Positions 1 through 64,000 of a stretch of DNA of 64,000 nucleotides are shown piece after piece. Position 1 is the first letter of the stretch; each line of letters begins with the position of its first letter. The notes under the pieces are model-generated. The model worked only from the letters and a program-made list of their open reading frames with translations, did not search any database and had not been told where the DNA came from. A program made the position numbers and the translations under genes. The DNA is from Bacteroidota bacterium (lineage in GTDB: Bacteria; Bacteroidota; Bacteroidia; Bacteroidales; UBA12077), in NCBI GenBank assembly GCA_020444275.1, contig JAHLLG010000001.1, forward strand, positions 124,001 through 188,000, written 5' to 3'.

Positions 1-124
1 TAAATGCTTTGGTAATCTGGTGCGTTATTTCACCTTCATATACCAAAGTAATTTCGTGTGCTTTCATAGATCTGTAAAAATCATAAACAAATTCCAGAAA
101 GCCTTTTACATTACTTTTATCCAT
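1..124 (-). CDS. SiaB-like protein, N-terminal fragment cut by window edge
   Basis: The first 41 codons of a gene reading off the left edge. The start is the ATG at 124, 37 bases after the stop of the SpoIIE phosphatase gene, so it looks like the next gene of the same operon. The visible protein begins MDKSNVKGFLEFVYDFYRSM and continues with a short strand-like segment, ITLVYEGEITHQI. A helix followed by L-Y-x-G-x-I/F-x-x-x-I resembles the N-terminus of SiaB-family (DUF6272) proteins, which in Pseudomonas phosphorylate SiaC opposite a SpoIIE-type phosphatase, SiaA. The partner phosphatase next door supports this reading. Only 41 residues are seen, so the family call is an inference from motif shape and context. 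Confidence 0.55.
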   Translation of the reverse strand, partial: MDKSNVKGFLEFVYDFYRSMKAHEITLVYEGEITHQITKAF

Positions 125-161
125 AGGTTGTAAAATTAATATTTATTAAAATAATAAAAAA

Positions 162-2771
162 TTAAAATTCTATTCCAATTAATAACACATCATCGATCTG
201 TTTGGTTTTACCTTTCCAATTTTTAAAGTCGTTTGAAAACAGACTTGAAAACTGTTGCATTGATAAATCTTTATTTTCGGTAATGTGCGCTCTTATTCGT
301 TTAGGAGAATATTTTCTTCCTTCAGGACCACCTACTTGGTCAGGTAATCCATCGGAGAAAATAAATATTTTATCTCCCTTTTTAATTTCCAGTGTATGAT
401 TTATAAAATCTTTTTCTGGTTTTTTCCTGTGAGGTATTCCTCCAATTGCTTTTCGGTTTCCTTTATATTCTAATAATTCACCATCTCTTAAAAGATAAAG
501 CGGCCTGTGTGCTCCTGCATACTGTAATTCTTTTTTCTTAAGATTTATTCTGCAGAAGGCAATGTCCATACCATCGCGTGCATCGGCGTCAATTCTGTCT
601 TGTTTTAATGTTGTTCGAACACCAAAATGTAATTTATCCAAAATTTGTCCTGCTGTATAGTTTACATCGTGATCGACAATATTGTTTAATTGAAAGTAAC
701 CAATAAAAGACAACAGTGCTCCGGGAACACCATGACCTGTACAATCCACAGCAGAAATATATAAAATGTCATCTTTCTTAAAAAACCAAGGAAAATCTCC
801 ACTAACAACATCTCGAGGCAAATAAAATATAAATGATTTTGGAAGATATTCTTGTATTATAGAGTTATTAGGTAAAATTGATGACTGAATTCTTTGGGCA
901 TAATTAATACTTTCACTAATCTTCTTGTTTTTATCTTTTATCTCCATTTCTATTTGTTTGGCTTCGGTAATATCGTGCCCGACAAATAAAACAGTTTCCA
1001 ATTCATTTTCGTTAAACTCGGGAATTGCATTAAAATTCATAATTCGCTCCCCAAGTTTCGCTGTAGGCATAGTAAGCTCTTCATTGAGCTTTTGATTTGT
1101 TTTGCGTATCCTTCTTATGGAATCTTTAAAAAAAGATACAAGCGTTTCTTCTACTTCTAATTCATCAATACGATTGTTAATAATATCTTTGGATTTAACT
1201 CCCAAATAATCGTTTACCATTGGATTGGCATAGAAGAACTGGCCTTTGGTATTCATTCGTAAGATCAGATCGGGACTGTTTTCAGAAAGAGATTGCATTT
1301 TACTTTTCATCCGTTCCTCTTTCTCAGCTCGCTTTCGTTCTGTTATATCTTGCGAATTAAGAATAATACCGCTAATTGCAGGGTCGTTTAATAAATTTCT
1401 ACCTGTTGTTTCAATGTGTATTTTCTTGCCATCTTTTTTAATGTAGGTGTACTGAATAGCCCGTGGTGTATGAGGATCTGCCAATAATTGTTCAAACATT
1501 TCTTTCATGGCAGCTTCACCTTTAGCCGTCAAACGATCCATATCTTTACCACTCATCATTTCTTCAGGAGTGTATCCAAGGATTTTAGTAACTGATGGAC
1601 TTTGGTATTTAAGTTTTAATTCCGAATCGTAAATTGAAATTACCTCTGATGCGTTTTCTAATAAGGAGTGTAATCGTTTTTGCGCATTTTCTACCTCTTT
1701 AATCTGAGTTTCAAGCTTTTTATTTGAAATCTCGAGTTCTTCCTGGGTAGCCCTCATCTCTTCCGCATTCTGACGTAGCTGCTCTTCGTTAGCTTTAAGC
1801 TCGGCAGTCATCTGCTGCGATTCCTGAAGAAGTTTCTCGGTTTTCTGATTCATTTTCAGATTATAGAGTGTACGGGCAATAATTTCACCTAATTCTTTTA
1901 GAAACTCTATAGTTAATTCTGAAAAATGGTCTTCAATGGAAGCAAACTCGATTATTCCCTGTAATTTTTCTTCAGTAATTAAAGGAACTATAAGGATACT
2001 TGCCGGTTTTTTATCGCCTAAAATCCCAGAGGTTATTGAGGCATAATCCTCGGGTATTTCAGTTCTGTAAACAATATCTTGTTCGTATGCACATTGTCCT
2101 ATTAATCCTTTACCAATGCTAAACTCTTGATCTACATATCGTTTTCGGTTATAAGCATAGGTTGCATAATTCGTAATTTTCTCGGTTTCTTCATTAAAGA
2201 TATAGAACGACCCCTGAATAACATCAATATATTTAATAAGTTCAACAAGTACTTCGTATGTAAGCTCTTCTATACTGTTGTGCATTCGAAGAATTCCTGA
2301 AACAAGATCTTTTCCTGCCGATATCCAATTTTGTTCTTTTTCCTTTTTGCTATTGGCTCTGAGGTTATCGCGCATTACAATTAAGGAGCGACCAATAATA
2401 TCGTCCTGATCTATGTTTTCATCCTGCTCATCATAAATTCCTTCTCCAATTTTCTTGGCAAATCGGGCGTTCTTATTAATATCCCGATCGCGTTGTTCAA
2501 TAATTTGTTCAAAAACAGCCTTATCTCTCTCTCTTTTTTTAATAGATAAATAAATTACGAAACCTACAATAAAAGGGAATATATCAATAATCCAATGTAC
2601 CGGATTTTCCGCATGAATAGTTCCAATAGACCCAAACGAGAAACTAAGATTGTTTGCAAAAATATCGATAATCCATGAAGCAAGTACCAATATAATGGCT
2701 ACCAATACACTTATTAGTAAATCATTATATGATATTGTACTGATATTATATTTCTGTTTTTTAACAGCCAT
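162..2771 (-). CDS. Membrane GAF-PAS-PAS-SpoIIE protein phosphatase
   Basis: An 869-residue sensor phosphatase. Two membrane helices lie near residues 17-39 and 58-77, then a charged linker, a GAF domain (about 155-305), a coiled coil (306-372), two PAS domains (373-480 and 493-605), the linker ISESINYAQRIQSSILP, and a PP2C/SpoIIE domain (634-869). Metal-binding positions look intact: SGDF (Asp659), DCTGHG (Asp676), FSDG (Asp807) and QIDD (860-861). Enzymes of this class dephosphorylate a Ser/Thr site on a partner, usually an STAS or SiaC-like antagonist, in response to sensed signals. It is the fifth gene of a tight operon with cheR, cheB and a GAF protein, and is followed by a SiaB-like gene. 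The coiled coil contains Glu/Gln pairs flanked by small residues, reminiscent of methyl-accepting helices. The ligand and target are unknown. Confidence 0.93.
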   Translation of the reverse strand: MAVKKQKYNISTISYNDLLISVLVAIILVLASWIIDIFANNLSFSFGSIGTIHAENPVHWIIDIFPFIVGFVIYLSIKKRERDKAVFEQIIEQRDRDINKNARFAKKIGEGIYDEQDENIDQDDIIGRSLIVMRDNLRANSKKEKEQNWISAGKDLVSGILRMHNSIEELTYEVLVELIKYIDVIQGSFYIFNEETEKITNYATYAYNRKRYVDQEFSIGKGLIGQCAYEQDIVYRTEIPEDYASITSGILGDKKPASILIVPLITEEKLQGIIEFASIEDHFSELTIEFLKELGEIIARTLYNLKMNQKTEKLLQESQQMTAELKANEEQLRQNAEEMRATQEELEISNKKLETQIKEVENAQKRLHSLLENASEVISIYDSELKLKYQSPSVTKILGYTPEEMMSGKDMDRLTAKGEAAMKEMFEQLLADPHTPRAIQYTYIKKDGKKIHIETTGRNLLNDPAISGIILNSQDITERKRAEKEERMKSKMQSLSENSPDLILRMNTKGQFFYANPMVNDYLGVKSKDIINNRIDELEVEETLVSFFKDSIRRIRKTNQKLNEELTMPTAKLGERIMNFNAIPEFNENELETVLFVGHDITEAKQIEMEIKDKNKKISESINYAQRIQSSILPNNSIIQEYLPKSFIFYLPRDVVSGDFPWFFKKDDILYISAVDCTGHGVPGALLSFIGYFQLNNIVDHDVNYTAGQILDKLHFGVRTTLKQDRIDADARDGMDIAFCRINLKKKELQYAGAHRPLYLLRDGELLEYKGNRKAIGGIPHRKKPEKDFINHTLEIKKGDKIFIFSDGLPDQVGGPEGRKYSPKRIRAHITENKDLSMQQFSSLFSNDFKNWKGKTKQIDDVLLIGIEF

Positions 2772-2782
2772 AGATCTTTAAA

Positions 2783-3556
2783 TTAATACTTTAACAGTTC
2801 GTTACCAATTTTTTCCGATATGGTTTGGAACAATTCTTTAAAGTTACCTTTAAATTCTTTAAAAGATGCCAGTTCAATTATTGCTACCGTAGTATTTTCA
2901 ATAACGACAGGAATAATGATTAAATGATTAGGAGAACTGCTTCCTAATCCTGATAGTATTGTAATATAATTTTCAGGAATCTCTTTTAAATTTAGCACTT
3001 TCTGATTTTTAGCCACTTGTCCCGATAAGGTTTCTCCAAGGGTAAAACTTTTTGGTTCTTCTTCACCAAAATAGGCATATTTACCGGTGATGTTAAACTC
3101 ATCGGAATCTTTTGCTTTAACAAAAAACAGCCCCTGAACGATATCAAATTCTTTTGCAATGTTTGATAAGATTTTTTCCGTGTATTTTGTTATATCGATT
3201 TTTGCATTATGCTTTGGGATGATTTTGCTTATATAATAATCGGCATCAAGTTTTTCTTCTTCACTATAATCTTCATCAAGTTTTTTTTCTTTTTTCTCAC
3301 CTTCCAAATCAAATGCATTTTGTTGTGAATACTTCTCATCGGAATTTTGTTTTGTTGAAAGCATTAATGTTATGATGAGAAGAGCTAAGCTTAACAAAAG
3401 GCTAAAGGTTAAAAGTACATACAACCCATTTTGTTCTGAGCCCAGGTTATAGGATACAGAAATATTTCTGACTTTGGCAAAAAGCATAAACACAACAAGT
3501 AAACTTGCCAGAAAAGCAATGATCGATAATATTTTTAATAGTGCATTTTTACTCAT
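2783..3556 (-). CDS. Two-helix membrane protein with a GAF domain
   Basis: A 257-residue protein with two membrane helices (about 8-28 and 47-66), a Glu/Lys-rich linker (about 67-120) and a C-terminal GAF domain (about 130-257). There is no output domain. The GAF closely resembles that of the downstream phosphatase: both carry an IVQG/VIQG-F segment, a G-x-x-L-x-GQ loop, an EIPE-x-Y-x-x-I-x-SG loop and an I-I-E-x-AS strand, which points to duplication. It sits 9 bases after cheB and 11 bases before the phosphatase gene. It could be a sensory partner forming mixed assemblies with the phosphatase, or a target for the CheR/CheB pair through its acidic linker; both ideas are inference. Confidence 0.85.
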   Translation of the reverse strand: MSKNALLKILSIIAFLASLLVVFMLFAKVRNISVSYNLGSEQNGLYVLLTFSLLLSLALLIITLMLSTKQNSDEKYSQQNAFDLEGEKKEKKLDEDYSEEEKLDADYYISKIIPKHNAKIDITKYTEKILSNIAKEFDIVQGLFFVKAKDSDEFNITGKYAYFGEEEPKSFTLGETLSGQVAKNQKVLNLKEIPENYITILSGLGSSSPNHLIIIPVVIENTTVAIIELASFKEFKGNFKELFQTISEKIGNELLKY

Positions 3557-3565
3557 CAGAAATAG

Positions 3566-4123
3566 TTATTTTAACTTTAATAAAAAATTAATGATCTGGT
3601 CTGTTGTAAAAATATGATCTACAGTTGTTAATTTTAAGGAAGCTTCGGTCATTGTTTTTACCTGACATTCGTTTGGGTCCTGAACAATGGCGAGTCCTCC
3701 TGCCTGTTTTAGCTTTTTTAGCCCGTAAGCTCCATCTCTGTTTGCTCCTGATAAAATAATGCCAATAAGCTTATCGCGATAAGCTTGTGTTGCTGTTTCG
3801 AAGGTTAAATCAATAGATGGCCTTGAATGATTAACCGGTTCTTCAGTGGATAAAGCTATACGTTTATTTAATTCGATATACATATGATAGTTGGCCGGAG
3901 CTAAGTATCCTTTCCCGGGTTTAATATTTTCTTTATCGTATGGTTCTAAAATCGGGATTGTCGATTTAATGGATAAAGCTTCGACAAAACCTGATCGTAC
4001 ATGTTTTAGTCTATGTAAGCTTAAAAGAACAGGTAAAGGAAAATTTTTAGGTAATGAACTTAATATTTTTGTTATCACCTGAAAACTACCTGCTGACCCT
4101 CCGATTACAACTGCTTTATACAT
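3566..4123 (-). CDS. cheB: CheB-type protein-glutamate methylesterase, no receiver domain
   Basis: A 185-residue protein that is only the CheB catalytic domain. The expected triad is visible: Ser10 in GGSAGS, His37 in LLSLHRLKH and Asp130 in LSGANRDGA. Family members hydrolyse methyl-glutamate esters or deamidate glutamine on chemoreceptor helices. There is no N-terminal response-regulator domain, so control by CheA phosphorylation is not expected. It lies 5 bases after the second cheR-like gene. With no receptor or CheA in view, its likely substrates are the coiled-coil sensors in the same operon, which is inference. Confidence 0.9.
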   Translation of the reverse strand: MYKAVVIGGSAGSFQVITKILSSLPKNFPLPVLLSLHRLKHVRSGFVEALSIKSTIPILEPYDKENIKPGKGYLAPANYHMYIELNKRIALSTEEPVNHSRPSIDLTFETATQAYRDKLIGIILSGANRDGAYGLKKLKQAGGLAIVQDPNECQVKTMTEASLKLTTVDHIFTTDQIINFLLKLK

Positions 4124-4128
4124 TCAAT

Positions 4129-4959
4129 TTATGCTAGTTTCTTTTTATATATACTTTCTTCTTTATTCACTAAAGTGAAATCTTTATCAGAATTCCAGTA
4201 ATCAATTTTTTCATTATTACCAATAATAAAATGACCACCAGGAACCAAGCTATTGTAAATAGTTTTTATATATCGCTCCTGCAAAATCTGATTATAATAA
4301 ATCATTTGATTACGGAACAACACTAATTTTATCCCTTTAGGATAATCATCAAATATAATATTTTGTTTGATAAATTTGGTATTATCAATCAAAGATGTAT
4401 CCCAATGCGATTTATCTCCTTCAAAAGTGTAGAAGTTTGAAAGTTCTCCACTGCTAAAAATACGTTTATAATTGGCATCATTAACTTCAATCTTTTTCGG
4501 ATCGAATAATCCTTTTTGTGTATTTTCAATATCCAGTTGGCTAATGCTCGAGGCAATTAGCTGAACATGTTTAAGCAGGTTAAGATCTTTCAGGATAATT
4601 GCGGTAGAAAACAGTTCTTCGCCTGACGAAACTTCGGGGAACCAAATTTTAAAAGTACCGGAATCTTTTATTAGTGTTGGGAAAAGTTCTTCTTTTAAAA
4701 CTCTCCATAACGAAGGATCTCTGAACATTTCGGTATTTTCAACGCATATTTCCTGAAGGAAAACTTCAAAGAATGCTTCATCCGATTCTATTCTGCCAAT
4801 AAATCCATCAGCATCTTTTAAATTATGTTTGATGATAAATTTTTCAACCCGGCGCTTAAAAAAAGTAAGTGCATAATTTTTAAAGTCATAATCATAAACA
4901 TCATGTAATGTTTTAATTATGTTACGTGTATCAACTATGCCTAACTCGTATCTATTCAT
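4129..4959 (-). CDS. Degenerate CheR paralogue, probably non-catalytic
   Basis: A 276-residue protein with the full CheR fold order: an N-terminal helical domain, the NTEMFRD segment (75-81) and a C-terminal methyltransferase-like domain. Compared with the paralogue upstream, the SAM-binding loop WHAGCSTGQE is replaced by WFPEVSSGEE (106-115), losing the key glycine, and the ribose-binding aspartate segment ASDLNTDAL is replaced by ASSISQLDI. DLILCRNVIIYF is altered to KLVLFRNQMIYY. The overall length and the RN-x-x-x-Y core are retained and the frame is clean, so it looks maintained rather than decayed. It may bind or regulate the active CheR or its substrate without methylating. The family call is firm; loss of activity is an inference from these changes. 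Confidence 0.85.
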   Translation of the reverse strand: MNRYELGIVDTRNIIKTLHDVYDYDFKNYALTFFKRRVEKFIIKHNLKDADGFIGRIESDEAFFEVFLQEICVENTEMFRDPSLWRVLKEELFPTLIKDSGTFKIWFPEVSSGEELFSTAIILKDLNLLKHVQLIASSISQLDIENTQKGLFDPKKIEVNDANYKRIFSSGELSNFYTFEGDKSHWDTSLIDNTKFIKQNIIFDDYPKGIKLVLFRNQMIYYNQILQERYIKTIYNSLVPGGHFIIGNNEKIDYWNSDKDFTLVNKEESIYKKKLA

Positions 4960-4979
4960 TGTTATTTAATTTTTCATCT

Positions 4980-5819
4980 CTATTTCTTGCGGTATGCTTG
5001 TCCTTTCTTTTCAAATTTTGATGTAATTTCCCCTAACATGGTTTCATGCATACCTAAAACTAAATACCCGTTGGTATAAAGATGTTCGTGAAATAGCTTA
5101 AATACTTTGTTTTGTAAACTATATTTAAAATAAATAATAACGTTTCTACACAATATTAAATCGAACTTGGCAAAATAGAGATTTCCTCCTTTTACCAAAT
5201 CATGTTGTCTGAATATCGGTTTCTGCCTCAAAAAATCGTTCATTTGAATAGAGTCAGTTACTTTATCGATTTTAAAATATTTGGAATAGGGAATATCATT
5301 ATATTCCTCGTAATTAAATGGATTTTCTTTAATTACTTTATCGAAATTGTCCAGATATCCAATGTTAAACCTGTATTTATAGTTTCCTTTTTTTGCGGCA
5401 TCCAGTGCATCGGTATTTAAATCGCTAGCAAAAATCTTGGCTTTTTCGAAAAGGCCAAGCTCGTTAAGCAGGATCATCATGGAATATACTTCCTGACCGG
5501 TTGAGCACCCTGCATGCCAGATGTTTATGTTTCTGTTTTCCGAAAATTTCGGGAGAATTCGGTATCGTAATGTTTGCCAAATCTGAGGATCACGAAAAAG
5601 TTCTGTGGTGTTTACTGTAATATCTTTAACAGTTTTTTCCAGAAATTCTTTATTTGTTTTTAATTTGTTGATTAAAGTAAGCAGATCAGAGTTGTTGTCG
5701 ATAAGTATTTTTTGCAAACGGCGTTTTAGTGACTTTTCAGAGTATTCACTAAAGTCGTAACCCGAAGTGTTTTTTATGGTGTTTACAAAAAATTGAACTT
5801 CTTGATCTGATAAAGTCAT
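4980..5819 (-). CDS. cheR: CheR-type protein-glutamate O-methyltransferase
   Basis: A 279-residue canonical CheR. It has NTTELFRD (70-77), the SAM-binding loop HAGCSTGQE (102-110), an acidic ASDLNTD segment (131-137) and CRNVIIYF (224-231). Enzymes of this family transfer methyl groups from SAM to glutamates of receptor coiled coils. The C-terminus ends shortly after the core domain, with no TPR tail. It is the first gene of the minus-strand operon, 20 bases before the degenerate paralogue. A possible promoter motif lies about 75 bases upstream. No chemoreceptor or CheA is in the window, so the substrate may be one of the operon's own sensor proteins. Confidence 0.93.
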   Translation of the reverse strand: MTLSDQEVQFFVNTIKNTSGYDFSEYSEKSLKRRLQKILIDNNSDLLTLINKLKTNKEFLEKTVKDITVNTTELFRDPQIWQTLRYRILPKFSENRNINIWHAGCSTGQEVYSMMILLNELGLFEKAKIFASDLNTDALDAAKKGNYKYRFNIGYLDNFDKVIKENPFNYEEYNDIPYSKYFKIDKVTDSIQMNDFLRQKPIFRQHDLVKGGNLYFAKFDLILCRNVIIYFKYSLQNKVFKLFHEHLYTNGYLVLGMHETMLGEITSKFEKKGQAYRKK

Positions 5820-5890
5820 TCGGAACTTTTTAGTTAAATCTTGATATACTTACTACGACAATTTATAAAAATAGTTTGTTTCTAAGCTTG

Positions 5891-5898
5891 CAAAAATA
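5891..5898 (-). promoter_or_regulatory. Possible -7 element for the cheR operon
   Basis: On the minus strand this reads TATTTTTG, matching the Bacteroidota -7 consensus TAnnTTTG, about 72 bases ahead of the cheR start. I see no good -33 TTTG at the usual spacing, so it is only a candidate. Confidence 0.35.
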
Positions 5899-5975
5899 GC
5901 TATTTAACTTATATTGAAAAAATTAGTTTTAGTAAAACTTTAAATTAATGTTTAAAATTGAATTGTTCTTCAAAT

Positions 5976-7634
5976 ATGAAAATTAATCAATCAAAGCCTA
6001 CTTTAGCAATCTATGGAATTAAAGATATAAAAAATTCTGGATTTCCAGTGTTTGTGCACGATCATAATCTGTCTTTTTTTGATGAAGGAAAGATAAAAAG
6101 ACATATACAGCTTGAAAGAATTACACGAAAAAAGTATGACAACTCACTTGATCAGGAACTTTACGCTCTGCTTAAATCTGAAAAGCTAATTCAAAAAGAT
6201 TTTGATCTGGTTTTTGTCGACAATGTAATTGGCAGGGCATTTATAAGTGCTGATGGAGAAGTTAGATTCGAGGGGGCTTTAAATAATGATTTGCAAATTG
6301 GGTTAGAAAAAGGAAAGTGCTGGTGGTATGGAAAAGAGCGGGAGGCCTATGTGTTAAATCACGAATTGGCTCATATTTACAGTTGTTTGCCCTTTTTTGG
6401 TAATTTTAAAGATAATAGTTTGTTGGTCCATTTTGACGGCGGTGCCAGCTTAAGTAATTTTTCTGCCTGGACTTATAAAAATGGTAAACTCGAAAAGCTC
6501 GAATACCATTGGGATTTAAAATATTTGTCATCCTTATTTAATGCGAATGCGTTAGTGTTTGCTATTATCGGAGCGAAAGAATTTGATCAGCATTCGGTTC
6601 CGGGAAAATTAATGGGATATGCATCATATGGCGAATATTCAGAAGAGTTAGAAAAATGGTTGGTTAGCAATAATTACTTTCAGGATATTTGGGCAAAAAA
6701 ATCGCTGTTTTTTGAAAGAGCCAGAACAGACTGGAATGAAGATTTAAAAAGTTTTGATCAAAACAGTAAGTTTCTGCAAGATATTGCAGCAACCTTTCAA
6801 TACATTTTTCAACGCGATTTTATTGTAAAGATTCAAGATTTAAGAAAAAGAACTGCTACAGAATATCTTTACCTGACAGGAGGCTCAGCCTTAAATATCC
6901 TGGCTAACTCCGAAATTGTAAATAAAGAAATATTCAAAAATGTGTTTATTCCGCCATGCACCAATGATGCAGGACTATCCATTGGTGCAGGAGCTTTTCT
7001 GGAGCAGATAAAGCACGGTAAAATTGAACTGCATAATCCATACCTAAACAATTGGGGATTGGATTCTTCAGATGTAGCTTATTCTAGTGATGATTTGAAC
7101 GAGGTTATTAGGTTATTACTGCAAGGAAAAGTAATTGGTGTGTGCAATGGTTTTGGAGAATCAGGTCCCAGAGCTTTGGGAAACAGAAGTATATTGGCCT
7201 TGGCAAATTCGAGAAAGTTGGCCAAAAAGGTTAGCGAAGAGCACAAAAAAAGAGAGTGGTACAGACCAGTAGCACCTATTATGCTTGAGAAAAATGCAAA
7301 ATATTTTACCGAATTGCAGCAAATTCACCATTTAAGTAGGTATATGTTGTTGGATTTTAAAGTACTAAGCGGCAAAAAAGATGAAATCGAAGGTGTTGTG
7401 CATGTTGATGGCACATCGCGAATTCAAACTATATTTCAACGCGATGATAATCCATTTATTTATGATCTGCTGGATACTTTAGATCGGGAGCATCAAGTTA
7501 AAGCATTAATTAATACATCATTTAATGTTAAAGGTGAACCCATTGTTCACACTCCGGAAGATGCTTTACACTCAGCTAAACATATGAAACTTGATGGAGT
7601 AGTAATTAACGGAAAACTACAACGGTTAAGTTAA
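5976..7634 (+). CDS. NodU/HypF-type carbamoyltransferase
   Basis: A 552-residue enzyme of the NodU/CmcH/YrdC-associated carbamoyltransferase family, which transfers a carbamoyl group from carbamoyl phosphate (through an adenylate) to a sugar or other small molecule. Visible hallmarks are NHELAHIYS, LVHFDGGASL, VPGKLMGYASYG, LYLTGGSALN, GESGPRALGNRS, RPVAPIML, VHVDGTSRIQT and LINTSFNVKGEPIV. The ATG at 5976 is preferred over an in-frame TTG at 5958 because it begins the conserved region more naturally. It is divergent from the cheR operon, and its stop codon overlaps that of the TorF-like gene on the other strand. No nodulation, antibiotic or sugar-pathway partner is nearby, so the acceptor is unknown. 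Confidence 0.9.
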   Translation: MKINQSKPTLAIYGIKDIKNSGFPVFVHDHNLSFFDEGKIKRHIQLERITRKKYDNSLDQELYALLKSEKLIQKDFDLVFVDNVIGRAFISADGEVRFEGALNNDLQIGLEKGKCWWYGKEREAYVLNHELAHIYSCLPFFGNFKDNSLLVHFDGGASLSNFSAWTYKNGKLEKLEYHWDLKYLSSLFNANALVFAIIGAKEFDQHSVPGKLMGYASYGEYSEELEKWLVSNNYFQDIWAKKSLFFERARTDWNEDLKSFDQNSKFLQDIAATFQYIFQRDFIVKIQDLRKRTATEYLYLTGGSALNILANSEIVNKEIFKNVFIPPCTNDAGLSIGAGAFLEQIKHGKIELHNPYLNNWGLDSSDVAYSSDDLNEVIRLLLQGKVIGVCNGFGESGPRALGNRSILALANSRKLAKKVSEEHKKREWYRPVAPIMLEKNAKYFTELQQIHHLSRYMLLDFKVLSGKKDEIEGVVHVDGTSRIQTIFQRDDNPFIYDLLDTLDREHQVKALINTSFNVKGEPIVHTPEDALHSAKHMKLDGVVINGKLQRLS

Positions 7635-8341
7635 AGTGTAAATCCAAAATTTAAAAACAGCGAGTTGGCCATTGGATTGGTTATGATAGATGCTTGAACA
7701 GGCACCTCAAACGATTTATATATCTTTAGATTTCGCGATGTTGTTAAGCCTGCATTTACAATGCCAAAATCGTCACCATAGTAACTTTCAAAAGTATTGA
7801 ACCCAACAAAAATATCTAAGGCGTTTTCATCAATTACTGTTGAATATCCCAATTCAACATAGGTTGAATAGTAGTTTTTGTTGTTGTCGGAATTAATATC
7901 ATCACCATAAACCATTGTTGCCACCAACAATTTTATAGGGAGCTGTTTGGTTCCATTAAATGCAGCATTCAGCTCAATGGTGTGTTTTGTGGTGTATTTA
8001 TCATAATTGGTTATTTCCTTGCTTGTTTCAATAGATGGCGGGCAATAATAATCGTAAATGGTAAATGAGAAGTTCTTCACATTATAGCTAAAATAGAGGT
8101 CGAGTTCGGTATAGTTTCCATCAATGCTTTGAGCAAACCATATTCCGGTAGTATAGTTATTTCTTGTAATCTCAAACGATGGTTCAAACGTTGGAGTATA
8201 GCTGGTTGCACTTCCCCTCCAAATATGCATTGTTCTGAAATCGAGTGTGATATCAGAATCTAAAATCTTATCTTCATTATTTGCAGAAATTGCATTTGAA
8301 AAAAGTAGTAATCCAACTACCAGAAATAACCTGTAACCCAT
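7631..8341 (-). CDS. TorF-like putative outer-membrane porin
   Basis: A 236-residue protein with a cleavable signal peptide (residues 1-20, ending SNAISA) and a body made of alternating beta strands ending in an aromatic strand, LFLNFGFTL. The segment G-x-WFAQSIDGNYTELDLYFSY followed by FTIYDYY resembles the TorF family of putative porins (Gcw_chp). Such proteins are predicted outer-membrane barrels with poorly known cargo. The stop overlaps the stop of the convergent carbamoyltransferase gene. A TAnnTTTG-type motif lies about 40 bases upstream. The general barrel call is fairly safe; the family name is less so. Confidence 0.65.
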   Translation of the reverse strand: MGYRLFLVVGLLLFSNAISANNEDKILDSDITLDFRTMHIWRGSATSYTPTFEPSFEITRNNYTTGIWFAQSIDGNYTELDLYFSYNVKNFSFTIYDYYCPPSIETSKEITNYDKYTTKHTIELNAAFNGTKQLPIKLLVATMVYGDDINSDNNKNYYSTYVELGYSTVIDENALDIFVGFNTFESYYGDDFGIVNAGLTTSRNLKIYKSFEVPVQASIITNPMANSLFLNFGFTL

Positions 8342-8378
8342 TTACCCCTAATTTTATAAACCCTATATTTTAAAGCGG

Positions 8379-8386
8379 CAAATGTA
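8379..8386 (-). promoter_or_regulatory. Possible -7 element for the TorF-like gene
   Basis: The minus strand reads TACATTTG, a match to TAnnTTTG, 38 bases ahead of the start codon. No clear -33 element was seen. Confidence 0.35.
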
Positions 8387-8425
8387 TATAAAATCGAGAA
8401 TTTTTCTACGAAATTCAGATAAATT

Positions 8426-9478
8426 TTACTTAAACTTTATTTTGCTTATAACAGACTGATGATCAGTGTTTTTAAAGTCAAAATTTTGTGTTTTTATAAA
8501 TTGCAGCGATATGTTTGGCGACATCAAATAAAAATCGATGATCGGAGTTATGGTTTTTCCTTTTTCATAAGGTGCATTTAAATACCTATTAGTGGGAGTG
8601 TGTGGATCGTATGCCCAGCTCCAATCATTAGGCAAATAATCTGCATTTATTGGATTCAAAACAAATCGTTTAGTGGGAGATTTTTCTTTTAATTCTGAGT
8701 AATCAATGTCCGGTGGATTTTGATTCCAGTCGCCACCTACTATTACATAATTTCCTTTACTATATTCTTCCAATAAAAACGATTTTAGATATTCCATTTG
8801 TTGCGCTTTAAGTGAACCATCGTCGTAAGCCGAATTGTGTGTGTTAACAACAATTAGCTCTTTGTTGTTATTGGTCGGAAAACGCTTAACTAAAAAGCAC
8901 CTGTCGAGCATAAATAATTTTACGGGCCATGAATAATTGCCAGGAAACGAATAACGGGTAACTTCTTTTGGATTGAATTTTGAAAAGCTTAGCAACCCGG
9001 ATTTTACTCTACTCAGCGGATTAGTTATTGGTGAAGGAACAAATGTGACATCATAATTTTTTCCGAAAAAGGGATGAAATTCAGACAATAGAGTTTCAAA
9101 ACTATCTACCTCGTTAATATTGTAGCTTCTTTTGGATCGAATATCAACCTCCTGAAGTAAAATAAAATCTAAACTATCATTATTTCTTAATTGTGTTTTT
9201 ACAAAATCACAATTCTCCAAAACATTTTCTTTTGATGTTCTCACCTGTTTTCCGCCATCATAGAAAAAGTCCATATCATCACTCAAACCACAATAGCCAA
9301 TATTCCAAATCATTAAATTTAGATCCCTTGTAACGTCTATGGTGTCCGGATTAGTTGATGTGTGAACGACTTCCTTAACTTCCGGTTTATAATCCGAAAC
9401 CGATGCGTAAATAACGAAAAGAACAAACAGAGCAATTAATAGTATCAATACTTTTACTATATACTTAAATACTTTCAT
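8426..9478 (-). CDS. Endonuclease/exonuclease/phosphatase (EEP) family protein, membrane-anchored
   Basis: A 350-residue protein with an N-terminal membrane helix (about 8-28) and a metal-dependent EEP hydrolase domain facing outward. Core motifs are LNLMIWNIGYCG, ILLQEVD (metal-binding Glu), VVNTHNSAYD, VGGDWNQNP (the GDxN core) and KNTDHQSVI (catalytic Asp-His at the C-terminus). The family cleaves phosphodiesters in nucleic acids, inositol phosphates or lipids; the substrate here cannot be told. The ATG at 9478 is chosen over an in-frame TTG six bases upstream. It appears to be a single-gene unit. Confidence 0.82.
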   Translation of the reverse strand: MKVFKYIVKVLILLIALFVLFVIYASVSDYKPEVKEVVHTSTNPDTIDVTRDLNLMIWNIGYCGLSDDMDFFYDGGKQVRTSKENVLENCDFVKTQLRNNDSLDFILLQEVDIRSKRSYNINEVDSFETLLSEFHPFFGKNYDVTFVPSPITNPLSRVKSGLLSFSKFNPKEVTRYSFPGNYSWPVKLFMLDRCFLVKRFPTNNNKELIVVNTHNSAYDDGSLKAQQMEYLKSFLLEEYSKGNYVIVGGDWNQNPPDIDYSELKEKSPTKRFVLNPINADYLPNDWSWAYDPHTPTNRYLNAPYEKGKTITPIIDFYLMSPNISLQFIKTQNFDFKNTDHQSVISKIKFK

Positions 9479-9549
9479 AGCCAAAATGATTTAATGAAAG
9501 TACTAAATTACAGATTTATTTAATTCCTATTTAAAGTAGAAATTAATTA

Positions 9550-9581
9550 TTTGTTCAGGATTTGAAATAATTATATCTTTG
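9550..9581 (+). promoter_or_regulatory. Bacteroidota-type promoter for purQ
   Basis: TTTG at 9550-9553, a 20-base spacer, and TATCTTTG at 9574-9581 match the -33 and -7 consensus of the Bacteroidota primary sigma factor. It leaves a leader of roughly 70 bases before purQ. I see no purine riboswitch fold in that leader. Confidence 0.6.
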
Positions 9582-9659
9582 GGTTGAAATTAAAATAGTT
9601 TTGCTACAACAAGCGTCTGTTTATCAGCAGTTTTAGCATCAATCTCAAAAAATGTTCAA

Positions 9660-10355
9660 ATGAAATTCGGAGTAGTTATTTTTCCCGGGTCAAATTGCGA
9701 CCAAGATATGATTTATGTATTACGCAATATCATGCAACAAGAAGTTGTTGAGTTGTGGCATAAGACAACTGATTTACAGGATGTTGAAGCAATAGTATTG
9801 CCTGGAGGTTTTTCTTACGGAGACTATCTGCGATCAGGCGCCATTGCAAGATACTCTCCAATAATGGAAAAAGTAATTGAATTTGCCAACAATGGTGGAT
9901 TTGTTTTTGGGGTATGTAACGGATTTCAAATTTTATGCGAATCAGGATTGTTGCCAGGTGCTTTGTTGCATAATGATAATCAGAAGTTTATTTGCAAGAA
10001 TATTAATGTAGTTCCCGATAATAATACGAATACAGTAACTGCAATTCTGGATAAGCAAAAACCATTAAAAATTCCGATTGCACACGGTGAGGGAAGATAT
10101 TTTGCCAAGAAAGAAACACTTCAGGAGATGCGTCAGAATGGACAGATTTTATTCAGATATTGTAATGAACATGGTGAGATCACAGCGGAAGCTAATCCTA
10201 ATGGTTCGGTTGAAAATATTGCCGGCGTTTGTAATGCATCGAAAAATGTATTTGGTATGATGCCCCATCCGGAGCGTGCTGCCGACGATGAATTGGGAAA
10301 TACGGATGGAAGATTAATTTTCGAATCTATGATATCTATACTGGCAACCAAATAA
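9660..10355 (+). CDS. purQ: Phosphoribosylformylglycinamidine synthase subunit PurQ
   Basis: A 231-residue class I glutamine amidotransferase that supplies ammonia to PurL in step four of purine synthesis. The nucleophile elbow is GVCNGFQIL (Cys at about 86) and the His-Glu pair lies in MMPHPERA. FPGSNCDQD near the N-terminus and PGGFSYGDYLRSGA are specific to PurQ. A stand-alone PurQ implies a split PurS/PurQ/PurL enzyme, whereas many Bacteroidota carry one large fused PurL; neither purS nor purL is in the window. It has its own promoter and a strong terminator, so it is likely monocistronic. Confidence 0.95.
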   Translation: MKFGVVIFPGSNCDQDMIYVLRNIMQQEVVELWHKTTDLQDVEAIVLPGGFSYGDYLRSGAIARYSPIMEKVIEFANNGGFVFGVCNGFQILCESGLLPGALLHNDNQKFICKNINVVPDNNTNTVTAILDKQKPLKIPIAHGEGRYFAKKETLQEMRQNGQILFRYCNEHGEITAEANPNGSVENIAGVCNASKNVFGMMPHPERAADDELGNTDGRLIFESMISILATK

Positions 10356-10375
10356 GATAGTAGACACATATATTC

Positions 10376-10410
10376 AAGCCTGAGATATAAGATTATCTCA
10401 GGCTTTTTTT
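10376..10410 (+). terminator. Intrinsic terminator after purQ
   Basis: A perfect 12-bp stem (AAGCCTGAGATA pairing with TATCTCAGGCTT) with a six-base loop is followed by a run of T. It starts 20 bases after the purQ stop. Confidence 0.9.
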
Positions 10411-10502
10411 GTTGCTTGAAGAATGATAGAAAAACAAATTGGTATGATTACTTGTTGGCTAATTAATTGTTATATTTATACATAAATTCAAACAGACTAA
10501 TT

Positions 10503-11120
10503 ATGGAATTAAAGCAAACTATTGAAAAGAGAACAAGTATCCGGAATTTTACCGAAGAAAGTGTGCCGGTTAATGATTTGAAAGAGTTGGTTCGAAGAGC
10601 TGGTTTAGCGCCGAGTGTGAATAATTACCAGCCCTGGAAATTTATTGCAGTTACCAACAAGGATGTTTTATCTAAAATGGCAATAAAGGTGAGTGAAAAA
10701 ATAAAAGAGTTGCCTGAAAACAAATCGATTGCATCGAAAAATGTGAAGTCGCAGGTAGAATGGTTTGCTACATTTTTTGAAAATGCTCCTGCAGTAATTG
10801 CAATGGTTATGGAAGATTACGAGTCCGTATTAGAAAAAGGAGTGCAGTTAAGTCACGAAGAGATTAACAAACTAAGAAATTTCCCCGATATGCAAAGCGC
10901 AGGAGCTGCAATTCAAAACATGCTGCTTTCAGCAGTAGATATGGGTTATGGTGCATGCTGGTTAAGTGCCCCAATGATGGCAAAGGAATCTTTAGAGAAA
11001 ATATTAGCGGTAGAAAACCCATATCATTTAATTGCATTTGTAGCTGTTGGGAAACCTTCAAGACAACTAGAACCAAAATCTAAAAAACCAATTGACGAAA
11101 TATTTAAACTAATTGAATAA
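10503..11120 (+). CDS. Nitroreductase-family flavoprotein
   Basis: A 205-residue FMN-binding oxidoreductase of the nitroreductase superfamily. It shows the N-terminal FMN-phosphate motif RTSIRNFTEESV, the segment LAPSVNNYQPWKFI, the dimer-helix region SAGAAIQNMLLSAVDMGYG and the C-terminal VAVGKPSRQ. Members use NAD(P)H to reduce nitro compounds, quinones or other acceptors; the physiological substrate is not evident. The ATG at 10503 (TTATGGAATT) is chosen over an upstream in-frame TTG at 10467 because the family begins at about this point. The ArsC-like gene follows after 2 bases, so the two are probably co-transcribed. Confidence 0.88.
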   Translation: MELKQTIEKRTSIRNFTEESVPVNDLKELVRRAGLAPSVNNYQPWKFIAVTNKDVLSKMAIKVSEKIKELPENKSIASKNVKSQVEWFATFFENAPAVIAMVMEDYESVLEKGVQLSHEEINKLRNFPDMQSAGAAIQNMLLSAVDMGYGACWLSAPMMAKESLEKILAVENPYHLIAFVAVGKPSRQLEPKSKKPIDEIFKLIE

Positions 11121-11122
11121 CT

Positions 11123-11470
11123 ATGGCATATAAAATATATCATAACACACGATGTAAAAAAAGCAGAGGTGGATTGAAATATTTGGAAGATAAAGGAATA
11201 AATCCGGACATTATAGAATATTTAAAAGATGAGCCTTTTACCGAAAAGAGTTTATCAGATGTTATTCAAAAATTAGGAATAAAACCACAAGAATTGATTC
11301 GAACTCAGGAACCAATATATAAGCAAAATTATAAAGGCAAAGAATTTTCGGATCAAGAGTGGATTAAAATACTTGTTGAGAATCCAAAGCTGATTCGCCG
11401 CCCAATTATTGTGAAAGATGATCAAGCTGTTGTTGGAGATATTGTAGAACATATTGATGTGTTGCTTTAA
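11123..11470 (+). CDS. ArsC/Spx-family thioredoxin-fold reductase
   Basis: A 115-residue protein of the glutaredoxin-type arsenate reductase family. The active-site segment is NTRCKKSRGG with a single redox Cys (residue 10), and the C-terminal hallmark LIRRPIIV is present. The usual arsenate reductases in this family reduce arsenate with glutathione/glutaredoxin; many chromosomal homologues have no proven arsenic role. No ars operon genes (arsB, acr3, arsR) are nearby, so arsenic resistance should not be assumed. It follows the nitroreductase gene by 2 bases. Confidence 0.88.
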   Translation: MAYKIYHNTRCKKSRGGLKYLEDKGINPDIIEYLKDEPFTEKSLSDVIQKLGIKPQELIRTQEPIYKQNYKGKEFSDQEWIKILVENPKLIRRPIIVKDDQAVVGDIVEHIDVLL

Positions 11471-11580
11471 ATTTTGTAACTTTTCATGTCTTTTTTTGAG
11501 TAATTATCAACGGTAATTATTGAAAAAACATTAACCTAAATTACAAACCAGCTTGTTTATCAGGCTAAAATAAAACTACT

Positions 11581-13197
11581 ATGCCAACACCAGATTTTAA
11601 GTATCAGGAACCTTTTCCTCTCGGGAAAGATGAAACCGAATATTATTTATTAACCAAAGATCATGTTTCGTTAGCGAATTTTGAGGGCGAGACCATTCTT
11701 AAAGTAGATCCAGAAGGTCTTACTAAATTGGCGAATGCAGCATTCCGAGATACATCGTTTATGCTTCGAAAAAGTCATTTGGAGCAGGTAGCATCGATTT
11801 TACATGATAAAGAAGCGAGCGATAACGATAAATATGTTGCATTAACCATGTTAAGAAATGCCGAAGTTTCGGCAAAAGGAAAACTACCATTTTGTCAGGA
11901 TACCGGTACAGCAACCATTGTTGCTAAAAAAGGACAAAAAGTTTGGACTGGAGGTGGCGATGAAGAAGCTCTTTCTTTAGGTGTGTATAAAACCTATACC
12001 GAAGAAAATCTGAGATATTCTCAAACCATTCCGTTGGATATGTATAAAGAGAAAAACTCAGGAACTAACTTACCTGCACAAATTGATATTCATGCTACTG
12101 ATGGCGATGAGTATAACTTTCTTTTTGTAGCAAAAGGTGGTGGATCTGGAAATAAAACAGCATTGTACCAGCAAACCAAGGCATTGTTAAATCCTGAGAA
12201 ACTGGAGAATTTTTTAGTTGAAAAGTTAAAATCATTAGGAACAGCAGCATGCCCTCCATATCATGTGTCTTTTGTTGTAGGTGGAACGTCTGCCGAAGCG
12301 AATCTTAAAACAGTAAAACTTGCCTCTGCAAAATATTACGATAATCTTCCAACTACAGGGAATGAAGGAGGTAGAGCTTTTCGGGATATTGAACTTGAGA
12401 AGAAAGTGCTGGATGCTGCGTATAAAGCAGGTATAGGAGCACAATTTGGTGGTAAATATCTTGCTCTGGATATCAGAATTATCCGTTTACCTCGTCATGG
12501 GGCATCATGTCCGGTAGGAATGGGCGTTTCTTGTTCTGCAGACAGAAATATCAAGGCTAAAATCAACAAGGATGGAATTTGGATTGAAAAGATGGAAGAT
12601 AACCCCGGAAGATTAATTCCTGAAGAACTTCGCAAACCTGATGAAAAAGGTGCTGTGCTTATCGATTTAAATCAACCAATGAAAAATATTTTGGCTGAGT
12701 TAACTAAGCATCCGGTTGGTACAAGGTTATCACTAAATGGTACCATAATCGTAGGACGAGATATTGCACACGCAAAACTAAAAGAGCGTATTGAAAGTGG
12801 AGAAGGGTTGCCTCAGTATATCAAAGATCATCCGATTTATTATGCAGGACCGGCGAAAAAGCCAGAGGGTATGCCTTCAGGATCATTTGGCCCGACTACT
12901 GCAGGCCGCATGGATCCTTATGTTGATCTATTCCAAAGTCATGGTGGAAGTATGATTATGATTGCCAAAGGAAATCGCAGTCAACAAGTCACAGATGCGT
13001 GTAAAAAATATGGTGGATTTTATTTGGGAAGTATCGGAGGACCTGCTGCTCTTCTTGCTCAAGAGAACATTACCAATGTAGAGCTACTGGAATATCCTGA
13101 GTTAGGAATGGAAGCGATTTATAAAATCGAGGTAAAAGATTTCCCTGCATTTATCTTAGTGGATGATAAAGGCAATGATTTTTATAGTATGAATTAG
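11581..13197 (+). CDS. fumA: Class I fumarate hydratase (4Fe-4S)
   Basis: A 538-residue iron-sulfur fumarase that interconverts fumarate and malate. Probable cluster cysteines lie in PFCQDTGT (Cys105), TAACPPYHV and GASCPVGMG. The N-terminal alpha domain and C-terminal beta domain are fused, as in E. coli FumA/FumB. It is followed by its own terminator and then by fumC, so the genome keeps both an oxygen-sensitive and a stable fumarase next to each other. Separate promoters suggest they can be controlled independently. Confidence 0.95.
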
Positions 13198-13219
13198 TCT
13201 TAAATTGATCTGTAATTGT

Positions 13220-13250
13220 GGGTGATTAGTTTTTCTGATCACCCTTTTTT
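13220..13250 (+). terminator. Intrinsic terminator after the class I fumarase
   Basis: A 10-bp stem (GGGTGATTAG pairing with CTGATCACCC, one G-T pair) and a T5 loop are followed by six T residues. It separates the two fumarase genes. Confidence 0.85.
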
Positions 13251-13277
13251 ATTACTAAATAAAAAACCATTTTAACG

Positions 13278-13285
13278 TACATTTG
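13278..13285 (+). promoter_or_regulatory. Possible -7 element for fumC
   Basis: TACATTTG matches TAnnTTTG and lies 23 bases ahead of the fumC start, just after the preceding terminator. The -33 region is only T-rich. Confidence 0.45.
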
Positions 13286-13308
13286 TTATATAGCAAAATA
13301 GATTCGTT

Positions 13309-14694
13309 ATGTACAGAACCGAAAAAGATACCATGGGAACAGTAAAAGTTCCTGCTGATAAATACTGGGGAGCGCAAACCCAACGATCAATAGAAAATTT
13401 CAAGATCGGAAATTTGAAAATGCCTTTAGAAATAATTCATGCATTTGGGTATCTGAAAAAATCAGCTGCCATTGTAAATCATAAATTGGAAGTATTACCA
13501 GAAAACAAAATGAAAATGATTGCAGCTGTTTGTGATGAAATTATCGACGGAAAACTGGATGATCAGTTTCCATTGGTGGTTTGGCAAACGGGTTCTGGTA
13601 CGCAATCGAATATGAATGTTAACGAGGTAATTGCCAATCGTGCTCATGTGGTGGCGGGAGGTAAACTGGATGATGAAAACAAGCGTATTCATCCTAACGA
13701 TGATGTCAATAAATCACAATCCTCTAATGATACGTTTCCAACTGCAATGAACATTGCTGCTTATAAAATACTTGTTGTGAATACCATTCCTTCGCTCGAA
13801 AAATTGAAAGATGCGCTGCACGAGAAATCGAAAAAATGGAACGATATTGTAAAAACCGGAAGAACACATTTAATGGATGCAACTCCGTTAACTTTGGGGC
13901 AGGAATTTTCCGGCTATGTTTCGATGTTAACGCATGGCATTAAAAATCTTAAAAATACCTTATCGCATTTATCGGAGTTGGCTTTGGGTGGAACAGCCGT
14001 AGGAACAGGTTTAAACGCACCTGAAAATTATGATCAGGAAGTGGCCAAAGAAATTGCTAACCTAACCGGATTTCCTTTTCGGACTGCAGAAAATAAGTTT
14101 GAGGCATTAGCGGCAAACGATGCGATAGTTGAATCGCATGGAGCACTTAAAACATTGGCAGTAAGTTTAATGAAAATTGCCAATGATATTCGCATGTTAG
14201 GGTCCGGGCCACGTTGTGGAATTGGTGAGTTGAACTTACCTGCAAATGAGCCGGGATCGTCCATTATGCCTGGGAAAGTAAATCCAACGCAAGCTGAAGC
14301 ACTTACCATGGTTTGCTCACAAGTTATGGGCAACGATGTTACCATAAATATTGGGGGTTCGAACGGCCATTTTGAGCTGAATGTTTTTAAACCGGTAATG
14401 GTCTATAATTTTTTGCAATCGGCAAAATTACTGGCTGACGCAGCAACATCATTTACTGACAATGCTATTTTAGGTTTAGAACCGAATGTAGAGAATATCA
14501 ATAAACATTTGCAGAACTCATTAATGTTGGTAACTGCACTTAATCCTCATATCGGGTATGATAAAGCTGCAGAAATTGCCAAAAAGGCTCATCAGGAGAA
14601 TAAAACACTTAAACAGGCAGCCGTTGAATCAGGATATGTAAGCGAAGCTGATTTTGATCAATGGATTGATCCAAAAAAAATGACAGGTAAATAA
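13309..14694 (+). CDS. fumC: Class II fumarate hydratase
   Basis: A 461-residue iron-independent fumarase of the aspartase/fumarase superfamily. Diagnostic segments are WGAQTQRSI near the N-terminus, [18 protein letters not shown], the [12 protein letters not shown] loop and the signature [11 protein letters not shown] with the catalytic serine. The protein is a homotetramer in characterised members and does not need an iron-sulfur cluster. It stands directly after the class I fumarase gene but behind a terminator and a candidate promoter. No aspartase-type substitutions were noticed. Confidence 0.95.
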
Positions 14695-14735
14695 AATTTT
14701 TGGTTAGAACGTCATTACTTTTTAAATGACTTTAC

Positions 14736-14743
14736 TAAGTTTG
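14736..14743 (+). promoter_or_regulatory. Possible -7 element for the TetM-like GTPase
   Basis: TAAGTTTG matches TAnnTTTG, 22 bases ahead of the ATG at 14766. Its position argues against the in-frame TTG at 14757, which would lie almost on the transcription start. Confidence 0.4.
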
Positions 14744-14765
14744 CTGCTTTCAATAATTGTTCTTC

Positions 14766-16724
14766 ATGAGTAGTAAAATTAGAAACGTCGGGATTCTTGC
14801 GCATGTGGATGCAGGAAAGACAACGGTAACAGAAAACTTTTTATACCTAAGTGGTCAATCCAAGAAATTGGGTAGTGTTGATGAGGGAACAGCACATACC
14901 GATTTTTTGCAGGTTGAAAGAGATCGGGGCATATCAGTAAGATCATCAAACACAACCTTTTTCTGGAACGATGTTAAGGTGAACTTAATTGATACTCCCG
15001 GGCACGTTGATTTTTCTGCTGATGTGGAGCGAGTCTTGCGAGTGTTGGATTGTGCTGTTCTGGTAATTTCGGCAGTAGAAGGTGTACAAGCACATACTGA
15101 AACTTTGTGGAATGCTTTACGAAATTTGAATATTCCCATCCTATTTTTTATTAATAAAATAGATAGAGCTGGAGCAGATGTAGAGTTAGTAATTGGTGAA
15201 ATCAAAAAGGAATTAACAGATCATCTTGCAGTATTGTATGAGCCTGTTAATGAAGCATCGAATAATACCAATATTAAGTGTCTGTGGAGCGAAGACAATT
15301 TAAAAGAGAGTATTGTTGAAGTTATAGCTAATAAAAACGAAACCATTTTAGAGAAATATCTGGAAGAGCAGCCGTTGTCGTTTTCAGAATTGGATGAGGC
15401 TTTGATCAAGGCAACAAGACAGAATGAAATTTTCCCAGTTCTCGTGGGATCAGCTAAAAATTCTATTGGTGTTAAAGAATTATTAGATGCAATTATTCAT
15501 TATCTGCCTGGACCCAAATCTAATACAGATAAATCATTATCGGCATTGGTTTATAGTATTACGCACGATAAAACCATGGGAAAAATTGCTAATGTAAAGG
15601 TATACAACGGTACTATTAATAATCGTGAGATGATTAAAAATGCCAGTCAGGATATTGAAGAGAAGGTAACCCAGGTTAGAAAACTGTTTGCTCAAAAATT
15701 TGAGGATGTTGGTGTTGTTGAGGCGGGTGATATTGCAGGGGTTTGTGGTTTGCAAAATGCCACGGTTGGTGATGTGCTGGGCGAATTTTCGGATGCCTTG
15801 CCGGATGATATCAGTTTAAAAACTCCTTTGCTTACGGTTCAGGTAAAAGCGGAGAATGATAAAGATTATCCTGCATTGGCTGAAGCTTTGCAGGAGTTAT
15901 CATTTGAAGATCCAACACTTGATTTTGAATGGCTTCGTGAAGATCAGGAGCTGCATGTAAAAATAATGGGATGGATACAAATTGAGGTATTAGAAAAAAT
16001 TCTTGAAAATCGATTTGGAATACAAGCAAAATTTGATGATCCAACCGTAATTTACAAAGAGACTCCAACAAAAAAAGGAGAGGGGTTTGTCCAATACTGG
16101 ATGCCGAAACCTTGTTGGGCTATCATGAAATTTTTAATTGAACCTGGAGAGAGAGGAAGTGGAGTAGTTTACGAATCCAAAATAAGTGTAGATGATGTTC
16201 ACCAGAAATACCAGAACGAAGTAGAGAGAACTATTCCAAATGCACTAAAACAAGGAATAAAAGGGTGGGAAGTAACCGATCTGAAAATTACATTAATAGA
16301 AGGTGAAGATCATGAAATTCATTCACGACCCGGAGATTTTATTGTAGCCACACCAATGGGAATTATGAATGGTTTGGTAAATACAGGAACAACATTACTT
16401 GAGCCTTTAATTTCATTTAAAATATCAGCTACTGAAGATTTACTTGGAGCCATAACCAGCGATATTACGCAAATGCGAGGTACCTTTGATAGTCCTGAAA
16501 TGGAGAACGGCAAATTTGTATTATCAGGAATATTACCTGTATCAACATCACTGGATTTTCCGGTTCGGTTAAGCTCCCGATCAGGCGGAAAAGCAAAAAT
16601 ATCCACCAAATTTTATGGCTACCAGGAATGTGCCGATGAACTGGGACAAACTCGTGAATACAAGGGAATTAGTCCGTTGGACACTTCAAAGTGGATATTA
16701 AAAGCCAGGAAAGCGTTGCAATAA
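14766..16724 (+). CDS. TetM/TetQ-like translational GTPase, EF-G paralogue
   Basis: A 652-residue GTPase with the domain order of EF-G and ribosomal protection proteins. GTP-binding motifs are AHVDAGKTT (12-20), DTPGH (76-80) and NKID (130-133), and the switch region reads ERDRGISVRSS. Length and C-terminal region (LLEPLISFKI and onward) match the TetM/TetO/TetQ group rather than EF-G. In TetM a loop before the PADF motif carries Ser-Pro-Val residues that displace tetracycline; here the equivalent stretch, DHEIHSRPGDF (515-525), lacks them by hand alignment. So it is probably a chromosomal relative with another ribosomal job, not a proven resistance gene. It has no mobile-element flanks and base composition like its neighbours. 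Confidence 0.85.
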   Translation: MSSKIRNVGILAHVDAGKTTVTENFLYLSGQSKKLGSVDEGTAHTDFLQVERDRGISVRSSNTTFFWNDVKVNLIDTPGHVDFSADVERVLRVLDCAVLVISAVEGVQAHTETLWNALRNLNIPILFFINKIDRAGADVELVIGEIKKELTDHLAVLYEPVNEASNNTNIKCLWSEDNLKESIVEVIANKNETILEKYLEEQPLSFSELDEALIKATRQNEIFPVLVGSAKNSIGVKELLDAIIHYLPGPKSNTDKSLSALVYSITHDKTMGKIANVKVYNGTINNREMIKNASQDIEEKVTQVRKLFAQKFEDVGVVEAGDIAGVCGLQNATVGDVLGEFSDALPDDISLKTPLLTVQVKAENDKDYPALAEALQELSFEDPTLDFEWLREDQELHVKIMGWIQIEVLEKILENRFGIQAKFDDPTVIYKETPTKKGEGFVQYWMPKPCWAIMKFLIEPGERGSGVVYESKISVDDVHQKYQNEVERTIPNALKQGIKGWEVTDLKITLIEGEDHEIHSRPGDFIVATPMGIMNGLVNTGTTLLEPLISFKISATEDLLGAITSDITQMRGTFDSPEMENGKFVLSGILPVSTSLDFPVRLSSRSGGKAKISTKFYGYQECADELGQTREYKGISPLDTSKWILKARKALQ

Positions 16725-16748
16725 AAAAAGCGCCCATTAGGAGCGCTT
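16723..16748 (-). terminator. Intrinsic terminator after sppA
   Basis: AAGCGC pairs with GCGCTT around a 9-base loop, extended by CC-GG pairs. On the minus strand the stem is followed by seven T residues, so it serves sppA, whose stop is 26 bases away. The GTPase gene ends at its other side. Confidence 0.75.
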
Positions 16749-16774
16749 CTTATAAAGTCTTTGAAATCAGATTT

Positions 16775-18541
16775 TTAATAAATATCAATCTCATAAGGAA
16801 TTCTGGTTTGAATACCTTTAAGATTTTCTATCGCTTTTAAGTTTTCGTAATATTTATACTGATCTCCTAATTCATTTTTAAGGACTGATGCTTTTACATT
16901 ACCTTGCAATTCTTTCATGAAATGCTCAAACGGATCTTCTAATTTTGGATATCCTACTGTTCTGTACTCTTCTAAATTAGCAGCTTCAGCAGCAATAGCA
17001 ATCGCTTCATCCAATCCTCCAAAGCTATCAATCAGTCCTATTTCTAACGCATTAGCACCACTCCAAACACGGCCTTGCCCGATTTTATCTACTTCTTCTT
17101 TGGTCATGTTTCTTCCTTCGGCAACATGCGTAATGAACGTTTCATATACATCTTCAATGGTATATTGGATAATGTCTTTTTCCTGAGCGGTTAATGGACG
17201 CGAGAATGTTCCCATATCTGCAAACTTGTTTGTTTTTGCCACATCTACATGTATTCCAAGCTTGTCGTTTAGCAGTTCTTTACCATTGGGTAATACACCA
17301 AACACTCCAATAGAACCTGTAATGGTATTCGGACTGGCAACGATTTTCTGCGCGGGAGCCACAATATAATATCCTCCTGATGCAGCTACATCACCTAACG
17401 ATGCGATTACCGGTTTAACCTGCTGTGCTAGTTTCACCTCGCGCCAGATAATTTCTGATGCTAATGAACTACCGCCACCAGAATTTACTCTTAGAACAAT
17501 TGCTTTTATGGTTGAGTCTTTTCTGGCTTTACGAATTGCCCTTGAAATACGTTCCGAACCAATTGATCCTTCTTGTCCTTCGCCCATAATTACTGTACCA
17601 CTTGCATATACTACGGCAATTTTATTTTTCTCTAATTTTTTGCGTTTCTTATCCGGAACTTTGGTGTATTTAACCAACGAAATGCTTTCTATCTTTTTGC
17701 TGTCTTCTTTTTCGGTTAATTCAGCAAGCTCGTTTAATACTTCATCTTTATATTTCAACTCGTCAATTAGTCCATGTTCAACAGCTGCATTTGCATCTTT
17801 AATGGTGAGGTTATCAGCAAAACTGTTTAACTCTTTAATGCTAATATTACGTTCTTCTGATATCCCTTTTAAAACGTGATCCCAAATGGAACCCATAAAG
17901 GTCATGATCTGATGCCGGTTCTCATCGCTCATTTCATTATACATAAAAGGCTCAACAGCGCTTTTGAATTTCCCATGGCGTATAACCTGTGGTTCAATTC
18001 CCAGTTTATCCAATGCTTCTTTAAAAAACATGATTTCGGAACGTAAGCCAACAAACGTGATTAATCCTTCGGGATTCAGATAAATTTTATCAGCTACCGA
18101 TGATAAGTAGTAAGCAGGTTGTGTATAAATATCGCTATAGGCGATAATAAACTTTTCCGATTCTTTAAAATCGAGTAAAGCATTACGGATTTCTTCGATA
18201 GTTGCAATGCCTGCAGGGATAGCAGTTATATCTAAATAAACACCTTTAATATTAGGATCTCTTTTGGCCTTTTCCAGGTTTTTAATGATATCATCTAGAC
18301 CAATAATTTGCACCGGCTCAAAACTAGAAAAATCAATGGTTTCGAACGGATTATTATTGCTACGATCCATAATAGGCTGATCTAACTCAATATGTAAAAT
18401 CGTATTGGGTTTAATTTTAACAGGCTGATCCTGTGATGAGATCATGGCACCAATTCCTCCAATAAGAATAAGAAATAAGATGATGCTACTTACAATTACA
18501 CCCAGCACGGTGGCTAATAAATACTTAAAAAAGCTTTTCAT
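16775..18541 (-). CDS. sppA: Signal peptide peptidase SppA, 67K type
   Basis: A 588-residue inner-membrane protease that degrades leftover signal peptides. It has one N-terminal membrane helix (about 7-32) and two tandem SppA domains. The catalytic dyad is visible: Lys193 in KFKSAVEPF of the first half and Ser388 in GDVAASGGYY of the second half. The N-terminal half followed by an active C-terminal half matches the long E. coli-type form. It is monocistronic with a terminator downstream and diverges from folK. Confidence 0.94.
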   Translation of the reverse strand: MKSFFKYLLATVLGVIVSSIILFLILIGGIGAMISSQDQPVKIKPNTILHIELDQPIMDRSNNNPFETIDFSSFEPVQIIGLDDIIKNLEKAKRDPNIKGVYLDITAIPAGIATIEEIRNALLDFKESEKFIIAYSDIYTQPAYYLSSVADKIYLNPEGLITFVGLRSEIMFFKEALDKLGIEPQVIRHGKFKSAVEPFMYNEMSDENRHQIMTFMGSIWDHVLKGISEERNISIKELNSFADNLTIKDANAAVEHGLIDELKYKDEVLNELAELTEKEDSKKIESISLVKYTKVPDKKRKKLEKNKIAVVYASGTVIMGEGQEGSIGSERISRAIRKARKDSTIKAIVLRVNSGGGSSLASEIIWREVKLAQQVKPVIASLGDVAASGGYYIVAPAQKIVASPNTITGSIGVFGVLPNGKELLNDKLGIHVDVAKTNKFADMGTFSRPLTAQEKDIIQYTIEDVYETFITHVAEGRNMTKEEVDKIGQGRVWSGANALEIGLIDSFGGLDEAIAIAAEAANLEEYRTVGYPKLEDPFEHFMKELQGNVKASVLKNELGDQYKYYENLKAIENLKGIQTRIPYEIDIY

Positions 18542-18664
18542 GATATATTGTTTTAGGTTAATAATCTTGATAAAACATAAAATTATACTTTTATAACTAG
18601 TATAACAACAAATTAGTTGTTGCTTGTTTCAAAATATTACAATTATTTTGTAAAAAAATATTTA

Positions 18665-19150
18665 ATGAACAACAAGGTCTATTTATTAATTGGGGGAAAT
18701 CTTGGCGATCGATTGAAATTGTTAAAAGCAGCCAAAAAAAGAATTGAAATGTATGTCGGGAAAATCCTTCAAGAATCTTCTATATACGAAACTGTTGCTT
18801 GGGGGTTTGAAGCTGAAAATGATTTTTTAAACCAGGTGTTAGTTGTTAAAACGGATTTAAAGCCGTTAGAAGTGTTGGATAAATGCCAGGAAATAGAATA
18901 TAAATTAGATCGAGTGAGAACAGGTTCAGGTTATCAATCCCGAACCATGGATATTGATATTTTATTTTATGATGATGAAATTATTCAAAACGTGCGATTA
19001 ACCATACCACATCCTAAATTGCATTTACGAAGGTTCACTTTGGAACCTTTAGCTGAAATTTCACCGGAGTATATTCATCCTGTTTTAAAAAGGTCAATAC
19101 AAAAAATACTTGATAAAAGTACGGATGCTACAGAAGTAAATAAATTATAA
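18665..19150 (+). CDS. folK: HPPK, folate-pathway pyrophosphokinase
   Basis: A 161-residue 2-amino-4-hydroxy-6-hydroxymethyldihydropteridine diphosphokinase that activates the pterin for dihydropteroate synthesis. It shows LLIGGNLGDRL at the N-terminus, the central signature RTMDIDILFYDD with metal-binding aspartates, and IPHPKLHLRRFTLEPLAE. The ATG at 18665 is preferred over an in-frame TTG at 18617, because the family starts right before the NKVYLLIGGN strand. No other folate gene is adjacent. Confidence 0.94.
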   Translation: MNNKVYLLIGGNLGDRLKLLKAAKKRIEMYVGKILQESSIYETVAWGFEAENDFLNQVLVVKTDLKPLEVLDKCQEIEYKLDRVRTGSGYQSRTMDIDILFYDDEIIQNVRLTIPHPKLHLRRFTLEPLAEISPEYIHPVLKRSIQKILDKSTDATEVNKL

Positions 19151-19193
19151 TCTGTGTGATAATATTTTGCTTAGGTAGTTATTAATTAGTTTA

Positions 19194-19844
19194 TTATTCA
19201 GAAATACGCACAAACTCTTCAATAGTATCACCTATTTGAATATCTAAACTATCATCCGATAACTTATAATATGTAGTAAAATCATTGTCGAATTGTATTG
19301 CATATATAGCAGATCCGCGGCTTGTCCACCCGTCAACAAACTTATAAACATGAGATTCAATTAAATCATCATTGAGAAACTTAGAATATTCCATATCTTC
19401 AGAAAACTCGACTGTGAGATTATCATTAGGATAAAGATCCCAACATCCTCCGTCGTATCCACCGCAGCTCTGAATATATTCCCATGTGCCGATTATTTTA
19501 TTACGGAAGTCATCCTGAACAACTTCAATAGTAAGTTTTATAGTTTTTATACTGTTATTAGGGTTTTTTGAAATAAATGTAAAAGACTCTGTTCCGGTAT
19601 AATTAAAATCGGGGTCGTACGTAAAAGTCCATTTGTCATTGGGAATACTTCTGAATTCATAAAAATCAGAAACATCAGGTTCAACAATACATGAAACTAC
19701 TTCTCCTTCTTCATAATATTCAGTATACGTATATTTTTCAATGCAGGTAATTTTTGCGTTGATAATTTCTATTGGTTCTGTATCGTCTTTTTCGCATGAA
19801 AAATTCAGACTAATTATGATTATAAAGATTAAAAACCGACGCAT
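19194..19844 (-). CDS. Lipoprotein with lipocalin-like C-terminal half
   Basis: A 216-residue predicted lipoprotein. The signal RRFLIFIIIISLNFSC ends in a lipobox cysteine followed by EKDD, a typical export signal in this phylum. After that comes a beta-rich segment (ESFTFISKN) and then a C-terminal half beginning IIGTWEYIQSCGG, whose G-x-W and following strands resemble small lipocalin-like domains. I do not recognise the specific family. The ATG at 19844 is chosen over an in-frame TTG at 19871. A promoter-like motif lies about 47 bases upstream. Confidence 0.65.
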   Translation of the reverse strand: MRRFLIFIIIISLNFSCEKDDTEPIEIINAKITCIEKYTYTEYYEEGEVVSCIVEPDVSDFYEFRSIPNDKWTFTYDPDFNYTGTESFTFISKNPNNSIKTIKLTIEVVQDDFRNKIIGTWEYIQSCGGYDGGCWDLYPNDNLTVEFSEDMEYSKFLNDDLIESHVYKFVDGWTSRGSAIYAIQFDNDFTTYYKLSDDSLDIQIGDTIEEFVRISE

Positions 19845-19890
19845 AATTAATTTATGTTGTAATGAATACAATTAAGTAGTCAAATCATAT

Positions 19891-19898
19891 CAAATATA
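19891..19898 (-). promoter_or_regulatory. Possible -7 element for the lipoprotein gene
   Basis: The minus strand reads TATATTTG, matching TAnnTTTG, 46 bases ahead of the ATG at 19844. No clear -33 partner was found. Confidence 0.4.
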
Positions 19899-20006
19899 GT
19901 GAAAAATTACGAATAAAAAAGTTTTAAATGCATATATAACAATGTTTTACCGCTAATGAGGGTGTGGTGAATTAATTTTAATGATACGACAGATGTAAAT
20001 AAGATA

Positions 20007-20044
20007 TAAAAAAACCTGCCTAAAAAATTCTTCAAGCAGGTTTT
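20007..20044 (-). terminator. Intrinsic terminator after the M3 peptidase gene
   Basis: AAAACCTGC (20011-20019) pairs perfectly with GCAGGTTTT (20036-20044). On the minus strand the stem runs into T residues. It is 22 bases after the peptidase stop. Confidence 0.85.
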
Positions 20045-20065
20045 ATTAGTATTTATCTTAAATGC

Positions 20066-22108
20066 TTAATTAAGTCCAAGACTTTTAATATAAGCTTCGT
20101 TGTTTGATGGCCGGCCAAGAAATTCTTCTACCGATTGAACAATATCTTTTTGTCTGCCATTAGCCAGAATTAATTCGCGGAATCTGTTTCCTGTTTCAAA
20201 ATCCAACAGTCCGTTCTTTTCAAATTCGGTAAACATATCCTGAGCATATACTTCTGCCCATAAATATCCGTAATAATATACCGGATGTGTATTTATGTGA
20301 ATCCAGTTTCCTTGAGGATGAGTTCCTTCAACATACGTTTTAACACCTAAGTCTTTATCGATTGTTCTCCACAGATCATCTGTATCAAACGGATTTTCAG
20401 GGTCGTATTTGTCGTATAAATTCATGTCATAAACACACTTACGTAACGATGATAAAGCATCATGTCCTGATGAAACATTTTTAGCTTTTACCATATTATC
20501 GAAAAGTTCTTTTGGCAATACTTCTCCTGTTTTGTAATGCTTGGCAAAAGAGCTAAGAATATCATAATCCCAGGTCCAGTTCTCGAAAATTTGCGCCATT
20601 GATTCGTTAAAGTCTGTTTTTGCATTCGCTTGTAAAGCAAAATCACCTTGATATGACATTCCGTCCATAATGTGTCCAAACTCATGGAAAAGCGTATTCA
20701 GTTCTTTAAAACTAATAAGAGAAGGAAGCGTTTCTGTTGGTCTGGTAAAATTACCCAATAACATCGAAGCAGGAACTTCATATCCATCTTTGGTTGCTCT
20801 TCCCGATTTTAATTCCACACCATAAAACCACGATTCTTTATTTGGTCTAGGAAATAGATCAAGATAGAATCTTCCCATCAGATTTTCTCCATCGTAAATT
20901 TCGTACATATCAACTTCTTTGTGCCATACCGAAGCATCTTCAATCTTTCTGAATTCAAGGCCGAATAAGGTTTCATACACATTCAAAATACCAGTTAGGC
21001 ATTGCTCCATAGGAAGATACTCACGGATCTTTTCATGATCAACCTGATACTGTGTTTTTAAAATCTGATTGGTGTAATAATCAACATCCCAATCCATTAA
21101 TGTAGTACTCAAGATATTTTGCGTGTCTTTTTTCTTTAGGTCCTGTAATATTTGCAGATCAGATTTTGCTTTCTCTTTGGATCGGTCAATAAGATCGTTC
21201 AGGAATTTCCACACGGTTTCAGGATTTTTAGCCATTTTAGGATAAAGGTTATAGGCGGCATACGAATCGTAACCTAAAAGCTTAGCTAGCTCGTGACGCT
21301 TTTGTAATAATTTATCTAAGATTACCAGGTTCTTTTCTGATCCAATATTGAAATACTTAATATAGTATGCTTTTCTGGTTTCTTCACTTTGAGCATTATT
21401 TAAAACAGGTAATCGCGTTGAATTTATAACCGGAATTTCATACCTGTTTTCTGCAATTTTATACGTATTCTTTAAATTTTCAGAAAGACCTTTCGCTCCA
21501 TTTTCATCCAGCACCAAAATTTCATTCGATGAGTTCATATTGGTTGAATAATCTGATGAAAGCTCACTTATTTCTTTACTTAGTGCTATAAACTGAGCTC
21601 TTTTATCATCGTCGAGGTTAACACCAGATTGCTTGAAATTCAGAATTTGCTGATCAACAAGAAGTTTTTTATGATCTTCTAAAGTTTCGTACTCGTCCGA
21701 TTCGCGAACACTCAACATTTTCTCATAAATTGCTTTATCAGAAAAAATTGTATTGGATAACGAATCTAACTGCTGGAAACCTGCCAGGCCATTTACTCTG
21801 GATAGAGAATCGGGCGATACCCAGTATAGCATAAAACATCTGTTGGATGCAATAGTTAAATCACTAACAACTTGATCTATTGATTTAAATACATGATTAA
21901 ATGTAGGTTCGTTAGATTTTATTTTCTCAATAGCTTTTGTTGAATTTTTTAAGGTTATCTCTGCATATTCGGTAATATCATCAGCAGAAACACTAGCATA
22001 ATCAACAGCTTCGTTAAGGTTAGTAAAAAAAGGATTATCTGCAACCTTGGTTTGTTTGGTACATCCAAATGCTAAAACAATTAGAAGTACATAAAATAAT
22101 GATTTCAT
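20066..22108 (-). CDS. M3-family zinc metallopeptidase, lipoprotein
   Basis: A 680-residue thimet-oligopeptidase/dipeptidyl-carboxypeptidase relative. The zinc motif HEFGHIMDGM is clear, followed by the downstream Glu-containing segment FNESMAQIFENW. The N-terminus, KSLFYVLLIVLAFGC, is a lipoprotein signal, so the enzyme is probably anchored outside the cytoplasm and trims peptides there. Its size fits the M3 family. It is in its own unit with a strong terminator downstream. Confidence 0.93.
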   Translation of the reverse strand: MKSLFYVLLIVLAFGCTKQTKVADNPFFTNLNEAVDYASVSADDITEYAEITLKNSTKAIEKIKSNEPTFNHVFKSIDQVVSDLTIASNRCFMLYWVSPDSLSRVNGLAGFQQLDSLSNTIFSDKAIYEKMLSVRESDEYETLEDHKKLLVDQQILNFKQSGVNLDDDKRAQFIALSKEISELSSDYSTNMNSSNEILVLDENGAKGLSENLKNTYKIAENRYEIPVINSTRLPVLNNAQSEETRKAYYIKYFNIGSEKNLVILDKLLQKRHELAKLLGYDSYAAYNLYPKMAKNPETVWKFLNDLIDRSKEKAKSDLQILQDLKKKDTQNILSTTLMDWDVDYYTNQILKTQYQVDHEKIREYLPMEQCLTGILNVYETLFGLEFRKIEDASVWHKEVDMYEIYDGENLMGRFYLDLFPRPNKESWFYGVELKSGRATKDGYEVPASMLLGNFTRPTETLPSLISFKELNTLFHEFGHIMDGMSYQGDFALQANAKTDFNESMAQIFENWTWDYDILSSFAKHYKTGEVLPKELFDNMVKAKNVSSGHDALSSLRKCVYDMNLYDKYDPENPFDTDDLWRTIDKDLGVKTYVEGTHPQGNWIHINTHPVYYYGYLWAEVYAQDMFTEFEKNGLLDFETGNRFRELILANGRQKDIVQSVEEFLGRPSNNEAYIKSLGLN

Positions 22109-22193
22109 CTTGTGTATTTTTAGGGATTATCTACAATAAGATATTTTTAAAGCACAAAAGTTTAAACTAACCCATAAAGAAAAACGGTGGTAT

Positions 22194-22844
22194 TTACATT
22201 TTACTGCCATAAGCCAGATCTCCGGCATCGCCTAAGCCGGGTACGATATATGATTTAGAAGTTAACTCATCATCAACATCGCCAGCCCAAATGGTCACAT
22301 TTTTCATGTTGATATGTTTTTTTACATGATTAATGCCCTGGTTACTGGCTATTATAGTTACAATATGCGTGTGTTTAGGTTTTCCTCGTTCAATTAATGC
22401 TTTATATGCAATTTCCATTGATGCGCCGGATGCCAGCATAGGATCTGACAAAACCAGTGTTTTTCCTTCGATGTCAGGGCTCGATAAATGCTCAAACTGA
22501 ATGGTGAATGATCCGTCTTTGTGGTATTTACGGTGTGCTGAGATAAAGGCATTTTCAGCATCATCAAAATAATTTAAAAATCCGTTATGAAATGGCAATC
22601 CTGCTCTTAAAATGGTAGCATTTACTATAGTTGAAACCGGAATGCTCATTTTTGAAACACCCAGAGGAGTTGTAATCTTTTTTTCTTTATAACTGAGATG
22701 TTTGCTTATTTCGTATGCAAAAATTTCACCAATACGTTCCATATTTCTGCGGAATCGCATGCTGTCAGTTTGTATTTTCTGATCGCGTAATTCGGCTATA
22801 AATCGATTAAGCAGAGAATTTTGTTGAGCAAGTATATGTACCAT
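22194..22844 (-). CDS. upp: Uracil phosphoribosyltransferase
   Basis: A 216-residue UPRTase that converts uracil and PRPP to UMP in pyrimidine salvage. It has ILRAGLPFHNG, the PRPP-binding loop LVLSDPMLASGASM and the uracil-binding C-terminus PGLGDAGDLAYG. The gene lies one base after the upstream FemAB-like gene, so the two are probably translated from one message, although no functional link is obvious. Confidence 0.94.
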   Translation of the reverse strand: MVHILAQQNSLLNRFIAELRDQKIQTDSMRFRRNMERIGEIFAYEISKHLSYKEKKITTPLGVSKMSIPVSTIVNATILRAGLPFHNGFLNYFDDAENAFISAHRKYHKDGSFTIQFEHLSSPDIEGKTLVLSDPMLASGASMEIAYKALIERGKPKHTHIVTIIASNQGINHVKKHINMKNVTIWAGDVDDELTSKSYIVPGLGDAGDLAYGSKM

Positions 22845-22845
22845 A

Positions 22846-23760
22846 TCAATTATTATTTAAAATAAGCTTGTAAAACCAGGGTAGATTATTTTTATAATAC
22901 TGCTGATATTTTACTTCATGTGCACCTACTCCGGTAAAAAACTCCTTATTGTTTTTTGTTATACTATTTTCAATGTTCAAAGTTAAATCTTTTTCAGAAT
23001 GTACCTCAATAAATTTATCAATTAGTAGATGAAAAGCATTTTTAAGTATACCATATTGGCTAATTGCCGCGAATAGCAAATGTATTTTCTTTTTGGATTT
23101 TACAAAGAATGCTGCAGCTTGCAAATTATTATGATCGCCGTAAGCACAATAGGTCTCTCCAAGATGATAGCGCAGACTATTGGCAATAATCATTCGTAGT
23201 TGTGAAATCTCATTTTCTTTTAACTTTGGCTTACTATAAACTTTTTTGGTCAAGGCAAAATTGATGAGTTCATTAGGTAGCAACCCTTGTGTTATGGTAA
23301 TTTTATTTATGCGAGCTGATTCCAGATCTTTTTGAAACTGATTACTGTATTTTTCAGCTATTTTCTTGTGCGACTGAATTAAATCCAATTCGTAGGTTGA
23401 AATTATACGTGCATTCGCACCATTTATGTGGTTGTGTAAATTTAAGGATAAGTTAATTAATGATTTGTCGGAAGGAATAGCATCAATAAATTTTTGGACA
23501 ATATCATGTGTGATTAATTTATTTGAGTAAACACCTAATCGTATTCCTAGTTTGGAAGAAAAGTAGATGTTTCTGTTAAATTTCGTTTTATGAAACAGCG
23601 GCATCACATATTCATAGTTCCCTAAAACCAAAGCTTCCCAATCGTCGCAAAGAATGTTTAAATACCACGAATAGGCAAAAATGTTACCGTTAATGGCATT
23701 ATTTATACAATTATCCCATCGAACAAAATTGATGTCGGTATTTTCCAGATGTTTGATCAA
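22846..23760 (-). CDS. FemAB/GNAT-like hypothetical protein
   Basis: A 304-residue protein without a firm family call. The N-terminal part has a W-x-x-x-V/I pattern, IFAYSWYLNIL and DDWEALVLGNYEYVMPLF, which resembles FemAB-like or BioF2-like acyltransferases of the GNAT fold common in this phylum. The C-terminal half has a second strand-rich region, QAAAFFVKSKKKIHLLFAA. The only start available is TTG at 23760, preceded by TAGGAA. It ends one base before upp. The substrate is unknown. Confidence 0.6.
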   Translation of the reverse strand: MIKHLENTDINFVRWDNCINNAINGNIFAYSWYLNILCDDWEALVLGNYEYVMPLFHKTKFNRNIYFSSKLGIRLGVYSNKLITHDIVQKFIDAIPSDKSLINLSLNLHNHINGANARIISTYELDLIQSHKKIAEKYSNQFQKDLESARINKITITQGLLPNELINFALTKKVYSKPKLKENEISQLRMIIANSLRYHLGETYCAYGDHNNLQAAAFFVKSKKKIHLLFAAISQYGILKNAFHLLIDKFIEVHSEKDLTLNIENSITKNNKEFFTGVGAHEVKYQQYYKNNLPWFYKLILNNN

Positions 23761-23850
23761 TTCCTAAAATCATTATTTGTTTCAGAATAATATGTCTTAT
23801 CTATTCACTGAAATTTTACTCCTTTGTTCATTTTAAGTAATATTGAATAA

Positions 23851-24552
23851 TCAGAGTTTGCCTTCATCGGCATAACTAAAATATTCTGTGTCGGCAATAA
23901 TAATATGATCAAGCACTTGAATATCCATAAATTGTGAGCCGTTTTTTAATTTATTAGTGATCGTATCATCTGCTTTACTCGGATTTTTATTTCCTGAAGG
24001 ATGATTATGACACAATATGATAGATGATGCCAATTTTTCCAGTGCTTGCTTTAAAATTATTTTTACATCGATTACCGTGCCCGAAACACCTCCCTGGCTA
24101 ACTTTTATTCTTTCAATGATTTTGTTCGATCGGTTTAATAGTAATATCCAAAATTCTTCGTGGGGTAAATCACCTATGATTGGTTGAAACAGTTCAAAAA
24201 CATCTTTGCTTTGTGTTATTTTTTTCTTGTTTAAAATATCAGATATTTTTCTTCGGCGGCCTAATTCAAGAGCAGCCTGAATAGTAATTGCTTTGGCTTC
24301 ACCAATGCCTTTCATTTTGGTTAGGTCGGTAATATCAAGCTTGCCCAGTTCATTTAGGTTGTTATTAGCCGATTTTAAGACTTTTTTGGATAGCTCGACA
24401 GCCGATTCGTTTTTTGTGCCCGAACCAATTAACAAAGCGATGATCTCAGCATCGCTTAAACTTTGAACGCCCTTTTTTAAAAGCTTTTCACGCGGACGGT
24501 CTTCAACAGCCCATTCTTTGATTGTTAGGTTTGTATAGTCTTCCATAATCAT
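23851..24552 (-). CDS. radC: RadC-family JAB-domain protein
   Basis: A 233-residue RadC homologue. An N-terminal helix-hairpin-helix region (TKMKGIGEAKAI) precedes a JAMM-type metal site, ILCHNHPSGNKNPSKAD, with a conserved Glu upstream (HEEFWILLLN). The name is historical: a DNA-repair role is not proven in general, and some relatives are linked to mobile DNA. Either of two in-frame ATGs (24552 or 24546) could start it. It is flanked by intergenic gaps and stands alone. Confidence 0.9.
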   Translation of the reverse strand: MIMEDYTNLTIKEWAVEDRPREKLLKKGVQSLSDAEIIALLIGSGTKNESAVELSKKVLKSANNNLNELGKLDITDLTKMKGIGEAKAITIQAALELGRRRKISDILNKKKITQSKDVFELFQPIIGDLPHEEFWILLLNRSNKIIERIKVSQGGVSGTVIDVKIILKQALEKLASSIILCHNHPSGNKNPSKADDTITNKLKNGSQFMDIQVLDHIIIADTEYFSYADEGKL

Positions 24553-24605
24553 TTTAATAACTTAAAGGATAATTTGCTTTAAGTTACTAAATAATTTTAA
24601 AGCAA

Positions 24606-24635
24606 TAAAAAAGGCATGGTAAAATTCCATGCCTT
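24606..24635 (-). terminator. Intrinsic terminator after trxA
   Basis: AAGGCATGG (24611-24619) pairs perfectly with CCATGCCTT (24627-24635). On the minus strand the stem is followed by a T run. It follows the trxA stop by 26 bases. Confidence 0.88.
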
Positions 24636-24661
24636 AAACTTTTTAATTTCTTTGGATGAAT

Positions 24662-24979
24662 TTACAATAGCGGCTTAAGCTTTGCTTCTAAATTGCTTTT
24701 TGGAACAGCACCAACCTGCTTGTCAACAATTTCTCCATCTTTAAAGAAAAGAATAGTTGGTATATTTCTGATTCCATATTTTGAAGCAACACCCGGACTG
24801 CTATCTACATCAAGTTTTGTACATAAAACCTGATCTTTGTAATCTTCAGATAATTCTTCAACGATTGGACCAATCATTCTACATGGTCCACACCATTCTG
24901 CCCAAAAATCTACGATAACAGGCTTGTCTGATTTTAATACTTTTTCTTCGAAATTTGAATCGTTAACTTCTATAGTCAT
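24662..24979 (-). CDS. trxA: Thioredoxin
   Basis: A 105-residue thioredoxin with the classic active site WAEWCGPCRM, a cis-proline segment RNIPTILFF and typical length. It reduces disulfides in cytoplasmic proteins with electrons from thioredoxin reductase. It lies 75 bases after dnaE on the same strand, a pairing I have seen in related genomes, with a candidate promoter of its own in that gap and a terminator after it. Confidence 0.96.
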   Translation of the reverse strand: MTIEVNDSNFEEKVLKSDKPVIVDFWAEWCGPCRMIGPIVEELSEDYKDQVLCTKLDVDSSPGVASKYGIRNIPTILFFKDGEIVDKQVGAVPKSNLEAKLKPLL

Positions 24980-25034
24980 AATTAATGGTATTTTATGTAT
25001 TTAATAATTTTAGTTCAAGATATAAATGTAAGGA

Positions 25035-25042
25035 CAAAGTTA
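25035..25042 (-). promoter_or_regulatory. Possible -7 element for trxA
   Basis: The minus strand reads TAACTTTG, matching TAnnTTTG, in the 75-base gap between dnaE and trxA. The -33 region, inside the end of dnaE, is weak. Confidence 0.4.
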
Positions 25043-25054
25043 AATATAAAAAGT

Positions 25055-28000
25055 TTAATTTACAGAATATTGAATCTCCGAATTTGCATATAGATATTTT
25101 ACCAAACTATCAGTTATATATATTCCTTTTGATCTGGAAATAAAATCTACAGCCGTATTTTCTTCTAAATCGACAATTTTAAATTTGATTAGTGTTTTCC
25201 CTTCGCGTTCGAAAGCTTTTTCTTTTAGTTCACTGATAAAATTCTCATCAATGATATTATACGGAATGGTAAACAGGATATTTTTTACAAGTTCTTCACG
25301 AACCTGACTTAGTAACATCATCGATTTTATTTTAAATTCCAGCTCCTGATCGTTGTAGGGGCGAGGTTGAACTTTCCCTTTTATTAATAATGGATAATCA
25401 ACATAGAAATATTTCCTGAAATTTTCGTAATCTTTTCCAAACAGTGCAAAACGGAAGGTTTCTGTATAATCCTGAATGGTTAAAAAACCAAATGGCTTCC
25501 CATTTTTTGTAACCGCGTGTTTTACTTCTGTAACTATTCCTCCAATAGTCAGGTCTTTATTTTTCAAGCTTTCCAAATCGTCAAATTCATTCAGCTTAGC
25601 ATTGCAAAAATTATCAAACTCAAATTTAAAGTCATCTAATGGATGAGCAGACAGGTAAATACCGATAACCTCTTTTTCTTTTTTTAGTTTTTCCAGTTTT
25701 TGCCAGTCGTTGTTAGAAGGAACTGCGGGTTTAGTTATTTCAATCGTATCGGCACCCCCAAAAAGAGATATTTGGTTACTTTGCTGATCAGTTTGGAATT
25801 TATTTCCATAACGAACCAGATTTTCGATAAATGTAGATTCTTTATCATCCTGAGCAAAATATTGTCCGCGTTTAATATCATCTAAACTATCAAAAGCTCC
25901 TGCGGTTGCCAGTGCTTCAATGGTTTTCTTATTCACCTGGGTTAAGCTAATTCGCTCGATAAAATCGTAGATATTATTAAACGGACCATTTTTTTCTCTC
26001 TCTTCGATAATGGCTTCAACGGCTCCCTGCCCAACACCTTTAATACCGGCCATTCCGAATCGAATAGCACCTTCTTTATTTACAGTGAATTTACGGTAAC
26101 TTTCGTTTACATCAGGTCCGAGCACCTCCATTCCCATATTTCGGCAATCTTCCATGAAGTTCGTAATCTTGGTAATATCATTCAGATTACGACTTAGTAC
26201 ACCGGACATAAATTCGGCAGGGAAATGTGCTTTCAAGTATCCTGTTTGATATGCAATATAGGCATAACAAACCGAGTGTGATTTATTAAATGCATAACTT
26301 GCAAAAGCTTCCCAGTCGTTCCAGATTTTTTCGATTAATTTTTCAGGCTCTTTCTTGGTTTTATTACAGCCTTCCATAAACTCTTCATTGGCCAGACATC
26401 CTTCTGTAAACTTCACTTTAAGTTTATTCATCATGTCTATTTTCTTCTTACCCATTGCTTTTCGCAAAGTATCAGAATCGCCACGAGTAAAACCGCCTAG
26501 TGCTCTGGATTGAAGCATAACCTGCTCCTGGTAAACGGTAATACCATAGGTATCTCTCAGGAAGGATTCCATCATCGGATGGTCATATTCGATCTTTTCT
26601 TTTCCGTGCTTTCGCGCAATAAAAGAAGGGATATATTCCATTGGTCCCGGGCGATAGAGAGCATTCATGGCCACAAGATCTTCGAAGCGGTTGGGCTGCA
26701 AACCCTTAAGGTGCTTTTTCATCCCGGGCGATTCAAACTGGAATATGGCGGTTGTTTCACCCCGGCTAAACAGATTAAAGGTTTCTTCATCATCCAGGCC
26801 AATGTTATCGATATCGATATCAATTCCTTTAGAGAGTTTAATGTTTTCAAGTACTTCCTTAATTATGGATAGTGTTTTAAGTCCAAGGAAGTCCATTTTT
26901 AATAGACCAATATCTTCAACAAAACGTCCATCGTATTGGGTTGTAAGCAACTCTTCTCCTTTTGTAGGCATTACCGGCAGATGTTCCTCAAGGGGATTTC
27001 GGCCAATAAGTACTCCACAAGCATGCACTCCTGTCTGCCGAACGGAACCTTCTAACTTTTCGGCAAGCTTTATGGTTTGAGCAATTAAAGGATTGCCTGA
27101 TTTCTTTTCCTCAACTAAAGCCGGCTCTTCTTTGTAGGCTTTTTCAAAGCTCATCTTTGGCGCTTCGGGAACCAGTTTTGCAATCCGGTTCGATTCCGAT
27201 AAATCTAATTTAAGTACACGGGCAACATCTTTAATAGAACTCTTTGTTGCCATGGTACCAAAGGTACAAATGTGAGCTACCTTATCGTGTCCGTATTTTT
27301 GGGTAACATAATCCAGTACCTGTTGCCGTCCGTCATCATCAAAGTCGATATCGATATCGGGCATTGAAATACGATCGGGATTCAGAAAACGTTCAAAAAG
27401 CAGGTTGTATTTTATTGGATCGACATTGGTAATTCCTGTGCAATAGGCTACTGCCGAACCTGCGGCTGAACCTCTACCGGGGCCTACCAGCACACCATTA
27501 TCTTTTGCCCAGTTAATAAAGTCCTGAACGATAAGAAAATAGCCCGGGAATCCCATATTAATAATGGTATCCAGCTCGAAATTTATTCTTTCCAGATGAC
27601 TTTCAGGTAATGGATTACCATATCTTTGTTTAGCTCCTTCCAGGGTTATATGACGTAAATAGTCTGCTTCGTTATCAAAACCTTCAGGTAGTGGAAAGTC
27701 TGGCATAATCGGTTTGGAATCCAGTTCAAACTCTTCAACCTTCTCGGCTATTTCTAAAGTATTTGCAAGCGCTTCGGGGATATCAGCAAAAAGCTCGTTC
27801 ATTTCCTTCGTGGTTTTAAACCACTCTTGCTTTGTGTATCTTATTCGAGTAGGATCATCGTAGTCGCGACCTGTACTTAAACAAACCAATACATCATGTG
27901 CTTCGGCATCTTCCGGATTCATAAAGTGCGAATCGTTGGTAGCAATAATTTTCACATCAAGTTCTTTGGATAATTCCCGAATCACTTTATTAACTTTAAC

Positions 28001-29320
28001 CTGGTTTTCCCAAACATCGATTTTTAATACCGGGTCATCATTTTTATGACGCATGATTTCCAGGTAGTAATCATCACCAAAAACAGATTTGAACCACGAG
28101 ATGGTTTCCTTAGCCTGATCAAAATTTCCGGACATGATGTGTTGTGCTACTTCTCCTCCTAAGCATCCGCTGCTAACAATAATTCCTTCATGGTATTTTT
28201 CAAGCAGTTCTTTGTCAATTCTAGGTTTGTAGTACATCCCATCGGTATGGGCTATAGAAGTTAACTTTAATAAGTTTTGATACCCCTGGTAGTTTTTAGC
28301 CAGTAAAGTAAGATGGTTTCCTGACGAGTCAATTTTATCATCTTTGCGTTGATGTCCTCTTCGTGCAACGTATGCTTCAACTCCAATAATTGGCTTTACT
28401 CCATTTTTTTTGCACGCTACATGAAATTCCTTTACACCAAACATTCCACCATGATCGGTTAATGCAACAGCAGGCATACCGTCTTCTTTGGCTTTCTTTG
28501 CAATTTGAGCTGTTGTTGCAGCACCATCCAGAATGCTATATTGCGAGTGAACATGCAGGTGCACAAATGGTTGAAATTCTCCATCAGTTGTTGCTTCCTG
28601 CAGTTTACGTTCTTCTTCTTCAACAGAAATATCGCTAAATTCATTTTCTTTAAACGATTCGTATTTAATACCTACAGGTTTTATCTCCGAAGGATTGTTT
28701 CGACGAAACGTCTCTAGTTCTGCCTCAGTCATTTTTAATGCGTCACTGCGTATTCCATCAACTCTTACGAGCTCAAGAAAGCAACGTGATGTTGCTTCAA
28801 CATCTGCTGCTGCATTATGTGCCTCAGGAAAGGGTTTTTTGAATAGCGTAAGGTGGAGTTCAGTTAAAGTAGGTGATTTTAACCCCCCACTTTTGTTTCT
28901 AATGGCACAAAATTCTGTGCTTTCAATCTTAGTGCATAAACGGGGAGCTTTAGTCATGATTTCTTCCATGCCCACTCTAAGCAGTTCACTTCCTACAATA
29001 TTGATATCAAATTCAACATTATGACCAATAATGTATTTGGCTTTTTTAACATCTTCTACAAAATCTTCTAACGCATCCTTTAGTGGTATACCTTTTTCCT
29101 GGGCAATTTCTGTTGATATTCCATGCACATTTTCTACTTCTTTTGGAATGGTATATCCATCGGGAATAATTACATGGTTTTTGGCAAATAAAAAATTACC
29201 TTCAACGTCGTGGCATTGCCAGGCCAGCTGAACCATTCTGGGCCAGTTTTCAAAATCCGTTAAGGGCGCTTTCCACTTTTTAGGTAATCCTGTGGTTTCA
29301 GTATCAAATATTAAAAACAT
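25055..29320 (-). CDS. dnaE: DNA polymerase III alpha subunit with fused N-terminal proofreading exonuclease
   Basis: A 1421-residue replicative polymerase. Residues 1-190 form a DnaQ-like DEDDh exonuclease: DTETTG (Asp6, Glu8), HNVEFD (Asp105) and AHNAAADVEA (His168, Asp173). A linker leads to the PHP domain from about residue 252 (HLHVHSQYSILDG, LTDHGGMFG, ATNDSHF), then the C-family polymerase core with GPGRGSAAGS and the catalytic aspartates in PDIDIDFDD, then an OB-fold (LTIGGIVTEVKHAV). In E. coli the exonuclease is a separate DnaQ protein; in PolC it is inserted inside the PHP domain. Here it precedes an uninterrupted PHP domain, so this is a DnaE with the proofreading unit fused in front. 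The PHP metal residues also look largely kept. Confidence 0.95.
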   Translation of the reverse strand: MFLIFDTETTGLPKKWKAPLTDFENWPRMVQLAWQCHDVEGNFLFAKNHVIIPDGYTIPKEVENVHGISTEIAQEKGIPLKDALEDFVEDVKKAKYIIGHNVEFDINIVGSELLRVGMEEIMTKAPRLCTKIESTEFCAIRNKSGGLKSPTLTELHLTLFKKPFPEAHNAAADVEATSRCFLELVRVDGIRSDALKMTEAELETFRRNNPSEIKPVGIKYESFKENEFSDISVEEEERKLQEATTDGEFQPFVHLHVHSQYSILDGAATTAQIAKKAKEDGMPAVALTDHGGMFGVKEFHVACKKNGVKPIIGVEAYVARRGHQRKDDKIDSSGNHLTLLAKNYQGYQNLLKLTSIAHTDGMYYKPRIDKELLEKYHEGIIVSSGCLGGEVAQHIMSGNFDQAKETISWFKSVFGDDYYLEIMRHKNDDPVLKIDVWENQVKVNKVIRELSKELDVKIIATNDSHFMNPEDAEAHDVLVCLSTGRDYDDPTRIRYTKQEWFKTTKEMNELFADIPEALANTLEIAEKVEEFELDSKPIMPDFPLPEGFDNEADYLRHITLEGAKQRYGNPLPESHLERINFELDTIINMGFPGYFLIVQDFINWAKDNGVLVGPGRGSAAGSAVAYCTGITNVDPIKYNLLFERFLNPDRISMPDIDIDFDDDGRQQVLDYVTQKYGHDKVAHICTFGTMATKSSIKDVARVLKLDLSESNRIAKLVPEAPKMSFEKAYKEEPALVEEKKSGNPLIAQTIKLAEKLEGSVRQTGVHACGVLIGRNPLEEHLPVMPTKGEELLTTQYDGRFVEDIGLLKMDFLGLKTLSIIKEVLENIKLSKGIDIDIDNIGLDDEETFNLFSRGETTAIFQFESPGMKKHLKGLQPNRFEDLVAMNALYRPGPMEYIPSFIARKHGKEKIEYDHPMMESFLRDTYGITVYQEQVMLQSRALGGFTRGDSDTLRKAMGKKKIDMMNKLKVKFTEGCLANEEFMEGCNKTKKEPEKLIEKIWNDWEAFASYAFNKSHSVCYAYIAYQTGYLKAHFPAEFMSGVLSRNLNDITKITNFMEDCRNMGMEVLGPDVNESYRKFTVNKEGAIRFGMAGIKGVGQGAVEAIIEEREKNGPFNNIYDFIERISLTQVNKKTIEALATAGAFDSLDDIKRGQYFAQDDKESTFIENLVRYGNKFQTDQQSNQISLFGGADTIEITKPAVPSNNDWQKLEKLKKEKEVIGIYLSAHPLDDFKFEFDNFCNAKLNEFDDLESLKNKDLTIGGIVTEVKHAVTKNGKPFGFLTIQDYTETFRFALFGKDYENFRKYFYVDYPLLIKGKVQPRPYNDQELEFKIKSMMLLSQVREELVKNILFTIPYNIIDENFISELKEKAFEREGKTLIKFKIVDLEENTAVDFISRSKGIYITDSLVKYLYANSEIQYSVN

Positions 29321-29349
29321 GAAATAAAATTTTGTAGAAAAAGATGTAA

Positions 29350-29357
29350 CAAAGGTA
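29350..29357 (-). promoter_or_regulatory. Possible -7 element for dnaE
   Basis: The minus strand reads TACCTTTG, matching TAnnTTTG, 30 bases ahead of the dnaE start. The -33 side falls near an inverted repeat and is not a clear match. Confidence 0.45.
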
Positions 29358-29377
29358 ATTTATCCTGTCTCTTTTAC

Positions 29378-29404
29378 GTGTAAAAAATGCTGCTTTTTTT
29401 ACAC
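29378..29404. repeat. Inverted repeat upstream of dnaE
   Basis: GTGTAAAAAA (29378-29387) and TTTTTTACAC (29395-29404) form perfect 10-base arms around a 7-base spacer. It lies in the 319-base divergent gap between dnaE and rpsP and covers the -33 region of the dnaE candidate promoter. It could be an operator or a hairpin. The rest of this gap is AT-rich and holds only the two promoter candidates. Confidence 0.5.
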
Positions 29405-29582
29405 AAAGAACATATCCGTAAAAAGTCTTTAAATGAAGTATTTCATAAATAATACGAGGTACATGTTAATAACTTAAAACAAAGCTGACACAAAAAGATT
29501 GAATTGAACTTTCAGGGAAATAACTAGTTGATTTTGATAGCGAAATATATGTGTAAAAAGTTTTATTAAAAAAATATTATTG

Positions 29583-29590
29583 TATCTTTG
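29583..29590 (+). promoter_or_regulatory. -7 element for the rpsP-rimM operon
   Basis: TATCTTTG followed by CCGCAC matches the Bacteroidota -7 element and its usual downstream context. It gives a leader of roughly 45 bases before rpsP. The -33 region at the right distance is GTTTTA rather than TTTG. Confidence 0.55.
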
Positions 29591-29639
29591 CCGCACAATT
29601 TTGAAACGTAGGTTTAATTATTAATTTAAAAACAAGAGT

Positions 29640-30263
29640 ATGCCTGTAAAAATTCGATTAACAAGAAGAGGACGAAAAAAAGCTCCTCTTTATCACATTG
29701 TTGTCGCAGATAGCAGAGCGCCACGAGATGGTAGATTTATAGAAAGTATTGGGAAATACAATCCTGTTACTAATCCTGCTACTATTGAATTAGATTTTGA
29801 TAAAGCATTAGATTGGGTACAAAAGGGCGCTCAACCTACAGACACATGTAGAGCTATTTTGTCATACAAAGGTGTGATGATGAAAAAGCACTTACTTGAA
29901 GGAGTAAAGAAAGGTGCTTTAACTGAAGAGCAAGCGGAAGAAAGGTTCCAAAGCTGGTTAAAAGAAAAAGAAGCTAAGATTCAAGCAAAAGTTGATTCTG
30001 TTAAGAAAGGTGAAGATGCTGAAGCTAAACAACGTTTAGATGCAGAAACCAAGGTTAAAGAAGCAAGAGCTGAAGAGTTAGCAAAGAGAAATGCTGAAGC
30101 TGCTGCTGAAGAAGCAAAAGCAAACGCTGAGGAGCAACCAGAAGAAGAATCAGCAGAAGCATCTGAAGAAAAAGAGGAAGCAAAAACGGAAGAAGCTCCT
30201 AAGGAAGCAACTGAAGAAAAGGCTCCTGAAGCAGAAAATAAAGACGAAGCAAAAGAAGCTTAA
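29640..30263 (+). CDS. rpsP: Ribosomal protein S16 with long charged C-terminal tail
   Basis: A 207-residue S16. The ribosomal domain is residues 1 to about 85 ([32 protein letters not shown]). It is followed by about 120 residues of Lys/Glu/Ala-rich low-complexity sequence, mostly helical and strongly acidic toward the end. Most bacteria have an S16 of 80-90 residues; long tails occur in this phylum. The gene has its own promoter and is followed by rimM after 13 bases, a common pairing because RimM acts in maturation of the 30S head. Confidence 0.95.
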
Positions 30264-30276
30264 GATATTTTCATGC

Positions 30277-30798
30277 ATGAAAAAAGATGATCATTATGCA
30301 TTAGGATCACTTTTAAAGACTTCGGGAATTAAAGGTGAGATTATTCTAAAGTTTACTAATGATTGTCCGGAAGAAATTCAAAAACTGGAATCAATTTTTA
30401 TCGATGTGGATAATAAATTGGTTCCTTTTTTTATTGAAGAAATCAGACCAAAATCGGCCAATACTGCCACGGTAAAGCTAGAGAGGTTGGATGACGAAAT
30501 TAAATCATCAGAGTTTGTTGGAGCAGACTTCTATATCTCTTACGATCAGGTAAAAGAGCTTCAAATTGAATCTGATGAATATATTGATGTGGTTGGGTAT
30601 TGCGTTTTTAATCAAAACAAGCAATTTATAGGAGAGGTGCTTGAATTTATCGATATTCCTGAAAATCCTTTATTAAGTATCCAATCAGAAAAGGGAGAGT
30701 TTTTAATTCCTGCAAAGGATGAGTTAATTATAGAAATTAATGATCTTGCAAAAGAAATTCACCTTACTGTTGCGGAAGGTTTATTCGATATAGATTAA
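30277..30798 (+). CDS. rimM: 16S rRNA processing protein RimM
   Basis: A 173-residue RimM with its N-terminal beta-barrel (HYALGSLLKTSGIKGEI) and a C-terminal PRC-barrel (DVVGYCVFNQ, ISIQSEKGEFLIPA-type segment). It assists late 30S assembly. The ATG at 30277 is the start: the frame stays open upstream into rpsP, but that part is only a lysine-rich reading of the repetitive rpsP tail. The stop overlaps that of the convergent thioesterase gene by four bases. Confidence 0.93.
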   Translation: MKKDDHYALGSLLKTSGIKGEIILKFTNDCPEEIQKLESIFIDVDNKLVPFFIEEIRPKSANTATVKLERLDDEIKSSEFVGADFYISYDQVKELQIESDEYIDVVGYCVFNQNKQFIGEVLEFIDIPENPLLSIQSEKGEFLIPAKDELIIEINDLAKEIHLTVAEGLFDID

Positions 30799-31229
30799 AA
30801 TTTAATGTCTTTTTCGAAGCTGATTATTTTTTCTCTCCAGTCGTAAGGTAATTGAATTGCTTCGTCTTCTTTCACTCCAAAAGCTACCAGAACAGCATCA
30901 TTTTTAGCTTTTAATTCGTTTGTTTGCACATTAATAATTTGTTGTTGCATTTGAAGACTTTTATTACCAAGCTTATAAACCTTTGATAAAACAACAATTT
31001 CTTCGTCGAGAAAAATAGGATTAAGATAATCGATAGTAATATTGGCTAATACCAGGGCACGGACCTTCCATTGCATCTTTTGTTCAAACACTTCTTCAAA
31101 ATAACTCATTCGTGCCATGTCGAAAAAGTTCTGATACACTGAATTGTTGACATGAGCCATGATATCAATATCGTTAAAGCGAATTTGAACAGGTGTTTTA
31201 TGGAAGAATTGAAAGGATTGATTATTCAT
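30795..31229 (-). CDS. 4HBT-family acyl-CoA thioesterase
   Basis: A 144-residue hotdog-fold protein of the 4-hydroxybenzoyl-CoA thioesterase group. The N-terminal motif TPVQIRFNDIDIMAHVNNSV carries the catalytic Asp, and the following helix and sheet fit the family. The substrate is not predictable. The start at 31229 (MNNQSF) overlaps the end of the upstream dehydratase gene by eight bases as ATGAATAA, which suggests translational coupling; an upstream in-frame start at 31244 is possible. Confidence 0.85.
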   Translation of the reverse strand: MNNQSFQFFHKTPVQIRFNDIDIMAHVNNSVYQNFFDMARMSYFEEVFEQKMQWKVRALVLANITIDYLNPIFLDEEIVVLSKVYKLGNKSLQMQQQIINVQTNELKAKNDAVLVAFGVKEDEAIQLPYDWREKIISFEKDIKF

Positions 31230-33111
31230 GATCCTGGAATTCAATATCGAGTTCTTCGTAAACTGAATTTTGACTTTTAAATTCTGGAACGATTTCCTTC
31301 ATTTTTTTCACAATACTCATGTTATCATGATCCTTTTGTATTGTTATTAAATCCTGAAACTTTTCTTGAACTTGTTTAACATCGTAATGTCGAACCTTAG
31401 CAATCATAATTTTGGAATGATGCGTAGGAATTGTATTCTCCATATCATTTAAAAGTTCCTCATATAGCTTTTCGCCAGGACGTAAACCAGTATATTTAAT
31501 TTGAATATCTTTTCCAATAATAAGCCCTGAAAGTTTAATCATTTTCTTGGCTAAATCAATAATTTTCACTGATTTACCCATGTCGAAGATGAATATTTCT
31601 CCTCCATTACTTATTGCTCCTGCTTCTAATACCAACTGACATGCTTCGGGTATAGTCATAAAATACCTTGTAACATCGGGATGAGTTACGGTTACTGGTC
31701 CACCCTTATCAATTTGTTTCTTGAAACGTAGAATTACAGAACCATTTGAACCAAGCACATTACCAAATCGGGTGGTAATAAAATTAGTATCACTAATTTG
31801 GTTAAAAGCCTGAATATAAATTTCTGCAATGCGCTTTGATGCGCCCATAACATTTGTTGGGTTCACAGCTTTATCCGTAGAAACCATAACAAATTGTTCT
31901 ACATTGAACTCATTGGATATATCGGCAATTATTTTGGTTCCTAAGATATTTGTTCTAAGTGCTTCGGTTGGGTTGTTTTCCATCATAGGCACGTGCTTGT
32001 AAGCTGCAGCATGATAAACAATGGTTGGTTTATACACTTCGAACAGTTTTCGTACTCTGTATTCATCGGCAATATTACCAATTACAATCTCAAAATTATA
32101 ATAGTTATATTTCTCCTGAAGATCAAGCTCCATATCATAAAGCGGTGATTCTGCCTGATCAAAGAGTACAATTTTATTGGGGTTAAATGCAATTATTTGT
32201 CGAACAATCTCACTACCTATTGAACCTGCCGCTCCAGTAACAAGAACTACTTTATTCAGAATTTTCTTTTTGATCTTGTTAATGTCGAGAACAATAGGTG
32301 GTCGCTCAAGCAGATCTTCAATTTTAATTTCCTTAATCTGATTAAAACTTAATTCGCCGTTAATCCATGTATTTATATCTGGTACTGATAGCACACGAAT
32401 GTCGTGTTGCAAACACAATTCAATTATTTCCTGTTTTTCGGTAGCTTCAATATTCTCTTTGGCAATAATTAACTTTTCAACAGTGTTTTTTTCTAATAAT
32501 GCTGGTAAGTAATCCGGATGATAGATTGTAACTCCTTCTAATGTTTTGCCAATGTTAGCATTTTCAATGTCCAAGAAAGCAATAACCTTATGTTTACTTT
32601 CAGCATCTCTATCTAGTGTTCTTTTGGTAATTACACCAAATTGTTCGGCACCATAAATAATTACATCTGTTTTTTCTTTACTAGGGTTGTAAAGTTCCTG
32701 GTAAATTATTTTGGTGGATAGCCTAAAAGAAGCCATTAAAAATACTGTTAATAGAAAATCTATTACAATGATGGAGAATGGAATAATGAATGTGCCATTA
32801 ATCAAGAAATAATTAATAACGTTTATTATTATAAATATGATACTTCCTGTAATAGCTACTATAAAAATTCTTTCAGTATCTTTAGCTCCTGAATACCTAA
32901 TGATACCAGCATAGGTTTTAAAAACTAAGAATGTAATTGAACGGAAAAAAAGAACATATGGTATTATAAACCCTAAACGTTCGTAATATAACTCAGGCAA
33001 ATCAAAATTAAACCTTAATAAAAATGCTGCAGATATTGAAATTGCACAAATAAACAGGTCGATTAAGAAAACTATCCACCTGGGAGTATATGATTTAGGA
33101 AATCTAATCAT
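31222..33111 (-). CDS. CapD/WbpM-like membrane nucleotide-sugar 4,6-dehydratase
   Basis: A 629-residue protein with about four N-terminal membrane helices (residues 12-130), a Rossmann-like CoA-binding-type domain, then an extended SDR domain with VLVTGAAGSIGSEI (NAD binding) and VSTDKAVNPTNVMGASKR. The usual catalytic Tyr is Met, as in WbpM/PglF-type enzymes that make 4-keto-6-deoxy sugars from UDP-GlcNAc. Products feed O-antigen, capsule or glycan synthesis, which fits the glycosyltransferase genes a few kilobases away. The thioesterase gene overlaps its end. Confidence 0.9.
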   Translation of the reverse strand: MIRFPKSYTPRWIVFLIDLFICAISISAAFLLRFNFDLPELYYERLGFIIPYVLFFRSITFLVFKTYAGIIRYSGAKDTERIFIVAITGSIIFIIINVINYFLINGTFIIPFSIIVIDFLLTVFLMASFRLSTKIIYQELYNPSKEKTDVIIYGAEQFGVITKRTLDRDAESKHKVIAFLDIENANIGKTLEGVTIYHPDYLPALLEKNTVEKLIIAKENIEATEKQEIIELCLQHDIRVLSVPDINTWINGELSFNQIKEIKIEDLLERPPIVLDINKIKKKILNKVVLVTGAAGSIGSEIVRQIIAFNPNKIVLFDQAESPLYDMELDLQEKYNYYNFEIVIGNIADEYRVRKLFEVYKPTIVYHAAAYKHVPMMENNPTEALRTNILGTKIIADISNEFNVEQFVMVSTDKAVNPTNVMGASKRIAEIYIQAFNQISDTNFITTRFGNVLGSNGSVILRFKKQIDKGGPVTVTHPDVTRYFMTIPEACQLVLEAGAISNGGEIFIFDMGKSVKIIDLAKKMIKLSGLIIGKDIQIKYTGLRPGEKLYEELLNDMENTIPTHHSKIMIAKVRHYDVKQVQEKFQDLITIQKDHDNMSIVKKMKEIVPEFKSQNSVYEELDIEFQDHE

Positions 33112-33230
33112 TGATATATATAGTAATTAAGGGTATTTTCAATAATAATTCCAACAATTCAAAAATATTAAAAATATTGCAGCAAGTGTAATTTTTTATC
33201 GTCTTTTCTTAAAACTAAATAATTAATATT

Positions 33231-33953
33231 ATGAAAACACACCAATTTAAATCAATATCAGTTGCCACAGTGCTTATAGTATTATTAGCAATTTTCAATA
33301 TGTCAAGTGCATTTGCTGATAAAAACGAAACACGAAACGTAGGAAATTTCAGCCAAATTAGTTTATCCATTCCAGCTAATCTTTATTTAACTCAGGGAGC
33401 AAAAAATGAAGTTATAATTGAAGCAGGTGAAAGTGTGCTAGAGAAGATTGAAACCGAAGTTGACGGATCAAGATTGTACATTAAATTTGAAAAATGGTAT
33501 ACCTATAAAGGTGCTGGCAGAATAAATATTTATGTTACGGTGAAAGAAATAGAGGGCTTGTCTGTAGCAGGCTCAGGAGACATTATAAGCAAATCTGTAA
33601 TTAAAACTGAAGGTATCGATTTTAATGTTTCAGGCAGTGGCTCAATAATAATTGATGATCTCATCACAAAGGAAGTTTCTGCAATGATCACAGGTTCTGG
33701 TGATATTAAGATTCAGGGGAAAAATAACGTAAAAGAGGTTGATGTTACTGTAACCGGGTCTGGAGACTTTGAGTCACAAAATATGGAATTTGATGAGGCT
33801 GAACTTACTATTACAGGTTCAGGGTCAATTTATACATTTGTTACCGGAGAACTTGAGGCAACGATAACCGGTAGTGGGAAAATTTATTATAAAGGTCAGC
33901 CATTGATTAATGCAAATATTACCGGCAGCGGAAAAATTAAAAGTGACAATTAA
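33231..33953 (+). CDS. Head-GIN (DUF2807) domain secreted protein
   Basis: A 240-residue exported protein with a signal peptide ending in MSSAFA (about residue 29). The rest is a DUF2807 domain: RNVGNFSQISLSIPANLYLTQ followed by many short beta repeats around G-S-G (VAGSGDI, VSGSGSI, ITGSGDI, VTGSGDF, ITGSGSI, ITGSGKI). Such proteins form right-handed beta helices and are thought to sit at the cell surface; function is not settled. It is monocistronic with a terminator downstream. I saw no clear promoter. Confidence 0.88.
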   Translation: MKTHQFKSISVATVLIVLLAIFNMSSAFADKNETRNVGNFSQISLSIPANLYLTQGAKNEVIIEAGESVLEKIETEVDGSRLYIKFEKWYTYKGAGRINIYVTVKEIEGLSVAGSGDIISKSVIKTEGIDFNVSGSGSIIIDDLITKEVSAMITGSGDIKIQGKNNVKEVDVTVTGSGDFESQNMEFDEAELTITGSGSIYTFVTGELEATITGSGKIYYKGQPLINANITGSGKIKSDN

Positions 33954-33975
33954 AATTTAGGTTAGATCATGGTTT

Positions 33976-34006
33976 AGGCTTATCATTATATGGTAAGCCT
34001 TTTTTA
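33976..34006 (+). terminator. Intrinsic terminator after the GIN-domain gene
   Basis: AGGCTTA (33976-33982) pairs with TAAGCCT (33994-34000), with partial extension into the loop, and is followed by TTTTTATT. The last bases overlap the end of the convergent tsaC gene. Confidence 0.8.
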
Positions 34007-34567
34007 TTCTCGGATTATTTTTACCTCGCCATTATTTCCAAGTTTTATTATACTTGAGGGTTTTGTTTTTGATATGTCATCTTGTTTCCATTTTACTACA
34101 TAGTCAACCGAATCAATAATTTGTTGACTGATTTCATCAAACGTTTGAGGTGAAGGTACTCCACTTATATTAGCAGAGGTAGAAACAATTGGTTTTTTAA
34201 ATCGTTGGATGAGTTTTTGATTAAATTCATCATTTGAGATTCTTATTCCAATACTGCCATCATCGGCAATTAGATTTTTAGCCAGGTTTTTTGCATCAGA
34301 ATAAATAATAGTTAATGGTTTAGTGCTTAATTCAATTAAATCCCAAGCTAAATCAGGCATTTCATTAACGTAAGCAGGAATTTTTGCCGTGTTATCAAGC
34401 AGTATCAGCATACATTTTTGATCGCTTCTTTTTTTAATCTGATAAATTCTCTCAACTGCTTTTTCATTCGTTGCGTCGCAGCCTAATCCCCAAATGGTAT
34501 CAGTTGGGTAAAGAATTATTCCACCTTGCATTAAAACTTCTACTGCTTTAACAATATCCTCTTTCAT
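34004..34567 (-). CDS. tsaC: Threonylcarbamoyl-AMP synthase (YrdC/Sua5 family)
   Basis: A 187-residue YrdC-domain protein that makes threonylcarbamoyl-AMP for t6A37 modification of tRNAs reading ANN codons. Motifs are YPTDTIWGLGCDATNE, the KRSDQKCM loop, the strand IGIRIS and PIVSTSANISG. It has the short form without the C-terminal Sua5 domain. It follows the GT4 gene by one base, so the two appear co-transcribed with the envelope genes upstream. Confidence 0.93.
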   Translation of the reverse strand: MKEDIVKAVEVLMQGGIILYPTDTIWGLGCDATNEKAVERIYQIKKRSDQKCMLILLDNTAKIPAYVNEMPDLAWDLIELSTKPLTIIYSDAKNLAKNLIADDGSIGIRISNDEFNQKLIQRFKKPIVSTSANISGVPSPQTFDEISQQIIDSVDYVVKWKQDDISKTKPSSIIKLGNNGEVKIIRE

Positions 34568-34568
34568 T

Positions 34569-35645
34569 CTATTTTAAATAATTTTCGAGTTGTTCAAAGC
34601 TATTTCTAACATCAAAATATTCTATGGCTCGTTTTCTTCCATTTGATCCAAATTCAGAAATCTTTTGAGGATTTTCAAACAGGAAAATTATCTTATCTAC
34701 AAACTGATCTAACTCGAATGGTGTAACAAGAAATCCAGTATTTTCATCTTGTATGATTTCCGGATTACTTCCAACATTAAACGCTATGACTGGTTTTTTA
34801 TAAGCCATTGCTTCTACGGTAACATAACCAAAGCCCTCCCAGATTGATGGTAAAAGGAAAATATCTATTGACTTTAAAAAATTGTCATTATTATTGATAA
34901 AGCCGGGTAATATTATTTTGTCTTCCAGGTTAGCTTTTGATACGAAATCTTTAATTTCTCTAAAATCATTACCATCGCCTCCCAAAATCATTTTAAAAGG
35001 GATTCCCTTTTTTATCAATTCTTGAGCTACAAGAATTAAAAATCGCTGATTTTTTTCTTTTGAAAATCTTCCGATATGTCCTAAGATGATCTCATTATGG
35101 TTTTTTTCGAGGTCATTATCAATCGTATTTATCTCAATACCATTGTATATTACCTCAATTTTATCTTGTGGGAAAAGTTTCGGATTATTTTCTAAAATGG
35201 TCTTTTTAGTAGCTTCTGAATTAGCAATTACACCTGAAATAACTTTTTTGAATAAAAACCGATTTAAAAACGAGTTTTTGATTGGAATTGCACTGCCTCT
35301 TCTATAAATGATTTTTTGACTTTTGTATAAGTAGGTTGAGATTCCAATTAACTTTAAATCTGATGGTAAATTGACAATAACAGTTTTTGGATTAATTTTT
35401 TTTAAATAATGATTTAACTGTATTATCCTTAGCGGATTTAGAAAACTGAAATTGCTTACTTTTAGCTGAATACATTTTACCAAGGCAGATTTCTTTAATT
35501 CATCGGCTAACTCACTTTTCGTATTGGTAAAAACAACAACCTGGTATCCCTTTTTGGCTAGAAAAGTAGCGTTATCATAGTGCCATTTTTCACCACCACC
35601 CCATTTTTTAGAACTGTTAAAGAAACAAATTATATTAGTTGTCAT
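34569..35645 (-). CDS. GT4-family glycosyltransferase
   Basis: A 358-residue GT-B fold glycosyltransferase. The N-terminal domain has the GGGEKWHYDNATFL segment; the C-terminal donor-binding domain has ILGHIGRFSKEKNQ, GGDGNDFREI and the E-x7-E-type motif PSIWEGFGYVTVEAMAYKKP. It probably adds a sugar to lipopolysaccharide or another surface glycan. Its start overlaps the GT2 gene by 11 bases. The donor and acceptor cannot be read from sequence. Confidence 0.9.
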   Translation of the reverse strand: MTTNIICFFNSSKKWGGGEKWHYDNATFLAKKGYQVVVFTNTKSELADELKKSALVKCIQLKVSNFSFLNPLRIIQLNHYLKKINPKTVIVNLPSDLKLIGISTYLYKSQKIIYRRGSAIPIKNSFLNRFLFKKVISGVIANSEATKKTILENNPKLFPQDKIEVIYNGIEINTIDNDLEKNHNEIILGHIGRFSKEKNQRFLILVAQELIKKGIPFKMILGGDGNDFREIKDFVSKANLEDKIILPGFINNNDNFLKSIDIFLLPSIWEGFGYVTVEAMAYKKPVIAFNVGSNPEIIQDENTGFLVTPFELDQFVDKIIFLFENPQKISEFGSNGRKRAIEYFDVRNSFEQLENYLK

Positions 35646-36387
35646 TCTGGTAAAGCTTTTTTAGCTTAATAAATTTTAGAAACTGACCGTATGCTGAGTT
35701 TTTGCTAATAATAAACCCTGATAATCCATCAAGGAAGCCTAATCGGAAAAAGTAATGCCGAATAAATCTGAATAATGGCCTAATAACAATCTTAAAAAGT
35801 GTCGCTGATTTACCTTTTTCGAACAGTTCGCGGGCCTGCATATCAGTGAATTTATTAATCTTTAACAGGTGATCGGAATATGTTGAATATGAATAATGCA
35901 GTAAATCACCTTTAAGGTGAAATATCTTATTTTTATCAACAGTTAACTTTTCATGAATAATACCTTCCCATTTCCCTTTTGATTTATCCCATAGTCTTAG
36001 CTGATGATTAGGATACCAGCCCGAATGTTTAATCCATTTCCCACAATAATTTGTCATTCTATTACAATAGTAGCCATCTGCCTGCCAGTTATTTTTCACA
36101 CTAAAAATATTACCTTTTAGTTTTTCACTTAATTCTTCATCGGCATCTATTGATAAAATAATAGGATATTTTGTTTGTTCAATTGCCCAGTTTTTTTGAT
36201 CGGAATAATCTGTAAATGCTCGTTCGAAAAATTGCACGTTATATTTTAAACAGATATCCTTGGTTTTATCTTTAGAAAATGAATCAACAACAATTATTTC
36301 ATCAGCAACATCTTGCAGCGATTGCAGACATCGACCAATATTTTTTTCTTCATTATAGGTTATAATAGTTGCTGATATTTTTTTCAT
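35635..36387 (-). CDS. GT2-family glycosyltransferase (KdtX/WaaE-like)
   Basis: A 250-residue GT-A fold glycosyltransferase. ISATIITYNEEKNIGRCLQS begins the domain, EIIVVDSFSKDKT follows, and SIDADEELSEKL carries the metal-binding DxD. The pattern with a tryptophan-rich middle (CGKWIKHSGWYPNHQLRLW) is typical of small LPS-core enzymes of the KdtX/WaaE type. It overlaps the GT4 gene and lies in an envelope-biosynthesis run. Confidence 0.9.
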   Translation of the reverse strand: MKKISATIITYNEEKNIGRCLQSLQDVADEIIVVDSFSKDKTKDICLKYNVQFFERAFTDYSDQKNWAIEQTKYPIILSIDADEELSEKLKGNIFSVKNNWQADGYYCNRMTNYCGKWIKHSGWYPNHQLRLWDKSKGKWEGIIHEKLTVDKNKIFHLKGDLLHYSYSTYSDHLLKINKFTDMQARELFEKGKSATLFKIVIRPLFRFIRHYFFRLGFLDGLSGFIISKNSAYGQFLKFIKLKKLYQNDN

Positions 36388-36405
36388 CTGTTTATAATTT
36401 TGATT

Positions 36406-36516
36406 TTAATTGTCAGATGGAGCTCTCCATGATAAGCCCAATGCAGGCCACATGCTGTTTTCTGATTTGTTATAATCATGTGTGTGTATCAATATTATTG
36501 TCATGGCTCGGTTCAT
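36406..36516 (-). CDS. Possible small protein of 36 residues
   Basis: An ATG three bases after the stop of the heptosyltransferase gene opens a 36-codon frame ending at TAA (36406-36408), 18 bases before the GT2 gene. It begins MNRAMTIILIHTHDYNKSEN and ends in a Trp-rich segment, MWPALGLSWRAP. It could be a coupled small protein, a relic of a longer gene or chance. The position between two co-directional genes is the only support. I do not recognise a family. Confidence 0.25.
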   Translation of the reverse strand: MNRAMTIILIHTHDYNKSENSMWPALGLSWRAPSDN

Positions 36517-36519
36517 AAC

Positions 36520-37497
36520 TTAAAATAAAAGAGATTCCACTTTAATCGTTTTTGCGCATTTGAAATGTTGTTCAGGACACTCCTTAAAACCATGTAAACC
36601 ACATGGTCTGCAATCTAGTTCTTCAGCAGTTTCTATAATTTTATTGTGCTTTGATAACGGGCCAAAGCCAAAATCAGGTATGGTTGAGCAAAATATAGCT
36701 GTGGTTGGAGCATCCATGGCCGATGCCATATGCATAGGGGCAGAGTCGTTTACATAGTTCATGGTGGCATTCGACATTAACGCCGAAGTTTGCAAGAAAC
36801 TTAGTTTACCGCACAAATTTGATATAGCACTTTTTTTGCTTTCTGAGATAATATGATCACACGCATCATTATCATCAGGTCCGCCAACCAGATAAATATG
36901 ATATTTGGAATCTAATTTATCGATTAATTCAACCCATTTTTCTGCTGGAAATTGTTTGGTAAACCAAACTGAGGTAGGAGCAATGCATATGTATGGTCTC
37001 ATTTTATATTCCGACACCATCTGGTAATCTTCGTCTGTTGGATAAAGCTTTGGCTTAAATGTGCTCTTATCAGTAATTTCTTCAATAAGTTCAATATTCC
37101 TTTCAACCTCGTGTTTCCCGTTTCCAATCTGATGCTCGAAACGTCTGGTGAATGTAAACGAAAACGGGTTTTTATTAAAACCAACTTTAATTTTTCCTTT
37201 TGAAAATGAGGTGATAATTCCGGTTGAGGCGAATCTTTGCAGGTTAATTACATAATCATACTTCTTGCTTCGGATTTTTTTAATCACCCGGAACATATTT
37301 TTGATCTTATTCTCTTTTTTATTCCAAATCAGAAGATTAGAAACATACGGGTGATTTCTCAACAGGTTTTCATTGCCTTTGCGCAATAAAAAATCAATTT
37401 GAGCATCGGGATAAAATTGATGCAACTTCTCTATTATGGGAGTTGCCAGAATAACATCACCAATAAAAGCAGTTTGTATGATCAGGAATTTTACCAT
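36520..37497 (-). CDS. GT9-family LPS heptosyltransferase
   Basis: A 325-residue GT-B protein of the ADP-heptose:LPS heptosyltransferase family. It starts FLIIQTAFIGDVILATPII, has VINLQRFASTG in the N-terminal domain, and YICIAPTSVWFTKQFPAEKW plus VNDSAPMHMASAMDAP in the donor-binding domain. The C-terminal Cys cluster (DCRPCGLHGFKECPEQHFKC) is frequent in this family. It adds a core sugar to lipid A. It begins 3 bases after dapD, so the two are in one transcript. Confidence 0.9.
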   Translation of the reverse strand: MVKFLIIQTAFIGDVILATPIIEKLHQFYPDAQIDFLLRKGNENLLRNHPYVSNLLIWNKKENKIKNMFRVIKKIRSKKYDYVINLQRFASTGIITSFSKGKIKVGFNKNPFSFTFTRRFEHQIGNGKHEVERNIELIEEITDKSTFKPKLYPTDEDYQMVSEYKMRPYICIAPTSVWFTKQFPAEKWVELIDKLDSKYHIYLVGGPDDNDACDHIISESKKSAISNLCGKLSFLQTSALMSNATMNYVNDSAPMHMASAMDAPTTAIFCSTIPDFGFGPLSKHNKIIETAEELDCRPCGLHGFKECPEQHFKCAKTIKVESLLF

Positions 37498-37500
37498 GAT

Positions 37501-38319
37501 TTAAACGGCCACATTATATTCTCTTAACGCATCGTTCAGAGATGTCTTAAGATTGGTTGACTCTTTTCTTTTACCAATAATTAGTGCACAAGGAACCTGA
37601 TACTCGCCAGCATTAAACTTTTTGGTTTGCGATCCGGGAATCACAACTGATCTTGCCGGAACAAAACCTTTGTATTCTTTTGGCTCAGAGCCCGATACAT
37701 CAATAATTTTTGTCGATTTTGTGATAACCACATTCGCACCAAGTACTGCTTCTTTCTCAATATGCACGCCTTCTACAATAATACATCTTGAACCAATAAA
37801 ACAGTTATCTTCAATAATTACCGGAGCAGCCTGTACTGGTTCCAAAACACCACCAATTCCGACACCGCCACTCAGGTGAACGTTTTTACCAATCTGCGCA
37901 CATGAACCAACAGTGGCCCAGGTATCAACCATAGTTCCTGAATCAACATACGCTCCAATGTTTACATACGATGGCATCATAATAACATCTTTAGCTACAA
38001 ATGAACCATGTCGGGCAATAGCGTGCGGAACTACTCGTACTCCCAAATCCTGGTATCCTGTTTTTAGGTCGATTTTATCATGAAACTCGAAAGGCCCTAC
38101 CTTAGTTACTTCCATTTTCTGAATCGGGAAATATAATATAACAGCTTTCTTTATCCATTCATTAACTTTCCAGCCTTCAGATGTTGGCTCTGCCACTCTT
38201 ACTTTACCTTTATCTAAAAGTTCAATAACTTGTCGTATAGTATCCTGAGTCGATTGTTCTTTTAGTAAGCTTCGGTCTTCCCAGGCTGTTTCTATTATTT
38301 TTTGATATTCTGAATACAT
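37501..38319 (-). CDS. dapD: Tetrahydrodipicolinate N-succinyltransferase
   Basis: A 272-residue left-handed beta-helix acyltransferase of lysine and diaminopimelate synthesis. Key stretches are YFPIQKMEVTKVGPFEFHDK, RVVPHAIARHGSFVAKDV, MMPSYVNIGAYVDSGTMVDT and the hexapeptide repeats GVGIGGVLEPVQAAP. It uses succinyl-CoA to protect the amino group of the DAP precursor, supplying peptidoglycan. It heads the minus-strand run with the heptosyltransferase. Confidence 0.95.
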   Translation of the reverse strand: MYSEYQKIIETAWEDRSLLKEQSTQDTIRQVIELLDKGKVRVAEPTSEGWKVNEWIKKAVILYFPIQKMEVTKVGPFEFHDKIDLKTGYQDLGVRVVPHAIARHGSFVAKDVIMMPSYVNIGAYVDSGTMVDTWATVGSCAQIGKNVHLSGGVGIGGVLEPVQAAPVIIEDNCFIGSRCIIVEGVHIEKEAVLGANVVITKSTKIIDVSGSEPKEYKGFVPARSVVIPGSQTKKFNAGEYQVPCALIIGKRKESTNLKTSLNDALREYNVAV

Positions 38320-38486
38320 ACAATTCTACTATTTCAGTGTAATACAGAATGCGAAGATAACCAAAAAAAAGAATGCAAAAAAGGATTGGTCTGCAGCTTT
38401 AAACTTGATTAATTCAAGAAATGTTTAAAATAATTACAGAACGTTAAAGATTGTTAATCATTGGTAAGAGTAAGTAAGCCATCTCT

Positions 38487-38494
38487 TATATTTG
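38487..38494 (+). promoter_or_regulatory. -7 element ahead of the 38514 gene
   Basis: TATATTTG matches TAnnTTTG, 19 bases ahead of the GTG start. A TTGG at 38461-38464 could be the -33 part, though its spacing (22) is slightly long. The resulting leader is short, about 12 bases. Confidence 0.45.
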
Positions 38495-38513
38495 TGTGTA
38501 GAAAAATAAGATT

Positions 38514-39290
38514 GTGAAAATAACTGAACCTAAAATATATTTAACGCTTCTTCTAATAGGAATTGTGCATAGTACATTTGCACAACAATCAGATAGTTTA
38601 TATTTAATGTCGGGGCAGGTTGTTAAACAGGATAGGGTTTCTCCGGTATCATTTGCTCATGTAATTAATGTTGATCAAAAGTGGGGCGTAGTTTCCGATA
38701 CGTTGGGGGTTTTCAATATTTGGGTAGTGTCGGGGGATACGTTAAATATTTCTGCACTTGGATATCACTATAAAGAATTTAACGTGCAGAATTACATGGA
38801 TACTTTAGTGAAAATACCTCTCGAAAACAGAATATATGAAATTCGGGAAGCAAAAATATCTTATTTGGGCACATACAAAGAGTTTGAGTATAAAGTGGTT
38901 AATCTTGAATTGCCTGATTTAGGTATTAATCCGGCTGTAGAAAATATATTTAATTATGTAGAACCTCCTCCGTTGTTTGTTGAACCAACGATTACCAGTC
39001 CGGCATCGCTTGCTTATAATTTGTTTAGTAAAGATGCCAAAGATAAGAAGAAATATATTGTACTTGAGAAAGAGGAAAAGGTAACAGAGCAGGTGCGTAA
39101 AAAATACAATGAAAAAATTGTAAAGCATTTAACCGGACTGGAAGATGTTGAGGTGGTTAAGTTTATGAAATTTTGTGATTTTAAAAATGAGTACATATTA
39201 AGGTTGGATGAATACAAGTTATATTCAGAGATCTTACTTCGATTAGATGATTTTAAAAAACTTCAGAACGATTCGTTAAACGTGGAATAA
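38514..39290 (+). CDS. Exported protein with a carboxypeptidase-regulatory-like domain
   Basis: A 258-residue exported protein of unknown role. A signal peptide (KIYLTLLLIGIVHSTFAQ) is followed by a CarboxypepD_reg-like beta sandwich with a G-x-V...SFAHV...VSDTLGVFNI...ALGYHYKEF pattern, a domain widespread in TonB-linked outer-membrane proteins of this phylum, but here without a barrel. The second half is charged and helical and unlike anything I recognise. It starts with GTG at 38514, close to a promoter motif, and precedes the dehydratase gene. Confidence 0.75.
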   Translation: MKITEPKIYLTLLLIGIVHSTFAQQSDSLYLMSGQVVKQDRVSPVSFAHVINVDQKWGVVSDTLGVFNIWVVSGDTLNISALGYHYKEFNVQNYMDTLVKIPLENRIYEIREAKISYLGTYKEFEYKVVNLELPDLGINPAVENIFNYVEPPPLFVEPTITSPASLAYNLFSKDAKDKKKYIVLEKEEKVTEQVRKKYNEKIVKHLTGLEDVEVVKFMKFCDFKNEYILRLDEYKLYSEILLRLDDFKKLQNDSLNVE

Positions 39291-39318
39291 TTTTTTTACT
39301 TTGGCAAAAAAGTCAGTC

Positions 39319-40269
39319 ATGTCAGAAAAAGGTCCAACATTCAAAGACATACAGGAAGCACATAAAAGGATAAAATCGTTTATTCATAGAACTCCTGTTT
39401 TATCATCGAAAAGTATAAATGGCATTTTAGATATTGATTTAGTATTTAAATGCGAAAACTTCCAAAAAGTGGGAGCGTTTAAATTTCGGGGTGCCACAAA
39501 TGCAGTAAGGCAGTTGAGTAAACAAGAGGCTGAGAAAGGTGTAACAACACACTCCTCAGGGAACCATGCGGCAGCTTTAAGTTTGGCTGCAAAACAGTTA
39601 GGTGTTCCGGCCTATATTGTTATGCCGGAAACTGCTCCTGAGATTAAGAAAAAAGCAGTAGAAGGTTATGGTGCCAAAATAACATTTTGCAAGCCCACGC
39701 TGCAAGCCAGAGAAGAAACACTAAAGGAGGTTCAGAACGAAACAGGTGCTACGTTTATTCATCCGTATCATAATTTTAATGTAATATGCGGACAGGGAAC
39801 TGCTGCTGTTGAATTCCTGGAAGAGGTTTCTGATTTAGATGTGATCATAGCACCAATTGGTGGTGGTGGTTTAATGAGCGGAACGGTGCTTTCTGCCAAA
39901 GCGATTAACCCGGAATTAAAAGTGTTTGGAGCAGAACCATTGCAAGCCGACGATGCTTTCAGATCGTTTAACAAAGGCGTTTTAATTCCTGCTGGTCCGC
40001 CAAATACTATAGCCGATGGATTACTAACTTCGTTAAGTTCCCTAACATTTAAGATAATCCGAGAAAATCTCGATGGAATCTATACAGCAAAAGAAGAAAC
40101 CATTATAGCTGCCATGCGGATGATTTGGGAACGAATGAAAATTATTGTTGAACCTTCTGCTGCAGTTCCTTTAGCTGCTGTGATAGAGAACAAATACAGG
40201 TTAAAAAATAAAAAGGTGGGATTAATAGTTTCCGGTGGAAATGTTGATCTTACGAAATTACCGTTCTAA
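39319..40269 (+). CDS. PLP-dependent threonine/serine dehydratase
   Basis: A 316-residue fold-type II PLP enzyme. The PLP lysine is in VGAFKFRGATNA, the phosphate loop is IGGGGLMSG, and SSGNHAAALSLAAK completes the active site. There is no C-terminal ACT domain, so it resembles catabolic TdcB-type dehydratases or serine racemases rather than biosynthetic IlvA. The ATG at 39319 is chosen over a TTG at 39301. Its end overlaps the convergent EEP gene by 12 bases. Confidence 0.9.
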   Translation: MSEKGPTFKDIQEAHKRIKSFIHRTPVLSSKSINGILDIDLVFKCENFQKVGAFKFRGATNAVRQLSKQEAEKGVTTHSSGNHAAALSLAAKQLGVPAYIVMPETAPEIKKKAVEGYGAKITFCKPTLQAREETLKEVQNETGATFIHPYHNFNVICGQGTAAVEFLEEVSDLDVIIAPIGGGGLMSGTVLSAKAINPELKVFGAEPLQADDAFRSFNKGVLIPAGPPNTIADGLLTSLSSLTFKIIRENLDGIYTAKEETIIAAMRMIWERMKIIVEPSAAVPLAAVIENKYRLKNKKVGLIVSGGNVDLTKLPF

Positions 40270-41355
40270 GACAAACTCACTTGAAACAGGATAGTGGTCA
40301 GATAATCGCACATCGTGAATATCGAAATCGAGGCAATTAATACTCTTACTATGTAAGATAAAGTCTATTCGGAACGATGGAAATTTTCCCATGTAAGTAG
40401 TTCCAATTCCGCTGCCCGATTCAGTAAATGAATCATCCAGATTTTTCTTCATTTTTTTATAGGTATACGATACGGGTACATCATTAAAATCGCCACAAAC
40501 AATAACCGGATGAGGCGAATCCTGAATATGATAAGAAATGGTATTAGCCTGGTTTGCTCTTTTAATAAATGCATCGCGCAATCTGAACGAAATATCTTTG
40601 ATCTCCTTTATGCGTTCATCATCTTTCAAGGCCTTACTGTTCGAAATAAATGTATAATTGTTTTTGTTAAAGCGAATTGATTGTAAATGATTATTAAAAA
40701 CCCTTACAGTATCTTCATTTATTAAAACATCAGTATAAATGGTAGAGTTTGATGAGTTTCTAAAATTTATAACCCCGCGGTTAACAATCGGGTATTTGCT
40801 AAAGGTAGCAATACCATAATTGTAATTACTGTTTTCGATGGTATAGTAAATATGCGTGTTATACTTTTCGGTAAGATTTTTTAAGATTTTTCGCTTCGTT
40901 ATTTCACCTTTGTTTTTTGTAAAAAACTCCTGAAAACAAATGATGTCGAAATTATTATTGTTGATAAAATTGAAAATTTCTTCTGCAGTATTATCGGTTT
41001 CATTCCATTCGTACAGATCGAACAATCGCACATTAAACGACAAAATAGAGAATTTTTCTTCTTGAGGATAATTTTCCTGTTTACTCTTTTTTAGCGGAAT
41101 TTGTATATATGAGCTTAAGTAATTCCAACCTAAAAGCACTGCTAACAGCGAAAGAACAAAAATTCTTTTTCTTTTGTAAATCCAGAAAACAGCAAACAAA
41201 ATATTAGAAACCAACAAGAAAGGATATGCCAATCCAAAAAAAGCCAGAAGCCAGATCTTTTCAGGACTTACATATACCGAGAGATAGGATAGCAGCAATG
41301 CTCCTATTAGCACATAATTTGCATATCTGATTAATTTGTAGATAAGTGCTTTCAA
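40258..41355 (-). CDS. EEP-family hydrolase with N-terminal membrane helices
   Basis: A 365-residue protein with about three N-terminal membrane helices (about 12-85) and a C-terminal EEP domain: ILSFNVRLFD, IICFQEFF (metal Glu), VVCGDFNDVP, FRIDFILHS and LSDHYPVSS (catalytic Asp-His). It starts at a TTG (41355). It is the last gene of the small-membrane-protein, mutL, rhomboid, rhomboid run, an order I recall being conserved in Bacteroidota. It differs from the EEP protein at 8426 in its longer membrane part. The substrate is unknown. Confidence 0.85.
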   Translation of the reverse strand: MKALIYKLIRYANYVLIGALLLSYLSVYVSPEKIWLLAFFGLAYPFLLVSNILFAVFWIYKRKRIFVLSLLAVLLGWNYLSSYIQIPLKKSKQENYPQEEKFSILSFNVRLFDLYEWNETDNTAEEIFNFINNNNFDIICFQEFFTKNKGEITKRKILKNLTEKYNTHIYYTIENSNYNYGIATFSKYPIVNRGVINFRNSSNSTIYTDVLINEDTVRVFNNHLQSIRFNKNNYTFISNSKALKDDERIKEIKDISFRLRDAFIKRANQANTISYHIQDSPHPVIVCGDFNDVPVSYTYKKMKKNLDDSFTESGSGIGTTYMGKFPSFRIDFILHSKSINCLDFDIHDVRLSDHYPVSSEFVLER

Positions 41356-41440
41356 TTCAACTGTTCTTGCGTTCCAGAATCTAATTTAAAATTAATGATT
41401 GAGATTTTCAACAGGAAACCTGAATATTTTGGCGAAGGTA

Positions 41441-42328
41441 TTATTTTCCGTTTTTAAATAAGATCTCTTTTTCCTTTTTTGTCAAGCTGTTATAACCCGA
41501 TTTTGCAATTTTATCTAATATTTTATCTATATCTTCCTGTTTGGCGGCTTGTGCTTTGTTATACTCAATATCACGCTCCATATCGGTCATTGGGCGCTTG
41601 TAAGTGACTTTAATTTTTGGGCGTGGTTTAAAAATCGAGAAGATTTTGTCCATAAAGCGATCGAAACCACGGGTAATGTTTTTACCTTTTTTTAACTGCA
41701 CGATATAAAGATATCCAAACAGTGCTCCGCCTAAGTGGGCAATATGGCCTCCTGCATTCGATGATGCGACACTTAACACATCAAGAATAATGGTTACCAG
41801 AGCAATATATTTTAAAGCAACCGGACCAATAAACATTAAATTGATTTTGTAATTGGGAGCATAAACCGATGTGGCAATAACAATTGCAATTACCGATGCA
41901 GAAGCACCTAAAGCAAATGAAACCGGGGTTATTTGTTCAAATACGGGGAATATATTAAACGCAAGAATATACAATGCGGCACCCGCCAAACCACCAACGA
42001 GGTATACGCTTAATAATTTTTTATCATCAAAATAGCGTAAAAAGATTTGACCAAACCAGTATAACCATAACATGTTAAAAAGGATGTGTAAAAATCCTTC
42101 ATGTAAAAACATGTAGGTAAAAATGGTCCACGGTCTGTAAAGTAGGTTATGTAAATCGGCCGGAACAGCAAGCCAACGAACTAACGTAAATGTCTGACTT
42201 GTTGATGCTAAAAAAAAGAATACACTGATAATTTTTACTGTCAAAAAGACAGCTAAATTGATGTATATTAATTTTATTAACGAATTTCCTGATTTAAACG
42301 AGTTTTTTATTTCATCAAAAATGCCCAT
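41441..42328 (-). CDS. Rhomboid intramembrane protease with soluble C-terminal tail
   Basis: A 295-residue six-helix rhomboid. It has the HEGFLHILFNMLWLYWFG segment, a serine motif that reads GASAS (Ser143) rather than the usual GxSG, and HIAHLGGALFGY with His198. The changed fourth residue may alter but need not abolish activity. The C-terminal tail, ending NSLTKKEKEILF, is a short helical domain seen on other Bacteroidota rhomboids. It follows the other rhomboid by 43 bases. Confidence 0.88.
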   Translation of the reverse strand: MGIFDEIKNSFKSGNSLIKLIYINLAVFLTVKIISVFFFLASTSQTFTLVRWLAVPADLHNLLYRPWTIFTYMFLHEGFLHILFNMLWLYWFGQIFLRYFDDKKLLSVYLVGGLAGAALYILAFNIFPVFEQITPVSFALGASASVIAIVIATSVYAPNYKINLMFIGPVALKYIALVTIILDVLSVASSNAGGHIAHLGGALFGYLYIVQLKKGKNITRGFDRFMDKIFSIFKPRPKIKVTYKRPMTDMERDIEYNKAQAAKQEDIDKILDKIAKSGYNSLTKKEKEILFKNGK

Positions 42329-42371
42329 AATAGAATTTGTAAGTTTTACATAATCTGTGGATTACGTATTG

Positions 42372-43106
42372 TTAGAAAAATGTTTTACGATCTTTTTTCC
42401 ACAGTTTAATCAATATAAAACCAAATAGCATGCCACCTAAGTGTGCGAAATGCGCAATATTACTTCCTGGTCGCGTTAAGCCTAACCATAATTCTAATCC
42501 ACCATAAAAAATCACAAAATACTTTGCTTTAATTGGAATCGGCGGGAAAAGTAACATCAGTTGTGTATTAGGGAATAACATTCCAAAGGCCAATAATACA
42601 CCGAATACAGCTCCTGAAGCACCAACCGTTGGTACAACCATAATTTCGTTCAATTTCTGCATTTTCGAATAGGTGAACCCTTTCCCTTGCATGAAAATAT
42701 CATAACCATGCTCTATTACATAATTGAAATTTTCAACAGGTAAACTGTTTTTTAAAGATACATAATGAATGTAGTTTACCAACGTGTGTAAAAATACGGC
42801 ACCTAAACCACTAACAAAGTAATAAATGAAGAATCGTTTTGGTCCCCAAACTGTTTCCAGAACACGGCCAAACATCCACAATGCAAACATATTGAAAAAC
42901 AGGTGCATTAAACCACCATGCATAAACATATGCGTAATAATTTGGTATGGTCTGAACTGAGGACTTTTAATAAAGTGTAAACCCAGAACTCGGTTTAAAT
43001 CAATGCTAAATACACTGGAAAATGTCCATGTTGCTAACAACATGATTACATTAATTAAAATCAGATTTTTAACTACTGGTGGAATGTTTTTAAATGTATC
43101 ATTCAT
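42372..43106 (-). CDS. Rhomboid intramembrane serine protease
   Basis: A 244-residue rhomboid with an intact catalytic dyad: Ser164 in VGASGAVFG and His222 in FAHLGGMLFGF. HMFMHGGLMHLFFNMF gives the conserved H-x-x-x-N helix. It cleaves membrane-protein substrates within the bilayer. It is encoded 23 bases after mutL and 43 bases before the second rhomboid. The substrate is not known. Confidence 0.92.
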   Translation of the reverse strand: MNDTFKNIPPVVKNLILINVIMLLATWTFSSVFSIDLNRVLGLHFIKSPQFRPYQIITHMFMHGGLMHLFFNMFALWMFGRVLETVWGPKRFFIYYFVSGLGAVFLHTLVNYIHYVSLKNSLPVENFNYVIEHGYDIFMQGKGFTYSKMQKLNEIMVVPTVGASGAVFGVLLAFGMLFPNTQLMLLFPPIPIKAKYFVIFYGGLELWLGLTRPGSNIAHFAHLGGMLFGFILIKLWKKDRKTFF

Positions 43107-43129
43107 TGTATTGTATTTTAAAACTATAT

Positions 43130-44971
43130 CTAGTTAAAACGTTTTTCAAGCTCATCTGTTTTAATGATGCTAACAATTAATTTGCCAAAAGGTGAATAGT
43201 TCGGATTTTGGCAGGCAAACAACATATCAACCATTTCGCGCATTTCTTCTGAAGATAAGCGTTGATTGCTGCTTATGGCTGATGCTTTGGCCAGCGATCG
43301 GGCCACTTTTTCTTTCGCATCGGATTTTGAATCAACCTCACCTGACAAAAATTCGTTTAAAAATTTATCGATGATCTGTTCTGGTTCCTGATTACTCGAA
43401 TCCGCCGGCATACCATTTACAACAATTGCATTGCCTCCAAAATCATCAATGTCGAAACCCAGGTTCTTTAAATCATCTTTTAAATCTAACAGTAAGGCAT
43501 GATCTTTTGCATCCAACTCAATGGTTTTGGGATACAATGTTTTTTGCGTAACTACTGCCTGAGAGGATAAGGAATTTAAGAATCGTTCAAATAGAATTCT
43601 TTCGTGCGCTCTTTTTTGATCAATAACCATTAATCCTGATTTTACAGGAGTTAAGATAAAACGATTTTTAAAATGAAAATACTTTTCGCTTAAATCCGAG
43701 TCGATTAAAGTCTGCTGCTTGTTTTCATTAGAAATGAACGAAAAATCATCCGATGGTCTGTTTTCTTTTTCAAATCCCTGGTATAATTGGTCCCAGTTTG
43801 CCAGGTTTTCTTTTTCCAACGAAATTTTGGAACTTTTCGGTCTGCTTGTAGCTGGTCTGTTTTGCTCGAAAGGATTAAAAGTCGGATCAATATCAATTTT
43901 TGGTTTTTTAATTTCCGTATCTTTTGATAAAACCGGAATATCAAAACCCTGTTCCTGGTCAAAATCCAGTGAAGGTACAATGTTATTTGAGCCTAACGAC
44001 TGTTTTGTGGCTGAATGTAAAATCTGCCAGATTGCTTGCTGATCTTCGAATTTAATTTCTGTTTTTGTGGGATGTATATTTACGTCAATACTCGAAGGAT
44101 CAGCAGTAAAGTAAAGAAAATAAGAAGGAACCGTTTCAGGAGGCAATATTTGTTCATATGCTTTTAAAATCGCCTTATTAAAATAGGCACTTCGCATAAA
44201 TCGTTTGTTGATGAAGAAAAACTGTTCGCCACTCTTTTTCCTTGCATATTCGGGTTTTCCAATAAATCCCTGAATGGTTATTATGCTTGTTTTGCTTTCA
44301 ACTTTAATTAAGTTTGGGTTTATGCGTTTACCAAATATGGCAACTATTCGTTGTCGCACATTTCCTTTAGGTAAAATGTATATTTCAGAATTGTTATGAT
44401 ATAATTTGAATTCAACCTCAGGATTAGCCAGAGCTATTCGCTGAAATTCAGTCATGATATGCCCGAATTCGGTTGTGTTCGATTTTAAGAATTTTCTTCG
44501 TGCAGGCACATTATAAAAAAGATTCTTAACTGAGAATGTGGTTCCTTTAGCACAACTGGTTGGTTCCTGCGTAATCACTTTTGATCCTTCGATATCAATT
44601 TCTGTTCCCAACTCAACATCTTCTTGTCGTGTTTTTACATTTACATGAGCAATGGCAGCAATTGATGCTAAAGCTTCTCCTCGGAATCCCATGGTAGAGA
44701 TATCGAAAAGATCATCGGCAGTTTTAATTTTCGAAGTAGAGTGTCGTTCGAACGATAACCTTGCATCCGTATCAGACATGCCTATTCCGTTATCTATAAT
44801 CTGGATAAGGGTTTTTCCTGCATCTTTAATATTTACAGTTATTGAATCAGCCCTGGCATCAATAGCATTTTCAGCTAACTCTTTGACAACAGAAGCTGGT
44901 CGTTGAATAACCTCTCCTGCCGCAATTTGATTGGCAACGGAATCGGGTAAAAGCTGAATGATATCTGACAT
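43130..44971 (-). CDS. mutL: DNA mismatch repair protein MutL
   Basis: A 613-residue MutL. The N-terminal GHKL ATPase is clear (NQIAAGEVIQRPASVVKELA, DNGIGM, TMGFRGEALASI). The C-terminal dimerisation domain has a variant of the endonuclease motif: DQKRAHERILFE (451-462) against the usual DQHAxxExxxxE, and the C-terminal ACPHGRP motif appears as ACQNPNYSPFGK. So the latent endonuclease may be altered or lost. It is in a run with two rhomboid genes, 11 bases after a small membrane-protein gene. Confidence 0.95.
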   Translation of the reverse strand: MSDIIQLLPDSVANQIAAGEVIQRPASVVKELAENAIDARADSITVNIKDAGKTLIQIIDNGIGMSDTDARLSFERHSTSKIKTADDLFDISTMGFRGEALASIAAIAHVNVKTRQEDVELGTEIDIEGSKVITQEPTSCAKGTTFSVKNLFYNVPARRKFLKSNTTEFGHIMTEFQRIALANPEVEFKLYHNNSEIYILPKGNVRQRIVAIFGKRINPNLIKVESKTSIITIQGFIGKPEYARKKSGEQFFFINKRFMRSAYFNKAILKAYEQILPPETVPSYFLYFTADPSSIDVNIHPTKTEIKFEDQQAIWQILHSATKQSLGSNNIVPSLDFDQEQGFDIPVLSKDTEIKKPKIDIDPTFNPFEQNRPATSRPKSSKISLEKENLANWDQLYQGFEKENRPSDDFSFISNENKQQTLIDSDLSEKYFHFKNRFILTPVKSGLMVIDQKRAHERILFERFLNSLSSQAVVTQKTLYPKTIELDAKDHALLLDLKDDLKNLGFDIDDFGGNAIVVNGMPADSSNQEPEQIIDKFLNEFLSGEVDSKSDAKEKVARSLAKASAISSNQRLSSEEMREMVDMLFACQNPNYSPFGKLIVSIIKTDELEKRFN

Positions 44972-44982
44972 TAAAAAGAGAT

Positions 44983-45267
44983 TTAAAAATAAAGAAGGAA
45001 ATAAACGATTGCAAACAGAACAATTAGTATAATTACCAGTCGGGTGGTAGACCTTCTCTTTTGTTGAACGTTTTTCTTGAAATAGCCGCGCATTTGACCT
45101 TTGATATTTGGCACATAAGGCTTGTTTTCGTCATGAATATCCTGAACACCCATTTCGCGTTTTATTTGCTCAACACGTTTTTCCAGCTCTTCCTTTTGTT
45201 CGTTGTAATATCTGGGTTTAAAACTAAACTGCTTATTTTTTGGTGTATGTAAAAATTTTACTGCCAT
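44983..45267 (-). CDS. Small C-terminally anchored membrane protein
   Basis: A 94-residue protein, mostly charged and helical (YYNEQKEELEKRVEQIKREM), with a single C-terminal membrane helix of about 20 residues (LVIILIVLFAIVYFLLYF). The topology is tail-anchored. The start is taken as the ATG at 45267; a promoter motif at 45288-45295 rules out the in-frame TTG at 45300. It leads the mutL-rhomboid operon. I do not recognise the family. Confidence 0.65.
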   Translation of the reverse strand: MAVKFLHTPKNKQFSFKPRYYNEQKEELEKRVEQIKREMGVQDIHDENKPYVPNIKGQMRGYFKKNVQQKRRSTTRLVIILIVLFAIVYFLLYF

Positions 45268-45287
45268 AAGATTAAAATTTGTGGTTG

Positions 45288-45295
45288 CAAAGTTA
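45288..45295 (-). promoter_or_regulatory. Possible -7 element of the mutL operon
   Basis: The minus strand reads TAACTTTG, matching TAnnTTTG, 21 bases ahead of the ATG at 45267. No clear -33 partner is at the expected distance. Confidence 0.45.
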
Positions 45296-45454
45296 TTCAA
45301 TATTTATCATTATATGAATTTTACATCAGGAAACCTTAACCCATATAACCTAATATTATAAGTTATATTTTATGGTTAAGTTATTTTTTATCATATATTT
45401 GCTGCTCAATTTTAGCAAATAAAAGGATTGATTCAAAAATATTACAATTAAATG

Positions 45455-45485
45455 TTTGTGAATCAGATAAACTTTTATATTTTTG
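45455..45485 (+). promoter_or_regulatory. Bacteroidota-type promoter for rplU-rpmA
   Basis: TTTG at 45455-45458, a 19-base spacer and TATTTTTG at 45478-45485 match both consensus elements. The leader before rplU is about 35 bases. Confidence 0.65.
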
Positions 45486-45526
45486 CATTCCCAAAATTGT
45501 ATAAAAACTGTTAAAAACATAAGTAG

Positions 45527-45841
45527 ATGTACGCAATTGTAGAGATCGCAGGCCAGCAGTTTAAGGTTGAAAAAGACAACAAAATCTTTGTTCATCGTTT
45601 AGAAGGAGAAGAAGGATCAGTTGTTGAATTCGATAAAGTACTGTTGATCGATAACGACGGAAAGGTAAAAGTCGGAAAACCTACCGTGAAGGCCGCAAAA
45701 ATTTCCGCGAAGATAGTAGGTCACCAAAAAGGTGATAAAGTTCTTGTTTTCAAAAAGAAAAGAAGAAAAGGGTATAAAACGTTGAACGGACACCGTCAGC
45801 AATTTACTCAAATTCAGATTGAAGATATTATTACTGAATAA
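45527..45841 (+). CDS. rplU: Ribosomal protein L21
   Basis: A 104-residue large-subunit protein with the signature [20 protein letters not shown] near the N-terminus, [20 protein letters not shown] in the C-terminal half, and normal length. It begins the classical rplU-rpmA pair behind a strong promoter. Confidence 0.97.
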
Positions 45842-45857
45842 TTAAAAAGACTTAGAT

Positions 45858-46118
45858 ATGGCACATAAGAAAGGAGCTGGTAGTTCACGTAACGGTCGCG
45901 AATCGGAAAGTAAACGATTAGGCGTTAAACTATATGGCGGACAAGCTGCCAAAGCTGGTAATATTATTGTACGTCAGAGAGGAACTCAACATAACCCTGG
46001 CGAAAATGTAGGTATGGGTAAAGATCATACTTTATTTGCTTTGGTTGATGGTAAAATCGAATTTAGAAGAAAACAAGGGAATAAATCATTTGTATCTGTT
46101 ATTCCTTTCGAAGAATAA
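45858..46118 (+). CDS. rpmA: Ribosomal protein L27
   Basis: An 86-residue protein beginning [20 protein letters not shown], with [20 protein letters not shown], both typical of L27, whose N-terminus reaches the peptidyl-transferase centre. No N-terminal cleavable extension of the Firmicutes type is present. It lies 16 bases after rplU and is followed by a terminator. Confidence 0.97.
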
Positions 46119-46138
46119 AAGAATTTTACGTAATTTTG

Positions 46139-46187
46139 AATCTCCTGATTTTACTATGTTGTAGTAAAAATTTAGGAGATTTTTTAT
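46139..46187 (+). terminator. Intrinsic terminator after rpmA
   Basis: AATCTCCT (46139-46146) pairs with AGGAGATT (46174-46181), and an inner stem TTTTACTA with TAGTAAAA extends it. It is followed by TTTTTATTT. Confidence 0.88.
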
Positions 46188-46214
46188 TTATTCACATTTC
46201 ATTTTAGTTAAGAT

Positions 46215-47489
46215 ATGCTAACCTTAAAATTCATTCAGGAAAATAAAGATCTGTTAATTGAACGATTAAAGATTAAAAATTTTCAGGCACAAGATATCAT
46301 TGATCAGATAATAGAATTAGATCAGAATCGACGAACTATTCAGAATAGTATGGATAGTAATCAGGCTGATCTAAACAAGATGTCGAAAGAGATCGGGATG
46401 TTGTTCAAATCGGGCAAGGTAGATGAAGCCAATGCATTGAAAGAGAAAAACACTCAACTGAAAGAGACTGTTAAGCAACAAAACGAAGAGTTAGCCGAAA
46501 CAGAACAAAAGCTGAATGAATTGTTGGTTCAAATTCCTAATATTCCACACGAATCGGTTCCTCCAGGGAAAGGTGAAGAAGAAAATGTAGAGGTTAAATC
46601 CGGTGGTACAATACCGGAGTTGCCTAAAGGGTCAATGGCACACTGGGACTTAGCTAAAAAGTATGATATTATCGATTTTGAGTTGGGGAATAAATTAACC
46701 GGAAGCGGATTCCCAGTATATAAAGGAAAAGGAGCCAAGCTACAAAGAGCTCTTATTAGTTACTTTTTAGACCAGGCGATAGAAGCAGGTTATACCGAAG
46801 TGATGCCTCCTTTAATGGTTAACGAAGATTCTGGATTCGGCACAGGTCAATTACCAGATAAGGAAGGACAAATGTACCATGTTACTGCCGATAATTTGTA
46901 TTTAATTCCAACAGCAGAGGTCCCGGTAACGAATATTTACAGAAAAGAAATTATAGCAGCAAAAGATTTTCCAATTAAAATGACTGCATATACACCGTGT
47001 TTCAGACGTGAAGCAGGATCGTACGGGAAAGATGTACGTGGATTAAACCGTTTGCACCAGTTTGATAAGGTGGAAATTGTACAGTTTCAGAATCCCGAAA
47101 AATCATATGACACCTTAAACCAAATGATAGAACATGTTGAGGGATTGGTGAAATCATTGAACTTGCCATATCGAATTTTAAAACTGTGTGGCGGTGATTT
47201 GAGTTTTACTTCAGCTTTAACGTTCGACTTCGAAGTATTTTCTGTAGCACAAGAAAAATGGTTGGAGGTAAGTTCAGTTTCTAACTTTGAATCGTACCAG
47301 GCCAACCGATTAAAGTTGCGTTATAAAGAAGAAGGAGAAAAGAAAACCCAGTTAGCACATACACTTAACGGAAGTGCGCTTGCTTTACCACGAATACTTG
47401 CAGCATTGCTCGAGAATAATCAAACCGAAGATGGAATTGTTATTCCCGAGGTGCTTAGAAAGTATACTGGCTTTGATATCATTAATTAG
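46215..47489 (+). CDS. serS: Seryl-tRNA synthetase
   Basis: A 424-residue class II synthetase. The N-terminal coiled-coil arm (residues about 25-105) precedes the catalytic core with LIPTAEVPVTNIYR (serine-binding region), FRREAGSYGKDVRGLNRLHQ (motif 2) and the C-terminal motif 3, LNGSALALPRILAALLEN. It has typical length and its own downstream terminator. It appears monocistronic. Confidence 0.96.
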   Translation: MLTLKFIQENKDLLIERLKIKNFQAQDIIDQIIELDQNRRTIQNSMDSNQADLNKMSKEIGMLFKSGKVDEANALKEKNTQLKETVKQQNEELAETEQKLNELLVQIPNIPHESVPPGKGEEENVEVKSGGTIPELPKGSMAHWDLAKKYDIIDFELGNKLTGSGFPVYKGKGAKLQRALISYFLDQAIEAGYTEVMPPLMVNEDSGFGTGQLPDKEGQMYHVTADNLYLIPTAEVPVTNIYRKEIIAAKDFPIKMTAYTPCFRREAGSYGKDVRGLNRLHQFDKVEIVQFQNPEKSYDTLNQMIEHVEGLVKSLNLPYRILKLCGGDLSFTSALTFDFEVFSVAQEKWLEVSSVSNFESYQANRLKLRYKEEGEKKTQLAHTLNGSALALPRILAALLENNQTEDGIVIPEVLRKYTGFDIIN

Positions 47490-47515
47490 GAGTTTTATAT
47501 TTATAAAATAAGATA

Positions 47516-47542
47516 AGAGCATCCATTGGGTGCTCTTTTTTT
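47516..47542 (+). terminator. Intrinsic terminator after serS
   Basis: AGAGCA (47516-47521) pairs with TGCTCT (47531-47536), extended by TCC with GGG across a three-base loop, and runs into seven T residues. Confidence 0.9.
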
Positions 47543-47616
47543 AGGTCGTGTTGCGATTATTTTTTTAATAATTAAATTATTTGTATAATTAGTTTCTCTA
47601 TTAATTCATAAATATT

Positions 47617-48129
47617 ATGCAAAAGGTTTATGTGGTAATTTGTACTTTTCTGCTGATTTGTTCATGCACACCCAAGAAACAAAAAGACACATCTGAATGT
47701 AATGATTTATTAATGATTATTGATAGTTTGCTTGTAGAGGTGAACACAAGTAAGGATCGAACGTTAGAACATATCTACATGTTCACTGAAGATAGCCTCA
47801 AAGCAGATTCTTTGAAAAAGCAGTTAAATCTTTCCGATAGCATCGGATTTTATCAGTATCTTGAAAAGGACATGAATAAACTTAATGAGTTTTTTAACCA
47901 AACCAGAAAGGAGATAAACTTTACCAAGGATCAGCTGTTATCAATAAAGACTGAATATATGGAAGATGAAATTACAGATCAGGAGTTTAAGGAAGCAATT
48001 AAGGATGTTGATCAAATGATTCATTTTTTAAAAGAAAGAGTGGATACCAATTTAATGATTGTTCGCGAGAGATATCAATTATCCGCCGATACACTTAATA
48101 ATGCCGAGCAGGATGAAAAATCAGAGTAA
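47617..48129 (+). CDS. Hypothetical helical lipoprotein
   Basis: A 170-residue predicted lipoprotein. The signal VYVVICTFLLICSC ends with the lipobox cysteine. The mature part is almost entirely charged and helical, with heptad-like stretches (LKADSLKKQLNLSDS, QLLSIKTEYMEDEI) that suggest a coiled coil. I know no family for it. Its last 17 bases overlap the EamA gene, so the three genes to 50261 look like one transcript. Confidence 0.65.
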   Translation: MQKVYVVICTFLLICSCTPKKQKDTSECNDLLMIIDSLLVEVNTSKDRTLEHIYMFTEDSLKADSLKKQLNLSDSIGFYQYLEKDMNKLNEFFNQTRKEINFTKDQLLSIKTEYMEDEITDQEFKEAIKDVDQMIHFLKERVDTNLMIVRERYQLSADTLNNAEQDEKSE

Positions 48130-49006
48130 AGCTTATTTGTTTGCTGGAATAACCATTATTTTTTGGGCAACATCGGCATCTGCATTTAAAATAGGATTGC
48201 TGCATGTAGATTATTTACAGCTTTTATTCATAGCGAATTCAACAGCCGTTCTGTTTTTATTTGCTGTTTTGCTTTTTCAAAAGCGGTTGACTTTTTTCAG
48301 GAAAATAGAAAAGCGCCACTATTCCCACTCTGCAATACTCGGTTTTTTAAATCCTTTTCTTTATTATGTTGTGTTATTTATTGCGTACTCAATGTTACCG
48401 GCACAGGTAGCTCAACCACTAAATTTCGTATGGCCTTTGATGCTGGTATTGCTATCAGTGCCAATTCTAAAGCAAAAATTAAGAATCAGAAGTTTTATTG
48501 CGCTAATTATAAGTTTTATAGGAGTTTTCTTCATCTCCTCCGAAGGAAATATTTTAAATTTACGTTTTTCAAATCCGTTGGGAGTGTCATTAGCATTAAG
48601 CAGCTCGATCGTTTGGGCTCTATACTGGTTGTTTAACATGAAAGATCAGCGTGAAGAGGTATCCAAATTGTTTCTTAATTTTCTGTTTGCATTGGTTTTG
48701 ATTTCTATTACGACTTTACTTTTTTCAGATCTCAACACTATAAATATAAAAGGATTATTGGCGGGAATTTATATTGGATTATTTGAAATGGGCATAACTT
48801 TTGTAATATGGCTAAAGGCTTTAAAATTATCAGGCAGAACAGACAAAATTGGCAACTTAATATATTTAACACCGTTTTTTTCGTTACTATTTATACATCT
48901 TATTTTGGGAGAAAAAATATATATTACAACTTTTATTGGGTTAATACTTATTGTAACAGGTATCTTTACACAGCAAATTAAAAAGGTGAGTCATGAGAAA
49001 AATTAG
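48113..49006 (+). CDS. EamA-family DMT transporter
   Basis: A 297-residue membrane protein with about ten helices and two EamA repeats. The first ends near ILSFIGVFFIS and the second contains WALYWLFNMKDQ and ends LIVTGIFTQQI. Members export or import amino acids, nucleosides or other small metabolites. The ATG at 48113 (MKNQSK) is favoured, giving a short cytoplasmic start ahead of helix one; the ATG at 48101 is possible. It overlaps both neighbours. Confidence 0.85.
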   Translation: MKNQSKAYLFAGITIIFWATSASAFKIGLLHVDYLQLLFIANSTAVLFLFAVLLFQKRLTFFRKIEKRHYSHSAILGFLNPFLYYVVLFIAYSMLPAQVAQPLNFVWPLMLVLLSVPILKQKLRIRSFIALIISFIGVFFISSEGNILNLRFSNPLGVSLALSSSIVWALYWLFNMKDQREEVSKLFLNFLFALVLISITTLLFSDLNTINIKGLLAGIYIGLFEMGITFVIWLKALKLSGRTDKIGNLIYLTPFFSLLFIHLILGEKIYITTFIGLILIVTGIFTQQIKKVSHEKN

Positions 49007-50261
49007 ATTGATTTTAATCCTTGTAATTGCAGGATTAACAATTTTAAGTTCATGCGAGAAGGATAAGATTTATCCTCCCGGGGCAAATGAAAAAGGAGAG
49101 TTCTATGATATCATGAACCAGTGGTACTATTGGATAGATTCTATTCCGGATGTTGATCCCGACGTTTACTCCAATGCAAGCGTACTTCTTGAAGCCATGA
49201 GATACTCGCCAAGAGATAAATGGAGCTATATAACAACAAAAGAAGCACATTCTCAATACTATGAAGAAGGCACTTATGTGGGTTATGGCTTTTCTTATGC
49301 TCCTGATGCAGAAGGAAATGTAAGACTAACTTTTTTATTTAAGAATTCTGACCTTAAAGATTACGGTATAGATCGTGGTTGGATCATAAAAAAAATAAAT
49401 GGAACTACTGTTGATGCTACAGTTAGCATAAGCAGTTTACTAGGTAGTGACGTGGCAGGAGTAACCAATGAAATTGAATTTGAATCGCCATCGGGTGAGG
49501 TTGTTAATCAGGAGTTTACAAAGAAACTGATCACTATGAATTCAGTAGGTTATGAGGATGTATTTGATGTTGGTTCAAGTAAAGTCGGGTACTTTGTGTT
49601 TAAAAGTTTTATTGGTCCTGCAATGGATGAGCTAGATGCAGTGTTTGCTGATTTTAAGGCAGGTGGTGTTAATGAGTTGGTTGTAGATTTAAGATATAAT
49701 GGAGGTGGACGGCTGGATGTTGTGGAAAAACTGGCAAGTTACATTATCCCTGATGAAGTGGATGGAAAGGTTTATGTAAAGTATGTGCATAACAGTGCCC
49801 GTTCAGATCAAAATGATAGCGATGTTTTTCAGCAAGATCCGAATTCATTACGTTTAAGTAAAGTTTATTTTATCACAAGCAGAGGATCTGCCTCAGCAAG
49901 TGAAGTAATTATTAATAGCTTGGATCCTTACCTTGATGTATATCTTGTTGGTGATGATACCTATGGTAAACCTGTGGGAATGTACTCTTTTTACAGTGCA
50001 ATAAGCAACTTAGTGTATGTTCCGGTAACCTTTAAGTTGTTAAATGCAATCGATTATGGTGGATATTATCAGGGATTACAAGCAGATAGTTATGTTGAAG
50101 ATGATATTTCGACACCATTTGGTACCGGAGAAGCAACGTTGGAAGAGGTACTAAATCATATTCAGAATGGTAGTTTTTCAGGCAAGAAATCGTCAGTTGA
50201 AATTTACAGAAGACCCTTTAAAGAGATTATTACAATTAAAGATGAGCTGGGAGCAATATAG
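48993..50261 (+). CDS. S41-family peptidase, lipoprotein
   Basis: A 422-residue predicted lipoprotein (LILVIAGLTILSSC, Cys21) with an S41 C-terminal-processing protease domain. A PDZ-like segment (residues about 92-185) is followed by the catalytic half: VVDLRYNGGGRLD, TSRGSASASEVI with the serine, and DTYGKPVGM with Lys326. Relatives degrade or trim periplasmic proteins. It overlaps the EamA gene by 14 bases. The substrate is not known. Confidence 0.9.
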   Translation: MRKIRLILILVIAGLTILSSCEKDKIYPPGANEKGEFYDIMNQWYYWIDSIPDVDPDVYSNASVLLEAMRYSPRDKWSYITTKEAHSQYYEEGTYVGYGFSYAPDAEGNVRLTFLFKNSDLKDYGIDRGWIIKKINGTTVDATVSISSLLGSDVAGVTNEIEFESPSGEVVNQEFTKKLITMNSVGYEDVFDVGSSKVGYFVFKSFIGPAMDELDAVFADFKAGGVNELVVDLRYNGGGRLDVVEKLASYIIPDEVDGKVYVKYVHNSARSDQNDSDVFQQDPNSLRLSKVYFITSRGSASASEVIINSLDPYLDVYLVGDDTYGKPVGMYSFYSAISNLVYVPVTFKLLNAIDYGGYYQGLQADSYVEDDISTPFGTGEATLEEVLNHIQNGSFSGKKSSVEIYRRPFKEIITIKDELGAI

Positions 50262-50267
50262 GTAATT

Positions 50268-50822
50268 TTGAAAAAAGAACGAATCATATTAGGTATTGAC
50301 CCCGGAACAACCATAATGGGTTACGGATTAATTAAAGTAATTGACAAAGATGTTCAGTTACTGGCTCTTGGAGTTATTGAGCTGAAAAAGTATACAGATC
50401 ACTATACTAAACTTAAAAAGATCTTTGACCGGGTACTTTCACTGATCGATCATTATCATCCGGACGAGATGGCGGTTGAAGCACCTTTCTTTGGGAAAAA
50501 TGTGCAATCGATGTTAAAGTTGGGAAGAGCGCAAGGTGTTGCTATTTCTGCTGCTTTGGCACGTTCTATTCCTATTTTTGAATATGCTCCTCGGAAAATT
50601 AAAATGTCAATTACCGGACAGGGAAATGCTTCGAAGGAGCAGGTGGCGATGCTTCTAAAGAGTTTGCTCAAGATTAAAGAATTGCCAAAAGATTTAGATG
50701 CTACCGATGGTTTGGCTGCAGCTTTATGTCATTATTATCAAACGAATGTTCCTGTCGCTTCCAAATCGTTTAACAGCTGGAAAGATTTTATCAATAAAAA
50801 TCCGGGACGTATAAAAAAATAA
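50268..50822 (+). CDS. ruvC: Crossover junction endodeoxyribonuclease RuvC
   Basis: A 184-residue Holliday-junction resolvase with the metal-binding residues in [23 protein letters not shown] and [13 protein letters not shown]. It cuts junctions processed by RuvAB. The start is a TTG at 50268; no in-frame ATG lies upstream of the first catalytic aspartate. It follows the S41 gene by six bases, which may couple the two only by position, and ends at a terminator. Confidence 0.95.
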
Positions 50823-50848
50823 AACCAGCCCTCAAATGGGCTGGTTTT
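50821..50848. terminator. Bidirectional terminator between ruvC and tonB
   Basis: An 11-bp perfect stem (AAAACCAGCCC with GGGCTGGTTTT) around a 6-base loop has T-rich sequence on both outer sides, so it can end transcription of both convergent genes. Confidence 0.9.
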
Positions 50849-50870
50849 ATTTTATATTTTCTTTTCTTAA

Positions 50871-51554
50871 TTATTGTAATTGGAATACAATAGGGAATGT
50901 AAATCGAACTCGTACTGGACGTCCTCTCTGTTTACCAGGAGTCCATCTTGGAGACGATTTAACAACTCGAACAGCTTCTTTGTCTAATGAAGGGTCAACT
51001 CCACGAACAACAACAACGTTAGTAACTTCTCCTTTAGCATTCACATCAAACTGTACGAAAACTCTACCGCTAACGCCGTTTTCCTGAGCAATAACAGGGT
51101 ATTTTAAGTTTTGCTGGATGTAAATACGGAAAGCATCGCTACTTTGTCCCTGGAAAGTTGGCATATCCTCAACAACAAAGAATACTTCCATTTCATCAAC
51201 TTCCTCTTCTTCTTCTTCAAACTCAACAATCTCAATTACATCATCCTGATCGGCTTCAGTATCATCAAGAATTAACTCATCTTCAATTTCAACATCGTCT
51301 TCTACAATATTGATTACCTCTGTTGTTTGTGGTGGAGGTGGAGGTGGAGGTGGCTCGTTCTGTTGACGAGTAATAGGAATAATTTCTTCCTCAATATCCA
51401 TATCCTCTAATTCTCCAAGTGAGTTAATATCTGTTGGTCGTGTTCCCCATTCAAAAGCCAGTAGTACCAGCCCTAAAACGATAACATAACCTAACTGAAG
51501 AAAAATGCCTCTTTTCTTCTCTAAATTAGCCTTATCTGTTTTTTTAACTTCCAT
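50871..51554 (-). CDS. tonB: TonB-family energy transducer
   Basis: A 227-residue TonB protein. One membrane helix near the N-terminus (about 18-38) is followed by a proline run (PPPPPPPP, residues about 68-75), an acidic stretch (EFEEEEEEVDEMEVFF) and a C-terminal TonB domain (PTFQGQ...LKYPVIAQENGVSGRVFVQF...SSPRWTPGKQRGRPV). It couples the proton gradient to outer-membrane receptors. The spacer is unusually acidic rather than the common Pro-Lys/Pro-Glu repeat. No exbB/exbD lies in view. Confidence 0.93.
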   Translation of the reverse strand: MEVKKTDKANLEKKRGIFLQLGYVIVLGLVLLAFEWGTRPTDINSLGELEDMDIEEEIIPITRQQNEPPPPPPPPQTTEVINIVEDDVEIEDELILDDTEADQDDVIEIVEFEEEEEEVDEMEVFFVVEDMPTFQGQSSDAFRIYIQQNLKYPVIAQENGVSGRVFVQFDVNAKGEVTNVVVVRGVDPSLDKEAVRVVKSSPRWTPGKQRGRPVRVRFTFPIVFQLQ

Positions 51555-51903
51555 GTTGGTTTATTTTTTGAATGCCTAAAAATAAATAATATAATAGTGT
51601 TTTTCAAAATTTAGATGTAAAAAATCAAATCAAAGTTGCTTTCTTATACCTTTTTACGCTTCCCAGAAGCTTATGTTGCTTAAAATCAGCTTTTAAATGT
51701 TAAAAAAGGTTAAACCCGATTTTTGTTTCTAAACAATTACTATTCCGGTAATTATTTTGAGGTTGCTAAAATAACTTTTCATTTTGAATAAAAAAATGTA
51801 TTTTCACATGATTTTATTTTTCTAAGTTATTACATAGAGATCAATAATTGTTAAGGCTTAGGAATTAAGAAGTTAAAACAGGTTCTTAAAGATTTTATGT
51901 TAT

Positions 51904-51942
51904 GGGGCATTACCTGCCTGCCGTTAGGCAGGGCTCAGTTGG
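51904..51942 (+). pseudogene. Split 5' fragment of tRNA-Ala
   Basis: GGGGCATTA (51904-51912) and GCTCAGTTGG (51933-51942) together equal the first 19 bases of the intact tRNA-Ala gene at 52130. Between them sits a perfect 20-base palindrome, placed exactly after tRNA position 9. After 51942 the likeness to the tRNA ends. So it reads as a tRNA remnant interrupted by a small palindromic element. Confidence 0.6.
51913..51932. repeat. REP-like palindrome inside the tRNA fragment
   Basis: CCTGCCT (51913-51919) and AGGCAGG (51926-51932) are perfect inverted arms around a 6-base loop. GC-rich palindromes of this CCTGCC type are scattered in some Bacteroidota genomes, from memory; the copy number here is not known. 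Confidence 0.6.
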
Positions 51943-51960
51943 TTCCAAATTTATGAAAAT

Positions 51961-51980
51961 CCCTGCTTGCAGCAGGCAAG
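51961..51980. repeat. Second REP-like palindrome
   Basis: CCTGC (51962-51966) pairs with GCAGG (51972-51976), or CTTGC with GCAAG (51966-51970, 51976-51980). It aligns with the palindrome 48 bases upstream with several changes, so the two look like one family, about 28 bases apart. Confidence 0.5.
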
Positions 51981-52129
51981 TTTGATTTTCTTTAAAATTC
52001 GAGAATCCTCGAAAATCTAATGATAATATATCATTTCAGATTATGGTAATGAAGCATTTTGTTAAGATGGACATTTGCTTTAAGATTTTCGGAACTAGAT
52101 CGTTTGATAAACCCTCTACATAAAAAAAT

Positions 52130-52203
52130 GGGGCATTAGCTCAGTTGGCTAGAGCGTTTGACTGGCAGTCAAGAGGTCATCGGTTCGATTCCGATATGCT
52201 CCA
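52130..52203 (+). tRNA. tRNA-Ala (GGC anticodon)
   Basis: A 74-base cloverleaf: acceptor GGGGCAT pairing with ATGCTCC, D stem GCTC/GAGC, anticodon stem TTTGA/TCAAG with loop CTGGCAG (anticodon GGC), T stem ATCGG/CCGAT with loop TTCGATT, and discriminator A. The G3-U70 pair, the main alanine identity element, is present. The CCA end is not encoded. A terminator follows. It reads codons GCC and GCU. Confidence 0.95.
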
Positions 52204-52225
52204 CATGTAAATATGAATTAAAAAG

Positions 52226-52256
52226 GCGAACAACAAATCATTGTTCGCTTTTTTTT
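52226..52256 (+). terminator. Intrinsic terminator after the tRNA gene
   Basis: GCGAACAA (52226-52233) pairs perfectly with TTGTTCGC (52241-52248) around a 7-base loop and is followed by eight T residues. Confidence 0.9.
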
Positions 52257-52301
52257 GACATAGCATTTTCAAAATTATTCTTCTATAAATTATATTCACG
52301 T

Positions 52302-54212
52302 TTATAATTCCCAGCTTACCCAACTCTCCGAAATACTTTTGCTAATATTTGTATGTGGGTTTTGTTCTCTGTTATTGATTATTGATGATTTAACAGATAC
52401 ATTCTGATGTAAGTATTCATCAAGTGATCCTAAAGATACTCGTCCGGAAGTTTCCTGTAGCTTTTTTAACAAGTAATAGGTAAACATTCCATGACCTTTA
52501 TCAAAATATGGTAATGCCGATTGGTTACCACTGCTCGCACTAAAAACAACTAAGTTACCAGTTAAAATATTTTCTTTAGGTTTAATTTTAACTCCACGGG
52601 AAGCTAATAGCCCCAACTCACGGCCTCCACCGGTAAAACAAGCATCCAGAAATATAACTACCTTTTTCGAAGGATATTCGGTTAATTGGTTATAAACATC
52701 CTTTAAATTTATGGCAAGTTCTAATGAGTTACTGGATACATCAACAGGAATTAAATAAGGCTCTTTTGTAACTTCATCCGGATGACCGTGTCCTGCATAA
52801 TAAATGATTACTTCTGCTTCGCCATTTAAATTTTTAATAACTGATGATATCTGGTTAAATACCTGTTTCATTCGCACAACACCTATGTTTGTCTCAAAAA
52901 TTATATTTTCTTGCGGAATACCGAGTGTTTTATTACAATATTCTTGAAACATTTTGGCATCATTTACTGCAAATTCGACGTTTTGTTCTGCAGAAAGGTT
53001 CGTTTGGTAGCTTTGGTAATCCTCATTACCTATGATAAGTGCATATGTATTTGTTCGTCCTGTTTTAGAAACCGGAATGTTCATGTCAACATCCGATTTC
53101 CCTACAACTATTTTAGTTACACTTTCATTGTTTGGTCGATTAACCGGAGTGCTGCTTAACTCAATATTTACATCGTCAAAATTAAGAACCAATTGATTAG
53201 AGGTGAATTCAGGTATATCCTTACTGTCGTAAGAGTATATTTTATCGTTAATGGGATTTACAATATCAAGGTGAATCAGTTCAAATTTATTATTATACAG
53301 CGTAAATTTCTGATTGGTATATAGTAAATTTTTAAAATTACTGTCAAAAGCTCTGGCTTCACCAATTGGAACAGGTAAATAGATTTCATTTAGTTCAGAG
53401 AAAATGATTTTAAATACTTCATTATCGGCATCATATTCATTTTTAGTAAATTCAAGATTATAGGCAACGGCTCCAACGCTATCAATATAATGCTGTGTAT
53501 AATAGTCTATCATTTTTTCTCTTGATTCTACATTAACTCTTTTTCTGTAGTCAACTGTTTTTTCGAATTTACCTTTTGCCTGCCAGTTGTTAATTTGTTT
53601 CTCAACATAATGTTTTATGAGTAAAGAGTATTTATCCTCAACAATATCATATGTATTAATTAGGTATATATATTTTTTAAAATCGATTTTATTAAATAGG
53701 TTTGAATGAGCCAAAACTTTGTCTTTATCTTTGTATCCAAGTTGGAAGGCTTTCTCTAAATACTCAAATGATTTAAAATGATCATATTGGTTGGCAGATT
53801 TAGCATAAACAATTGAAATCAGAAAAGATAAATAACCATTTTTTTCTTGAATTTCGGTAAATGTTAAATCTTCGATAAAACCGGGTGATGTTTGAGTTGC
53901 TACCTTACAATAAAGTTCTAGTGAGTTCATCATAAAAGCAATCTCCATTGATTTTTGTAAGTCGCTTAAGATAAGCTCTTCATCTTTATTAAGCTTATAC
54001 AGACAGTAAGCTCTTCGATAATATATCTCACTTTGCTTCGGAACTGAATACGTATAAACATACTCTTCAATTATTTTATTGAATTTTTCGTAAGCAGCTT
54101 CATAATTTTCTTTATTAAAATCATCTCTTCCTTTCATATAAAGCGGAGATTGACTAAAAGCAGCAGAACTATAGACTAAGAATAGCAAGGTAATAAAGAG
54201 TTTAGTTTTCAT
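52302..54212 (-). CDS. Exported TPR-like protein with C-terminal caspase domain
   Basis: A 636-residue exported protein. A signal peptide (ending SSAAFS) is followed by a helical TPR-like region (about 22-240), a beta-rich middle part (250-375) and a caspase-like (C14) domain from about residue 388: NTYALIIGNEDYQ, YYAGHGHPDE with His475 and FLDACFTGGG with Cys525. The catalytic dyad is intact. Relatives cleave after basic or acidic residues; the substrate is unknown. A second caspase-domain protein (60132-62486) lies 6 kb away on the other strand. Confidence 0.9.
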   Translation of the reverse strand: MKTKLFITLLFLVYSSAAFSQSPLYMKGRDDFNKENYEAAYEKFNKIIEEYVYTYSVPKQSEIYYRRAYCLYKLNKDEELILSDLQKSMEIAFMMNSLELYCKVATQTSPGFIEDLTFTEIQEKNGYLSFLISIVYAKSANQYDHFKSFEYLEKAFQLGYKDKDKVLAHSNLFNKIDFKKYIYLINTYDIVEDKYSLLIKHYVEKQINNWQAKGKFEKTVDYRKRVNVESREKMIDYYTQHYIDSVGAVAYNLEFTKNEYDADNEVFKIIFSELNEIYLPVPIGEARAFDSNFKNLLYTNQKFTLYNNKFELIHLDIVNPINDKIYSYDSKDIPEFTSNQLVLNFDDVNIELSSTPVNRPNNESVTKIVVGKSDVDMNIPVSKTGRTNTYALIIGNEDYQSYQTNLSAEQNVEFAVNDAKMFQEYCNKTLGIPQENIIFETNIGVVRMKQVFNQISSVIKNLNGEAEVIIYYAGHGHPDEVTKEPYLIPVDVSSNSLELAINLKDVYNQLTEYPSKKVVIFLDACFTGGGRELGLLASRGVKIKPKENILTGNLVVFSASSGNQSALPYFDKGHGMFTYYLLKKLQETSGRVSLGSLDEYLHQNVSVKSSIINNREQNPHTNISKSISESWVSWEL

Positions 54213-54307
54213 ATCTATTGTTTTTGATTTCCTTCACTAAGTTAAACAATAAATTGAAAAATCTAAAGATAGTATTCTTATAAAGTTAAGATATTTAAGG
54301 TATTATC

Positions 54308-55397
54308 TTATTCATTGCTAAACTCCATCAGGTATGCTTTAATAAAACCGTCTAAATTTCCATCCAAAACATCCTGGGTGTTTCCCATCTCAAAACCGGT
54401 TCTTACATCTTTTATTAATTTATAAGGATGTAAAACATAGTTACGAATTTGTGATCCCCACTCGATTTTTTTCTTTTCACCTTCAACTTTAGCACGTTCT
54501 TCTAGCTGTTTTCTCAACTCAAGTTCATAAAGCTGGGATTTTAACATCCGCATAGCATTTTCTTTATTTTTAAGCTGCGAGCGAGTTTCCTGGTTTTCTA
54601 TAACAATACCACTAGGTTCGTGTTTTAAACGAACCGCTGTTTCTACTTTGTTTACGTGCTGTCCGCCGGCACCGCTCGACCGGAATGTGTCCCAGGTTAT
54701 ATCTGCCGGGTTAATATTAATTTCAATAGTATCATCAACTACTGGCGACACAAATACTGAGGCAAATGAGGTATGCCGGCGATTATTGGAATCAAAAGGT
54801 GAGAGGCGAACCAATCTGTGCACACCATTTTCGCTCTTTAAATATCCGTAAGCATATTCACCCTGAAACTCTAAGGTAACGGTGTTTATACCGGCAGTAT
54901 CGCCGGGTTGGTAATTTATTTCTTTAACTTTATAGTTGTTTCTTTCGCCCCAACGAATATACATTCGCATAAGCATTTCGGCCCAATCGTGGCTTTCTGT
55001 TCCGCCCGCACCCGGATTAATTTGTAAATATGCACCTAAAGCATCTTCCTCTTTCCGAAGCATATTTTTTAACTCGAGCTTTTCTATTAGATCAACTGTC
55101 TTTGTGTATTGTTTGTCAACTTCTGATTCTTCGAGGCCACCATCTTTATAAAAATCAATAGCAACTTTCAATTCTTCAACCTGAGTTGCTATTTCCTCAT
55201 ATGCTTTGGTCCATTCTTTTAAGCGCGAAATATTTTTAAGTTGTTTTTCGGCCTCGTTTGGGTCGTCCCAAAAATCCGGAGCCTGCGTTTTTTCTTCTTC
55301 TTCCTCTATTCGTATTAATTTATTTTCGATGTCAAAGATGCCTCCTCAGCGCGTCCTGGCGCTTTTCAAGATCTTTTAACTGGTCTGAAGTAATCAT
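54308..55397 (-). CDS. prfB: Peptide chain release factor 2, with programmed +1 frameshift
   Basis: RF2 of 362 residues, read in two frames. The first 21 codons start at the ATG at 55397 and end at CTT; the next codon is an in-frame TGA. Skipping one base gives Leu-Asp and continues to 54308, including AYLQINPGAGGTE, the SPF anticodon-like motif (LVRLSPFDSNNRR) and the GGQ loop (SSGAGGQHVNKVE). The uninterrupted frame alone starts too late and yields a false 287-residue protein. PrmC, encoded at 58057, methylates the GGQ glutamine. RF2 reads UGA and UAA, so the in-frame TGA makes synthesis self-limiting. Confidence 0.96.
55331..55346 (-). promoter_or_regulatory. prfB programmed frameshift site
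   Basis: On the minus strand AGGAGG lies just before CATCTTTGAC: a Shine-Dalgarno-like stimulator three bases ahead of CTT followed by TGA and C, matching the E. coli prfB arrangement. High RF2 favours termination at this TGA; low RF2 favours the +1 shift. Confidence 0.95.
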
Positions 55398-55439
55398 ATT
55401 TTTATTTTTTTATTTGGCATGTAAATATAGTATGCTGTA

Positions 55440-55470
55440 CAAAAATAAAAAAGGGAGCCGAAGCTCCCAA
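55440..55470 (-). promoter_or_regulatory. Promoter for prfB, overlapping a terminator
   Basis: The minus strand reads TTG, a 20-base spacer, then TATTTTTG (55440-55447), close to the Bacteroidota consensus. The TTG falls inside the upstream terminator stem. The leader before prfB is about 35 bases. Confidence 0.5.
55447..55468 (-). terminator. Intrinsic terminator after the 55494 gene
   Basis: GGGAGC (55453-55458) pairs with GCTCCC (55463-55468) around a four-base loop (TTCG on the minus strand, a very stable tetraloop) and is followed there by six T residues. Confidence 0.9.
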
Positions 55471-55493
55471 TTTATTTTTAGATATTGTAGTTT

Positions 55494-56087
55494 TTAGTAT
55501 CCACCACCTTGCTCAAGTTTTTCCATCTCCTTATCGAAAGTTTCTTTATACTTTTCGTAGTCGTAGTCAACTTTTAAACGCTGGTCTCTTGAAAGTTTGT
55601 TGTTCATTGCTTCTTCCAATGCATCAACATTCATCTCTATAGCCATATAGCACTTGTAAGTTCCCGCTTTTGTTTGAGTAATCTTTTCACAAATGGTTCT
55701 TACATTGTTTAATTGTTGATTAATAACTTCTCTGTTTAAAGCTTCAAATCTTTCTTCAACTTCTTCTACATTATTAAATTCACGAGAGTTAACATAGTTA
55801 TCCGTTGTACCTTTTATTACGGTCTCTATTTGTCCTGCTAAAGCAGCTTTACAGTTGCTTGTTGCTTTTTTACGAGCAATTTCCATGTCAGAACTTTCAC
55901 CTGTGGCATTGGCTCTGAAATTGTTTTTATCACTTCTGAATTCAGGACCTGAGCAGTGTAGTTCAATTACCTTTTCACCCGGCATGTCGCCTACACCTTT
56001 TTTAGATTTACAACTTGTAAATGCACCGCTGATAACAACAGCACCCATTAATAATAAACCTAGTGGTTTGTAAAATTTAGTTTTCAT
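55494..56087 (-). CDS. LPP20-like lipoprotein
   Basis: A 197-residue predicted lipoprotein (GAVVISGAFTSC). The mature part has an A/K-rich helix (MEIARKKATSNCKAALAGQ) followed by strands, the LPP20/FlgT-like pattern of outer-membrane or periplasmic proteins. A terminator follows. It neighbours the larger 56129 gene, whose N-terminal region has the same layout, so the two may be related envelope components. Function unknown. Confidence 0.7.
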   Translation of the reverse strand: MKTKFYKPLGLLLMGAVVISGAFTSCKSKKGVGDMPGEKVIELHCSGPEFRSDKNNFRANATGESSDMEIARKKATSNCKAALAGQIETVIKGTTDNYVNSREFNNVEEVEERFEALNREVINQQLNNVRTICEKITQTKAGTYKCYMAIEMNVDALEEAMNNKLSRDQRLKVDYDYEKYKETFDKEMEKLEQGGGY

Positions 56088-56128
56088 AACTTCGATTTTT
56101 AAATTAAATAATTGACTGAATATTAATA

Positions 56129-57517
56129 TTATAATGTTATTCTTCTAATGTTTGGTATAATGGTATTCTTAATTTCTTTTTCTGCTTTTTCAACGGCATC
56201 CATTGCTGCTGTTTCATAACTACCCGATTTCATTCCTTTAATATCGTGTAAGCTTTGATTATAAATTTCAAGTTTCGTGCCAGTTTTTAGTATTCTAATA
56301 TTACAATTTAAAAACGCTGAGTGCAAATTATATTTTTCCACAACAGATCCTTTAGTTACTTCGGATTCTACATGAACAATAACATCTGCGCTTTTTTGAT
56401 CTTTTGTAAACGAAAAGAAATTTTTAGATAATTCCTGTTCCAACAACCTCGTAATTGGATGATTGGAGTCGTCCTTACCTAGAACCATTTCCTGGGATTC
56501 AAGATAGGCAATTATTTCATTAACTACAACATTAATATGGCCATATGGCTTTGTTCCTTTTTTATTAAATAAGTTTTTGAGTATGTTATCTGCATTATCT
56601 TTTCCCAGATAAATATCAGTATTTACTTCAGCTTTAATAATTTGTATTTTTCCTTTAGGAGCCATTTTTGCAATAGAGCATTCTGCTTTTCCATTTTCTG
56701 AAGATATTACATTTTCAGTTTCGGTAATTTCTGAATCCTGAAACGAAAAAGTAATCGGTATATTGGAAATATTTTGTGTTGCCAGGTCTGTTTTTAGTTT
56801 TACCTTAACATAGACAGGTTCATTATTAGCAGATAGAGCTTGCAGCTCATAAAGCTCTTTGCCAGGCACAATGTTTATTCTGGTAAAAATATCCTGTATA
56901 GATTGATAAATTGCATTATCCAGATATATTTTACCCTCCAAAGTAAAAACAGATAAATCTTCGCCAATGTGTTTTTTTATGGCATCGAAAGATTTTACAT
57001 AATATATGAGGGCATTATGTATATCAAATTCTTTTTCTGCTTGTTTTGCTTTTTCATAAAAATCTTTGGCAAGATTAATTGACCGATCTAATATTTCCTG
57101 TTTTCTTCTTTTATATTCAGCTTTTGATAAACGGTAATAAACCCAATACTCTTCTTTATTTTCCCAGCTATCAACAATTTCATAACCTTCAATATAGTCT
57201 TTTGTAGCCAGTTCTATTCTTTCCTGATACGTTTCTCGCAATCCTTCATTATCTTCAATTTGGTATAGTACCGAGTTGCTCGAGATATTTACTGATATTT
57301 CAGAGATCATATCAGACAGTGCTTTATTTTTAGCCACTTCGAGATAATTCTCCGATGATTCTTTATTTGCTTTACCAATACCTATATAATAGTTTTGATC
57401 CACAGGTCGATCTTTAACCCATTTAGGTTTTCTTGCTTCGGCGTGTTCAATATTAAACCCTGATATTAATAAGAGAGTAATAGCGAATGAGATGAGTATT
57501 TTGATTTTAGGAGCCAT
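56129..57517 (-). CDS. LPP20-like exported protein with extra beta domains
   Basis: A 462-residue exported protein. A signal peptide ends near HAEA. The N-terminal LPP20-like part (NYYIGIGKANKESS, VAKNKALSDMISEISVNIS, ELATKDYIEGYEIVDSW) is followed by a helical segment, an Ig-like beta region (VYVKVKLKTDLATQ to about 310) and a C-terminal domain with an ADVIVHVESEV strand. The ATG at 57517 is preferred over a TTG at 57523. It lies between recX and the smaller LPP20-like gene. Function unknown; the neighbourhood with caspase-like proteins may be meaningful. Confidence 0.7.
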   Translation of the reverse strand: MAPKIKILISFAITLLLISGFNIEHAEARKPKWVKDRPVDQNYYIGIGKANKESSENYLEVAKNKALSDMISEISVNISSNSVLYQIEDNEGLRETYQERIELATKDYIEGYEIVDSWENKEEYWVYYRLSKAEYKRRKQEILDRSINLAKDFYEKAKQAEKEFDIHNALIYYVKSFDAIKKHIGEDLSVFTLEGKIYLDNAIYQSIQDIFTRINIVPGKELYELQALSANNEPVYVKVKLKTDLATQNISNIPITFSFQDSEITETENVISSENGKAECSIAKMAPKGKIQIIKAEVNTDIYLGKDNADNILKNLFNKKGTKPYGHINVVVNEIIAYLESQEMVLGKDDSNHPITRLLEQELSKNFFSFTKDQKSADVIVHVESEVTKGSVVEKYNLHSAFLNCNIRILKTGTKLEIYNQSLHDIKGMKSGSYETAAMDAVEKAEKEIKNTIIPNIRRITL

Positions 57518-57573
57518 AAACAATAAATCGGTTATGTAAATTTAATAAAATCTTTTATTCGTTGATTTTAATT

Positions 57574-58053
57574 TTAACTATTCTCTATAATTTTTGATAC
57601 CATATCAAATATCTTGCCACTTTCAAATCCACGAGATGCTGCAAATCGCATAAGCTTAGATTTTATGGTGTATTCATCTGTGTCTTTAATGGATTTTAAT
57701 TTTTTAAGCAATTCATTTTTTAATATTTCATTATAATCTGTTTCTTCAATCTCATCAAGAGCTGTTTGAATATAGTCCTCTGGAATATCTTTTTGTTTTA
57801 AAGTATACGCAATTTTAATTTTCCCCCACTTGTTATACGTTAACTTGTCTTTGGCAAAAAAACGTGCATATCTTATTTCATCAATAAATTGATCTTTTAC
57901 CAGTTGATCTATAATTTGGTCGTGATCTTTTTGCGGAAGTTTCCAGTCGAAAAGCTTTTTGCGAATTTCTGATTTGCATTTTTCCTGGCTTGCACACATA
58001 TTTTGTGCTTTAATAAGCGCTTCTTTTTCAGTTATGGTTTGTTTTTTCTTCAA
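57574..58053 (-). CDS. recX: Regulatory protein RecX
   Basis: A 159-residue helical RecX that binds RecA filaments and limits recombinase activity. Typical segments are CASQEKCKSEIRKKLFDW, DQFIDEIRYARFFAKDKL and NKWGKIKIAYTLKQK. It starts with TTG at 58053, three bases after the in-frame stop of prmC, so translation is probably coupled to prmC. recA is not nearby. Confidence 0.9.
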   Translation of the reverse strand: MKKKQTITEKEALIKAQNMCASQEKCKSEIRKKLFDWKLPQKDHDQIIDQLVKDQFIDEIRYARFFAKDKLTYNKWGKIKIAYTLKQKDIPEDYIQTALDEIEETDYNEILKNELLKKLKSIKDTDEYTIKSKLMRFAASRGFESGKIFDMVSKIIENS

Positions 58054-58056
58054 AAT

Positions 58057-58920
58057 TTACGAGTTTTTAATTCCTCTTACCATTCGGTCTTTGCCATTAA
58101 TATCTCTTAAAAGAATATTATCTGAAAATCCTTTCTTTTGCATTAAAGATATCATTTCTTGTCCAAACGCTTCATTTATCTCAAAATAAATATTCCCTTT
58201 GGGTTTTAGATGCTGTAGGCCAAAATCAAGAATTGATCTGTAAAAGAGAAGCGGATCATTATCTGGCACAAATAAAGCAAGTTCTGGTTCGTAATCCAAC
58301 ACGTTTTGTTGCATTAGAGACTTTTCTTTCTCGGTAACATAGGGTGGATTACTTACAATAATATCAAATTTTTTGTCTTGATCACTTGGTGGATTTAATA
58401 TATCAAATTGAAGAAGATGTAAAGACGTGTTATTTATTTTACTATTTGTTTCAGCTGCTTTAAGCGCAAGTTCTGAAATATCACTTGCATAAACAACAGC
58501 ATTTGGCATATTTTTAGCTAACGAAACTGCAATGCAACCACTACCTGTTCCTATATCCAAAATTTTAATGGATGTATTGGAATGATCTTTTATAATCCAA
58601 TCAACCAGCTCTTCTGTTTCGGGTCTCGGTATAAGTATATTGTCAAATACTTTAAATTTCAGATCATAAAATTCTGTTTCTCCCAGAATATATTGAATTG
58701 GTCTGTATGATTTTAGTTCACTGATGATATTATTAATTTTAAGAAATGTACCCTCATTAATTTCATTTTCCTTTGAAAGCAAAAGTTGGGTTCTTGAAAT
58801 GCCAAGAAGATGATCAAAAATCAAAAAAATGAAACTATCAATTTCATTAACGGGGTATAGTTCGCTTAATTCGGATTTTATTTCAGAAATTACTTTCTTT
58901 ATACTGTGATTAGTTGCCAT
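58057..58920 (-). CDS. prmC: Release factor glutamine N5-methyltransferase PrmC
   Basis: A 287-residue SAM-dependent methyltransferase that methylates the GGQ glutamine of RF1 and RF2. It has the N-terminal helical domain, the IPRPETEELVDWII segment, the SAM site LDIGTGSGCIAVSLA and the catalytic SNPPYVTEKE motif (NPPY). It diverges from ribD with 22 bases between starts and is followed immediately by recX. Its substrate RF2 is encoded 3 kb away. Confidence 0.95.
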   Translation of the reverse strand: MATNHSIKKVISEIKSELSELYPVNEIDSFIFLIFDHLLGISRTQLLLSKENEINEGTFLKINNIISELKSYRPIQYILGETEFYDLKFKVFDNILIPRPETEELVDWIIKDHSNTSIKILDIGTGSGCIAVSLAKNMPNAVVYASDISELALKAAETNSKINNTSLHLLQFDILNPPSDQDKKFDIIVSNPPYVTEKEKSLMQQNVLDYEPELALFVPDNDPLLFYRSILDFGLQHLKPKGNIYFEINEAFGQEMISLMQKKGFSDNILLRDINGKDRMVRGIKNS

Positions 58921-58942
58921 TGTTCAAATTTAAATAATTTGT

Positions 58943-60010
58943 ATGACCAATAGAATGATTCACGAAAAATATATGCAAAGGTGCCTTGATTTGGCAAAGA
59001 ACGGATTGGGCAATACGGCGCCAAACCCAATGGTGGGTTCCGTGATTGTTCATGAGAATAAAATTATTGGCGAAGGTTATCACAGAAAATATGGTGAGTC
59101 TCACGCAGAAGTGAATGCAATCAACGCTGTAAAAAATAAAGATCTACTTAAAAAATCAACAATTTATGTAAACCTGGAGCCTTGTTCGCATTATGGTAAA
59201 ACTCCTCCATGTGCAAATCTCATTGCAAGTGTAGGTATACCAAACGTTATTATTGGTACGGTAGATACCGCAGATCATGTTGCTGGTAAAGGAATTCAGA
59301 TATTGAAAGATGCAGGATGTAAAGTAACAACCGGAGTATTGGAAAAAGAATCTAAGGAACTCAATAAGAGATTTTTTACTTTTCATGAACGAGGGCGCCC
59401 GTATATTATATTAAAATGGGCACAAACCCAAGATGGATACCTGGATGTATTGCGAACTAAGAATACTCCTGTAGAACCAACCTGGATAACCAATGAGTAT
59501 GCAAAAACATTAGTTCATAAGTGGAGAGCTGAAGAGCAGGCAATACTTGTAGGAACCAATACGGCGCTGAAGGATAATCCAAGTTTAACTACAAGAAACT
59601 GGTTTGGTAAAAATCCTTTACGAATAGTTTTTGATCAGCATCTGAAATTGCCACTTCATTTAAACTTATTTAATCAGGATGCAGAAACCATTGTAATTGC
59701 TGATAATAGTGCTAAAGCCATGAAAATGAACGAGAACAAAAATTATTCTGGCATCAAATTTGTTAATTATTCAAAGGATTTCTATACTCAGCTTTTTCAA
59801 ATTTTGGTTGACAAGAATATTCAGTCGGTGATTATAGAAGGAGGAGAACAGGTGTTGAATTCTTTTATTAAGAATGATTTTTGGGATGAAGCCAGAGTAT
59901 TTGTTGGTAATAAAAAGTTCCTGAAAGGGATTAGTGCGCCTGTAATAAAACAAAAAGAATTAACTTGTGATTATTTGGGCACCAGCAAATTAACTTTTAT
60001 CAAAAAATAA
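58943..60010 (+). CDS. ribD: Bifunctional riboflavin enzyme RibD
   Basis: A 355-residue enzyme for two early riboflavin steps. The deaminase half has zinc ligands in SHAEVNAI (His54, Glu56) and EPCSHYGKTPPCANL (Cys81, Cys90). The reductase half (about 150-355) has ILKWAQTQDGYLD, LVGTNTALKDNPSLTTR and IIEGGEQVLNSF. It stands alone, with no other rib genes and no visible FMN riboswitch in the 22-base gap upstream. Confidence 0.95.
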   Translation: MTNRMIHEKYMQRCLDLAKNGLGNTAPNPMVGSVIVHENKIIGEGYHRKYGESHAEVNAINAVKNKDLLKKSTIYVNLEPCSHYGKTPPCANLIASVGIPNVIIGTVDTADHVAGKGIQILKDAGCKVTTGVLEKESKELNKRFFTFHERGRPYIILKWAQTQDGYLDVLRTKNTPVEPTWITNEYAKTLVHKWRAEEQAILVGTNTALKDNPSLTTRNWFGKNPLRIVFDQHLKLPLHLNLFNQDAETIVIADNSAKAMKMNENKNYSGIKFVNYSKDFYTQLFQILVDKNIQSVIIEGGEQVLNSFIKNDFWDEARVFVGNKKFLKGISAPVIKQKELTCDYLGTSKLTFIKK

Positions 60011-60050
60011 TCTATATTTAATCAATAATTTAAATTGTTTAATCATAAAA

Positions 60051-60082
60051 TTTCTAAATAATTAAAAGCTTTTGTAAATTTG
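60051..60082 (+). promoter_or_regulatory. Probable promoter for the 60132 gene
   Basis: TAAATTTG at 60075-60082 matches the -7 consensus, with TTTC at 60051-60054 as a near -33 element and a 20-base spacer. The leader before the start is about 45 bases. Confidence 0.5.
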
Positions 60083-60131
60083 ATAACATAATTATTCCAT
60101 CAAACACTGTAAATATTAAACTCTATTAAAT

Positions 60132-62486
60132 ATGGGAAAATTTAAATTTAAAAGATCGTTTTTCTTTACCCCAATGTTATTGGTATTTATATCTTTTGTT
60201 GAATGCAGTCCAAAGTTATATACCACGGGGAAAGATTTTGTAGCATCGGGAAATTATGATGATGCCATTGAACAGTTTACAAAACTGATCGATGAGAATC
60301 CGGAATATACCGAAGCTTATGTTGCCCGAGCTGACGCTTACGAAAAAGCCGGCAAAAAAGCTGAAGCTGCAAGTGATTATAAAAGAGCTACTGCCTTTGA
60401 AGATAAAGATGAATCCATTTATTATAACGCAGGTCGACTTTATTATGAGTTAGAAGAATATAAAGAGGCAATTCCAATGCTGGCAAAGGTCACTGCATTA
60501 GATAAAAAGCATATTAACGCCTATAAGTATAAAATGGAATCACATATTGCATTGGAGCAATATGATAAAGCATTAAAAGAAAGCAATTCGTTAATTGAAT
60601 TAAATGAAACGGCAAGTAATTATGCAAGACGCGGTTTTATTCAGGATAAGCTGGAAAACTATAATCTTGCCGAAACTGATTACAGAAATGCAATTCAAAA
60701 AGCACCAAATGTTTTGGAGTATCATGTTGCCCTTGCCGATGTTCTTTTTAAAGCAAAAAAATATGATCAATCGCTCGTTTCTTGTAATCAGGCATTGAAC
60801 ATTGATTCGAAAAGTAAAGAAGCATTATGGATAAGAAGTATGATCTATAAAGAAAAAATTGACTATCCAAATGCAATCAACGACCTGTCAAAAATGATCA
60901 TTTTCTCACCTGATGATATTGAGGCTTTCTTTGCAAGAGGTATTTATTACCAGGAGTTTAATCAGCATCAAAGTGCAATAAACGACTTTAGTAAAGTCAT
61001 TTCAATGGATCCAAAATATGCAATTGCATATTTCCATCGCGCGAAATCGAACGAAGAAATTACACAATATGCAAAAGCCATTGAAGATTACAAAAAGTAT
61101 GCTGAACTATCAAAAGATAATGCCGAAGCTAATGAAAGATTAAAAATTGTTTCGGAAAGACTTTATGAATTGAACAGAGAAAGTAATAAACCATCTATAA
61201 CATTTATAGAACCTATGGAAAGAGATGGTAATTCAATTAATGTTGTAGAAGATGCGACCGAGGTAACTTTAAAAGGTAAAATTGCCGATCAGAGTGATAT
61301 TAAATACGCAAAGATAGATGGAGCCGATGTTACATTCAATCAGGAAGGAGATCCAAACGAATTTACAGTAACAGTTGATGTTGAAGGTAAAGAATCAATT
61401 TCGATTGCTGTAGCGGATATTTATAATAATGTTTTGGCTACCACTTATAATTTAAGAAGAACAGAAATTAATTTACCGGAGATCAGTTTGCTTGCACCTT
61501 ATGCTTCATCAACCGGTGAAATATACCTTGATGTAGATAACAGAAAACTTTACGTTGAAGGTAAAGTTACTGATGAAAGTAAAATTAAGAGTATAGTTGT
61601 AGATGACATGACAGCAAGCTTTTCTGTAGATGCTAACAATCCGGAATTCTTTGCAACTATAGACATTGCCAATAAAAACAAATTTATTGTTAAAGCAGAA
61701 GATATCTATGGCAATGTTGCAGAAAAGGAATTTAAACTGAATCGAGAAGCAGTTGAAATATCGCAGGAAAATCCAATGGGTAAAACCTGGGTGATTTTCA
61801 TAGAAAATTCAGATTATGAGACTTTTGCAAGCTTACAGGGACCCGTAAAGGATGTAAGTATGATGAAAGCTGCTTTAGCAAACTATAAAATACATAATAT
61901 TATTCATAAGCAGAATATGTCGAAAGCTGAAATGGAGCGTTTCTTTGCAATTGAATTGCGCGATTTAGTGCGTAGTAATAATGTAAATTCATTGCTTGTG
62001 TGGTATGCAGGTCATGGTAAATTTATTAACGATATTGGTTATTGGGTTCCAATTGATGCTACTCGAGATGATGAGTTTACCTATTTTAATATTAGCACAC
62101 TAAAAGCAGCATTACAATCTTATTCACAAACAGTAACGCATACATTAGTTATAACAGATGCTTGTGAATCCGGACCAACTTTCTATCAGGCAATGCGTTC
62201 AGGATTAAAAGAAAGAGATTGTGGCGATTGGGAGGCAACGAAGTTTAAGTCATCACAGGTATTTTCATCGGCAGGATATGAATTAGCAGTGGATAATTCA
62301 CAGTTTACTAAAACTTTTGCGAATACATTACGCAATAATCCAAATGCATGTTTACCTATCGAGAATGTTGTATCTAAAGTTACTGTTGCCGTGGCAAAGG
62401 ATGGAATGCAGAAGCCACAGTTTGGTAAAATTGATGGATTAGAAGATGAAGGAGGAACATTTTTCTTTATATCGAAAGAGAGATAA
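60132..62486 (+). CDS. TPR/Ig-like protein with C-terminal caspase domain
   Basis: A 784-residue exported protein. An N-terminal hydrophobic segment (about 10-25) ends at a Cys in FVECSPK, an unusual lipobox. About eight TPR repeats fill residues 34-350, then two similar Ig-like beta domains (355-445 and 448-540), each ending before an LRR/LNR basic turn, then a caspase-like domain: TWVIFIENSDYE, VWYAGHGKF with His628 and ITDACESGPTF with Cys678. The dyad is intact. A promoter motif lies upstream and a propeller-sensor gene follows after 15 bases. Function unknown; a scaffolded protease at the cell surface is one guess. Confidence 0.9.
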   Translation: MGKFKFKRSFFFTPMLLVFISFVECSPKLYTTGKDFVASGNYDDAIEQFTKLIDENPEYTEAYVARADAYEKAGKKAEAASDYKRATAFEDKDESIYYNAGRLYYELEEYKEAIPMLAKVTALDKKHINAYKYKMESHIALEQYDKALKESNSLIELNETASNYARRGFIQDKLENYNLAETDYRNAIQKAPNVLEYHVALADVLFKAKKYDQSLVSCNQALNIDSKSKEALWIRSMIYKEKIDYPNAINDLSKMIIFSPDDIEAFFARGIYYQEFNQHQSAINDFSKVISMDPKYAIAYFHRAKSNEEITQYAKAIEDYKKYAELSKDNAEANERLKIVSERLYELNRESNKPSITFIEPMERDGNSINVVEDATEVTLKGKIADQSDIKYAKIDGADVTFNQEGDPNEFTVTVDVEGKESISIAVADIYNNVLATTYNLRRTEINLPEISLLAPYASSTGEIYLDVDNRKLYVEGKVTDESKIKSIVVDDMTASFSVDANNPEFFATIDIANKNKFIVKAEDIYGNVAEKEFKLNREAVEISQENPMGKTWVIFIENSDYETFASLQGPVKDVSMMKAALANYKIHNIIHKQNMSKAEMERFFAIELRDLVRSNNVNSLLVWYAGHGKFINDIGYWVPIDATRDDEFTYFNISTLKAALQSYSQTVTHTLVITDACESGPTFYQAMRSGLKERDCGDWEATKFKSSQVFSSAGYELAVDNSQFTKTFANTLRNNPNACLPIENVVSKVTVAVAKDGMQKPQFGKIDGLEDEGGTFFFISKER

Positions 62487-62501
62487 CAAAAAATATAACA
62501 T

Positions 62502-64000
62502 ATGATATTTTTAAATAATCCGAAAACTAAAAAAGTTATTCGCACTATACTGCGAATAACTTTTTTTTATGCAGTAATTCTGCTTAGCACATCTGATTTA
62601 TTAGCTCAATCTTTCTATTTCGACTATTACAGTGTAAAAGAGGGACTACCACAATCCAAGGTATACGATGTAGTTCAGGATAATAGTGGGTATTTATGGT
62701 TAGCCACCGAAAGTGGTATTTCACGATTTGATGGCGAAAATTTTATAACATATAACTCTGAAAGAGGTTTGGCAGAGGGTGGTATAAAAGCATTATTAAA
62801 AGACAAAAAAGGAATTATATGGATGGGGCACGTATCGGGAGGTATTACCATGTACCATGATGATCAGTTCTCAGTACATCCGTTAAGCCAGTTTGTTGGA
62901 GCTGAAATAACATCCCTTATTATGGATGAGGATACTGTACTTTGGGTTGCAACATATGGCGATGGTTTATTTAGAATTGATAATCCTTATGAGTTAAATC
63001 CTGAAAATATAAAATATGAGCAGTATAAAGGGAAGAGATTAAGCGATAGAGTAATATCAGGTACGGTAACAAACGAAGGTGAAGTATTTTTTATAACCGA
63101 TGCAGGAATAAAAATATTTAATAAAAATGAGAATTCTTTCGAAGGATTTGCTCCCGAAGGATTAGTTACCTATTTTGCTTTTACATCGATGCTTGAAGAT
63201 TCCAAAGGTGATATTTGGTTGGGAACATATCATGGAGGACTATACAGATATCTTAAAAAACAAAAGAAATTCAAGATTTATGATGCACGTGATGGTTTAG
63301 CCAACAACTGGATTAGCACAATATCTGAAGATTCTAAAGGTAATGTTTGGGTAGGAACATGGGGTGGAGGAATCACTAAGTTTTCAGGTAATAATTACAA
63401 AACCTATGACAACACCAATGGTTTGGTTGATTTGAAAATTAGAAGGGTTATTGAAGATATTGAAGGAAATATTCTTATAGCTACAAATGATCATGGTTTA
63501 GCAATATTTAAGGGTGAGCAATTTACAACTTATGGAGAAGAAGATGGGTTAGTTGATCAGCAGATATGGGCTATTGCAGAAGATAAAGGAGGCAAGTTCT
63601 GGTTTGGAACAAATGATGGAGTTTCCGTGCTCAATTTTGATGCTGGAAGAAGAGGAATCCGTTCAGCTCATTTTAATCAGGAATCGAATGCGATTGGTAA
63701 TCAAATTATGTTTTTGAAAGTTGATAAAAATGATAATATATGGATCGGTTCTGCAAATAATGGATTAAATATGTATAATTATAAAACAGGACGATTCACA
63801 TTTAATCCGGTAATAAATCGATATATCCCGAATCAGGCTGTAACGGCACTTGATATTGATTCTCGTAATTTACTATATGCAGGTACTCAGTCGGGATTAA
63901 TATATTACGATATTAACCAGGATAAAAGCCAGTTTTTAACTCAAATTCATGGATTAAATAGTTCGGATATTTCTGTGGTTTATGCTGATTCCAAAGATCG
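62502..64000 (+). CDS. Reg_prop beta-propeller sensor, C-terminus beyond window
   Basis: A partial gene starting at the ATG at 62502, 15 bases after the caspase gene, and open to the window edge (499 codons seen). A signal-like segment (ITFFYAVILLSTSDLLAQ) is followed by repeating Reg_prop motifs: SGYLWLATESGISRFDG, GIIWMGHVSGGI, GDIWLGTYHGGLYRY, NVWVGTWGGGITKF, KFWFGTNDGVSVLNF, NIWIGSANNGLNMYN. Such propellers sense ligands, usually outside the cell, and are joined to kinase or phosphatase domains, which here would be past the edge. A terminator-like hairpin lies within codons 10-22. Confidence 0.85.
   Translation, partial: MIFLNNPKTKKVIRTILRITFFYAVILLSTSDLLAQSFYFDYYSVKEGLPQSKVYDVVQDNSGYLWLATESGISRFDGENFITYNSERGLAEGGIKALLKDKKGIIWMGHVSGGITMYHDDQFSVHPLSQFVGAEITSLIMDEDTVLWVATYGDGLFRIDNPYELNPENIKYEQYKGKRLSDRVISGTVTNEGEVFFITDAGIKIFNKNENSFEGFAPEGLVTYFAFTSMLEDSKGDIWLGTYHGGLYRYLKKQKKFKIYDARDGLANNWISTISEDSKGNVWVGTWGGGITKFSGNNYKTYDNTNGLVDLKIRRVIEDIEGNILIATNDHGLAIFKGEQFTTYGEEDGLVDQQIWAIAEDKGGKFWFGTNDGVSVLNFDAGRRGIRSAHFNQESNAIGNQIMFLKVDKNDNIWIGSANNGLNMYNYKTGRFTFNPVINRYIPNQAVTALDIDSRNLLYAGTQSGLIYYDINQDKSQFLTQIHGLNSSDISVVYADSKD
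62529..62568 (+). terminator. Terminator-like hairpin inside the propeller gene start
   Basis: A perfect 16-bp stem (62529-62544 with 62551-62566) and 6-base loop followed by T residues is the form of an intrinsic terminator. It follows the caspase gene by 42 bases and lies inside the coding start of the propeller gene, so it could limit read-through into it. Confidence 0.8.

Follow-up and report, generated by a model that had tools for sequence, protein, structure and literature searches.

The window analysed here is a 64,000-nt stretch of contig JAHLLG010000001.1 from a Bacteroidota genome, and its left end carries six genes of a ten-gene operon that crosses the window edge. Extension of the sequence to the left gave the order CheR1, CheR2, CheB, GAFtm, SpoIIE, SiaB, SiaC, ABC exporter, lipoprotein and secreted protein. 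CheR1, the first gene (4980..5819, minus strand; 279 aa), encodes a glutamate O-methyltransferase with the Pfam domains CheR_N and CheR; it is followed on the same strand by CheR2 (4129..4959; 276 aa; Pfam CheR, 1.1e-23), a conserved predicted pseudo-methyltransferase with a CheR fold, and CheB (3566..4123; 185 aa), a methylesterase domain alone (CheB_methylest, 9.5e-49) without a receiver. GAFtm (2783..3556, minus strand; 257 aa) has two transmembrane segments predicted by eye and a GAF domain, whose match (GAF_2, 2e-6) fell just below the Pfam cut-off; this domain is related to the GAF domain of SpoIIE, and a phmmer match to the SpoIIE query was found in relatives. The SpoIIE gene (162..2771, minus strand; 869 aa) encodes a receptor-phosphatase in which Pfam domains and inspection by eye, the latter for the HAMP-like linker, gave the order transmembrane segment, linker, GAF, coil, PAS, PAS and SpoIIE/PP2C. 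SiaB, a HATPase-type Ser/Thr kinase of the DUF6272 family (191 aa), occupies 1..124 on the minus strand, with its start at 124, and runs on to C7:123549, left of the window. The gaps from CheR1 to SiaB are 20, 5, 9, 11 and 37 bases. The first-pass annotation had described six closely spaced co-directional genes, among them a CheB with no receiver, a GAF protein of the membrane, a GAF-PAS-PAS-SpoIIE phosphatase and the start of SiaB, and all six lie where it placed them.

The SiaC/DUF1987-like gene that it expected to the left was also present. Beyond SiaB (PF19788/DUF6272, 3.7e-45) lie, in the same direction, SiaC (L009 15154-15534; PF09345/DUF1987, 1.5e-42), the ABC exporter with a TerB/FHA-like region (L009 12045-15107), the lipoprotein (L009 11052-11969) and p149, a small secreted protein of 149 aa (L009 10600-11049).

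In CheR1, the Arg of FRDP, the G-S-G-E of GCSTGQE, the SAM Asp and CRN..Y were invariant in 85/85 orthologues, and the protein matched B. subtilis CheR (5ftw) at 7.6e-27. CheB matched the catalytic-domain structure 3sft and its Ser-His-Asp triad was retained in 83-84 of 84 orthologues. CheR1 and CheB thus appear catalytically intact by all residues examined. The degeneracy proposed for the second CheR held across 82 orthologues: the SAM-binding Asp (Salmonella Asp154 position) was never D or E (0/82), being replaced by S40 Y12 V10 C8 T4 G2 N2 A2 H1 Q1, and the glycine motif was lost too, so that CheR2 is, as judged from these positions, a catalytically dead pseudo-methyltransferase. The six PP2C metal-site Asp residues checked in SpoIIE were kept in 96/97 orthologues; the one exception is a gap in the alignment. 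SiaC retained N67-T68 in 104/104 orthologues, as in P. aeruginosa SiaC, with which this family (PF09345) was compared (1.2e-16 to 6kko).

The adjacent phosphatase, SiaB and SiaC genes identify a SiaABC-type partner switch. The SiaABCD system of P. aeruginosa comprises a PP2C/SpoIIE phosphatase, the SiaB kinase and SiaC with its phospho-site Thr68 (PMC7647112, PMC8457831), and the same three components, including Thr68, are encoded by consecutive genes here. Unlike in SiaABCD, however, the phosphatase has a GAF-coil-PAS-PAS architecture with CheR, pseudo-CheR and CheB upstream, and the place of the diguanylate cyclase SiaD, which is not in the operon, is taken by the ABC exporter, lipoprotein and secreted protein. 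The gene after SiaC was an ABC exporter here and in nearly all loci read. Its N-terminus comprises TerB and a degenerate FHA-like domain (AlphaFold pLDDT 87); nearly all top Foldseek matches were FHA domains, with probabilities up to 1.00 but weak E-values (0.009-0.5, none <0.001), and in alignment A2, read by eye, the Asn-Gly pair alone was conserved and the GR...S motif was not seen. In M. tuberculosis, the FHA-domain ABC exporter Rv1747 is controlled by the adjacent Ser/Thr kinase PknF (PMC5549992, PMC3908365). The present operon likewise combines an ABC exporter, FHA-like at its N-terminus by these weak E-values, with a Ser/Thr kinase; it differs in that the kinase is of the SiaB type, predicted to act on SiaC, and in that TerB accompanies a degenerate FHA-like domain in which a phosphopeptide pocket is not evident. 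The fold is suggestive, but with no evident pThr pocket the reading of phosphorylated SiaC by this domain is retained as no more than an idea. The lipoprotein gave a confident model that had no PDB match (best E 0.7), and a function was not assigned from its fold.

Adaptation by methylation is a textbook feature of chemotaxis, where it is generally considered to require CheA-coupled MCPs. The operon itself contains no gene for an MCP signalling domain, CheA, CheW or CheY. Together with the coil receptors described below, it shares with canonical and alternative-function (ACF) chemosensory systems, such as Wsp or Frz, the enzymes CheR and CheB and dCache-TM-HAMP receptors whose coil bears E-E-x-x-A-[S/T], but the operon differs from them in the absence of these four components and in being kept in genomes without CheW and CheA. 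The ten-gene order was conserved over genus, family and order, and a further order of the same class has it too, though minus CheR1. Since the order recurs in dozens of genomes, a chance arrangement is excluded. The first-pass annotation had named an unconserved gene order in relatives as evidence against its proposal, and the order proved to be conserved. The group carrying the operon is large and consists mostly of uncultured Bacteroidales. In a census of 218 genomes of this order, in which the operon was counted as linked when the cassette CheB lay within 8 kb of SiaB, a cassette-type CheB was found in 71 genomes, all of which had SiaB (71/71), and the two were linked in 44 genomes of 25 families.

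The absence of MCP and CheA held for the operon but not for the genome, which encodes CheA, CheW and several MCPs elsewhere; partners of this kind, which the first-pass annotation had named as evidence against its proposal, therefore literally exist. They raise the possibility that CheR and CheB serve an ordinary MCP-CheA system and merely sit beside the SiaABC operon, which would also accord with a CheB with a receiver in the genome and with the presence of CheW in 52/71 cassette genomes, above chance across the order. The chemosensory cluster, however, possesses its own CheR, CheB-REC and CheD. Moreover, 19 of the 71 cassette genomes (13 families) lacked CheW and CheA, and in 12 of these the operon was linked; 16 CheW-positive genomes had no cassette, and the cassette CheB was always accompanied by SiaB. 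One genome (G018) has the full operon and neither CheW nor MCP, and the cassette CheB is its only CheB; MCP matches were zero in G018, G042 and G038, all of which keep the whole operon. We consider service to an MCP-CheA system very improbable, and on the 19 CheW-less genomes we reject chemotaxis as the purpose of the cassette.

A candidate substrate lies within the operon. The CheR consensus site is E-E-x-x-A-[S/T] (PMC1079850), and the SpoIIE coil between GAF and PAS contains a strict match, EEMRAT (residues 337-342; 1746..1763, minus strand). Among 44 window proteins of at least 200 aa (17,909 aa), SpoIIE was the sole carrier of EExxA[ST], and EEMRAT was near-invariant in the SpoIIE of relatives. 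A strict site arose by chance in 2-4% of shuffled coils, so the single motif is weak evidence alone. The site was kept in 67 and lost in 10 linked loci (n=77), versus 3 and 14 unlinked loci; despite this strong raw table, the association was not phylogenetically significant, because linkage changed just four times on the tree, and it was dropped as independent support. Loss of CheR/CheB was likewise rejected as the cause of the degraded sites in unlinked loci: CheB mostly persists elsewhere in those genomes, so the degraded sites do not track enzyme loss.

The same coil was found in a receptor family outside the operon. The genome encodes about ten GAF-coil receptors, with dCache, 7TMR-DISM or other inputs, which have no kinase, MCP output or any catalytic Pfam domain; nine of these ten contain exactly one copy of EELQAT, and the other (R10) has the coil without the site. 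Such receptors occurred in 63/71 cassette genomes versus 5/147 non-cassette genomes. The difference persisted within CheW-negative genomes (12/19 with the cassette versus 3/131 without), CheW-positive genomes (51/52 versus 2/16) and SiaB-positive genomes (63/71 versus 4/19), as well as by family (35/39 cassette-positive versus 2/74 cassette-negative); in four cassette-positive families, coil receptors were not found. The pattern was replicated in another order: among 393 genomes, the only three outside the present genome's own group with a strong cassette CheB were also the only three outside that group with strong coil receptors. The coil receptors thus follow the cassette and not CheA. Rather than a methylation site, the motif might simply mark a structural register in a signalling helix, with CheR and CheB tuning something else, as its position inside a conserved coil after GAF domains, the chance frequency in shuffled coils and the site-less coil of R10 would allow. 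A purely structural role does not predict that the coil family should be all but missing where the cassette is lacking, even in genomes with CheW, and is therefore disfavoured; we regard it as unlikely.

Three linked genomes bear on the identity of the substrate. In G187 and G203, CheR1-CheR2-CheB-SiaB-SiaC is all that is kept, SpoIIE, GAFtm and the exporter being absent, and in G050 CheR2-CheB adjoins SiaB-SiaC-ABC without SpoIIE. CheR1, CheR2 and CheB may accordingly work directly on some partner such as SiaB or SiaC, or CheR2 may be a binding module, the coil receptors being separate and co-inherited. Non-receptor targets of CheR are known: PhoP is a substrate of Salmonella CheR, with Arg112 as the residue methylated in vitro (PMC8546571). 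These are, however, just 3/44 linked genomes, and coil receptors were not found in them but were present in the other 41; the strict CheR site, moreover, occurs in SpoIIE and the receptors and in no other window protein of at least 200 aa. A direct action on SiaB, SiaC or another partner is thus a doubtful reading, though not a negligible one. The proposal that methylation-based adaptation feeds the phosphatase gained from linkage in 25 families, retention in CheA-less genomes and the strict CheR site, but SpoIIE stays a candidate substrate, because these three genomes keep the Che enzymes and SiaB-SiaC without it and methylation is putative.

The best explanation, which we consider somewhat more likely than not, is a pathway that resembles a chemosensory one, dispenses with CheA, CheW and MCP signalling domains, and tunes SiaC and the exporter. 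The SpoIIE receptor-phosphatase and the output-less receptors, acting in trans, would share a GAF domain plus coiled-coil stalk, in which CheR1 would methylate the second Glu of EE(M/L)xAT and the receiver-less CheB would demethylate the same residue, with the dead CheR2 as a possible substrate or assembly partner. The state of the stalk would set PP2C activity on phosphorylated SiaC, SiaB would rephosphorylate Thr68, and SiaC may control the downstream exporter with its lipoprotein and secreted protein. In a stronger version, these components would form an adaptive sensory array in a class of its own: many output-less receptors, each with its input joined to a methyl-accepting GAF-coil stalk, would signal with no CheA, CheW or MCP domain to the stalk-sharing SpoIIE and thence to SiaC and the exporter, while CheR1, pseudo-CheR and the receiver-less CheB would provide adaptation. 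This version is put forward tentatively, at slightly less than even chances. A description of this operon was not found in open-licence PMC literature, and the operon and its own receptor family point to an undescribed self-adjusting sensory pathway. If so, adaptation would be a portable module, able to join Ser/Thr partner switching in CheA-less genomes; the otherwise output-less receptors would gain a likely role, and the SiaBC switch one beyond c-di-GMP control. Glu338 of SpoIIE and the EELQAT of the receptors are offered as exact candidate sites. CheR and CheB also occur outside MCP arrays beside hybrid histidine kinases or as CheB-CheR-PAS fusions (L085, L086, L227 and C7:1193719); these loci resemble the operon in that CheR and a CheB lacking the receiver stand next to a GAF/HAMP sensor, but their output is a histidine kinase with receivers, and they have one CheR and no SpoIIE-SiaB-SiaC.

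The window covers C7:124001-188000 (genome G000). The first-pass annotation had described an operon at the left edge of the window, and its six minus-strand genes (CheR1, CheR2, CheB, the membrane GAF protein GAFtm, the SpoIIE phosphatase and the start of SiaB) were recovered with gaps of 20, 5, 9, 11 and 37 bases. The operon extends past this edge along the same contig of the 4.22-Mb genome (completeness, 98.9%), where SiaB (DUF6272) continues and the SiaC-like gene anticipated there is present (PF09345), together with genes for a 1020-aa ABC exporter (TerB, ABC_tran, and ABC2_membrane), a 305-aa lipoprotein, and a 149-aa secreted protein (p149). The operon belongs by membership to the SiaABC-type partner switches; it is not SiaABCD, since SiaD is absent. 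A carbamoyltransferase gene (window 5958-7634) is divergent from CheR1, and many relatives within the family likewise have it adjoining the operon. Beyond the left edge of the window, a transposase gene of the REP-associated type (L009:1784-2554; C7:109784-110554) has ~75 residues duplicated internally in a near-exact tandem, with TANREHYFGEIVNS...LQCGSTT occurring twice.

A search of other genomes for this gene order, which the annotation had proposed, found all ten genes, in this order, in almost every sequenced relative at genus and family level, as well as in several further families of the same order. The same order occurred in most of 80 SiaB loci from a named collection, whose titles are for the most part those of uncultured Bacteroidales (GWA2_31_9b, GWF2_33_16, and GWB2_32_14 among them). 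Many of these loci carry an extra gene between CheR1 and CheR2; its product is a sensor of TM-HAMP-GAF-coil-PAS-PAS architecture that lacks an output domain. This gene is absent inside the operon of the genome studied here. In another order of the class, the operon runs from CheR2 to p149 (CheR2-CheB-GAFtm-SpoIIE-SiaB-SiaC-ABC-lipoprotein-p149) without CheR1, and its SpoIIE has a dCache-HAMP front end. Reduced operons consisting of CheR1-CheR2-CheB-SiaB-SiaC alone, without GAFtm, SpoIIE, and the exporter, were found in genomes G187 and G203 (L228:8718-12000 and L229:8803-12761), and genome G050 has CheR2-CheB beside SiaB-SiaC-ABC with no SpoIIE. SiaB is present in several copies in many members of the order, with counts of up to 15; in genome G098, the genes directly upstream of CheR1 encode a longer SiaB-like protein of 374 aa and a SiaC of its own (L230:1536-3040).

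The SAM-site residues examined in CheR1 were intact in 85/85 sequences, and the Ser-His-Asp of CheB was retained in 83-84 of 84. The CheR called degenerate in the first pass, CheR2, had lost what we take, from Salmonella CheR, to be the SAM-ribose Asp in 82/82 and is therefore a conserved pseudo-methyltransferase. The six PP2C metal ligands checked in SpoIIE were present in 96/97 rows, the remaining row being a gap. SiaC has Asn67-Thr68 in 104/104; Thr68 of Pseudomonas aeruginosa SiaC is phosphorylated by SiaB and dephosphorylated by SiaA (PMC7647112; PMC8457831).

The absence of MCP and CheA holds for the operon and not for the genome, in which a separate cluster encodes CheA, CheW, MCPs, CheR, CheB with a receiver, and CheD (CheA, CheD, and receiver labels from sequence reading plus CheW and CheB matches); the operon thus provides adaptation enzymes of its own, distinct from those of the cluster, as a second set. 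Among 218 genomes of the order, requested at >=90% completeness, 71 had cassette-type CheB, and all 71 of them had SiaB. In 44 genomes, from 25 families, the two genes lay within 8 kb of each other, the usual distance being ~4.0 kb. CheW was absent from 19 of the 71 (13 families), and 12 of these 19 carried the linked operon. In genome G018 (95% complete), the operon is entire, MCP and CheW are absent genome-wide, and the sole CheB is that of the cassette. The operon is most likely a CheA-free adaptive pathway; it is not a member of the MCP-CheA chemosensory systems and may work in their manner. Gene content, linkage, active-site residues, the coil site and the co-occurrence described below are direct observations; methylation, the coupling of receptors to the phosphatase, the part played by CheR2 and the output of the pathway are what we infer.

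Between its GAF and PAS domains, SpoIIE has a coil with RQNAEEMRATQEE, a sequence near-invariant in relatives. Its EEMRAT (codons at window 1746-1763) is the sole strict match to EExxA[S/T] among 44 window proteins (17,909 aa), and on this sequence basis is a candidate CheR substrate site. The site was missing in 10/77 linked loci; linkage changed only four times on the tree, and the association of the site with linkage was not significant after phylogeny. In unlinked-cassette loci, CheB was mostly present elsewhere in the genome. The same coil, as EEMRQNMEELQATQEE, occurs in about ten proteins elsewhere in the genome, three of them in tandem at C4:186-192 kb. According to Pfam, these have dCache, HAMP, 7TMR-DISM, GAF, and PAS domains and no kinase, phosphatase, or MCP domain; 9/10 have exactly one strict site, located in the coil. 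G018 has nine coil matches <1e-5. Separately, a CheB-CheR fusion protein (L089:13695-16571; C7:1193695-1196571) has coil near-matches to the CheR consensus (EELQSSNEEL and EELQSTNEEL), a possible self-modification site in this family.

Coil receptors were found in 63/71 cassette genomes versus 5/147 others, and by family in 35/39 versus 2/74 (113 families, taken as the highest family code seen); the genomes being related, Fisher p-values for this co-occurrence are descriptive. The corresponding fractions with and without the cassette were 12/19 versus 3/131 in CheW-negative, 51/52 versus 2/16 in CheW-positive, and 63/71 versus 4/19 in SiaB-positive genomes. Coil receptors track the cassette rather than CheA. 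Of 393 genomes from the phylum, three others had a strong cassette CheB, and exactly these three had strong coil receptors; they come from one family of a different order and count as one independent replicate. Coil receptors were found in all 41 linked genomes other than G187, G203, and G050 and in none of these three, in agreement with receptors requiring SpoIIE; the three also show that the Che enzymes remain with SiaBC even without SpoIIE or coil receptors.

Modeling of the exporter N-terminus gave TerB plus a beta domain, for which Foldseek matches were almost all FHA domains with weak E-values; a pThr pocket was not evident in this domain. A fold search with the lipoprotein gave no match to a known fold. 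In genome G042, the gene for a second TerB-type ABC exporter adjoins those for two large proteins that resemble sensors (L204:2-8243); one of the two has a GAF domain, neither has a recognised output domain, and the arrangement is possibly another receptor-exporter pairing.
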